Source: a virus. From it: a DNA stretch of 30,625 nt. Position 1 is the first letter of the stretch; the number at the start of each line of letters is the position of its first letter. The notes beneath the pieces are model-generated. The model worked only from the letters and a program-made list of their open reading frames with translations, did no database searches and was not told the origin of the DNA. This document shows, piece by piece, positions 1 to 30,625 of the stretch. Made by a program: the position numbers and the translations under genes. Location: the IMG/VR virus record IMGVR_UViG_3300021197_001363, positions 1 to 30,625 of that record; one strand, written 5' to 3'.

Positions 1-401
1 ATTACTTCATCATCGTTGATGATTCGTACCTCTGCACCATCCTCAAGTTTAAACCTAGAGCCAGAGTAGCGCCCTATTAAAACCCATTGTTTTTCTTCAC
101 ACCAAGGTTTATCTCCAAATCTGGCTTTGTCTTTGTAACATTGCGGTCCTTGTTTGACCACATACGCTACGACTGTAGCCAACGCCTCACGACTAACTGT
201 TTCATTTGCTAGTAGAATCCCACCTTTTGTTTTTGTTTTACCCGAATAAGGTAAAACCAACATACGCCAACCGGTGGGTTGTGGCATACGCTCTAATATG
301 GAAGCATCTAATTTTTCGGGATCCAGGACTCTTTCTTCCGGATCGATATACGCTTCTGCTACCTTTTCTATACTCGTATCTTGTTGTATTGCTTCTGACA
401 T
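1..401 (-). CDS. GroES-like co-chaperonin (partial, C-terminus off the window)
   Basis: Reading the minus strand from an ATG at 401 gives an open frame that runs off the left edge after about 133 residues. After a roughly 35-residue N-terminal extension it shows the phage co-chaperonin pattern: PTGWRMLVLPYSG, then KTKGGILLANETV (the GroES mobile-loop region), GPQCYKD, RFGDKPWC, RYSGSRFKLEDG and the terminal INDDEV. Such proteins cap a GroEL-type chaperonin, host or phage encoded, to help fold the capsid protein. The start overlaps the stop of the 60-aa gene upstream (TAATG), so it belongs to the head-gene operon behind TerL and portal. The major capsid gene would be expected just beyond the window. 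Only the last few residues are missing. The co-chaperonin assignment is strong; the role in capsid folding is inferred. Confidence 0.85.
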   Translation of the reverse strand, partial: MSEAIQQDTSIEKVAEAYIDPEERVLDPEKLDASILERMPQPTGWRMLVLPYSGKTKTKGGILLANETVSREALATVVAYVVKQGPQCYKDKARFGDKPWCEEKQWVLIGRYSGSRFKLEDGAEVRIINDDEV

Positions 402-583
402 TATAGTTGTTTTCCTAAGTCACTTATTTCGTCTTCCAAATAGTATATGACACTTAGCTCGCCTTGCAAATATTTATAATGTTCCATATCTTTTAGGCTT
501 CCAGACATAAGCGTTTCGTCTATCTGATTTTTTCGATCAGAAAGTCTTTTTTTTATAAAATCTAAGACTGTTAAATCGTCCAT
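401..583 (-). CDS. Small conserved-looking phage protein, function unknown
   Basis: This 60-residue acidic protein begins MDDLTVLDFIKKRL and is mostly predicted helix, with a heptad-like central part (DEISDLGKQL at the end). No catalytic motif, signal peptide or membrane segment is visible. It sits between the Lys-rich AT-hook protein and the GroES-like gene. Its start overlaps the stop of the gene upstream at 583 and its stop overlaps the ATG at 401, so translation is probably coupled. Position in the portal-to-capsid interval suggests a head-assembly accessory such as a small scaffold or decoration factor, but nothing in the sequence proves that. Confidence 0.75.
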   Translation of the reverse strand: MDDLTVLDFIKKRLSDRKNQIDETLMSGSLKDMEHYKYLQGELSVIYYLEDEISDLGKQL

Positions 584-894
584 TATTTAGACTTTTTAGG
601 TCTTCCTTTTTTCTTTGCTGGTGCTTTTTTTTCAGCTACCGGTTTTGATGCTTTCTTAGTTGCAGTTTTTTTGACTGTTTCTTTTTTCTCTACAGGCTTT
701 TCTTCAACAGGATCCTCTACTGGTAAACCAGCTTCTATTCTAGCCATTTTCTTGGCTATACGAGCTTGGTTTTCTTGGTCCTTTTTATCTGCCTCTTCTC
801 TGGCCTTTTTAAGATCTGTTGCTTCTTGTGCACGAGCTAATTTCTTTTGTGCTTTGAGCTCTTTGATAGCATCTATTTTGTAAGAAGTTGTCAT
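583..894 (-). CDS. Lys/Ala-rich protein with C-terminal AT-hook, histone-like tail
   Basis: The 103-residue product has two parts. Residues 1-55 form a charged helical, coiled-coil-like segment rich in K, A, E and Q. Residues 60-103 are a disordered Lys/Pro/Ala tail resembling histone H1 or HU tails, ending in KKKGRPKKSK. The GRP core flanked by lysines is the classical AT-hook that binds the minor groove of AT-rich DNA. It starts inside the portal stop (ATGA, 891-894). Between portal and capsid genes one expects a scaffold or an internal DNA-binding head protein. The AT-hook favours contact with DNA, perhaps during packaging or after ejection, but this is inference. Confidence 0.8.
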   Translation of the reverse strand: MTTSYKIDAIKELKAQKKLARAQEATDLKKAREEADKKDQENQARIAKKMARIEAGLPVEDPVEEKPVEKKETVKKTATKKASKPVAEKKAPAKKKGRPKKSK

Positions 895-3374
895 AATATC
901 CCCTTAATTTTATTTTCTAATTCAAGCAATTTAATATCTGTATTTGTTTTCAGCCTATCTATTGCTACCTCAAGTTTATCATCTGCTATTTGTTTTTGCA
1001 CATTCATACGTTCAAGTTGCAACTCTGCGTCCATTGATTTCTCTTGAGATCTTTGATTTTGCTTGCTTTCAAACTGTTGTGATTCTATGTCAAGCTCCTT
1101 ATCTTTAAGATCTAGCTCACGTTTTCTTATGTCAACCAGAGGATCTCCACCGCTATTCATGCCTATAGATTGTAAAAATTCATTAGCCAGCTGGGCCATA
1201 ATACTAGAGCTATACTGCTCATTTATCATTTGTATTTGTTGACCAATCATCTGTGCTTCTTCTGGCGATACTTGTTGCATTTGTGCTTGTACTTCTGCAA
1301 TCCTTTGCTTCATTTCATCTGGCATTTGCTCCTGGGCAAGTTGTGATGCAAGGAATTGTAAATGCTGCATGCAGTGACTTATTATTAATGCTTGTACTTG
1401 TGGATTGTCTTTTACCAGATCTGTGAAGAAAAGACTTCTATGTGTGTCTATATGAGCCTGGTGATTCTGTTCCGGAAAGGCTTGAGCTGGTTGGCCCATC
1501 AATAAACTAGCATTTTCTAATCCAGCATCAACTGGTTTTGGTGTCATGTCTGGAGGTGGTGATAACAGTGAATCAACATTGTCCACACCTAAAGCTGCAT
1601 ACATTCTTTTATATGCTTCGTATATACCTAAAGGACCATGTACCTGTGGGTTAGACTGTACCATCTGCAACAGTTCTTGCGCTAAAGTAACCCTTTGACT
1701 TTGTGAAAATATGTTTGGATCTGATACCGGGACAATATCTACCCTATCGTCAAAGTCTTGTTGTTTGATTTGATTCTGTCCAGATCCTACCTGGAAGTTG
1801 TAGACAGGAGGTAAAGATTCACCAAATACTTTGGCTAGTAAACCAAACTCTAGTTTTTGTGAATAATGTAGCCTTTTGTGTATGGCACTCATTACTTTTG
1901 TGCCTCTTTCTAAAAGAGCTACAGTAGTGCCTACTGGCATTGCCTGGTTGACATCACCAATGTTCATATCAGCCACAGCTGCAAATCTTTTACCAGAGTC
2001 TATTAATAGACCTAAAAGCTGCATCAAAACATTGCTTGGTTCTTTTACAGGTAAAGGTATTAAGTTTTCTTTTAAGGATCCACCTGTTGTGTCGATGTCC
2101 CTAAACTCTCCAGGTTGTAATGGTTCGTCCTCGTCTCTGATCCTCATACCCCTAGCTTTAAAACCAGCTGGCAGATTCGCAAGCGTTCCGGCGTCTATAA
2201 GTTGTCTAAGTATTGAAGTAGATGCTTTGGATAAGCCACCAATCATGTGTGATAACCCTAAGCCATAGAATCCGAGTCCTGGCATAAATTTGTATTGGAC
2301 GAAATAATTGATCTTATTTTTAAGAAGGTCGTTCTCTAAGTAGTTTCTTCTTATGCTAAGGACTGCCTGTGAGGATTCTTCTATGGTTACTATGTAAGGC
2401 AGTTTTAATCCTGTAGTGTTGCCTTCTGCGTCTCTGTCTTCATAACCCTCTATATCAAGCACTGTATGTACTTCATATACTGTTCTGTTTCTATTTTCTT
2501 TATATGACGGAGATATACCTTGTATTTCGTCTATGGCCTCTTCGATTTCAGACATATCATCTGCATACCCGTCAGTTCCAATATCTACGTTTGCATAAAA
2601 ACCAGTAAGTTGTTGCTTCTTGATCTCATTAGAAGACATGTTTATAACGTGTGTAATTCTCTCAGCAGAGCTTATATCTGCTGCCTCGTAAGGCACAATA
2701 AGATCTTCTGGCGGTATGAATTTAGACATCGCTCTATTGAGGACAAAATCAAAGTAAACTTTTTTAAACGCAGATCCGGCCAGGGGTAAATAAAATAACA
2801 TTTGGTCTAGTTCCGGATCGTACTCTTGCATTACATTCATAATGTAATAGTTCATAAACTCTTGTACTCTTTCCGCCTGGTTTTCTGTTTCTATAGTCCT
2901 GGCACCGATAATCTCTGTTTTTACTGGACCTTTAGCCGGCAACATTTCTTTATAAGCCTGGGCCTGGAAAGCAGTAACGGACTCTGCCAGGATTGGGTGT
3001 ATCACACCTGAGCTGCCTTCAAATGGTTGTGATCTGCCCTCGTCAAACTTCATACCCAGATATTTCAATCCATCTGTGTATGTTTTTTCCCATTCGCTCC
3101 TGGATTGTTTGTCTCCTTTTATGGAGCTAAGTAAATCGTTAGCTATGCTGCCTAATATGTCGTCTGGCAAAACCTCTGCCAGATTTGCATTGAAACCAAT
3201 CTGAGGTTCGTCTATGGCTATCTCGTCGTCAATTAAAACTTCTTCATTGGCTACCAGTATTTCAGCCGCTTCTCTAATTTGATCTTCTCTACTGGTATCT
3301 GGTTGTATTTCTACAGCGGATCCCATAGATCTTACTTGCGTATCTTCTGTTCCTAATTGTTTTTCTATTGCCAT
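891..3374 (-). CDS. Portal protein (P22 gp1/Bcep22-like family)
   Basis: This 827-residue protein lies directly behind TerL, the usual terminase-portal order, and its length suits the large P22/Bcep22-type portals. The N-terminal 60 residues are acidic and probably flexible. The body contains SEWEKTYTDGLKYLG, a segment rich in G and P around VIHPILAESVTAFQAQAYKE, and LPLAGSAFKKVYFD, which is typical of portals of marine podovirus-like phages. The long C-terminal part (about 690-827) is Q/E/K-rich and predicted coiled coil, matching the barrel or crown of large portals. The portal forms the dodecameric ring through which DNA is packaged and ejected. The family call rests on these patterns and on the neighbours. 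Confidence 0.88.
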   Translation of the reverse strand: MAIEKQLGTEDTQVRSMGSAVEIQPDTSREDQIREAAEILVANEEVLIDDEIAIDEPQIGFNANLAEVLPDDILGSIANDLLSSIKGDKQSRSEWEKTYTDGLKYLGMKFDEGRSQPFEGSSGVIHPILAESVTAFQAQAYKEMLPAKGPVKTEIIGARTIETENQAERVQEFMNYYIMNVMQEYDPELDQMLFYLPLAGSAFKKVYFDFVLNRAMSKFIPPEDLIVPYEAADISSAERITHVINMSSNEIKKQQLTGFYANVDIGTDGYADDMSEIEEAIDEIQGISPSYKENRNRTVYEVHTVLDIEGYEDRDAEGNTTGLKLPYIVTIEESSQAVLSIRRNYLENDLLKNKINYFVQYKFMPGLGFYGLGLSHMIGGLSKASTSILRQLIDAGTLANLPAGFKARGMRIRDEDEPLQPGEFRDIDTTGGSLKENLIPLPVKEPSNVLMQLLGLLIDSGKRFAAVADMNIGDVNQAMPVGTTVALLERGTKVMSAIHKRLHYSQKLEFGLLAKVFGESLPPVYNFQVGSGQNQIKQQDFDDRVDIVPVSDPNIFSQSQRVTLAQELLQMVQSNPQVHGPLGIYEAYKRMYAALGVDNVDSLLSPPPDMTPKPVDAGLENASLLMGQPAQAFPEQNHQAHIDTHRSLFFTDLVKDNPQVQALIISHCMQHLQFLASQLAQEQMPDEMKQRIAEVQAQMQQVSPEEAQMIGQQIQMINEQYSSSIMAQLANEFLQSIGMNSGGDPLVDIRKRELDLKDKELDIESQQFESKQNQRSQEKSMDAELQLERMNVQKQIADDKLEVAIDRLKTNTDIKLLELENKIKGIL

Positions 3375-3388
3375 AATGTTTTTAGTTT

Positions 3389-4873
3389 CTAATAGTATAC
3401 TGTTCTATTACTTTTTAACAATTTCACCTCGTCTTCATAATCTTCGCGCAAGGATATAAAACCACCTTGCCTAAAACGCATCAAAGCCATTGTAGCACTA
3501 TCGCAAAAGTCGTCATAATCGCCGAACGGGAACGAAGCCATTTCTTCAATTACTTCATCTGCAAACTCGTCTTCTGGGGCCCAAACCATTCCTGATTCAA
3601 ATATTGGAGCTACGCTATTCATCCTGGCTATCTTGTCTTGACCTCTGCTTGGGGAGTAAGCCGTTACAGGTATTCCCATTCTTCTTAGCTCTTGTGTTAA
3701 TGGGGTTCCGGATGCTTTGGCCTCTATTAGCACACAATCTGGCTCCCAATACCTATACTCTTCTAATGCCATTTTTTTTAATTCTGGAAAGTCACATCTA
3801 ACTCTTTTTGCATCTAATAGTATGATTTCGTCCGCAGTTTCATCCCCCCGGTTAAATATTGCCCAGGTGGTTATTGCCGAGTAGTCAGCGCTTTCTTTTT
3901 TAGAAAAAGCGGTATCGTAACTCTGTATTACATAAGAATAAGGCGGTACATCTTCATCTTCCCACCTATTCCACCATTCTCTTTTTACTATAGATCCTTC
4001 CTCAGCTGTAGGATTTTGCATCCACTGTGCGTTCCATTTAGATATAGGTAAAGATGCTTTTACGCTCAGTAATTCTTCTTTCTTCCAAAACTCTGGCCAT
4101 AATGGTTTTTCTGATTCTGGCATGATGGCTGGAAACTCAACAACCTCCCATTGATCCGCATACTCGTCTGATTGTTTTTTTAATACATTGCCTACCAGAT
4201 CTTTGGTACTCCATCTTGTCATTACTATCACAATAATGCCTCCTGGTTGTAAACGCTGCCTGGGGCCAGAGGTGTACCATTCATAAGCCGATTCCATAGC
4301 TTTTGGTGACAGAGCATCTTGTTCAGAGTGAGGATCATCAATAATAAGAAGATCCGCACCACGACCTGTAATAGCACCTCCTACACCGGCATAAAAGGAT
4401 TCACCCTCTTTGTTTGTGGTCCAACGACCAGCTGATTTGTTGTCTGCCTGGAGCTGTAATTCTGGAAAAATATGTTGATATTCTTCGCTATCTATTATGT
4501 TTCTTACTCTTCTACCAAATCGTACTGCTAACTCTGCTGTGTGTGTTGTTTGTATTATTTTGAGATTGCCTTGCCTACCCATCATCCAGGCCGGAAAAAA
4601 GGTAGATGCAAACTCAGATTTAGAGTGTCTAGGTGGTAAACATACTATGAGTCTTTTGAGCTTACCTTCCGCTATTTTATTAAATTTATCTGCAATTATT
4701 TTGTGGTGTCTGCCTTCAATAAAATCGGGCCACATGTGATTAACGAAAGAAATAAAATCGTTTTGGCAAGAATCTTGTTTTTCTAGTTGATCGTACCGGT
4801 TCAACAAGGCCAAGGCTTCTGCCTTGTCTTGCTCAGATAATATATCAAAATCTTTGTACGATACGTCGCTCAT
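3389..4873 (-). CDS. terL: Terminase large subunit (TerL), ATPase plus nuclease
   Basis: The 494-residue protein carries both TerL domains. The N-terminal ATPase has a P-loop at about 79-86 (LPPRHSKS), a Walker B with catalytic acid at about 175-180 (LLIIDD) followed by PHSEQDAL, and a coupling motif region around VMTRWSTKD. The C-terminal RNase H-like nuclease has SYDTAFS, an acidic LIEAKASG segment and DFCDSATMALMRF near the end. It pumps DNA into the prohead and cuts it, together with TerS, which here lies about 18.4 kb away at 23,270-23,779. No Shine-Dalgarno precedes the ATG at 4873. Instead a 12-bp hairpin ends four bases upstream of it. Confidence 0.95.
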   Translation of the reverse strand: MSDVSYKDFDILSEQDKAEALALLNRYDQLEKQDSCQNDFISFVNHMWPDFIEGRHHKIIADKFNKIAEGKLKRLIVCLPPRHSKSEFASTFFPAWMMGRQGNLKIIQTTHTAELAVRFGRRVRNIIDSEEYQHIFPELQLQADNKSAGRWTTNKEGESFYAGVGGAITGRGADLLIIDDPHSEQDALSPKAMESAYEWYTSGPRQRLQPGGIIVIVMTRWSTKDLVGNVLKKQSDEYADQWEVVEFPAIMPESEKPLWPEFWKKEELLSVKASLPISKWNAQWMQNPTAEEGSIVKREWWNRWEDEDVPPYSYVIQSYDTAFSKKESADYSAITTWAIFNRGDETADEIILLDAKRVRCDFPELKKMALEEYRYWEPDCVLIEAKASGTPLTQELRRMGIPVTAYSPSRGQDKIARMNSVAPIFESGMVWAPEDEFADEVIEEMASFPFGDYDDFCDSATMALMRFRQGGFISLREDYEDEVKLLKSNRTVYY

Positions 4874-4877
4874 AGTC

Positions 4878-4918
4878 GAGTTAGGTGGTCAGGTAGTGAC
4901 GTATAAACCACCCAACTC
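4878..4918 (-). promoter_or_regulatory. RNA hairpin directly upstream of terL start
   Basis: Plus-strand arms GAGTTAGGTGGT (4878-4889) and ACCACCCAACTC (4907-4918) form a 12-bp stem with one position that becomes a G-U wobble in the minus-strand RNA, and a 17-nt loop. It occupies the only gap between endolysin and terL and ends four nucleotides before the terL ATG, which lacks a Shine-Dalgarno. There is no U-tract, so it is not a standard terminator. It may control terL translation or be an RNA-processing site. A similar GGTGGGT-type hairpin stands before the gene at 27,317. Confidence 0.55.
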
Positions 4919-4953
4919 TAAGCCTATGGGCCTGTGGGTAGTATTGCATATCG

Positions 4954-5397
4954 TTATACTTCATGCCATGGTTCATTTTTAAATAGTAAACTTTCAGCCT
5001 CGCGTCTGCGTATCAATCCTTGGAGCGTTTCTCCTCCAGCCTTATTCCAGCGTTTCATTTCGCTTGGTACTTTTTCATACTCGCTGTTATTTAAAACTTT
5101 AAGCATGGTTGAGCTACGAAGGTTGGATCCACCAAGATTAAAAGTCCAGGCTACTAAAGCGTCAAATTGATTTTGCGAAAGGGGCACCTCAACACATTTG
5201 TTCACTTCTTCTTCAAAATCAGATACATCCTCTAGTAATAATGCCTCTGCTCTGTCCTGTGATATTTCCATATCCATAGTGACTCCGCGTGTTGATCCAT
5301 AACCAATGGTAGGTACTCCAGCGCTGCATTTATATGCTTGTAATTTACATCCCTCAAAGCGCTTAATAAGCGCGATGCCTTCTTGTGATATTTCCAT
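4954..5397 (-). CDS. Endolysin, GH24 lysozyme (muramidase)
   Basis: The 147-residue product cleaves peptidoglycan at the end of infection. The GH24 core is clear: E15 in RFEG, then AYKCSAGVPTIGYG, with T30 fifteen residues after the catalytic Glu, as in T4 lysozyme (E11/T26). At the position of T4 D20 there is C24, a substitution found in natural GH24 enzymes and tolerated in T4. I chose the ATG at 5397 because GGGGAG lies just upstream. A longer frame to 5499 would add 34 residues and overlap the nuclease gene without a better ribosome site. No signal peptide or SAR segment is present in this form, so export should depend on a holin, plausibly one of the membrane proteins at 11.2-12.3 kb. 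Confidence 0.92.
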   Translation of the reverse strand: MEISQEGIALIKRFEGCKLQAYKCSAGVPTIGYGSTRGVTMDMEISQDRAEALLLEDVSDFEEEVNKCVEVPLSQNQFDALVAWTFNLGGSNLRSSTMLKVLNNSEYEKVPSEMKRWNKAGGETLQGLIRRREAESLLFKNEPWHEV

Positions 5398-5398
5398 A

Positions 5399-5794
5399 TT
5401 ACTCTCCCCATTTTTTAACTTTTGTGCCGCCGTGATAATCGACAGCAAGATTTTGTTTTTTAAGTAAATCAGCGATGTTACCTTTTTCACAAAAGACATC
5501 CGCTAACACTCTCCCGTATTTATCTGTTCCATAAGATCTAATTGTAATATCTCCCACTAACCAATCTTTAAGTTTTTGTTTTGCTAGTAAACCAAGCTCT
5601 TTTTCTTTTGCTCTTTCCGGGTATCTTTTTATGTTGATCCTAGATTCTGGAGTATCAATCGAGTTGATTCGTACAGCTTTATTGTGTAATTGCACAGAGA
5701 AGCCTAGATCTATAGTTTCCAATCTGATAGTGTCTCCATCGGTTACGGATCTTAATTTACATTTATAAACAAAAGCGTCTGGTGACTTACTCAT
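5399..5794 (-). CDS. Staphylococcal nuclease-like (thermonuclease, SNase) protein
   Basis: The 131-residue protein matches the SNase/TNase fold. TDGDTIRL at about 18-25 gives the calcium-binding aspartates. RINSIDTPE carries R42, D47 and E50 with the spacing of R35, D40 and E43 in the staphylococcal enzyme. DKYGRVLADV supplies the second active-site arginine (about R95). It ends in a YHGGTK segment, also usual. It therefore looks catalytically intact and would be a Ca-dependent endonuclease acting on DNA or RNA. No signal peptide is seen, so it works in the cytoplasm or after lysis. It is embedded in the lysis cassette, overlapping the o-spanin stop by eight bases and ending two bases before the endolysin ATG. 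A role in degrading host nucleic acid late in infection is inferred. Confidence 0.88.
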   Translation of the reverse strand: MSKSPDAFVYKCKLRSVTDGDTIRLETIDLGFSVQLHNKAVRINSIDTPESRINIKRYPERAKEKELGLLAKQKLKDWLVGDITIRSYGTDKYGRVLADVFCEKGNIADLLKKQNLAVDYHGGTKVKKWGE

Positions 5795-6164
5795 TATTCT
5801 CTCCTGGTTTTGTTGTTACAGTTCTATAATACACAACCACTTCTTTCAGTTCTTTTATGTATCTTTTAAGCTCTTGCATGTTATACGCCATCAACTCGTA
5901 ATCGGGTACTGACATCGCAAAAAATACTACAGCTCCCTCTTCTTTTTCAACTCTTTGTAAAAACTCTTCTATATTTTTTTCTGATACCACATACCAATAT
6001 GGATCTTTGAGATCTACGGCCCTGGGCAATATCGGTTGCACGATATTTCTTTCAATCGGCTTTGTGATTATTTCTACTTTTTTACTTGGTATCAGGCTGC
6101 AACTGCAAGCCATCGTCAAGACTGTCAATGCCAACAGTGTCTTTTTCAATGCTATCAAATACAT
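5787..6164 (-). CDS. Outer-membrane spanin-like lipoprotein (Rz1-like)
   Basis: The chosen ATG at 6164 has AAAGGAA six bases upstream. It gives a 125-residue protein beginning MYLIALKKTLLALTV and continuing into TMACSCSLIPS, a lipoprotein signal with lipobox cysteine(s). The mature part has a short Pro-containing linker (VQPILPRAVD) and a predicted helical C-terminus (about 70-110). The gene begins inside the gene for the membrane-anchored coiled-coil protein in another frame (overlap 6082-6164), the classic Rz/Rz1 arrangement. With its partner it would fuse inner and outer membranes in the last step of lysis. It is longer than lambda Rz1, and no sequence identity to a known o-spanin was recognised, so the call rests on architecture and position. 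The frame extends to 6194, but without a ribosome site there. Confidence 0.7.
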   Translation of the reverse strand: MYLIALKKTLLALTVLTMACSCSLIPSKKVEIITKPIERNIVQPILPRAVDLKDPYWYVVSEKNIEEFLQRVEKEEGAVVFFAMSVPDYELMAYNMQELKRYIKELKEVVVYYRTVTTKPGENNE

Positions 6165-6477
6165 CTTTAGTTCCTTTGTTTGCCCTGGTTTCAATCAACC
6201 CAGGTTTTGCTATAGCTAATCTGGTTAGATTGTGACGTTTAAATATGTCCAGGTATCTACTCATTTCAGCTTCTATTTGTTGGTTTTTAGATTGTAAGTT
6301 TAGTAACGATGATGTTTGTAATTCAAAATCATTTTGTAAACTTTCTATGGCTGCCTTTTGTTCGGCGTCCCGGAGTTCAAAAGCATCATTTAGAGCAGAT
6401 AGTCTTGAGTTTTGCCAATACAATACCGAACATATAAAGACTAAAACCCCAATAACACCTAATAAAATTTTACTCAT
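6082..6477 (-). CDS. Inner-membrane spanin-like protein (Rz-like)
   Basis: The 131-residue protein starts with one N-terminal membrane anchor (MSKILLGVIGVLVFICSVLY). A Q/N/L-rich coiled coil follows (about 30-85) and then a conserved-looking segment around LTRLAIAKPGLIETRANKGT. This N-in, C-periplasmic topology is that of i-spanins. The downstream lipoprotein gene overlaps its 3' end out of frame. AAAAGGA precedes the ATG at 6477. The 55-bp gap upstream is one of the few spaces in this strand and contains a TGCAAAT-type element like those at other promoters here, so the lysis genes may have their own promoter. The lysis role is inferred from topology and neighbours. Confidence 0.75.
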   Translation of the reverse strand: MSKILLGVIGVLVFICSVLYWQNSRLSALNDAFELRDAEQKAAIESLQNDFELQTSSLLNLQSKNQQIEAEMSRYLDIFKRHNLTRLAIAKPGLIETRANKGTKDVFDSIEKDTVGIDSLDDGLQLQPDTK

Positions 6478-6510
6478 GTTTTTCCTTTTTAGTGATTTTA
6501 ATACATTTTT

Positions 6511-6524
6511 ACAATAATTTGCAT
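6511..6524 (-). promoter_or_regulatory. Degenerate TTGC-type promoter element before lysis genes
   Basis: The minus strand reads ATGCAAATTATTGT here, close to the repeated element TTGCAAATAGTTGCA found at other intergenic sites, with TGCA and TGTA 10 bp apart. No -10 box with good spacing is obvious, although TATTAAAAT lies downstream. It sits between the cyclase stop and the i-spanin start. It is the weakest member of the set. Confidence 0.25.
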
Positions 6525-6532
6525 CTTTTGTA

Positions 6533-8305
6533 TTAATTATCTAACAACGTGTAAATTACGAGTGGTCTTTCTACACCTTTCACTCTAATTGGATCCAGCT
6601 CTCTTAAAGTGTAATCTGACTTCAAAGCTGTCGTTCTGCCTATGATTAGATCTACACCGACTTCCTTACAACTTGACTCAAGCCGGGCAGCTTCATTTAC
6701 CGGACTGCCTATGCAAGTGTAATCAAACCTGGTATCAGATCCCATATTTCCAACGATAGCTTCACCGCTATTTATTCCTATACCTATTGCAACTGGAGGT
6801 AATCCTTCTTCTTCTAGCTCTATATTTAGATCCTCCATATTCTTTTGCATTTGTATAGCACACTCGATTGCTTTGCTTTCATGGTTTTCTAGGTCCAAAG
6901 GAGCTGAGAAAACGGCCATAAGTGCATCGCCTATAAATTTATCTACCATTCCCCCATATTTTTTTACAGCCTCCACCTGGGCCGTTAAAGCTCGATTCAT
7001 TATATAGGTCACGTCTTCTGCGGACATTGACTCTGACATGGAAGTGAATCCCCGGACGTCTGTAAAAAGCACTGTTATGTAGCGCCTGGATCCTCCGAGC
7101 TGGAGAAGATCCGGATTATCCTGGAGCTGTTGGACCTGGCGTGGATCCAGGTAATGTTCAAATTGCTTTTTGATCTGCTGTCTAAGTATGTATTCTTCCC
7201 TGTATTTCAGATAATACGACGTGCTGCCAATTATGAATTGACTAATTAATGACCAGGTTACGTCCAATAACAAACCATCTTGTATGGTGTAATAGCCAAA
7301 TGCAGCCACAGAGCTGGCCGATATACCGAAGTATATCAATCCTACACTCATACTTAACTTTTGCGTTAGAAACCACGACATGAGCGCTAAGAGCACAAAT
7401 ATTGCTAACTCAGCTCCCAGGTGCCACTCAGGGATCCTGGGCGAGTCCTCGATTAATATTGACTCTGCTACAGCTGCTTGCAAATAGTGAGGGTACATCA
7501 AACCTTTGCTAGTGGGTACTTGAGGCATGATGCCGCCACCAGAGGTTCCTATTATGGTTATCTTGTCTTTGGCTCCGGATAGATCATCTAGTGTGATAAC
7601 TGGCGTATTAACATAAGAGATCCACTTTCTGTGTGCTGAATCTACTGATATAGGTGGCAGTGATGGCACTCGTATCTCACCATCACTCATATTTATAATA
7701 TAAGTGTCCGCCCCGGAGACTTTCTTAATTATTTCTATGGGAAGGCTTGGAGCGAATCCTGTTTCTGTACGCAACAACAAAGGATATTGTCGTACCAGGC
7801 CATCAACATCTGTAGGAGCGGATGCTACCCCCTGAGAGGCATTTTCTTTAAGTATATCTATGTTTTCTACTACACCCCTGGCTTCATATCCTCCTCCTGT
7901 ATCTTCTCCTAGAATGACTGTACCGACTGTTGGAGGGTAGTTGCCTGTATCTGATTCAAACATAGCCAGGACAGAAGGCCCATAGCTCAAGGCTTCTGCA
8001 AAGGCTTCGTCTCCTCCTAATCGATCCGGTTGTGGAAAGGTTAGGGCCCAGGCTTGTGAATAACTACCCGCATTGAGTAGATCTACCTGGATCTCAGCTA
8101 ATCTTCTCCTGGGTAAAGGCCAGCCACCTTCTTTTTCTATATCAGCCTCAGTTATATCTAGGATTACAAAGTTACCTGTAGGATCTTGTTCTTTTACAAA
8201 AGCATCAAATGTTTTGAGCTTGAGGATCTCTAAGGGTGTGAGCTGCATTAGCAAAGGCAGAGCCAAACCAATAAGTAGAGCTGGGAATATGTATTTTTTG
8301 TTCAA
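6533..8305 (-). CDS. CHASE2-domain class III adenylate cyclase (membrane sensor cyclase)
   Basis: The 590-residue protein has an N-terminal membrane helix (about 5-22), an extracytoplasmic CHASE2-type sensor (about 30-290, with FVILDITEADIEKEGGWPLPR), three further helices (about 296-366) and a C-terminal class III nucleotide cyclase domain (about 400-588). Catalytic residues look complete: metal-binding D416 (FTDVRGF) and D460 (DKFIGDALMAVF), K456, D528 and T530 in FDYTCIG, and N537 and R541 (NEAARLE). The Lys/Asp-Thr set suggests ATP as substrate and cAMP as product. The start is a TTG overlapping the FecR stop (TTGA), with AAGGA upstream. FecR-type and CHASE2-cyclase genes are often neighbours in bacteria as far as I recall, but an intact pair in a phage late operon is unusual. 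High CCWGG/GATC content suggests it is not a very recent acquisition. Confidence 0.93.
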   Translation of the reverse strand: MNKKYIFPALLIGLALPLLMQLTPLEILKLKTFDAFVKEQDPTGNFVILDITEADIEKEGGWPLPRRRLAEIQVDLLNAGSYSQAWALTFPQPDRLGGDEAFAEALSYGPSVLAMFESDTGNYPPTVGTVILGEDTGGGYEARGVVENIDILKENASQGVASAPTDVDGLVRQYPLLLRTETGFAPSLPIEIIKKVSGADTYIINMSDGEIRVPSLPPISVDSAHRKWISYVNTPVITLDDLSGAKDKITIIGTSGGGIMPQVPTSKGLMYPHYLQAAVAESILIEDSPRIPEWHLGAELAIFVLLALMSWFLTQKLSMSVGLIYFGISASSVAAFGYYTIQDGLLLDVTWSLISQFIIGSTSYYLKYREEYILRQQIKKQFEHYLDPRQVQQLQDNPDLLQLGGSRRYITVLFTDVRGFTSMSESMSAEDVTYIMNRALTAQVEAVKKYGGMVDKFIGDALMAVFSAPLDLENHESKAIECAIQMQKNMEDLNIELEEEGLPPVAIGIGINSGEAIVGNMGSDTRFDYTCIGSPVNEAARLESSCKEVGVDLIIGRTTALKSDYTLRELDPIRVKGVERPLVIYTLLDN

Positions 8306-9417
8306 TTTCCTTGCCTTATAGTTATTATGTTTGAGGATCCACCATTAACTTTAACAACGTGTTCTACCCCATTTTGAAACAATATAAGAGTGTATGCGCT
8401 TGATCCATCTAAGTCTAGGCGATAGGTATCTCCTACAGATCTACGAATACTTATCTGCTGGCCTGTAATAATCGTAGTTATCTGCGTATCTTTGTCCTGG
8501 CCAATATTAGTACCGGCTATAGTTATACCGGTTGCTATTTGATTTAGTTGATCCTCTTCTTCATCAATAGCCAGGGCATCAATAACATTTAAAAGATCCT
8601 CTAAAAAGTTCACATCCAGATAATTTATATCGAGCTCTGTAAACTCCAAATCCGCTTCATTATCCAAGAAGTCTTCTGCTAAGAAATCTATATCAAGATC
8701 TGAAAAGTCCAGATAATCTGCTGTGCCTTGTTGTTGTATTTCTTCTACAAGATCCTGGCGTTCTTGTGGAGGATTTACAATTAACATGTTGTCTATAAGT
8801 TCCAGTGATATGTCTAGTGTTACAGGTTTAGATGGCGCTTGGTTATAAGTCATAGCTGTGGTCGCTTGATAGGCTTGGTTTAGTATGACTTGTCCCATCG
8901 CTGTTTCTACTATTATCTCGCCTACTTTGCCGTCAGCACCAGGCAATAGAATCACCAACGAGGCGCCCGTCTCCGGGGTGGTAGTGATTGTAAAATCTGT
9001 TCCGCGCACATAAACGTCCGCAGATGGCGTCTGTATGCGTATTTTCTTTTTATTATTGAATTTACCTGTAACGAAACGAGCTGTCCCAGATGCAAAGCGT
9101 AAGGCCATTTCGCTCTTGGCTGGGTTTGGATCGTAGATGTAGCTGTTAATAACCAACTTACTGTGGTCCATTACTCGGACGACTGTTTCGTCTTCAAAGG
9201 TTATGGCCACAGCTCCAGATTGAGTTTTTACATTGTCCAGTTGTTGTATAGGAAAAGATAACTCTGCCCCATAAGGCTGATCTCTAACTACCTGTGCACT
9301 ACCTCTAAGCTCGCTTATGGAGCCAATATCAACATCCTGTGCTTGTGCCCTGATCGTTTTGGACCACACAGACAGTTGAAGTAGTAGTACCAGAACTAAG
9401 AATCTTGAGCCAGTCAT
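8302..9417 (-). CDS. Secreted FecR-domain protein with acidic repeat region
   Basis: The 371-residue protein begins with a signal peptide (hydrophobic 5-17, likely cut near RAQAQD at 24-28). The FecR domain spans about 55-160: LDNVKTQSGAVAITFEDETV, an L-I-N core, FASGTARFVTGKF and the hallmark IRIQTPSADVYVRGTDFTI. Residues about 235-290 form an Asp/Glu/Leu repeat region (LDFSDLDIDFL, ELDINYLDVNFL), possibly calcium-binding or amyloid-like. A C-terminal beta-rich part ends VVKVNGGSSNIITIRQGN. It should act in the periplasm or on the surface. It overlaps the curlin-like gene by 89 bp in another frame and the cyclase by 4 bp. A plausible role is to convey an envelope signal to the CHASE2 sensor of the next gene, which is inference. 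No ribosome site is clear at 9417. Confidence 0.85.
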   Translation of the reverse strand: MTGSRFLVLVLLLQLSVWSKTIRAQAQDVDIGSISELRGSAQVVRDQPYGAELSFPIQQLDNVKTQSGAVAITFEDETVVRVMDHSKLVINSYIYDPNPAKSEMALRFASGTARFVTGKFNNKKKIRIQTPSADVYVRGTDFTITTTPETGASLVILLPGADGKVGEIIVETAMGQVILNQAYQATTAMTYNQAPSKPVTLDISLELIDNMLIVNPPQERQDLVEEIQQQGTADYLDFSDLDIDFLAEDFLDNEADLEFTELDINYLDVNFLEDLLNVIDALAIDEEEDQLNQIATGITIAGTNIGQDKDTQITTIITGQQISIRRSVGDTYRLDLDGSSAYTLILFQNGVEHVVKVNGGSSNIITIRQGN

Positions 9418-10042
9418 TATCTAATGTTGATGATTGTGTAATATTAAATGTTCTATTAGATCCGTCGTGATCTAAGTAAAAATAGTTACCAGCATAACCC
9501 GAAGCTGCATGTGTCAAAGCATTATCATTACCATCTATATTAACGTAGTTAGTAGCTGAATCTGCATTTATGCTAGAGGTTATTGTGTTGCTGTTTCCAT
9601 TGATAATCCAATCTAAATCTAGCGTACTAGCTAATGCTGTTGTAGCGTGATTTAAAGTAAACGTATTGCTGTTACCAGTGACATCAACATTTACATTTGA
9701 CGAATCTGCCCCGTAAGTTGCTGTCTTATCGGTGTTCATGTTGAACGTATTGCTATTGCCGTCAAACTCAAAGAAGCCGATATAAGAATCCGAGACAATA
9801 TCGCCTAAGAACTTGTTAGAATCGCCTATCTGATTTATGTCTAGCAAACCGGCGGTGCCCGTGAATTTGAGCGCTGTCATTGAGCCGGCTGCTGCATCAG
9901 CACCACCGATTATGTTGCCAGATCCTAATTGCTCCAAATCTATGTTGGTGTTAGAAGCACCAGAAGATTGGTCCAGGAAGATCTCATTATCCGCAGCGTA
10001 AATGGGTGTTGATAAAAAGATTAATAATAAGAGTTTTTTCAT
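9329..10042 (-). CDS. Curlin-like repeat protein (putative CsgA-type fibre subunit or secretion substrate)
   Basis: The start at 10042 is fixed by GGAGGT seven bases upstream and overlaps the CsgG stop (ATGA). The 237-residue protein has a signal peptide (cut after IYA, residue 16). It then shows repeats with QxGxxN or GNSN cores: EQLGSGN (about 38), QIGDSNKF (71), FDGNSNTF (93), VTGNSNTF (121), INGNSNTI (148), IDGNDNAL (169) and HDGSNRTF (192), spaced about 21-28 residues. CsgA repeats are about 22 residues with QxGxxN turns, so a curlin-like beta-solenoid is likely. The tail has two cysteines (VCVVQNDQ and TGC). Asn/Ser/Thr-rich, low-Lys composition fits an extracellular amyloid or adhesin. 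Being third after csgF and csgG makes it their natural substrate. It is divergent, so fibre formation is not proven. Confidence 0.75.
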   Translation of the reverse strand: MKKLLLLIFLSTPIYAADNEIFLDQSSGASNTNIDLEQLGSGNIIGGADAAAGSMTALKFTGTAGLLDINQIGDSNKFLGDIVSDSYIGFFEFDGNSNTFNMNTDKTATYGADSSNVNVDVTGNSNTFTLNHATTALASTLDLDWIINGNSNTITSSINADSATNYVNIDGNDNALTHAASGYAGNYFYLDHDGSNRTFNITQSSTLDNDWLKILSSGTTTSTVCVVQNDQGTSTGC

Positions 10043-10842
10043 TGTTTGTACCTCCAATACCCTTGTGATATGCCTTGGTCTATTATATCTTTCACAGCTG
10101 TCTCGAGGGCCATCTGGAGAGCATAGGACATAGGCTCATTTTTTACTGCACCACCTTCTAATTCCACTAGCTCCGTATTGTCGCTAATGAATCTAAAGAC
10201 ATCGTTGTTAAGCGATGCCGATAAAACTTTTTTTGTTGTCATTGTTTCGATTAGCACTCTGCCTGTGCTTACAGAAACTAAACGTAAACTTACTGTAATT
10301 ATATCTTCACGATAACTTTTATCTGTTCCGATTCCAAGAAATCTTGCTCCCGCCCCCCCGGAGCTATTATTAGCTGAGTACGATAACACTCCCCCGGAAA
10401 TCACATTATCTGCGAACACCAGAGGCATGAGCTTTTGATCTTCGTCAAACGTATCACGAGTAGATCGTATGAGCTGTCTTTCTTTAGATACCGCTTCTAA
10501 CGCAACGCGCTCTACAACTTCAAAGAAACCAGAATGTTTTAGTACGCGTATTAGATAAGCATGTGGGGCCTGGGTTATGGCTGTGCTGAAAGTTGCATAA
10601 GTAGAGTTACTACGTCGTTGGCCAGTTTCGTCTTTGAAAGTATTAGGATAAACGGCTATGACAGGTTTTCTTACGGGTTCTGGTAAGTCTGCTAAATCAG
10701 TGTAAAGAACAACTAATTCTGGTTGTTCATACTTCTTTATCGGAGCAATGTTGTTTTCTATGGGATCAATCATTAGAGTACAACTGCTAAAAAGTAAAGC
10801 CGTTGAGAGGCACAATAACCTCTGTAACATTGCCCTCGGCAT
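10039..10842 (-). CDS. csgG: CsgG-family curli secretion channel (outer-membrane lipoprotein)
   Basis: About 267 residues, near the usual 277 of CsgG. It opens with a lipoprotein signal (MLQRLLCLSTALLFSSC) whose lipobox cysteine follows FSS. Clear CsgG features follow: RSNSTYATFSTAITQAPHAY, GFFEVVERV, the DNVISGGVLSYSANNSSGGA segment, the membrane-hairpin part GTDKSYREDIITVSLRL, and TGRVLIETMTTKKVLSASLN. E. coli CsgG forms a nonameric outer-membrane pore that exports curlins. The frame opens at 10869; I use the ATG at 10842, but 10830 with GAGGG nearby is equally possible. The 5' end overlaps csgF by about 55 bp. Neighbour CsgF and a curlin-like substrate support a working export unit; CsgE is not seen in the window. 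Confidence 0.93.
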   Translation of the reverse strand: MPRAMLQRLLCLSTALLFSSCTLMIDPIENNIAPIKKYEQPELVVLYTDLADLPEPVRKPVIAVYPNTFKDETGQRRSNSTYATFSTAITQAPHAYLIRVLKHSGFFEVVERVALEAVSKERQLIRSTRDTFDEDQKLMPLVFADNVISGGVLSYSANNSSGGAGARFLGIGTDKSYREDIITVSLRLVSVSTGRVLIETMTTKKVLSASLNNDVFRFISDNTELVELEGGAVKNEPMSYALQMALETAVKDIIDQGISQGYWRYKQ

Positions 10843-11263
10843 CTGTAATTGTAACTCTGACTGTTTCATCTGTTATCTCATATTCTATGGTATTTCCGTC
10901 AAGCTCCATAGAACCGAATTTGTTTGTGTTTTCTCCAAATAAAGAAGACTCTATTTGTCTCGCCAAATTTGCATAGATCCGGCTGGTAAGATTTCTCATA
11001 AACCGAGCCTCTACTGTATTTGTCTTGTCCCGCTCTAGCTTTTCAGCTAGGGCGGCTATCTCGTCCTTAATCGCCTGGGCCCGATTTGTCTCTTGATTCT
11101 CAATGGTCAAATAGTGTGAAGACGTGCCTTCACCACTAAAAGAAGGACTTTTAAATTTGTGCACCATTTCATCGGCTTGTACTGACAAAACAACAAACAT
11201 CACGATTATCATAGAAGCTATCAATAATACTTCATCAGGTCTTTTTTGATTTTTCATGCTCAT
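10787..11263 (-). CDS. csgF: CsgF-family curli assembly factor
   Basis: The 158-residue protein has a hydrophobic signal segment (13-28, cleavage likely after VQA at 30). It is followed by VHKFKSPSFSG at 34-44, equivalent to the N-terminal F-x-x-P-x-F-x-G peptide of CsgF that inserts into the CsgG pore. A helical middle carries RNLTSRIYANLARQIESSLFG. A beta-rich C-terminus follows (DGNTIEYEITDETVRVTITD and EVIVPL), matching the CsgF family order. E. coli CsgF (138 aa) lies at the cell surface and couples pore and nucleator. The gene overlaps both neighbours out of frame. Alternative ATGs at 11263 and 11257 are six bases apart and neither has a strong ribosome site. Assignment as CsgF is robust; its function in a phage is unknown. 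Confidence 0.92.
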   Translation of the reverse strand: MSMKNQKRPDEVLLIASMIIVMFVVLSVQADEMVHKFKSPSFSGEGTSSHYLTIENQETNRAQAIKDEIAALAEKLERDKTNTVEARFMRNLTSRIYANLARQIESSLFGENTNKFGSMELDGNTIEYEITDETVRVTITDAEGNVTEVIVPLNGFTF

Positions 11264-11504
11264 GTTTTTGTTTTTCTTGGTCTTTCAACCGAACAACAGT
11301 GTCAACTTTCTCCTTCAAGCGTATCATATCCTGGTCAAGTAGTCGAAGTTGGTCTGTGAGACGAATGATTGTGGTTTTCATTTCTTGCACAGCTGGATCT
11401 ATAGTTTTTGTGATAGTTTGCCAGACGAAAAAAACAAAATAACCTAAGCCTATAACCATGACTGTAGGGAAACCAAACTTTTGTACGAGCTCAACTATGT
11501 CCAT
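11235..11504 (-). CDS. Small one-helix membrane protein with coiled coil (paralogue of next gene upstream)
   Basis: The 89-residue protein has one N-terminal membrane helix (about 8-30, FPTVMVIGLGYFVFFVWQTI). A long charged coiled coil follows (about 38-89) and ends in a Lys/His/Glu-rich tail. Its layout and the GxP...GYFxF pattern match the 98-aa protein encoded just upstream, so the two are ancient tandem duplicates. AGGAGA precedes the ATG, which overlaps the upstream stop (TAATG). Lying next to the holin-like proteins and csgF, it may be part of the lysis machinery (antiholin or pinholin-like) or an inner-membrane partner of the secretion unit. No sequence feature decides between these. 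Confidence 0.75.
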   Translation of the reverse strand: MDIVELVQKFGFPTVMVIGLGYFVFFVWQTITKTIDPAVQEMKTTIIRLTDQLRLLDQDMIRLKEKVDTVVRLKDQEKQKHEHEKSKKT

Positions 11505-11800
11505 TAATCTCTCCTGGCATCAATCTTCCCGTCTTCTACAAAGTTTTCAGATCTGGCTATGCGGTCAAGATCCGGGGGTAAATTGAGTGCACTAGATACT
11601 ATGGTGTCTATGCGTATGATGTCGTTATTCATTATCGATGCTCTGGTAATCAGCATCGTAGTTATGCCCTGGACAGTTTTGATTTCTGATACCAAACCAT
11701 CCATAAGTTGTTTCATTATTAGGAATATGAAGTAGGCCATGATTAGGCCGCTTGCGATGGGTAGTCCTAGATCTCCTATAAGACCTATGGCCTGTTCCAT
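11504..11800 (-). CDS. Small one-helix membrane protein (paralogue of 11235-11504)
   Basis: The 98-residue protein has a membrane helix at about 12-32 (LGLPIASGLIMAYFIFLIMK). A helical cytoplasmic or periplasmic part includes ITTMLITRASIMNNDIIRID, and the C-terminus is charged. Compared with the following 89-aa gene it shares the GxPxxxxLIxxYFxF membrane segment and a matching NNDIIRIDTIV/DQDMIRLKEKV stretch at the same distance, which indicates duplication. Start and stop overlap both neighbours (TAATG). Size and context suit a holin or antiholin, but only a single membrane span is present. Confidence 0.75.
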   Translation of the reverse strand: MEQAIGLIGDLGLPIASGLIMAYFIFLIMKQLMDGLVSEIKTVQGITTMLITRASIMNNDIIRIDTIVSSALNLPPDLDRIARSENFVEDGKIDARRD

Positions 11801-12138
11801 TAGTCTTCGCCTTTGAACTTCTTACTTTGCCCGGATGTGCCCGCGTAGATTCCAAATACAGCTGCCATTGCGCCTACTACTATTGAGACTAAGCCAGCTT
11901 GCTCTAAGTTTGGTTCTGGTAAATCCATAAACCAAGTTACAACCTTATAAAGTAAAACAATATAAACACTTACAAATACTCTTGGAAATATTCTCCAGGC
12001 ATCAACTGTCCTGGCTAAGTGAATCCACTTTTGAAAAGGATTTTCACCTTGGTTGTGTGGGGTTACGTCAATGTCGAGCTCTAGTTTCTTTTTGATAACT
12101 GGCTCTACAGTTTTCTGGACGTTTACTTCTTCGTTCAT
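11800..12138 (-). CDS. Putative holin, two membrane helices
   Basis: The 112-residue protein has a hydrophilic N-terminus (1-45), then WRIFPRVFVSVYIVLLYKVV (about 49-68) and LVSIVVGAMAAVFGIYAGTS (about 83-102) as two membrane helices joined by a short DLPEP-containing loop, and a Lys/Asp tail. This two-helix pattern ending in GIYxGTS is common in phage proteins annotated as holins. A holin would release the signal-less endolysin encoded at 5.4 kb. It overlaps the genes on both sides (ATGA at 12135-12138, TAATG at 11800). Among the membrane proteins here it is the best holin candidate. Confidence 0.68.
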   Translation of the reverse strand: MNEEVNVQKTVEPVIKKKLELDIDVTPHNQGENPFQKWIHLARTVDAWRIFPRVFVSVYIVLLYKVVTWFMDLPEPNLEQAGLVSIVVGAMAAVFGIYAGTSGQSKKFKGED

Positions 12139-12317
12139 ACAAACTCAGCTAATACGATAGCTCCTACAATAAAAGGATATACGGCCCAAAGCATAGTCTC
12201 AAGTCTGTCGAAGCGTTTGGATCCGTCCTCTAATCTTCTCTCTATGTTTTCGTAGCGAATAGTGCACTCGCGCTCATGCGCTTCAATCTTTGCCATGGCT
12301 TCGCTTACGTCGGACAT
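12135..12317 (-). CDS. Small tail-anchored membrane protein, XhlA/holin-accessory-like
   Basis: The 60-residue protein has an N-terminal charged coiled coil (KIEAHERECTIRYENIERRL, 11-30) followed by one C-terminal membrane helix (about 42-60, LWAVYPFIVGAIVLAEFV). This is the layout of haemolysin XhlA-type accessory holins. It starts inside the stop of the 58-aa gene (TAATG) and ends in an ATGA overlap with the putative holin, consistent with joint expression. Function in lysis is inferred from topology and place only. Confidence 0.72.
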   Translation of the reverse strand: MSDVSEAMAKIEAHERECTIRYENIERRLEDGSKRFDRLETMLWAVYPFIVGAIVLAEFV

Positions 12318-12493
12318 TACTTTTTTTTCTTTTTGCCTTTTTTTGTTTTTTTGACTCTGACTTCTTCGTAAGCCTCGTTTACGTCCGGGGTGGATTTGTC
12401 GTCGGCCACAAACTGGCCTTCTTCGTCTCTAGCTCTGACTTTTTTTCTTTCTGTGCCAGTCCAGAAGTCAACTACCTTTTTCCAAAAACTCAC
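12317..12493 (-). CDS. 58-aa basic protein, GTG start, poly-Lys C-terminus
   Basis: A GTG at 12493 preceded by AGGAGAAAAGTA opens a 58-codon frame: SFWKKVVDFWTGTERKKVRA, then RDEEGQFVADDKSTPDVNEA, and a tail of KK(T/G)KKGKKKKK. Start and stop overlap its neighbours (TAGTG at 12493, TAATG at 12317), which supports a real gene. The RARDEEGQFVADD segment resembles a motif seen in small phage proteins near tail genes. The Trp-containing amphipathic N-terminus and polybasic tail suggest membrane or nucleic-acid contact. Function unknown. Confidence 0.7.
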   Translation of the reverse strand: MSFWKKVVDFWTGTERKKVRARDEEGQFVADDKSTPDVNEAYEEVRVKKTKKGKKKKK

Positions 12494-12690
12494 TACTTTT
12501 CTCCTATCTTCTTAGTGATTGATTCAACTTGAGGTTCTTCTTGTTGAGAATCTTCAGCTAAGTTTTTAATCTGCTCCATAGTTTGTTTGCGTAACATAGC
12601 TATAGACTCTATTTCAGCACCTTTCCAAGCACCTCTTTCTGTTGCTACGTCTAATATTTGTAGCACGTTTACAAAGTAATGTTGTTCCAT
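12493..12690 (-). CDS. 65-aa protein of unknown function
   Basis: This small protein starts MEQHYFVNVLQILDVATERG with AGGA upstream. It continues GAWKGAEIESIAMLRKQTME, so its first 45 residues are probably two helices, while the tail (QQEEPQVESITKKIGEK) is charged and disordered. It lies between the duplicated 114-aa genes and the membrane-protein cluster, is cotranscribed with them and shares a one-base overlap with the next gene. The pattern is familiar from marine phage genomes, where it is unannotated. No motif gives a function. Confidence 0.7.
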   Translation of the reverse strand: MEQHYFVNVLQILDVATERGAWKGAEIESIAMLRKQTMEQIKNLAEDSQQEEPQVESITKKIGEK

Positions 12691-12694
12691 ATTT

Positions 12695-13039
12695 TTATCC
12701 TAATGTTTTTTGTACTGATGTTGGTGTGACTTTTTCTGCTATCTCTGCATCTAAGCTTGCTTTCATTTCTGTAACCTTATCAGAAGTCAAAGCCGCTTCT
12801 ACCCAACCTTGTACTTTAGCAGCATCAAGACTTCCAAAAGCTGTAAAGCTAGAGATACTATCCGTATCTAGTCCTTGGCTTCCATAGACATCTGCTGTCC
12901 AGTTGTTACCATCTGAGTCTTTGTTAGTGCCATCAGTTGCTGTTAGTCTCCAATGTACATTGTGTACTACATCACTATTGCTGTCTTTTGTTGGGTAAGT
13001 ATCAACTGTACTTACATCCCATGCATATGAAATTGCCAT
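12695..13039 (-). CDS. 114-aa virion-region protein, copy A of a tandem duplication
   Basis: The protein MAISYAWDVSTVDTYPTKDS aligns end to end with its 114-aa neighbour. Both share YxWDxxTxDxYPTK, VVHxVHWxLT, LDxxxxSSFT, SLDAAKVQxWVE, the EK(V)xPTSxxKTLG ending and identical length. Roughly half of the positions agree by eye. The N-terminal half is beta-rich, the C-terminal half helical. This DUF-type family occurs in tail regions of phages, often next to fibre genes. No enzymatic residues stand out. AGGATAAA precedes the ATG. Together the two copies may form a heteromeric tail-tip or fibre-associated piece (inference). Confidence 0.8.
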   Translation of the reverse strand: MAISYAWDVSTVDTYPTKDSNSDVVHNVHWRLTATDGTNKDSDGNNWTADVYGSQGLDTDSISSFTAFGSLDAAKVQGWVEAALTSDKVTEMKASLDAEIAEKVTPTSVQKTLG

Positions 13040-13042
13040 AAT

Positions 13043-13387
13043 TTATCCTAATGTTTTTTCTTTTGATGTAGGTGAAACTTTTTCTGCTATTACATTATCT
13101 ATGTTTTGTTTTAAAGACTTTACTTTATCTTCCCCTAAAGAACTCTCCACCCAACTTTGTACTTTGGCAGCGTCAAGACTAGACCAGTTTGTAAAACTAG
13201 ATAGATCAGATGTATCTAGTTCTTCAACCCCAACAATGAAACTTTTTTGTGGGTTTCCGTTAGCATCGTTATTACTATCGTCAATTCCAGTCAACATCCA
13301 ATGTACTGAATGTACTACGTTAGATTTACCGCTTTTTGTTGGGTAAACATCACAAGTGTTTATATCCCAAGTATAGTTTATTGCCAT
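13043..13387 (-). CDS. 114-aa virion-region protein, copy B of a tandem duplication
   Basis: This is the second copy, starting MAINYTWDINTCDVYPTKSG, with three bases between it and copy A. The centres of the copies differ most (residues 35-60, NNDANGNPQKSFIVG here versus NKDSDGNNWTADVYG), while both ends are conserved. That suggests a constant fold with a variable exposed loop. AAGGATAAAATT precedes its ATG, the same initiation sequence as copy A. It lies directly after the tail-fibre gene. Like the fibre body, this stretch lacks CCWGG sites, which are frequent elsewhere in the window. Confidence 0.8.
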   Translation of the reverse strand: MAINYTWDINTCDVYPTKSGKSNVVHSVHWMLTGIDDSNNDANGNPQKSFIVGVEELDTSDLSSFTNWSSLDAAKVQSWVESSLGEDKVKSLKQNIDNVIAEKVSPTSKEKTLG

Positions 13388-13391
13388 AATT

Positions 13392-15464
13392 TTATCCTTC
13401 TAAAGTTGCTACTCTTGTTTCTAGTTCTTGTATAGCTTTTACCAAAACTGCTGTTAGCTCTCCATATATTAAAGTTTTTTCACCATCTACTCCATCAACT
13501 ACTTCTGGTACAACCAATTCAGCTTCTTGTGCTACAAAACCAATTTTCTGATCAAGACCTTTTCCATCTCCTAAATCAGTACCTTTCATTTTATACGTTC
13601 TAGGTCGTAAGGCTTTTACAGTATCTAACCCATAAGGAATATCTTGTATATCTTCTTTATAAGCTATATCAGAAGCATTAGACCAAGCACCCGCATTTGT
13701 TAATGTTGCAGTATTATTACTACTTTTAAAACTATGAATACCACTAGATGCTGTATGAAAATATCTCCTATATCTATTAGTTCCATCTGTACCATTACTT
13801 ATACCTTCACCACCATTAGATAAAACATTTGCATATCCTCCATCTATAGGAGAAGTTAAACCAACACAAAATTGTCCACTACCTTTTAAGAGCATCCTTA
13901 AACTTGGATCAGAAGTATTGTCATCACTTACAAGAAATCTTATATCTCTTCCGCTAGTAAATTGATAAACACCAACTATATTAGCAGTAGACCCTGTTGC
14001 TGCATTGTGACCTAATATTAAACCCCCACTTACACTATTTACTTGTGATATGGCACCGCCTCTTGTTACTGCAATATATTGTCCACCATCTGATGCCCCT
14101 GTGTTGACACCTTCACCTGTAAACATACCAATAACTTTATTATTAGAAGATGCAGTATCTGTAACAGCAAGTTTATTGGTTGGGTTAGTTACTCCTATGC
14201 CCACGTCGCCATTCGAGTCGATTCTCATTTTTTCGGCATTATTAGTAGCAAATCCTAACCTTCCAGCATCCGCATTAAAGATGTCTATGTTGTCACCACT
14301 TTTTTCTATAAAAGCTGATAGAGTGTCACCTGAACGAAAAGCTAAAACCTTTGAACCAGTACCAGAAGCGGATATGCCAAGATTTCCTCTTACTTCTAAA
14401 GCATCTGTAGGGTCGTTGACTCCTATTCCTATTCGATCAGTACCAGCATTAACAAATAACATATTAGCGTTGCCATTTGATTCAACTCTAAAGTCTACGT
14501 CTACTGAACCTTCATTAAATACTGTGGCTGCTGGAAGTACAGACATCCTGTTTACTAATGAGCCAGCTACCATGGAGTTTATATGTATTATTCCGTCTTC
14601 TGAGCCATCAGAAGCATCATCTATAAATCCAGCTATTGTTGCAAAGTTGGTAACATTTGCACCATCATCATTAGCGTTAAAACTAATTTGTCCTATAGCA
14701 TCATTATCTGCTGGAGAACCAGAAGCTCTCCATAAAGTAAGTTGTGGTCCTACATTAGCATCTGCATCTGTAGATTTAAGCACTAAATTTTCTGAGTTAT
14801 CAGCAACAGTAATTGTCGCTCCAGCAGAAGAAGTTATAGCTCCATCTACTTGTAGTGTAGAAGCCATATCAACGGCTCCATCTATATCTACTACGTCTAG
14901 GTTAGTTGTGCCATCTACATCTATAGCTCCTGATATATCAAGAGAAGTAGCTGTTAAAACACCTGTTACACCAAGAGTACCGCCTATGGTTGCATCATCT
15001 GTAACTGTTAAATCGTCCTCTACTTTCAGATCTACTGTATTTAAACTAGCAAAAGCATCTACTACCGCAGCTCCAGAGCCAGCACCATCTAAATAGACCG
15101 CTTTGGTATCGCCAGCTGGTATAGTTACGTTAGCACCTGTGCCTTGTGAAATTATTATGTTTTGAGATCCGCTTGTACCATTTTCGATGAAGTGCATCCT
15201 ACTCATGGTGTTCGGTGCAATCGTAATCGTACAGGCCGAATCTAGTGTTCCTGTATATTTAAGGTACATAGCTCTACCAGGATCTGTAGATCCATCGGCT
15301 ACAGTTGTGGTGTGTGTGTCTGCGTTTGTTGTAATTGCCTCGGTTCCAAAGCCAAGCGCTTCACCAATCAGCTCCAAATTGACATTCGTTTCAGAGCCCC
15401 AGGTCCCCGAAGATTCACCAGTACCAATCTCTTTTAGTCTTAAATCATTTACATAAGTTGCCAT
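13392..15464 (-). CDS. Tail fibre/spike with C-terminal S74 intramolecular chaperone
   Basis: The 690-residue protein begins with the conserved fibre start MATYVNDLRLKEIGTGESSG and a WGSETNVNLELIGEALGFG segment, probably the tail-attachment part. The middle has beta-rich, Gly/Thr/Asp repeats of LTVTDDATIGGTLGVTG type and NGDVGIGVTNPTNKL motifs. The last about 110 residues are a peptidase S74 chaperone: NASDIAYKEDI holds the Ser/Lys dyad for self-cleavage, then ALRPRTYKMKG, KIGFVAQEAELVVPEVV and a terminal coiled coil (VKAIQELETRVATLEG). It recognises the host surface and trimerises before autoproteolysis. Only two CCWGG sites occur, both in the first 200 bp, suggesting exchange of the distal part. 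Confidence 0.93.
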   Translation of the reverse strand: MATYVNDLRLKEIGTGESSGTWGSETNVNLELIGEALGFGTEAITTNADTHTTTVADGSTDPGRAMYLKYTGTLDSACTITIAPNTMSRMHFIENGTSGSQNIIISQGTGANVTIPAGDTKAVYLDGAGSGAAVVDAFASLNTVDLKVEDDLTVTDDATIGGTLGVTGVLTATSLDISGAIDVDGTTNLDVVDIDGAVDMASTLQVDGAITSSAGATITVADNSENLVLKSTDADANVGPQLTLWRASGSPADNDAIGQISFNANDDGANVTNFATIAGFIDDASDGSEDGIIHINSMVAGSLVNRMSVLPAATVFNEGSVDVDFRVESNGNANMLFVNAGTDRIGIGVNDPTDALEVRGNLGISASGTGSKVLAFRSGDTLSAFIEKSGDNIDIFNADAGRLGFATNNAEKMRIDSNGDVGIGVTNPTNKLAVTDTASSNNKVIGMFTGEGVNTGASDGGQYIAVTRGGAISQVNSVSGGLILGHNAATGSTANIVGVYQFTSGRDIRFLVSDDNTSDPSLRMLLKGSGQFCVGLTSPIDGGYANVLSNGGEGISNGTDGTNRYRRYFHTASSGIHSFKSSNNTATLTNAGAWSNASDIAYKEDIQDIPYGLDTVKALRPRTYKMKGTDLGDGKGLDQKIGFVAQEAELVVPEVVDGVDGEKTLIYGELTAVLVKAIQELETRVATLEG

Positions 15465-15479
15465 ATTTTATGTCCTCTT

Positions 15480-16031
15480 TTATGCTGCGTCCCTACCGCC
15501 TTTAATTGTAGTATAGTTTGGAGTTTGAGTTGTTGCAACGTCAGAAAAGTTTGGTGTCTGACTTGTATCAACTTCACCATAAACCAAAGTTGTACCGACT
15601 GAGAATGTAGCAACTTGTCCGGTTGGTACCACATTTGCTTTAGCAATCGTAGATACAGAGCCAACAGCACTTGTTACCGCAAAAGACGGCATGTTAATTA
15701 CTTCGTTTTCATGGACTATTACTGAGCCTATCGCGGAAGTTATAGATCTGCCTGTTAAGGTTACATTAGCCTCTGCGTCTACAGCTGGAGATCCTAACCC
15801 GGATGTTATGACTTGTGTGGCTGGTGTTACATTGGCTTCTGCGTCTGTTGTTACAGATCCCAGGCCAGATGTTATTGCTAATGTCGTTGGTGTTACGTTG
15901 GCTTCTGCATCAACTGTTACAGTACCGAGAGCAGAAGTAATGACTCCTACAGTAGATAGCTCAACTGGTAGTGCCGTACCCCAGGCGCCTTCGTTCCAGG
16001 TACCACGGCCCCATCCGTTAATTATTGCCAT
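15480..16031 (-). CDS. Repeat-containing structural protein (tail/fibre region)
   Basis: The 183-residue protein opens MAIINGWGRGTWNEGAWGTA, a W/G-rich start common in phage structural proteins. At least five tandem units of about 22 residues follow, each ITSGLGSVTTDAEANVTPT-like (units near 31, 53, 75, 97 and 118), also visible as DNA repeats (GTTACRTTGGCTTCTGC). It ends in PNFSDVATTQTPNYTTIKGG. There are no enzymatic motifs; a beta-solenoid or elongated fibre/neck component is likely. It starts in a TAATG overlap with the 45-aa gene and precedes the fibre gene. Confidence 0.8.
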   Translation of the reverse strand: MAIINGWGRGTWNEGAWGTALPVELSTVGVITSALGTVTVDAEANVTPTTLAITSGLGSVTTDAEANVTPATQVITSGLGSPAVDAEANVTLTGRSITSAIGSVIVHENEVINMPSFAVTSAVGSVSTIAKANVVPTGQVATFSVGTTLVYGEVDTSQTPNFSDVATTQTPNYTTIKGGRDAA

Positions 16032-16168
16032 TAAAGGTTATCCCTTACTAATACTAACAATACTTTAACGTCTGTGAGCTCTTGTCTCACCGGGGCAGTC
16101 ATAAAGTCTAACTCCAGCATCGCGTCGATTTTGTTAATCGCGCTGATAATTTTTTCTTTATCGCTCAT
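16031..16168 (-). CDS. 45-aa small protein, function unknown
   Basis: A short frame from the ATG at 16168 reads MSDKEKIISAINKIDAMLEL, continues through a DFMTAPVRQELTDV stretch and ends LLVLVRDNL. It looks like two amphipathic helices. Its stop overlaps the start of the repeat protein (TAATG), and it begins seven bases after the preceding gene, whose last codons hold a GGAG about 14 bases before the ATG. These couplings support translation, though the ribosome site is distant. No function can be assigned. Confidence 0.6.
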   Translation of the reverse strand: MSDKEKIISAINKIDAMLELDFMTAPVRQELTDVKVLLVLVRDNL

Positions 16169-16174
16169 AATTTG

Positions 16175-17518
16175 TTATTCTACTCCGAACACATTTACAT
16201 CATTGGGATTGTAATTATTTGTAAATTTTTGTAAACTTGGTCGTATGGAAACATTATTTTTTACATGGGAAGAAGGACCGGCCGTTTTAGATCCGGTTGG
16301 TGAAGAAGACTTCGGATATTTTATATCTCCAGGGAACGACGATTGGACTGTGGCTACGCCTGGCCAGGTCGCTGATTTCTTTGTGGATGGTGAGAAAATG
16401 TCTAAAACATCATTTGAAAATAAGTTTGGTGTTATCGGTAAAGATCTTCCGGTGCTTCCAGAAGTCACATAACCTCCACTAGCAAACTTTTTTACTACAT
16501 CATAAAAACTTGGATCTATCTGGTCCTTTGCGTTTTTAAATATAACCGCCATTTCTTTTTGTAGTTGTTCGCCCTCTAGCCTTATTTTTCTACCAAGTTT
16601 ACCGAGCTCTGCGGGATCTGTGGGCATGCCTTGTGGGAACAGAGTTCTAAACCTTTCGTATTTTTTGTGTACTTCATCGCCAGCTCGCCACATGGGAGCT
16701 GTAATTATTCCTACCTCTGCCACTAATGGTTCACCATTAGATCCTGTAAATTTAAGATTTATTTTGCGATCTACAAATCCTGTGCCTGGTTTTATATCCC
16801 GGCCTTTATCAAAAACATCGTATCTTTGCCCTATAAGTTTAGCTACGGCCTCTTCCTCAGCTGGAGTATTAACTACAATCCTGGTTCTTATAGGATCTGT
16901 GAGTTGTGAGGTATCTCCTCCATATTTGGTTCTGGCCTTTTCTACCATTCTTGGTATTTTCTTTGTGGTGCCGACCGGTAATAGCGTATCACCATCAATT
17001 CGAATACCGAACTCTGGCAATGTAGTCTCCAGGTTAAACTCTTTGGCTATATCGTCCATCTGAGTCTTAAACTCTGGCCCAATCCTAAGAGCTCTATCGT
17101 ACATTCTATTTGCGTCTGCTACCGGATTACCGGTAAATAGATCTTCTTGATGCCTGGTTAAACCATAACGTGGATCTTTGGGTAGGCTGCTTATGCCTCC
17201 GGTTGGTGTGTCTCCCTTAACCATTCCTTTAAGAAAAGATTTAGGGCCCCTGGCTAGATCTCCGACAACGGGTATAACGCCAAGGCCGGACAAAGCGGCG
17301 ATTCCTAAATTGGCTCCGCCTTCTCCTAGTCTGCCCTGGCTAAAGTCTCTGAAAGCATCGCGGCCGTATTTGGTGGCGGCCGCAACATCCGCAGCCATAC
17401 CTGGAGGGGTAAATCCAGCTGCAATTTGCGCGACTAGCGGTACGTTTTCTTCATAGCCAGTGACCGCTTTATCCAGGAGATCTGGTGCAAATACATTGAT
17501 GTTATCTTGGCTCGCCAT
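16175..17518 (-). CDS. Virion-region protein with RelA/SpoT-like nucleotidyltransferase domain (polymorphic-toxin-like)
   Basis: The 447-residue protein has an N-terminal Gly/Ala-rich segment (about 30-100, with GLGVIPVVGDLARGPKS, like pre-toxin regions). A RelA/SpoT-like domain follows at about 150-295: KARTKYGGDTSQLTDPIRTR (D208, R211), IVVNTPAEEEAV, a GTGFVDRKINLKF strand, LVAEVGIITAPMW (E268) and VHKKYERFR (H284). This order matches the toxin subtype reading YGGD..LtDl.RgtIVV, GyrDiklN, EvQl and H..YE..R; here EVQ is EVG and the first Y of GYRD is F. The C-terminus (about 345-447) is Ser/Pro/Gly-rich and disordered. Enzymes of this fold make alarmones or pyrophosphorylate other targets. 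Lying at the head of the virion operon, it may be ejected into the host. Activity is unproven. Confidence 0.72.
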   Translation of the reverse strand: MASQDNINVFAPDLLDKAVTGYEENVPLVAQIAAGFTPPGMAADVAAATKYGRDAFRDFSQGRLGEGGANLGIAALSGLGVIPVVGDLARGPKSFLKGMVKGDTPTGGISSLPKDPRYGLTRHQEDLFTGNPVADANRMYDRALRIGPEFKTQMDDIAKEFNLETTLPEFGIRIDGDTLLPVGTTKKIPRMVEKARTKYGGDTSQLTDPIRTRIVVNTPAEEEAVAKLIGQRYDVFDKGRDIKPGTGFVDRKINLKFTGSNGEPLVAEVGIITAPMWRAGDEVHKKYERFRTLFPQGMPTDPAELGKLGRKIRLEGEQLQKEMAVIFKNAKDQIDPSFYDVVKKFASGGYVTSGSTGRSLPITPNLFSNDVLDIFSPSTKKSATWPGVATVQSSFPGDIKYPKSSSPTGSKTAGPSSHVKNNVSIRPSLQKFTNNYNPNDVNVFGVE

Positions 17519-17539
17519 TTCAAGATTATAACTGAAATG
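17516..17539. repeat. Inverted repeat over the start of the RelA/SpoT-like gene
   Basis: CATTTCA (17516-17522) and TGAAATG (17533-17539) form a perfect 7-bp dyad with a 10-bp spacer holding TATAATC on the minus strand. It lies in the short gap after the serine recombinase and covers the ATG at 17518. It could be an operator or hairpin, or a recombinase crossover-type site. The gene has no clear Shine-Dalgarno. Confidence 0.35.
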
Positions 17540-17549
17540 ACGAGTTTTT

Positions 17550-18338
17550 CTATGCGTGCTTGCCTTGGAACTTTCTCTTCAAGATTCTGTGGACTTTATG
17601 GTAGGGGAAGTCTTCATATCCAGGGTGTGAACTTTGGATCTGCCTGGCTATCTTCCTGGCACCCAGGCCTTTGTCTCTCAAGGCGTAGATGTGCTCCAAG
17701 ACCGCTTGTTCTTCCGGAATAGGAACCAACTTGGTTCTTCTTCTGCTACCAGAGTTGTCATACTCTTTTTTGTAACCAAAAGGCGTTTGTCCGCCAATCG
17801 AGTAACCCTTTTCTGCGTAGACAATCTTGCCGCCGTTTAGCCTGGACATAATCATTTCTCTCTCGATCTCCGCAAACTGTGCCATCAGAGTAATTAGTTG
17901 TTGATTGGCCATCCTGGTCATGTCCATCTTTGCCTCCAGGCCAGTCTTTTCTTTTTCCCTGGGTAGGACCACCGGTACATCTGCAAACTGATCGCAGAAG
18001 TAAAGTTTAATCCCAGACTCTTCCAGGGTAGGGATCATGTTGACCATTTCCAGGGTGCCCCTGGCAAGCCTGTCTAGTTTAGTGGCTACTATCACATCAT
18101 GCTTGTCCATGACGTCGGTGAGCTCCCTGGATCCAGGACGTTCGAGTAATGGCTTCATGCCGCTAATCCCGGCATCAGTGAAGAACTGATCGACCGGTCT
18201 GCCGCCATACTTGTTGGCCACGAACTCTTCTATGGATCTCTTTTGTTCTTCGAGTGAAGATCCATCCTTGGCCTGTTGCTCAGATGAAACTCTGATATAG
18301 CCGTAGATGTTATTGATTTGTTTTTTGGGTTGTATCAT
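17550..18338 (-). CDS. Small serine recombinase (resolvase/invertase family)
   Basis: The 262-residue protein has the resolvase N-terminal catalytic domain (about 11-150). The nucleophile lies in IYGYIRVSSEQQ (S18 after R16), followed by SLEEQKRSIEEFV, DAGISGMKPLLERPG and KLDRLARGTLEMV (87-99). The C-terminal part (about 195-262) is a short Recombinase/HTH-like DNA-binding region (EEQAVLEHIYALRDKGLGAR, KIARQI). It is larger than Tn3 resolvase but much smaller than phage serine integrases (450 residues or more), so inversion, resolution or an unusual integration role are all possible. It overlaps the methyltransferase stop by ATGA. No excisionase or repressor was seen in the window. Confidence 0.9.
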   Translation of the reverse strand: MIQPKKQINNIYGYIRVSSEQQAKDGSSLEEQKRSIEEFVANKYGGRPVDQFFTDAGISGMKPLLERPGSRELTDVMDKHDVIVATKLDRLARGTLEMVNMIPTLEESGIKLYFCDQFADVPVVLPREKEKTGLEAKMDMTRMANQQLITLMAQFAEIEREMIMSRLNGGKIVYAEKGYSIGGQTPFGYKKEYDNSGSRRRTKLVPIPEEQAVLEHIYALRDKGLGARKIARQIQSSHPGYEDFPYHKVHRILKRKFQGKHA

Positions 18339-19243
18339 GCTGCCTCCTGTATTGGTGTGAATGAATTACTGTTTTGAGCAAAGTATCTTCCTACTTCCTG
18401 GCCGGCCCATTCGCCCAGGGGAACTGAAACTCCGTTGCCAATCATCTTGTAAGCCTCGTTGTTGGTGCAATCGAACTTGTAGCTATCGGGTACTCCTTGC
18501 AATCTGGCATACTCTCTGACTGTGTAAGGTCTAACGCCACCCGGGAATCTTTTGTCCACCACAACCCTGGTGCTTCTGTCCTTGGCGTAGTGGGCCACAC
18601 AACATGGCGCGATGTCGCCTTTGTCCGGATCACTAATGATTGGTAGATCTCTGTACTTGCCGTTGAGTCTGTTGACCAAGGCCTTCGGATAATTAACGTC
18701 CGGATCTTTTTCCAGGATGTCCGCTAACTTGATTGGATTATTGAACACCGGTGCTCTCCAATTAAATGGTTTCTTAGATCCAATGATGATTAGCCTGTCT
18801 CTCTTTTGCGGCAACCAAGTTTCTGATTTGATCGGGCAAAACGTAGTGGTGTAGTAGTCAGGCAATCTAGTCATGGCCTCCATGACTACCTGGAACTTTC
18901 TCATTCCAGGAACATTCTCGATGATGAATATTTCGGGCCTGGCTATCGCCATGTGTCTGAACGCGTGAAGGAATAATTCCTCACCGGTCCTGGTCCCGTG
19001 AATATCTGCGATCGTAGAATACTTGGTGCATGGATAAGTGTAAGCGTGGATGTCTGATACCGGGCCATCCTCCACCAGCTTTTGCGTCAAGTCTGTCTCA
19101 AAGACTTTGAAGCCGTTATCTCTTTGGACCTGGCAAGCAATCGGATCCAGCTCGTAGCTTGCCTGGATGTCCAGGCCGGCATTGGCCAATCCTATGTCGA
19201 GCAAGCCGGCTCCAGAAAAATAAGAATTGCAAGTTATTGTCAT
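18335..19243 (-). CDS. DNA (cytosine-5) methyltransferase
   Basis: The 302-residue enzyme has the full C5-MTase motif series: FSGAGLLDIGL (motif I, SAM binding, 9-19), YPCTKYS with catalytic Cys72 (IV), IENVPGM (VI, 108-114), QKRDRLIIIG (VIII), RPYTVREYARLQGVPD (IX) and MIGNGVSVPLG (X). The target-recognition region between VIII and IX is short (about 190-225), so it is a compact single-specificity enzyme. No cognate endonuclease lies beside it, so it is probably an orphan that protects phage DNA from host restriction or marks it. It sits between a small acidic protein and the recombinase with ATGA overlaps. The target is unknown, but the whole window is strikingly rich in CCWGG. Confidence 0.95.
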   Translation of the reverse strand: MTITCNSYFSGAGLLDIGLANAGLDIQASYELDPIACQVQRDNGFKVFETDLTQKLVEDGPVSDIHAYTYPCTKYSTIADIHGTRTGEELFLHAFRHMAIARPEIFIIENVPGMRKFQVVMEAMTRLPDYYTTTFCPIKSETWLPQKRDRLIIIGSKKPFNWRAPVFNNPIKLADILEKDPDVNYPKALVNRLNGKYRDLPIISDPDKGDIAPCCVAHYAKDRSTRVVVDKRFPGGVRPYTVREYARLQGVPDSYKFDCTNNEAYKMIGNGVSVPLGEWAGQEVGRYFAQNSNSFTPIQEAA

Positions 19244-19506
19244 GCTGCCTCCCTTATTTTATCTTTCCACTTCTTAACTATGTCGCCCATTTCCCAATAG
19301 TAGCCATAGTCATAACATTTCACTTCTCCATATTCGTTTAAAGGCTCATTTGGGAAGTCAGCGTCAGGCTCGTAGGCCGCGTAGGTTTCAAAAACCATTT
19401 CTATATCTCCAAAGGCCGGCTCCTCAATCCCAGCTGTGAAGTTCACAGTCTTTTCAGTTGGAATCACAATCTTTGGTTTCCTAATTTTAATAGTTACTTC
19501 GGTCAT
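19240..19506 (-). CDS. Small acidic protein upstream of the methyltransferase, function unknown
   Basis: The start at 19506 is set by AAGGAG about eight bases upstream; the frame runs on to 19557 but without a ribosome site. The 88-residue product starts with a basic beta segment (MTEVTIKIRKPKIVIPTEKT), continues with an acidic, aromatic middle (ETYAAYEPDADFPNEP, CYDYGYYWEMGD) and ends in a short basic helix. No known motif. It overlaps the methyltransferase start (ATGA) and leads the operon from the divergent promoter region. Small acidic proteins at such positions are sometimes DNA mimics or anti-restriction factors, but nothing here proves it. Confidence 0.75.
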   Translation of the reverse strand: MTEVTIKIRKPKIVIPTEKTVNFTAGIEEPAFGDIEMVFETYAAYEPDADFPNEPLNEYGEVKCYDYGYYWEMGDIVKKWKDKIREAA

Positions 19507-19524
19507 TTTTTTCTCCTTGTTTTT

Positions 19525-19547
19525 GTTACTCACCATAGAATAGTAAC
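19525..19547. promoter_or_regulatory. Dyad in the divergent intergenic region (possible operator)
   Basis: GTTACT (19525-19530) and AGTAAC (19542-19547) form a perfect 6-bp inverted repeat with an 11-bp spacer. It lies between the minus operon (methyltransferase, recombinase) and the plus operon at 19618, beside the TTGC direct repeats. The position suits a dimeric repressor, though no HTH repressor was recognised in the window. Confidence 0.35.
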
Positions 19548-19561
19548 ATATACACAAATAT

Positions 19562-19590
19562 TTGCAACTATTTGCAATAAAGAATATACT
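19562..19590 (+). promoter_or_regulatory. Promoter of the plus operon at 19618, with TTGC repeats
   Basis: A -35 TTGCAA (19562-19567), 17-bp spacer and -10 TATACT (19585-19590) are followed by AGGAG and the ATG at 19618. A second TTGCAA starts exactly 10 bp after the first, inside the spacer. The same design recurs at 26430 and, on the minus strand, at 30506-30534. Read on the other strand (TTGCAAATAGTTGCAAATA) it could also serve the methyltransferase operon. Confidence 0.7.
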
Positions 19591-19617
19591 GCGATTTGTG
19601 TTACATAGGAGAACGAT

Positions 19618-20937
19618 ATGGCCCGACTAAAAAATGAAGATCGATTGTGTGGAGCTTTTTACCAAGCACATAGTTTTTTAGACTTTGATATAAAAACTCA
19701 TAACCAAAACACAGGACCTTTATCCGATGCTAATTTGCTAGGAATAAATTTGCCAGGTGTTATGCGTTATCAAGAAGAAGCCACTCCGGATGTGAAAAGC
19801 CGAATGGGTGCGTATGCCGGCATTTGTAGAGCTGAATACGATACCTGGATAGATGCACTCAAGTTTCAATTCAGCTCTAGCGGATTGCACGACATTATTC
19901 CACCCAAAGCAGTGTTAAATGATTTTTTTGGAGATCTTCATATACGGGTGCCGCATGAATCTACTCTGTTGATTAATCAACAAGAGGCCATGACTACCAT
20001 TATGAATGTTACAGAAGTAAGAACAGATAAGATGATTAAAATTTTTAAGTCCAAAGCCGTAGCCAAAGGTGGTTTGTTTGGAGATAAAACGTCTCGCGCA
20101 ATAATAAAAAATATCAAAAGTTGGAAAACAGAATCGGTTTTGTCTTGCCGCGTAACTTTTGTTTATAACATGTCTGTAGAAAATATATATAAACCCAAAA
20201 GGTTTAAAAAAGAAACGATAGATCTTTTGACTAGGCCTAAAGTAACTCACTACCCCATATCTTTTATATTTCCATGCGGTCTAACGATTAAAGAAACGGA
20301 AGGGATCGTGCCTACGATTTTTGAAGATAGATTTGAACTTAGTAAGCCAGAAGATTATGGGCCATACGCGCCGATGATATTTCCATATAGCACAAAACCA
20401 ATAGAAGGACATTATTTACAGTGGGATCACACTGAAAAAGAAACCTTAAAAGACAAACTCTGGAAAAGAATGAGTAAGCAATATCAAATAGACGAAAGAG
20501 AATACGTCAAGCCAACTGCTACATTGTGGAGATCCGCATTTCAAACCTTGGTCCACATATCTGTATTGACGCACCCGGACTTTAAAGATTTCTGCGTGAA
20601 CATGCTCAAGAAGGACGGCATGCAACCTCACAGAACACCATACAACAAAGACAATCCTTACAACAGTCGTCCTGGCTGGCGACCAGCTTTCGAGCACTAT
20701 GTCGTGACGATCAATGTTCCGGACGATGTAAGCAAAGAAGCCGACGCCAGCTCACATAAGAAACGACGTCATTTAGTGCGCGGTCATTTAATGAGATCTC
20801 ACAGTCCTAACTCAACCGATGGTTTTGTTTGGCGTAAGTCTCATTGGCGAGGTAACAGAGAGATTGGCCTAGTAACGAAAGACTACGTTATGGATATAGA
20901 CGAAAGAATTAATCAACCAGGAGAAAACCATGGATAA
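19618..20937 (+). CDS. 439-aa protein of unknown function with HxVRGH / WRGxxxIG C-terminal motif
   Basis: Start ATG with AGGAG upstream, first gene behind a good promoter. The N-terminal 300 residues (DRLCGAFYQAHSFLDFD, GVMRYQEEATPDV, FPCGLTIKETEGIVP) show no domain I recognise. The C-terminus is more telling: HLVRGHLMRSH at 385-395 and WRKSHWRGNREIG at 405-417. An H-x-x-R-G-H-(x)n-W-R-G motif recurs, as far as I recall, in uncharacterised phage and actinobacterial proteins. His/Arg/Trp clusters suggest nucleic-acid or metal binding. Low CCWGG content separates it from neighbours. Being the first early-type gene opposite the methyltransferase operon suggests host takeover or regulation, as inference only. 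Confidence 0.8.
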   Translation: MARLKNEDRLCGAFYQAHSFLDFDIKTHNQNTGPLSDANLLGINLPGVMRYQEEATPDVKSRMGAYAGICRAEYDTWIDALKFQFSSSGLHDIIPPKAVLNDFFGDLHIRVPHESTLLINQQEAMTTIMNVTEVRTDKMIKIFKSKAVAKGGLFGDKTSRAIIKNIKSWKTESVLSCRVTFVYNMSVENIYKPKRFKKETIDLLTRPKVTHYPISFIFPCGLTIKETEGIVPTIFEDRFELSKPEDYGPYAPMIFPYSTKPIEGHYLQWDHTEKETLKDKLWKRMSKQYQIDEREYVKPTATLWRSAFQTLVHISVLTHPDFKDFCVNMLKKDGMQPHRTPYNKDNPYNSRPGWRPAFEHYVVTINVPDDVSKEADASSHKKRRHLVRGHLMRSHSPNSTDGFVWRKSHWRGNREIGLVTKDYVMDIDERINQPGENHG

Positions 20938-21148
20938 ACCGAAAAGATATTCTTTTCACTTTGAAACGGATCTTCACCCAGACCTAGTTCGGTGGAGATA
21001 CACAGACGAGGCCGACCACGCTGCAAACGTCCACAAGACGTTCAAGCCTAAAGTGTCGGATCTCGTGATTGAAACCAAGTTGGATGGCAAGCTCAAGACA
21101 CAGATTCGTCGCGAGCTGCTTGAAGACATATTGAAGGAGGAGTTATGA
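20930..21148 (+). CDS. 72-aa protein, function unknown
   Basis: GGAG precedes the ATG, which overlaps the end of the 439-aa gene by eight bases. The product begins MDKPKRYSFHFETDLHPDLV, has an H/D/R-rich middle and ends in a charged helix (KTQIRRELLEDILKEEL). No signal, membrane segment or known motif. Translational coupling on both sides (ATGA with the next gene at 21145-21148) supports a genuine operon member. Confidence 0.7.
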   Translation: MDKPKRYSFHFETDLHPDLVRWRYTDEADHAANVHKTFKPKVSDLVIETKLDGKLKTQIRRELLEDILKEEL

Positions 21149-21363
21149 ACGGACCTACACATATATCGGATTCTTTATATCCGGTGATGAAAGACATCTT
21201 TGTGAGATACCTGGTGAATAAACACAAGAAACCTTACAGAGATATTGCGATAGCCGATATGTCGGATGAAGACATAAAGCGCTGGCAATGGATTGAAGCT
21301 CTCAACAACGTCAAAGTCGGTGTTCGGTTTGTCGGCGATGTTGAGAGAAATATAGTACATTAG
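21145..21363 (+). CDS. 72-aa protein, function unknown
   Basis: GGAGGAG lies in the last codons of the gene upstream and the ATG overlaps its stop. The product MNGPTHISDSLYPVMKDIFV is predicted helical, with IADMSDEDIKRWQWIEALNN resembling the helix-turn-helix of small adaptor-like proteins, and ends VGVRFVGDVERNIVH. No conserved domain is recognised. Aromatic and charged surface residues suit a host-interaction protein, as is usual for small early phage genes, but this is not shown. Confidence 0.7.
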   Translation: MNGPTHISDSLYPVMKDIFVRYLVNKHKKPYRDIAIADMSDEDIKRWQWIEALNNVKVGVRFVGDVERNIVH

Positions 21364-21367
21364 ATCT

Positions 21368-21610
21368 ATGAAACCAGAAGATCTTACAGAAGAGGAGAGT
21401 CGGGTAGCTCAACGCTTCCGGGTTATCTGCAATGAACAGATAGAAGACCTGGAAGATAAGCTACCTGGCATTACTCACCCATTAGAAAAAGATGAAATGC
21501 TAAAAGAGATAGACGCTTTATTGGATCTGGTTGACCAGGCTAATGAGCGAGCTGTTGAATTAGTGAAAGCATATCACCAGGAGAAACGACATGAACTTAA
21601 AGGAAGCTGA
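21368..21610 (+). CDS. 80-aa acidic coiled-coil protein, function unknown
   Basis: The protein is almost wholly helical: MKPEDLTEEESRVAQRFRVI, then EQIEDLEDKL and a second helix DEMLKEIDALLDLVDQANER. Heptad spacing of L and I suggests a helical hairpin or dimer. The ATG has no strong Shine-Dalgarno (AGATCT just upstream). The 3' end overlaps the start of the next small gene (ATG at 21591) and supplies its AGGAG. Function unknown. Confidence 0.68.
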   Translation: MKPEDLTEEESRVAQRFRVICNEQIEDLEDKLPGITHPLEKDEMLKEIDALLDLVDQANERAVELVKAYHQEKRHELKGS

Positions 21611-21752
21611 AAAGATATGGCGCGATAGCCAACCACTAGAGGCTAATGGATTAGTGGGTAAAAGAAACTTACCTAAAAGGTGGGCAATGAAACTCACTGC
21701 TCACAAAAACAAAAAGAGATTAAAGCAAAATGCCCAGGATTCCACAGCTTAG
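21591..21752 (+). CDS. 53-aa basic protein, function unknown
   Basis: A short frame with a good ribosome site (CAGGAGAAACGAC before ATG) encodes MNLKEAEKIWRDSQPLEANG, then NLPKRWAMKLTAHKNKKRLK. The N-terminal 25 residues look helical and acidic to neutral, the remainder is strongly basic and could contact nucleic acid. It overlaps both neighbouring genes out of frame (21591-21610 and 21730-21752). Confidence 0.6.
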   Translation: MNLKEAEKIWRDSQPLEANGLVGKRNLPKRWAMKLTAHKNKKRLKQNAQDSTA

Positions 21753-21999
21753 TTTTATGGATAAGAAAGATTTTGATTTCGTTCAAAATATCTATCTCAC
21801 TATGAAGGCTTTTATGCCTGAGAACACGATACTGGACCTCAGAGCTCATTGGCGCGACAATCAACGTGCCCTGGCGCTCCTGGAGAGGATGGATCCTAAG
21901 CTACACGCGCAGCTGATTGAGGATTTTAAGATCCGAAAAGCTGAGATCCACGAAAAAAACTTTGGGGATAGGGATCCTAACGAAACGGCGGGCCAGTAA
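21730..21999 (+). CDS. 89-aa protein, function unknown; last gene of the plus operon
   Basis: The frame starts MPRIPQLSFMDKKDFDFVQN. Neither the ATG at 21730 nor the alternative at 21757 (MDKKDF) has a Shine-Dalgarno, so the start is uncertain. The body is helical (YLTMKAFMPENTILDLRAHW, ALALLERMDPKLHAQLIEDF) and charged at the end. It converges with the oxygenase gene on the other strand, the two 3' ends overlapping by 23 bp, and no terminator hairpin is visible at the junction. Confidence 0.65.
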   Translation: MPRIPQLSFMDKKDFDFVQNIYLTMKAFMPENTILDLRAHWRDNQRALALLERMDPKLHAQLIEDFKIRKAEIHEKNFGDRDPNETAGQ

Positions 22000-22528
22000 A
22001 CCAAGCAACAACGACAAAACGCTCTCCCTTGGTAATCGGCTTGACCTTGTGACTCAAGAATGAGCTGAAAATCACCACTTCACCCTTCTCTGGCCGCTTG
22101 CACATTTCATTCTCGTTGTACCTAAAGCATATTTCGCCGCCCTCGAAGTCGTCGTTCAATAAAAGGCTCATACTCATCTTCCGGGTTGCAGCTGTGCCCT
22201 CCGGTCCGATGTCCATGTGGTACTCATAACCATTAGAAGGCGCTTTATAGGTGATTATTTGGGCCCTTTCTATCCCATTTATCTCGTATTTGAAGTGTTT
22301 ATTGGCTGACATAGCAACTTTATTAAGGATCCTATACAAACGTGTCTGTTTTTCGTCTATAAACCGGGTTTCAGCATCCCGGACGGACTTATTTTCAGAT
22401 TTTTCTCCCTGGGTATGAATCCTAGCCGGTTCTGGATCTGTTTCTACCAGGTAATCCAGGAATAAATCGACTTCCTCCTCAGAAAGTAGGAGGCCTGTGA
22501 CTCCATGCTTAGGTAATATGTTGTTCAT
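21977..22528 (-). CDS. 2OG-Fe(II) oxygenase (prolyl 4-hydroxylase-like)
   Basis: Beginning at the ATG at 22528 (MNNILPKHGVTGLLL), the 183-residue protein has the double-stranded beta-helix dioxygenase signature. The iron ligands are H104 and D106 (YEYHMDIGP) and H160 (FSSFLSHKV), and the 2-oxoglutarate arginine is R170 (KGERFVVVAWF). The segment ICFRYNENEMCKRPEKGEVV corresponds to the strand before the distal His. Substrates in phages are unknown; DNA bases or a translation-factor residue are possibilities. A longer frame to 22642 overlaps the upstream gene further and is not favoured. The start lies 20 bp inside the nuclease gene, so the two are probably coupled. Confidence 0.88.
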   Translation of the reverse strand: MNNILPKHGVTGLLLSEEEVDLFLDYLVETDPEPARIHTQGEKSENKSVRDAETRFIDEKQTRLYRILNKVAMSANKHFKYEINGIERAQIITYKAPSNGYEYHMDIGPEGTAATRKMSMSLLLNDDFEGGEICFRYNENEMCKRPEKGEVVIFSSFLSHKVKPITKGERFVVVAWFTGPPFR

Positions 22529-22925
22529 ACGATGTCCAATTCTTCTTGAGCGTATCAAGCCAGTCGTCCATGGACATAATACAGATCTTGTCGTTTTCCC
22601 TGGGCCAGTCCAGGTTGATTGCATGTAGCGGTATGCACACACGAATCGGTTTACGATTGAATTTAAAAATGAGAACCGGGATATTCTGGCCCGCGCTCTC
22701 GCATACCTGATTCCACCAGGCAGATTTTAGCCAATCACCTTCTTTGTAAAACTTACATTCGACAGAATGGTATGGGATGTTTAGATCGCATAGATCTTTT
22801 TGTTGGTATTGATCCAGGTTACGTTTGGTTTCGTAATCGATGTCGTTGTCCAGGAAGAAACCATTTAGGATCTTTGCTATATCGCGCTCGAATTGCGCTC
22901 CCTTGTTTCTGCTGTTGATGGGCAT
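22509..22925 (-). CDS. PD-(D/E)XK nuclease, Holliday-junction-resolvase-like
   Basis: The 138-residue protein starts MPINSRNKGAQFERDIAKIL. The KGAxFERD helix with E13 is typical of small resolvase-like nucleases. D47 (LCDLNIP) and the E56-C-K58 triad element in HSVECKFYKEGDW complete a PD-(D/E)XK site. A WWNQVCESAGQN helix and VLIFKFNRKPIRVCI strand follow, as in Hjc/VRR-type folds. The likely role is cutting branched DNA during recombination or before packaging, consistent with TerS upstream and the RecE-like exonuclease at 28.3 kb. A TTGC-type promoter element stands about 30-45 bp upstream. Confidence 0.8.
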   Translation of the reverse strand: MPINSRNKGAQFERDIAKILNGFFLDNDIDYETKRNLDQYQQKDLCDLNIPYHSVECKFYKEGDWLKSAWWNQVCESAGQNIPVLIFKFNRKPIRVCIPLHAINLDWPRENDKICIMSMDDWLDTLKKNWTSYEQHIT

Positions 22926-22952
22926 TGCAAGAGTGTCTCAAAATTTGCACAA

Positions 22953-22970
22953 AATTACAATCGTAAGCAA
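22953..22970 (-). promoter_or_regulatory. TTGC-type promoter element before the resolvase-like gene
   Basis: The minus strand reads TTGCTTACGATTGTAATT, with TTGC and TTGT 10 bp apart. It is similar to TTGCTTTGGATTGCAAAT at 26430 on the plus strand (14 of 18 positions by eye). No convincing -10 box follows at 17 bp (CAAATT). It lies about 30 bp before the ATG at 22925. Confidence 0.35.
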
Positions 22971-23039
22971 TCATTTTTTTTGGTGATCTTATGTGTAAAA
23001 CCTAGTTATATACATACCCGCATACGTCAGCTGGCTCCA

Positions 23040-23096
23040 GGGGGCCCCCAGGCAAAAAAAAGGCAATAACCAGGGAAAAAACCGGTCCCAAGGGAC
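23040..23096. other. GC-rich dyads in the gap beside terS (candidate packaging site)
   Basis: The 344-bp gap 22,926-23,269 holds no convincing gene. It contains GGGGGCCCCC, a 10-bp palindrome (23040-23049) within CTCCAGGGGGCCCCCAGG, and GTCCC-AA-GGGAC (23085-23096), separated by two A-runs (AAAAAAAA and AAAAAA). These are the strongest GC blocks in an AT-rich gap and lie just after the terS stop. Small terminases often bind near their own gene, so this is a reasonable cos/pac candidate, unproven. Confidence 0.35.
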
Positions 23097-23131
23097 TCCA
23101 ATTTGTTACGCGTTACTGTTGTGCTCACAAG

Positions 23132-23160
23132 TTGCACATAGTTGCAGAAAGATATACATG
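23132..23160 (+). promoter_or_regulatory. TTGC-repeat element, plus orientation, facing terS antisense
   Basis: TTGCACATAGTTGCA (23132-23146) is identical to the minus-strand element at 30,520-30,534. A -10 candidate is TACATG at 17 bp or TATACA at 15 bp. No plus-strand gene follows; T-rich CTTTTTGTTTTTTTG lies about 50 bp on. It could give a short or antisense RNA, or act only as a binding site. Confidence 0.4.
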
Positions 23161-23269
23161 TAGATACAAGCAAAAAAGCCTGTAAAATCAATAGCTTAAG
23201 AGCCTTTTTGTTTTTTTGTAAAAATATTTGGCGCCTGGCTGGAAGAGGGCCATAACTAAGTTGCCAGCA

Positions 23270-23779
23270 CTACTTGTCCTTTGGTGAGTAGTCGCCCTTC
23301 TCTGCTCCCAAAAGCTGGCCCAGTCTTTCCTTAATATCATCCCTGGACATCTTCTCCAGGTTGGCATTGATATTGATATTCTGGGATCTATTGATCGATA
23401 GTCCGGCAAGCTGGTTGAGCTCCTTGATCGCAGAAACCGCAGCATTGAACTGTCCATTCTCGTAAGCTGATTCCATCACCTTCCACAACATGGTCCCGGT
23501 CTTCTGTGGTGTGATCGCATACTTCTCTGCCAGCTCGTCTTGTTTAATCCGGATGGCCTTAACCACATTCGGGTAGTCCTTACCATTCAGCAGCTTGTTA
23601 GCAGACTGACTTGGAAATTCATACCCAGCTTTCCTGGCAGCTTCGGTCATACCACACGCACCTTCGGTGTAGTGCCAGACAAAGCTCGTCTGCATTTCAG
23701 TCAAGCCATGTTCTTCATCCTTGTCAAATTGAACCGGTGTTTCAACTATTGGCTCTTTGTTCTTTTTTGTTCTTGGCAT
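23270..23779 (-). CDS. terS: Terminase small subunit (TerS, Terminase_2-like)
   Basis: The 169-residue protein has a basic N-terminus, then LTEMQTSFVWHYTEGACGMT and EAARKAGYEFPSQSANKLLN. This is the helix-turn-helix of Terminase_2-type small subunits (LTxxQxxFxxxYxxG...NAxxAAxxAGY). It continues with KAIRIKQDELAEKYAITPQK and the oligomerisation helices around AVSAIKELNQLAGL. It recognises the packaging site and recruits TerL. GGAG precedes the ATG. It is unusual in lying about 18.4 kb from terL, in a replication-side block, with structural and curli genes between. In a circular or permuted map that gap could be bridged only the other way round. The non-coding gap downstream holds candidate binding dyads. 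Confidence 0.87.
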   Translation of the reverse strand: MPRTKKNKEPIVETPVQFDKDEEHGLTEMQTSFVWHYTEGACGMTEAARKAGYEFPSQSANKLLNGKDYPNVVKAIRIKQDELAEKYAITPQKTGTMLWKVMESAYENGQFNAAVSAIKELNQLAGLSINRSQNININANLEKMSRDDIKERLGQLLGAEKGDYSPKDK

Positions 23780-23848
23780 ATTAGATCTCCATTAAACAGG
23801 GTACAGAGGGTAGTGTATAGCTGTTTATAAATACCCTAAATGCAACCC

Positions 23849-23866
23849 ATAAGAATACGTTCTTAT
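23849..23866. repeat. Short hairpin upstream of terS
   Basis: ATAAGAA and TTCTTAT form a 7-bp perfect stem with a TACG tetraloop. It lies about 70 bp before the terS start among TATAC repeats. There is no T-tract, so it is not a terminator; an operator or a replication-origin feature is possible. Confidence 0.4.
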
Positions 23867-23869
23867 AGG

Positions 23870-23989
23870 CTATACTTAACTACCTCTTCTATTTACTATA
23901 CACTATACCCTTATATCTCTTATAACCAAGTAATATAAGGCTTTTTAAGAGTGCACAGTAAATCCTTACTATACCCTTTGCTATACCCT
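23870..23989. repeat. Iteron-like CTATAC(CC) repeats in the terS upstream gap
   Basis: CTATAC occurs at 23870, 23896, 23903, 23969 and 23981, the last two and 23903 extended to CTATACCC, with an inverted copy GTATAG at 23816-23821. The stretch is AT-rich with a following C/A-rich, nearly G-free run (about 23,990-24,060, ACACACATACATAC-like). Between terS and the primase this could be an origin or regulatory array. I see no gene in 23,780-24,101. Confidence 0.5.
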
Positions 23990-24101
23990 CCCACTGTAAA
24001 CTTACACACATACATACAAATATACGCACACATTCGCACATATTCATACACACCCCTACGACACCTGGCCACCCAAATCAGTGTACTATGCACTGTTCCA
24101 G

Positions 24102-24257
24102 TCACCTGGTATACCACCATTCTTGTACTCCAATCACCATCTTATGTAACGCCATCGCTGGCATAAGTAGCGCAATAATAATCAGGACCACACCCAGGAC
24201 AGCAACAAAAAACCACACCGACAACCACTCCCGGATCGTCTGTCTAATCATTGCCAT
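24102..24257 (-). CDS. 51-aa single-span membrane protein overlapping the primase end
   Basis: An ATG at 24257 (alternative 24251) inside the last codons of the primase gene opens MAMIRQTIREWLSVWFFVAV, followed by LGVVLIIIALLMPAMALHKM and a short tail ending EWWYTR. A strong membrane helix spans about 12-36, with an amphipathic basic N-terminus. There is no clear Shine-Dalgarno, so translation would depend on coupling with the primase stop. The hydrophobic run is unlikely by chance. Function unknown; it might anchor replication at the membrane. Confidence 0.5.
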   Translation of the reverse strand: MAMIRQTIREWLSVWFFVAVLGVVLIIIALLMPAMALHKMVIGVQEWWYTR

Positions 24258-26406
24258 AGTTGCTACTGAACCCACCGCTATCTTCCTCTACCGGAGTGTA
24301 TTCTAAGTCATAGATCTTCTTACCATTACTCCTCCGGGGTTCGATGCCTCTCTCGTGTAAGACACGACTCGCTTCTTTGAAGTCGGGCATCCTCGGTGCC
24401 TTGATACCAAGATCCCGGAGTAGCTTAGTCATTTGTACTGGCTTCGCGTATTCACTGCCAAACTTGACGTGCTCTAGGATAAGATCCTCCACGCTGGATT
24501 GTGTTCGATATGCCTCGTTACTATCATGTAAAAGCTCACGCTCGTCCGGTGATAAAAACCAATTCTTCTGGCCAGGCACATACATAGTGTCTTTCACCTG
24601 GGCCCACAGCTGTTGCATGTTCACCCCATGATTAACATTGATGTCTCTCACCGCGAGAACCCAAAATCTACGATTACCCGACGTGTCCGTCAAAAATTCT
24701 CGCGCGTTGACACTGGCGTAGAAAGCCGTACGTCTTTGATAAGTAGTGAAGGCTCGGTCATACGGCAGCCTCAGCTCGTCTGTCTTCGACGTAACAAAGG
24801 CCTTGAGCTGATCTATGTCCGACTTCTTAAAGGTGGACTCGATCTCGCCTAACTCCACAATCCAATGGCTAACCGCCCGCTTGACGCTGTCCTTATCCGA
24901 TGGATTCAAGGTGGCACCTTCCAACAGCCAGCCTTTATTGTAGTCACACAGGCGCTTGAACCATAAGGTTTTACCGAGTCCTTGTGCGCCTTGTAAGACC
25001 AAGATCCCTTCGAGCTCAACGCCATTCTTTTCATAAGCTGCGGCCACACAAGATACCAACCATTTCTTGAGTAGCATATCCTTGAGCTGCGCGGACTCCT
25101 CGGTGGTCAGCGATCCCAGGAAGTCTGGCAGTCTGTCTGTTCCATCCCATGGCTCACTATCTATCCACTCCTTCACAGGATTGTATTCTCTGGCGAGCAC
25201 CTTGAGATAGTCTCTGACCTTAGTGTGTGGGATCCCCATGTTGATACAACGATCCTCTATCTCTATAAGGCTGGCTTCCTCAAACATATCTGCGATAAAC
25301 TCCATGTCTGGTATGTCTATCTCCAGCTTCTTCTTAATCACGTTATACCGGACATCCACATCATGCACTTTCAGTACACCATTAATATTATCTTTGGTAT
25401 TCAAGAAGCGTCCGTTAGCACTGCGATGAAAGTCATACTCAACCGGTACATCTATATTCTGGAGGATCACCTCACCTTCCAGCGCTTCCTCTGTAGCGTG
25501 GTCGTTGTAGTCTCCCTTAGTCTCTGGCATCTGGACCTCGGCATAGCCGCCACTCTTTTGTATATAGGCTGCCGCCTTCTTAGCTTCGTTCTCTCCGGTA
25601 TTACTATCGTCATTATCAGCCACGAATATGTGCTTATGGTTCGGGAAGTATTTATACATGACCTCCGCTACCTTGATTAAGTTGTAGGCATCAAACGCGA
25701 CGACCACCGGCTGGGAGCGATCAGCGTATATAGAAGCAGCGGTGGCATATCCCTCTGCATAATTAAGACTGTCCGACGCGTTGAAGATCTCTCTACCGAG
25801 AAGAAAAAAGCTACCGCTTTTTTTGGAACCAGTAAGAAAACGCTTTTCTCCTTCGTCGCTAATGTACTGTAGGCCAACGATAGTGCCCTGGCCGTCTTTG
25901 AGCGGTAGGACCAAGTTATCGTGATTGTCTTTGCGTAGGCCATAAGATAAGACTTGTTTACGCTCCAGGTATGGATGCTTCTCCACTTCCTCGCATTGGT
26001 CCCAGATAGACTGAGCTCTCTGTGCGGCCTGTGTGTACTTCTCCTGGCTTTTGACTTCGGCCTGTCGTCTGAGCTCCTCAATCTCGGCCTTCTGTTCTTT
26101 GGTCATTCGGTACCGGCCACTGTTCTCCGGTTTCCAGGTCGCCGTGGGTTGGTCAGCACTGACTCTATAGTCACCAATGCGCCCAAAGGGGGAAGATTGA
26201 TCTAACCATGCTTGATACCAACCCACGAGCTTCCTTTGATTACCAATGTTGATGTATGCTCGACCAACTGAGCCATCGGTTACCAAACCTTTTTTCGGAT
26301 CCGGTTCAAAGCCATTACTGGCTAAGAAGTCTCGGAACTGCGAAATATAATCTTTTGTAAATGGGGCGTTTTTATTCTTGGTTGGTCCTGTAATTTTTAA
26401 TGACAT
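24244..26406 (-). CDS. Primase-helicase: TOPRIM plus VirE/VapE-type (SF3-like) ATPase
   Basis: Starting at the ATG at 26406 (AGGA upstream), about 720 residues. Residues 1-100 form an N-terminal region with FLASNGFEPD and GRAYINIGNQRKLVGWYQ. A charged helix follows (100-135). The TOPRIM domain covers about 160-285: NLVLPLKDGQG, LNYAEGYATAASIYA with catalytic Glu near 219, VVVAFDAYNL and the D-x-D of IFVADNDDS. The C-terminal ATPase of the virulence-associated E type starts near WIDSEPWDGTDRLP, with Walker A LQGAQGLGKT and Walker B-like HWIVELGEIES, then KAFVTSKTDELRLPYDR. It would unwind the fork and lay primers. No phage DNA polymerase is seen in the window. It is divergent from the ssb-type operon across a 98-bp promoter region. 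Confidence 0.93.
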   Translation of the reverse strand: MSLKITGPTKNKNAPFTKDYISQFRDFLASNGFEPDPKKGLVTDGSVGRAYINIGNQRKLVGWYQAWLDQSSPFGRIGDYRVSADQPTATWKPENSGRYRMTKEQKAEIEELRRQAEVKSQEKYTQAAQRAQSIWDQCEEVEKHPYLERKQVLSYGLRKDNHDNLVLPLKDGQGTIVGLQYISDEGEKRFLTGSKKSGSFFLLGREIFNASDSLNYAEGYATAASIYADRSQPVVVAFDAYNLIKVAEVMYKYFPNHKHIFVADNDDSNTGENEAKKAAAYIQKSGGYAEVQMPETKGDYNDHATEEALEGEVILQNIDVPVEYDFHRSANGRFLNTKDNINGVLKVHDVDVRYNVIKKKLEIDIPDMEFIADMFEEASLIEIEDRCINMGIPHTKVRDYLKVLAREYNPVKEWIDSEPWDGTDRLPDFLGSLTTEESAQLKDMLLKKWLVSCVAAAYEKNGVELEGILVLQGAQGLGKTLWFKRLCDYNKGWLLEGATLNPSDKDSVKRAVSHWIVELGEIESTFKKSDIDQLKAFVTSKTDELRLPYDRAFTTYQRRTAFYASVNAREFLTDTSGNRRFWVLAVRDINVNHGVNMQQLWAQVKDTMYVPGQKNWFLSPDERELLHDSNEAYRTQSSVEDLILEHVKFGSEYAKPVQMTKLLRDLGIKAPRMPDFKEASRVLHERGIEPRRSNGKKIYDLEYTPVEEDSGGFSSNYGND

Positions 26407-26429
26407 CAATCATTCCTATATTTGTTTAT

Positions 26430-26458
26430 TTGCTTTGGATTGCAAATGTCTGTAAGAT
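26430..26458 (+). promoter_or_regulatory. Promoter of the plus operon at 26508, with TTGC repeats
   Basis: A -35 TTGCTT (26430-26435), 17-bp spacer and -10 TAAGAT (26453-26458), with a second TTGC 10 bp after the first. This is the same design as at 19562. AGGAG and the ATG at 26508 follow. On the opposite strand TTGCAATCCAAAGC with AATATA downstream might serve the primase gene. Confidence 0.6.
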
Positions 26459-26507
26459 ACTACATAAATTTATTTTAATTTGCAAACACATAACTTAGGA
26501 GATTTAT

Positions 26508-27245
26508 ATGAGTTTAACAATAACCGATAAAGGTGGGAACGATGATTTCCCAAAATTAGATAAGGGAACTTACACAGGGACCTTGTATTCAATCGTTGAT
26601 CTCGGCACAAAAGAATATACTTTTGGTAACGATGAACCAAAGAAACAACACAAAGTATCTTTGGCTTTTGAGATCACTGGAGCAGTAGATCCAGACAGCA
26701 ACCAAACCACAATGGAAGATGGCAGACCTTTTGCAGTGTCTAAAAAATATACACTGTCTCTACATGAGAAGGCAGCTCTCAGACAGGATATAGAATCCTG
26801 GCGTGGCAAAAGTCTTAACGACGATGAATTAGCTGGGTTTGATTTGGTTGGATTATTAGGACATACCGCAAAGATAGAAGTGGACCACACTAACCCAATG
26901 CCGGACGGCAAAGGTGGTGGCAATCCTAAAATCAAAGCATTGCGTGAACCATCTGGCGGCACTGATAAAGTTGCAACCAAGAATGAACAACGTGCGTTTG
27001 ACCTGGAGGTTTACTGTGATGAATTCAAAGGTAATTCTTCACCGGACACCAAAGCCATGTGTGATGTATTCGATGCACTACCAGCCTGGCAACAGAAAGA
27101 AATTGAAGAAAGTTTTGAGTATCTAGCTGCTAACGATGGCAGCCATGAACCAAGAACAGTTAGCGCATCAGTCGCTACAGACAACTTAGAAACTATATCC
27201 GAAGTAGGATCTGAGGGATTAAAAGACGACAGTATTCCCTTTTAA
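26508..27245 (+). CDS. Probable phage single-stranded DNA-binding protein (DUF669-like)
   Basis: The 245-residue protein starts after TAGGAGATTTAT. Its N-terminal 140 residues read DDFPKLDKGTYTGTLYSIVD, then QHKVSLAFEITG, a KYTLSLHEKAALRQDIESWR segment and GLLGHTAKIEV. This beta-rich layout (L.xGxYxGxl, a region of K-rich strands, then a W-R-G helix) is common to phage DUF669/Gp2.5-like replication proteins. The C-terminus is acidic and ends GLKDDSIPF. An acidic tail finishing in an exposed Ile-Pro-Phe is the hallmark of SSB proteins that recruit partners. Operon with a RecE-like nuclease supports a recombination role. The family name is tentative. Confidence 0.7.
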   Translation: MSLTITDKGGNDDFPKLDKGTYTGTLYSIVDLGTKEYTFGNDEPKKQHKVSLAFEITGAVDPDSNQTTMEDGRPFAVSKKYTLSLHEKAALRQDIESWRGKSLNDDELAGFDLVGLLGHTAKIEVDHTNPMPDGKGGGNPKIKALREPSGGTDKVATKNEQRAFDLEVYCDEFKGNSSPDTKAMCDVFDALPAWQQKEIEESFEYLAANDGSHEPRTVSASVATDNLETISEVGSEGLKDDSIPF

Positions 27246-27251
27246 AGTTTC

Positions 27252-27307
27252 GGTGGGTGGCCCTTCTCCTAATGTCTCACAACAACGGAAACGTGTGGCT
27301 ACCCACC
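27252..27307 (+). promoter_or_regulatory. RNA hairpin between the ssb-like gene and the DUF6378-like gene
   Basis: GGTGGGTGGCC (27252-27262) and GGCTACCCACC (27297-27307) pair over 11 bp with one G-U wobble, around a 34-nt loop. It begins seven bases after the ssb-type stop and ends nine bases before the ATG at 27317, which has no Shine-Dalgarno. There is no T-tract. It parallels the hairpin in front of terL. Confidence 0.55.
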
Positions 27308-27316
27308 ACCCCCACC

Positions 27317-27589
27317 ATGTATAAAGATAAAGCACAACAGATAGCAGATCTCTTAGATCTTAAAGGTGAAGACTATTCTTCCCCGGATAATTTCTTTATT
27401 CAGTTAGCTAATGCCTGGAGCGGGTTGCTGGGCATTGAGCTCACACCCTCACAATGTTGTGCGATGATGATAGTTTTCAAGTCCTGTAGGATTATGAATA
27501 ATCCAGAGCACCAGGACACAGCCGACGATCTAGTCGGTTACTCACTCATAATGACAGATCTTGTTAAGATCCTGGAGGAGCATGAATGA
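27317..27589 (+). CDS. DUF6378-like phage protein
   Basis: From the ATG at 27317 the product has 90 residues: MYKDKAQQIADLLDLKGEDY, SSPDNFFIQLANAWSGLLG, then SQCCAMMIVFKSCRIMNNPE and QDTADDLVGYSLIMTDLVKI. The pattern (YGdp..NF..iA..Ws..LG, then a helix with LxKxxRl..np.H.Ds..D..GY) is that of DUF6378, an all-helical phage family of unknown role that resembles MazG-like folds. The frame extends upstream to a GTG at 27257, but those 20 residues are low-complexity and lie in the hairpin, so I prefer 27317. It overlaps the oxygenase start by ATGA. Confidence 0.75.
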   Translation: MYKDKAQQIADLLDLKGEDYSSPDNFFIQLANAWSGLLGIELTPSQCCAMMIVFKSCRIMNNPEHQDTADDLVGYSLIMTDLVKILEEHE

Positions 27590-28299
27590 GTGCACAAATA
27601 GAATACGAACTTTTTACGTTGCCAGCTGCATTGATGCTGCAACACAACCTATCCGATCAGGTAGTGGCGGATCTCAACGATTACCTGGACACACTAAGAA
27701 ATAACAAAGAGCGCGCGTCTGCTGCCGACACCCTAGTTGGCCAGATACACCAAGGCGAGCAACTTGTTATGGACTATGATGATGTTCAGTTAGCACCTTT
27801 TGTTAAGATTGTTGAGAGCCTGGCTATGGCTTATCTTAGGCATTTTGTAGAGCAAACTAAATCTCCTCTTAGAGCTAAAAAAATATCTATGGATAAGCTA
27901 TGGTCAGTGCATAGCTTTGAGGGCGATTACAACCCCATACACGACCATTTAACCTCTGCCCCTATGGGAATATCATTTACCAGCTGGACCATGGTTCCAG
28001 ATCAAATAATGAAGTCTGACGACGAGCGTGTAGATCTATACGATAGCTCAGGAACCATAGATGGGTATATCAATTTTACTTATGGTTTAAACCAGGTGTC
28101 GGATCCGGAGCGACTCAGGCCGTCGCAGTCCCGGTATATAAAACCAGAACCAGGCAAACTTGTTTTGTTTCCTTCCTGGATGCAACACACTGTTTACCCT
28201 TTCTTTGGTCCTGGTGAACGAAGAACAGTAGCGGGCAATTTGAATTGCTTTGATGTAACAGAAGAAGAAATAAAGGAGCTAGAAAATGAAAGAATTTAA
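27586..28299 (+). CDS. 2OG-Fe(II) oxygenase-like protein (2OG-FeII_Oxy_5 type)
   Basis: GGAGGAG precedes the ATG. The 237-residue protein shows an oxygenase pattern of the kind common in marine phages: NPIHDHLTSAPMGISFTSW (H119, D120, H121 around the proximal ligands), KPEPGKLVLFPSWMQHTVYP with the distal H201, and GPGERRTVAGNLNCF with the 2-oxoglutarate-binding Arg (212 or 213). It is only remotely like the other oxygenase in the window (21,977-22,528), so the phage carries two unrelated copies. The substrate is unknown. It sits between a DUF6378-like gene and a RecE-like nuclease. DNA-base or protein hydroxylation is possible, as inference. Confidence 0.83.
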   Translation: MSAQIEYELFTLPAALMLQHNLSDQVVADLNDYLDTLRNNKERASAADTLVGQIHQGEQLVMDYDDVQLAPFVKIVESLAMAYLRHFVEQTKSPLRAKKISMDKLWSVHSFEGDYNPIHDHLTSAPMGISFTSWTMVPDQIMKSDDERVDLYDSSGTIDGYINFTYGLNQVSDPERLRPSQSRYIKPEPGKLVLFPSWMQHTVYPFFGPGERRTVAGNLNCFDVTEEEIKELENERI

Positions 28300-29062
28300 A
28301 GTAGGAATATATGAAGATCTCACTTATGAGGATTATGCTGAGATCCCAGCTTTTAGATCTCACGATCTGACTGCGATCGCAAAGGATCCATTTGCCTGGA
28401 AGTACAGAAAAGGCCTGGTCCAATCACCAGCTCTCCTGGAAGGACGAGTGCAACACACAGTCTTCCTGGAGCACCATAAGTTTGATGAAGAGTTTGTAAT
28501 TCAACCCAGCATAGACAGAAGAACCAAAGTAGGCAAAGCTGAGTATGAAGACTTCTTGGCCACTGTAGGCAACCGCACACCAATCACCCAGGATCTATAC
28601 AACACTTGTATGGACCGCCGGGAGATAGTCAAAGACTACATACCCAAGGAAACCGACAAAGTAGAATACACTTTAGTATTTGAATGGCATGGACACCCGT
28701 TTAAGGCCCGAATGGATTGGTATGACAATGAGTATGTCTGGGATCTTAAAACGTGCCGTGACGCGTCTCCTCGTGGCTTTAAAGGGGCAATAAACGCTTT
28801 CAACTATCACATGCAAGCTGCGCTTTATGTTGATGCAGCTAGGGCGTCAGATCTGCCAGCCAAGGGATTTAAGTTTTTGGCCCAGGAGAAACAAGATCCT
28901 TACCCTTTCGTTGTTTACACTTTAACCGGAGAAGCATTGAAATATGCCCAGGCAAAAAATGAACAGGCATTAAAGTTATTGTTGGAATGTGAATCTAACC
29001 AGGACTACAAACCTTACAACCTGGAAGGTGAGCAAGAGGTCGGACTAAAAGATCTATACTAA
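28286..29062 (+). CDS. RecE/exonuclease VIII-like PD-(D/E)XK nuclease (DUF3799-like)
   Basis: AAGGAG precedes the ATG, which lies 14 bases inside the oxygenase gene. The 258-residue protein matches the exonuclease VIII C-terminal family: LTYEDYAEIPAFRSHDLTAI (start helix of such proteins), LLEGRVQHTVFLE with H57, ARMDWYD (D144), VWDLKTCRD giving D153 and K155, and the NYHMQAALYVDA helix with Q177 and Y181. It should resect double-stranded ends for single-strand annealing. No annealase such as RecT is evident in the window; the ssb-like protein in this operon may take that part. The operon ends immediately after it at a terminator. Confidence 0.88.
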   Translation: MKEFKVGIYEDLTYEDYAEIPAFRSHDLTAIAKDPFAWKYRKGLVQSPALLEGRVQHTVFLEHHKFDEEFVIQPSIDRRTKVGKAEYEDFLATVGNRTPITQDLYNTCMDRREIVKDYIPKETDKVEYTLVFEWHGHPFKARMDWYDNEYVWDLKTCRDASPRGFKGAINAFNYHMQAALYVDAARASDLPAKGFKFLAQEKQDPYPFVVYTLTGEALKYAQAKNEQALKLLLECESNQDYKPYNLEGEQEVGLKDLY

Positions 29063-29090
29063 AAAAAAGGAGGCTTTCGCCTCCTCTTTC
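29061..29090. terminator. Bidirectional rho-independent terminator between converging operons
   Basis: The stem AGGAGGC (29068-29074) and GCCTCCT (29079-29085) has a TTTC loop. On the plus strand TCTTT follows; on the minus strand a run of eight T follows, so it is strongest for the minus operon. It ends the RecE-like operon from the left and the small-gene operon from the right. Confidence 0.85.
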
Positions 29091-29118
29091 CAAACAGTGA
29101 TTCATTGCCCCCTAATGG

Positions 29119-29203
29119 GTAACGCTCGCGTTACTTGCGGAGACAGGGCACTTCATTCATCGGGATTTCGCCACCTGTTTGAGCAGCTCGGAAGTGTCTC
29201 CGC
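29119..29203 (-). ncRNA. Candidate structured RNA or 3' UTR element
   Basis: Downstream of the Zn-ribbon gene the minus strand holds two stems. GCGGAGAC plus ACTTC pairs with GAAGT plus GTCTCCGC (13 bp in all, with a 5-nt bulge) across 29137-29203. Next to it GTAACG-CGAG-CGTTAC (29119-29134) forms a tetraloop hairpin. The stretch is clearly richer in G and C than the genes around it and is followed by the terminator at 29,061-29,090. It may be a processed small RNA, a regulatory 3' UTR or a remnant of a foreign element. No known family was recognised, and a tRNA cloverleaf does not fit. Confidence 0.4.
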
Positions 29204-29418
29204 TAATCTGCAAAATCCTCTGCGATCTCCTCCAGCTCGGCCGCGAAGGCCTTTTGCTCCCTCTTCTTTTGGTTCTCTACCATTCTTGGGATGGTCGCTG
29301 CCGCCAGATCTACACCCTCCCAAAATTGTTTTGTGTGAACAACCGGATTGCACTCCACACAGAATTTGGTTTCTGTTGCTTCATTAGGACACAAAATACA
29401 AGTTACTTTTCCAAACAT
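29203..29418 (-). CDS. 71-aa zinc-ribbon-like protein
   Basis: The protein starts MFGKVTCILCPNEATETKFC and continues VECNPVV, giving C7-x2-C10 and C20-x2-C23, a compact zinc ribbon. The remaining 45 residues are a charged helix (PRMVENQKKREQKAFAAELE). GGAGG lies in the last codons of the gene upstream, seven bases from the ATG. Small zinc-ribbon proteins of phages often bind host polymerase or ribosomal partners, which is only a suggestion here. It is the last coding gene of this operon before the structured region and terminator. Confidence 0.75.
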   Translation of the reverse strand: MFGKVTCILCPNEATETKFCVECNPVVHTKQFWEGVDLAAATIPRMVENQKKREQKAFAAELEEIAEDFAD

Positions 29419-29696
29419 TACACTACCTCCTTGCTAGCAGCTTCGATAAAAATCTCAGCTACTTTTTCTCTGTCAACAGTGTCTCCGCCACCCCAAAGAT
29501 GTTTGCCATCGTGACCTTCATAGTCACCTTCAAGGTAAACATTCATGCACTTAACTGCGTCCTCTACAGTCATACCAACATCAGGATATATTGCTTTGTA
29601 ATATTTATCCTTGCCGTAAAAATGTAAAATGTATTCAACAAAATCTGCCTTTTGCGTCATGGTCGGCACTCCACCATTAAATATTAATTTTTCCAT
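29418..29696 (-). CDS. 92-aa protein, function unknown
   Basis: The ATG at 29696 with GGAGGTGGCGTA is preferred over the internal ATG at 29660, whose GGAG is also plausible. The product begins MEKLIFNGGVPTMTQKADFV and continues EYILHFYGKDKYYKAIYPDV, GMTVEDAVKCMNVYLEGDYE and GHDGKHLWGGGDTVDREKVA. The YPDxGMTxEDAxxC stretch looks like a small folded domain. No catalytic motif is recognised. It ends EVV-stop, carrying the ribosome site of the next gene. Confidence 0.72.
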   Translation of the reverse strand: MEKLIFNGGVPTMTQKADFVEYILHFYGKDKYYKAIYPDVGMTVEDAVKCMNVYLEGDYEGHDGKHLWGGGDTVDREKVAEIFIEAASKEVV

Positions 29697-29830
29697 TACG
29701 CCACCTCCATTACAGTTAGATCGTATTCAGCCTCGGTAAGATAAGAATAAGAATTTAAAAACTCCTGTTTAGTTAGTATCTTGAAGTCTCTCATTTTTTC
29801 TTCATCAGCAATAAATGATGTGTGATTCAT
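29696..29830 (-). CDS. 44-aa small protein, function unknown
   Basis: A frame flanked by TAATG overlaps on both sides encodes MNHTSFIADEEKMRDFKILT, then KQEFLNSYSYLTEAEYDLTV and MEVA. GGAGGTGGCGTA precedes its ATG. The KILTKQEFLNSYSYLTEAEYD part looks like a small helical motif. The junctions strongly support translation; the function is unknown. Confidence 0.68.
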   Translation of the reverse strand: MNHTSFIADEEKMRDFKILTKQEFLNSYSYLTEAEYDLTVMEVA

Positions 29831-30144
29831 TACGCCACCTCCTTATCTAATTTATCTTGAGTCTTGTAATAATCTTTAGAAGAGATCATCCACAAATCTT
29901 CTTTGTGTCCAAATGGACCTTTTTCTATTGATATTTCCATGTATTCACTTTCACATAAAGAGCCAACAGTTCCTTCGGCGGCTTTAGTAGTCCAACCTTC
30001 TGCTACCAACTCATCAATGAGTTCGTTGATAAAAACATACTCCATTGGATTCTCCGGATTTTCGCCTGTGAAGTCTGAGTTGTTGATGAATTCTCTTTCA
30101 AAAATCTTCATCGCTTTTTCTTGGTTATCAGTAAGATTTCTCAT
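29830..30144 (-). CDS. 104-aa protein, possible winged-helix-like, function unknown
   Basis: The start at 30144 follows GGAGGTAGCGTA; the frame continues to 30228 but without a ribosome site and over the small membrane gene. The product begins MRNLTDNQEKAMKIFEREFI and has INELIDELVAEGWTTKAAEG followed by TVGSLCESEYMEISIEKGPF. The order helix, helix-turn-helix (LxxELxAEGWTTKAAxGTVGSLxES) and beta wing (YMEISI, DLWMIS) resembles a winged-helix DNA-binding protein. It is a candidate regulator in a genome where no other HTH regulator is obvious, but no family was recognised. Confidence 0.7.
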   Translation of the reverse strand: MRNLTDNQEKAMKIFEREFINNSDFTGENPENPMEYVFINELIDELVAEGWTTKAAEGTVGSLCESEYMEISIEKGPFGHKEDLWMISSKDYYKTQDKLDKEVA

Positions 30145-30257
30145 TACGCTACCTCCAATAATTTGATGATTGCTTCCACCGCAAAGATGAACACAGTCAA
30201 ATTGAACAATGCAACGGGCAAGGCCCAATGCTCCAGGATGTTTAACACTCTTATCAT
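30144..30257 (-). CDS. 37-aa single-span membrane peptide
   Basis: AGGAG seven bases before the ATG at 30257 opens MIRVLNILEHWALPVALFNL, then TVFIFAVEAIIKLLEVA. Nearly the whole peptide is one hydrophobic helix. The start overlaps the stop of the gene upstream (ATGA at 30254-30257), and the LEVA-stop end contains the ribosome site of the next gene. Early phage membrane peptides often affect superinfection or host physiology, but this one has no recognised relative. Confidence 0.65.
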   Translation of the reverse strand: MIRVLNILEHWALPVALFNLTVFIFAVEAIIKLLEVA

Positions 30258-30463
30258 TTGTATGCTCCTATTGGTTTCCCACCTCTAATTTTTTCAATAA
30301 TGTCCACAGCCACATCCCAATCTTCCTCACATCTTTTTTCATAATCAGGGTGGTTATAGTCACAAGGTTTTAAAACGGGAGATCCATCCATACAGGCATA
30401 AGCAAGTTCAAGAGCATTGTGTATGATCTCGACTTCATCTTTTTTTAATTTGACATTAATCAT
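30254..30463 (-). CDS. 69-aa protein, first gene of the small-gene operon, function unknown
   Basis: AAGGAGGAG precedes the ATG at 30463; the frame extends to 30499 but without a ribosome site. The product starts MINVKLKKDEVEIIHNALEL and reads AYACMDGSPVLKPCDYNHPD, then EKRCEEDWDVAVDIIEKIRG. It looks like a helical pair (residues 6-24 and 45-62) linked by a Cys/His-containing loop. No known motif. It lies 36-43 bp after a strong-looking promoter and so is probably an immediate early gene. Confidence 0.72.
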   Translation of the reverse strand: MINVKLKKDEVEIIHNALELAYACMDGSPVLKPCDYNHPDYEKRCEEDWDVAVDIIEKIRGGKPIGAYK

Positions 30464-30505
30464 TTCTCCTCCTTTTTGGTTTTTAATAACATGTCTCACA
30501 TAGAT

Positions 30506-30534
30506 ATATTATCAAAAGTTGCAACTATGTGCAA
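30506..30534 (-). promoter_or_regulatory. Promoter of the minus small-gene operon, with TTGC repeats
   Basis: On the minus strand a -35 TTGCAC (30529-30534), 17-bp spacer and -10 TAATAT (30506-30511) precede the ATG at 30463. A second TTGCAA starts 10 bp after the first, as at 19562 and 26430. The 15-mer TTGCACATAGTTGCA is shared exactly with 23132-23146. The rest of the window end (30,535-30,625) shows no gene I can support. Confidence 0.7.
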
Positions 30535-30625
30535 CTATTTATAGAAGAAAATATTAAGTAATTTGTTCGTGTAATTCGACGATTCTTTTAGCGTTATTCA
30601 GCCAAAAAACCAACAGGTATCTATC

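Follow-up and report, generated by a model that had tools for sequence, protein, structure and literature searches.

Gene content of the locus

The stretch of viral DNA analysed here (the window) covers positions 1 to 30,625 of record IMGVR_UViG_3300021197_001363 at its full length of 30,625 nucleotides and comes from a relative of the HTVC023P-type podoviruses (TerL 62% to 023Pt_psg01). Between positions 6533 and 11263, five intact, consecutive and mutually overlapping genes lie on the minus strand, at the coordinates given in a first-pass annotation, and Pfam models, an AlphaFold2 fold and relatives agree with the identities that it proposed (that is, CsgF, CsgG, a curlin-like repeat protein, a FecR-domain protein and a CHASE2 adenylate cyclase). 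The five genes are embedded in an array of 13 genes whose largest gap is at most 55 bases and which also holds spanins and an endolysin; the features discussed are listed below in the direction of transcription.

11800–12138, minus strand: weak holin candidate whose C-terminal half is hydrophobic, immediately upstream of the cassette (phrog_10198; phrog_9990, E 0.0013)
11504–11800, minus strand: smB, 98 aa, N-terminal hydrophobic helix followed by a coiled-coil-like region, by inspection (phrog_18771, E 8.9e-23)
11235–11504, minus strand: smA, 89 aa, paralogue of smB (phrog_18771, E 4.5e-24; alignment)
10787–11263, minus strand: CsgF homologue (Pfam CsgF, E 2.6e-19)
10039–10869, minus strand: homologue of the CsgG outer-membrane pore lipoprotein (Pfam CsgG, E 2.9e-48)
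9329–10042, minus strand: curlin-like repeat protein, predicted to be an exported fibre subunit (ATG start; fold and relatives)
8302–9417, minus strand: FecR-domain protein with a signal peptide predicted by inspection and a C-terminal curlin half-repeat (Pfam FecR, E 5.3e-12, residues 62–148)
6533–8305, minus strand: CHASE2 sensor and class III adenylate cyclase (Pfam CHASE2, E 3.4e-28; Guanylate_cyc, E 1.8e-19)
6082–6477, minus strand: i-spanin, Rz-like (phrog_739, lysis, E 1.6e-10)
5787–6194, minus strand: Rz-like spanin, probably the outer-membrane partner (phrog_812, lysis, E 7.9e-12)
5399–5794, minus strand: SNase-like nuclease inside the array (Pfam SNase, E 2.8e-9; phrog_452, endonuclease, E 7.4e-26)
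4954–5499, minus strand: endolysin (phrog_7, endolysin, E 1e-60)

The first-pass annotation missed the two small upstream genes, the surrounding lysis genes and the curlin-type tail of FecR; in our view the cassette should be widened to include smA and smB. The five-gene order recurs in 46 viral contigs (as far as the contigs reach, some of them lacking the cyclase) and, with one additional gene ahead of the cyclase, in the isolates HTVC008M and Melnitz, which rules out a chimaera or other assembly artefact. In all five genes dN/dS is well below 1. Relatives are common in virus collections: two scans with FecR returned 305 and at least 504 in overlapping sets, from each of which the best 80 loci were analysed; the 156 loci L090–L245 include HTVC008M (L090) and three previously sampled contigs (L178, L179 and L183). 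Scans of the DNA for promoters (15, against 22.2 in shuffles) and terminators (7, against 6.0) stayed near or below the shuffled level, and none of 15 inverted-repeat pairs made a compelling case for tail-fibre inversion by a serine recombinase.

Pore and probable fibre subunit

The Pfam matches place CsgF and CsgG in adjacent genes, as the first-pass annotation had it, and CsgG also matches solved CsgG chains (E 5e-40), which we take to be those of E. coli; its lipobox cysteine (Cys30) is invariant in 12 aligned sequences. When an alignment of CsgG was searched against bacterial genomes, six loci were recovered, two with virion genes (L051 and L056) and the other four with the phage-type cassette order.

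The repeat gene adjoins csgG, and its membership of the cassette as a curlin-like gene rests on fold and relatives, not on Pfam. AlphaFold2 predicts a beta-solenoid (pLDDT 84.8) in which five of the seven GxxN turns sit exactly between two strands, three of the top four matches among BFVD viral models bear the name 'Curlin associated' (the best at E 5.7e-7), and tblastn leads to an HTVC008M gene annotated as curlin-associated (E 5e-5). The curlin-like assignment made earlier from the letters alone thus holds for fold and relatives and fails for the Pfam curlin model: even with E values up to 10 allowed, Curlin_rpt found nothing in the window protein; HTVC008M gave only E 1.1 for its first repeat protein but 5.2e-8 for its second, and the second of Melnitz gave 1.9e-4. 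Because the excess of GxxN turns over shuffled sequences is only moderate (7 against a mean of 2.8, with 214 of 20,000 shuffles as high; 3 against 0.12 for the strand–turn–strand pattern, with 58 of 20,000 as high), it is the fold and the relatives that carry the claim. Foldseek against the PDB gave nothing at E 0.001 or better, and VIA-align returned beta-helix matches (for example, a SufBCD chain, Z 17.9), with no curlin among the 50 matches listed, an outcome that leaves the curlin-like assignment unaffected.

A predicted secreted FecR protein with a curlin tail

A curlin half-repeat motif, in strict or relaxed form, ends the FecR protein in 129 of 130 distinct complete sequences (71 of them strict) and none of 1,134 other open reading frames, a contrast that rejects a chance origin. 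A still looser form ends one of those 1,134, in which, away from the end, the strict motif occurs in one and the relaxed motif in 14. In a separate check a single FecR, that of L143, was without the motif; in an earlier sample the strict form was present in 29 of 40 open reading frames, some of the other 11 being cut by contig ends. The same motif is found in the second repeat proteins of cassettes that have them (3/3), those of HTVC008M and Melnitz being Pfam curlin-positive. The AlphaFold2 model of the FecR C-terminal half is of low confidence, with pLDDT below 40 over most of it; of the five FecR models one was usable (mean 52.7, the others 38 to 31). A search of bacterial genomes with the window FecR matched 79 stretches, none of them a relative.

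The available text of PMC9599517 labels FecR an iron-dependent regulator, and the Pfam FecR domain is indeed present; however, we regard regulation of the cassette in this manner as highly improbable. In the FecR proteins of the window, HTVC008M and Melnitz, PF04773 was the only family matched and no anti-sigma family appeared at E up to 10. Instead of an anti-sigma-type cytoplasmic N-terminus before a transmembrane helix, the window FecR begins with what reads on inspection as a signal peptide, and the curlin tail at its other end is near-invariant.

The adenylate cyclase and the small membrane proteins

Downstream of the repeat gene, the FecR and cyclase genes complete the cassette, identified by their Pfam domains and, in the cyclase, by catalytic residues. 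The first-pass annotation was right about both the domains and the residues: D416, K456, D460, T530, N537 and R541 are all present, and among 25 distinct cyclases the two aspartates, the lysine and the arginine are conserved in 25, the asparagine in 23 and the threonine in 20. We presume that D416 and D460 are the metal-binding aspartates, that K456 and T530 contact the substrate and that N537 and R541 stabilize the transition state. The cyclase is absent from 9 of 43 evaluable podovirus-type loci in a first set and 4 of 47 in a second, across which the core (that is, sm, CsgF, CsgG, repeat protein and FecR) is near constant. Since such cyclase-less cassettes retain FecR together with its tail, sensing into cAMP cannot be the sole role of FecR.

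Genes of the sm type are present in every evaluable relative (51/51 and 31/31), and a tblastn search with smB through 50,697 phage records (E up to 1) gave matches solely in the six that have the cassette. The genes that PMC9599517, in its available text, apparently labels histidine kinases appear to be these, equated here by position, number and shortness rather than by comparison with the published sequences; they encode membrane proteins of 88–118 aa, and in 18 of them we saw neither HisKA/HATPase nor any other kinase family among 25 of the 27 matched Pfam families listed at E up to 1. The published labels 'histidine kinase' and 'iron-dependent regulator' therefore do not suit the sm proteins and FecR of the window, as far as the available text allows a comparison; both are put in doubt, and they would misdirect experiments.

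Position beside lysis genes

A lysis-type gene (putative holin, spanin or endolysin, at most 1.5 kb upstream or 2.5 kb downstream) lies near the cassette in 42 of 46 podovirus-type loci that have at least one flank (3 of 49 without flanks were excluded); 30 of these have a downstream spanin or endolysin, and 12 count on the putative holin alone. The holin candidate of the window shares phrog_9990 with a family (c7) that immediately precedes the endolysin in 20 loci and, in a Vibrio phage, adjoins a DD-peptidase gene. No family names c7 or the window candidate a holin, and two relatives of the latter have no annotated lysis genes around them.

This proximity, together with an array free of gaps above 55 bases, could mean that the CsgG–CsgF pore, perhaps with cAMP, helps to open the envelope or to time its opening, with the sm and repeat proteins acting in the envelope and no surface fibre being formed. 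A lysis role has been suggested for Melnitz in the available text of PMC9004378. We nevertheless consider such a role quite unlikely, given that it leaves the curlin-like protein, and likewise the FecR tail, without a function, and that in myovirus-type relatives the cassette mostly stands apart from lysis genes, which lysis models detected in 3 of 49 loci. Moreover, CsgG is a pore of the outer membrane, whereas holins work in the inner membrane.

Co-segregation of FecR and cyclase

The cyclase follows one part of FecR and not the other. On the tree of the FecR N-terminal part, cyclase presence or absence requires a single change, compared with 6 on that of the C-terminal part, 8 on CsgG and 10 on the repeat protein (77 rows, 10 of them cyclase-less); over trees of the FecR C-terminus, repeat protein, CsgG and CsgF the range is 6–11. 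The split of the N-part tree by cyclase has an SH-aLRT of 100, a forced grouping of the cyclase-less rows is rejected for CsgG (p-AU 4.7e-41), the repeat protein (2.0e-6) and the FecR C-part (2.7e-5), and sliding windows of 70 residues place the signal at FecR residues 21–250. The input comprised 115 podovirus-type FecR proteins that were 330 aa or longer and whose cyclase status was known; exclusion of L026 (split frames) and of loci lacking a CsgG or repeat protein of sufficient length left 93 rows including near-copies (used for the sliding windows) and 77 after removal of identical ones (used for the trees, which were quick searches under LG+G4 or with FastTree). Physical linkage alone explains this pattern poorly, because the stretch coding for the FecR C-part separates that for the N-part from the cyclase gene. 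Alternatively, the spread of one N-part allele by recombination, combined with separate loss of the cyclase, could mimic coupling.

These data also bear on the proposal, made in PMC7029224 and PMC9599517 as far as their available text goes, of a curli-like surface fibre that makes cells clump together or keeps out superinfecting phages ('sibling capture'), with FecR as nucleator or anchor and the cyclase optional. The near-constant core of loci that may lack the cyclase favours it, but it leaves unexplained why the FecR N-part, unlike the C-part, tracks the cyclase, and a fibre made late, with the lysis genes, would presumably have little time to act. A role confined to the fibre is, in our assessment, unlikely.

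Proposed model

We suggest that FecR is probably a two-part envelope adaptor that joins a fibre module to the CHASE2 cyclase. The infected cell, expressing the cassette late, would export the curlin-like beta-solenoid protein through the CsgG–CsgF pore; the FecR N-part (approximately residues 21–250, including the FecR domain) would work with CHASE2, the periplasmic sensor part of the inner-membrane cyclase, and the C-part, ending in the curlin half-repeat, would join, seed or anchor the curlin-like subunit, such that fibre or export status may be signalled into cAMP. That FecR signals through CHASE2 had been guessed from the sequence alone, and the co-segregation lends the guess indirect support. 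The separate steps differ in strength. A tail acting as nucleator or anchor, also in cyclase-less cassettes, comes near to an even chance; sensing of export into cAMP is put forward tentatively; and a complete relay, in which the tail joins or senses fibre assembly and the N-half passes its state to the cyclase, allowing the phage to read envelope or export status, set cAMP and perhaps time lysis, is conceivable, if on balance doubtful.

Support for the model is at the level of sequence, namely the gene identities, the catalytic residues, the FecR tail motif, the co-segregation of N-part and cyclase and the position near podovirus lysis genes. The co-segregation offers a wiring, with one part of FecR tied to the cyclase and the other to the fibre, and a secreted FecR ending in a curlin repeat could represent a new Gram-negative link between a fibre outside the cell and a messenger inside it.

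Relation to known systems

The full gene set had been thought unreported, yet CsgF, CsgG, curlin repeat, FecR and adenylate cyclase were described together in HTVC023P-type phages in 2022 (PMC9599517, available text). The window has the same genes in the same order as this pelagiphage type VIII secretion module of podoviruses and pelagimyophages (PMC9599517, PMC7029224), differing in the lack of a second curlin gene. In the available text of these papers the function of such clusters is called unclear (PMC7029224), and versions of each role suggested in the first-pass annotation are proposed, namely a displayed fibre, exclusion of superinfecting phages, entry of nutrients and help with lysis (PMC7029224, PMC9599517, PMC9004378). 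With the gene set itself known, the new elements are the sm genes without a kinase match, a FecR with a curlin tail and no anti-sigma part, the co-segregation of N-part and cyclase, and the proximity to lysis genes.

The window shares CsgG and CsgF with E. coli curli (csgBAC/csgDEFG), as well as GxxN turns in a repeat protein. It differs in having a divergent curlin-like protein for CsgA/B and FecR, the cyclase and sm in addition; CsgE, CsgC and CsgD, noted as absent in the first-pass annotation, gave no Pfam match among 20 proteins scanned from the window, itself a fragment. Loci of the class of a Maricaulis bin, which we take to be Alphaproteobacteria, share the csgF–csgG order, and two of the three have a curlin-like gene nearby (found by tblastn at L066 and by eye at L067), but tblastn found no FecR, cyclase or sm homologue within 19.5 kb in any of the three; in two of these genomes (G071 and G100) Pfam FecR and CHASE2 matches are located away from the csg locus.

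The cyclase shares the class III domain with Pycsar cyclases (PADLOC PycC, E 5.8e-30) but has CHASE2 and membrane segments; we read the match as general class III resemblance, and no other defence family was matched in the seven cassette proteins scanned. In bacterial FecR proteins beside CHASE2, a terminal curlin motif was present in 0 of 20 (several of unclear extent), the one internal match falling in a low-complexity stretch; this counts against the adaptor model. The Burkholderia BiofilmReg operon likewise pairs a secreted FecR-domain protein with a CHASE2 membrane sensor, although its CHASE2 sensor, according to the available text of PMC5192318, is a histidine kinase and its FecR bears LysM. 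In favour of the adaptor, genes for FecR and CHASE2 frequently lie close together in bacteria: across 115 genomes, 40 of 119 CHASE2 matches have a FecR within 5 kb (a raw count, one of the 40 being on a phage-like contig).

Gene array and phage group

The terminase of the window, a virus record of 30,625 bases in IMG/VR, shares 62% identity with that of phage 023Pt_psg01 and its portal 47% with that of HTVC027P; judged from these proteins, the window comes from a phage related to the HTVC023P-type podoviruses and covers part of its genome. The five overlapping minus-strand genes named in the first-pass annotation were all found:

10787-11263, minus strand, CsgF
10039-10869, minus strand, CsgG
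9329-10042, minus strand, repeat protein
8302-9417, minus strand, FecR
6533-8305, minus strand, cyclase

They lie within a 13-gene array (12317 to 4954, gaps all ≤55 bases) that encodes, in order, a 60-amino-acid protein, a putative holin, the small membrane proteins smB and smA, CsgF, CsgG, the repeat protein, FecR, the cyclase, two spanins, an SNase-like nuclease and an endolysin.

That the full gene set had not been noted before, as first proposed, is no longer tenable given earlier descriptions of such sets. The available text of PMC7029224 (2020) describes a csgF/csgG operon in pelagimyophages, and that of PMC9004378 (2022) models CsgG and CsgF of Melnitz and proposes a role in lysis. The set itself was published in 2022 in PMC9599517, the available text of which reports CsgF, CsgG, CsgA/B and FecR in nine HTVC023P-type podoviruses, often with a second CsgA/B and adenylate cyclase and preceded by a 'histidine kinase', notes that pelagimyophages carry these genes too, and gives their expression in metatranscriptomes.

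Conserved core of the cassette

The order small protein(s)-CsgF-CsgG-repeat-FecR recurs in 46 viral contigs found with CsgG and also among 156 loci found with FecR (best 80 per scan of 305 and at least 504 relatives, overlapping sets; four of the loci are records sampled before). Among the latter loci with sufficient upstream sequence and with FecR duplicates left out, CsgG and CsgF are present in 52/52 myovirus-type and 34/34 podovirus-type loci, sm genes in 51/51 and 31/31, and the repeat gene in 56/56 and 50/52. The cassette core therefore exceeds five genes.

A search of 50,697 phage records with smB gave matches in only six, all of them cassette carriers. The sm proteins (18 aligned) are short, each with a single N-terminal hydrophobic stretch. 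They are probably what PMC9599517 terms histidine kinases, as position, number ('sometimes two') and shortness agree with its available text; the label itself is unsupported, as no kinase family occurs among the 25 matches listed, of 27 in all, for the 18 proteins.

CsgG of the window matches solved CsgG chains (E 5e-40). The cyclase has all six catalytic positions; across 25 distinct sequences, the two metal-binding Asp, the substrate Lys and the Arg are present in 25, the Asn in 23 and the Thr in 20. The repeat protein of the window has no Pfam curlin match; its model is a beta-solenoid (pLDDT 84.8) in which 5/7 GxxN turns sit exactly between two strands, and three of its top four matches among viral structures are named 'Curlin associated'. 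The dN/dS of the five proteins is 0.02 to 0.19 against four relatives' loci (L006, L008, L009 and L013), excluding CsgF of L009, which has no amino-acid change. The second repeat protein of HTVC008M (L002, 10638-11963) carries a PA14 domain fused to curlin repeats that Pfam recognises, and is possibly an adhesive fibre tip.

A FecR protein with a curlin tail

By its domain make-up, the cassette FecR appears to differ from the known kind. It has a signal peptide (by inspection) and a FecR domain (residues 62-148 in the window), and, in the FecR of the window, HTVC008M and Melnitz, no anti-sigma family was matched even at E up to 10. The protein ends in the curlin half-repeat GxxN-x-h-x-h-x-Q, a pattern shared with the curlin proteins encoded alongside it. 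Among 130 distinct complete FecR of the FecR-found loci, 129 have this motif within the last 16 residues (strictly in 71, the rest with S or T instead of N), and in 129 a YxhxhxQ strand precedes the C-terminus by 15-35 residues. The terminal motif was found in 0/1134 other ORFs and at the end of 0/20 bacterial FecR ORFs beside CHASE2. The AlphaFold2 model of the C-terminal half is of low confidence. PMC9599517 ties FecR to curli as a regulator, and its available text makes no mention of the tail; nor did a curlin repeat in FecR turn up among the listed papers on FecR with curlin or in the available text on CHASE2 with FecR.

Two halves of FecR and the cyclase

Of 43 evaluable podovirus-type cassettes, nine are without cyclase. 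On the tree of the FecR N-part (about residues 21-250), the cyclase-less cassettes (10 of 77 rows) are all separated from the rest by a single branch (SH-aLRT 100), requiring one change, as against 6 on the tree of the C-part, 8 on that of CsgG and 10 on that of the repeat protein; a single cyclase-less clade was rejected on each of these three. Sliding windows gave one change within FecR residues 21-250 (two in 1/9 windows), 3-4 in the next two windows and 6-7 beyond residue 240, while CsgF, CsgG and the repeat protein gave 7-11. At the start of FecR, the window that includes the signal peptide gave 4. Locus L027 (without cyclase) shares 95% of the FecR C-terminus and 63% of the N-terminal domain with L024 (with cyclase), and L015 and L018 (both without) share 83% and 97%, respectively. 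These sequence comparisons indicate that FecR consists of two evolutionary halves.

Linkage alone would explain this co-segregation poorly because the C-part sits between the N-part and the cyclase gene; the better explanation is that the FecR domain and the cyclase are functionally coupled. Such coupling agrees with bacterial neighbourhoods, in which FecR lies within 5 kb of 40/119 CHASE2 matches (one of the 40 phage-like), and with a Burkholderia biofilm operon that pairs FecR and CHASE2, according to the available text of PMC5192318. Most likely, the repeat protein would be exported through CsgG-CsgF to form a fibre, the FecR tail would join or seed the repeat protein, and the FecR N-terminal part would set the CHASE2 cyclase where present; late expression and a cAMP target are presumed.

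Genomic setting

Of 46 podovirus-type loci that show a flank on one side or both, 42 have a putative holin, a spanin or an endolysin close to the cassette (up to 1.5 kb before it or 2.5 kb after it); the other four show a single flank only. In a second set, lysis models matched in 47/53 podovirus-type versus 3/49 myovirus-type loci. The SNase-like nuclease (5399-5794 in the window) is repeatedly close to lysis and curli genes in many podovirus-type loci. In three loci (L038, L039 and L041), a gene inserted directly after the cyclase starts with GLPRSRTAW, presumably a sulfotransferase P-loop.

In the bacterial class searched, 5/289 genomes gave a CsgF match: three hold cellular loci, a fourth was matched through a pair of phage-like contigs, and the fifth scored under the family cut-off. 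The cellular csgFG loci differ from the phage cassette in that homologues of FecR, the cyclase and sm are absent from their surroundings (3/3), in agreement with the available text of PMC9599517. Phage-type cassette contigs are binned into Maricaulis, Rhodobacteraceae, Flavobacteriaceae and Pelagibacter genomes (L051-L056), so phage sequence can mislead attempts to trace the module to bacteria. A 'Salmonella phage' record (L004, 1-1499) is a 1.5-kb contig with a CsgG that is, by eye, very near the enterobacterial one, and is probably host DNA.

The G+C content of the whole window is 41.7%, versus 34.4% for HTVC023P and 33.5% for HTVC008M (stretches read of these two); given this higher value, the host may be other than SAR11. 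Close to the tail-fibre region lie genes for a serine recombinase and a DNA methyltransferase (17550-19243 in the window), of which the recombinase recurs in the related locus L008. No clear inversion sites were found, and this gene pair could point to a temperate or phase-variable phage.
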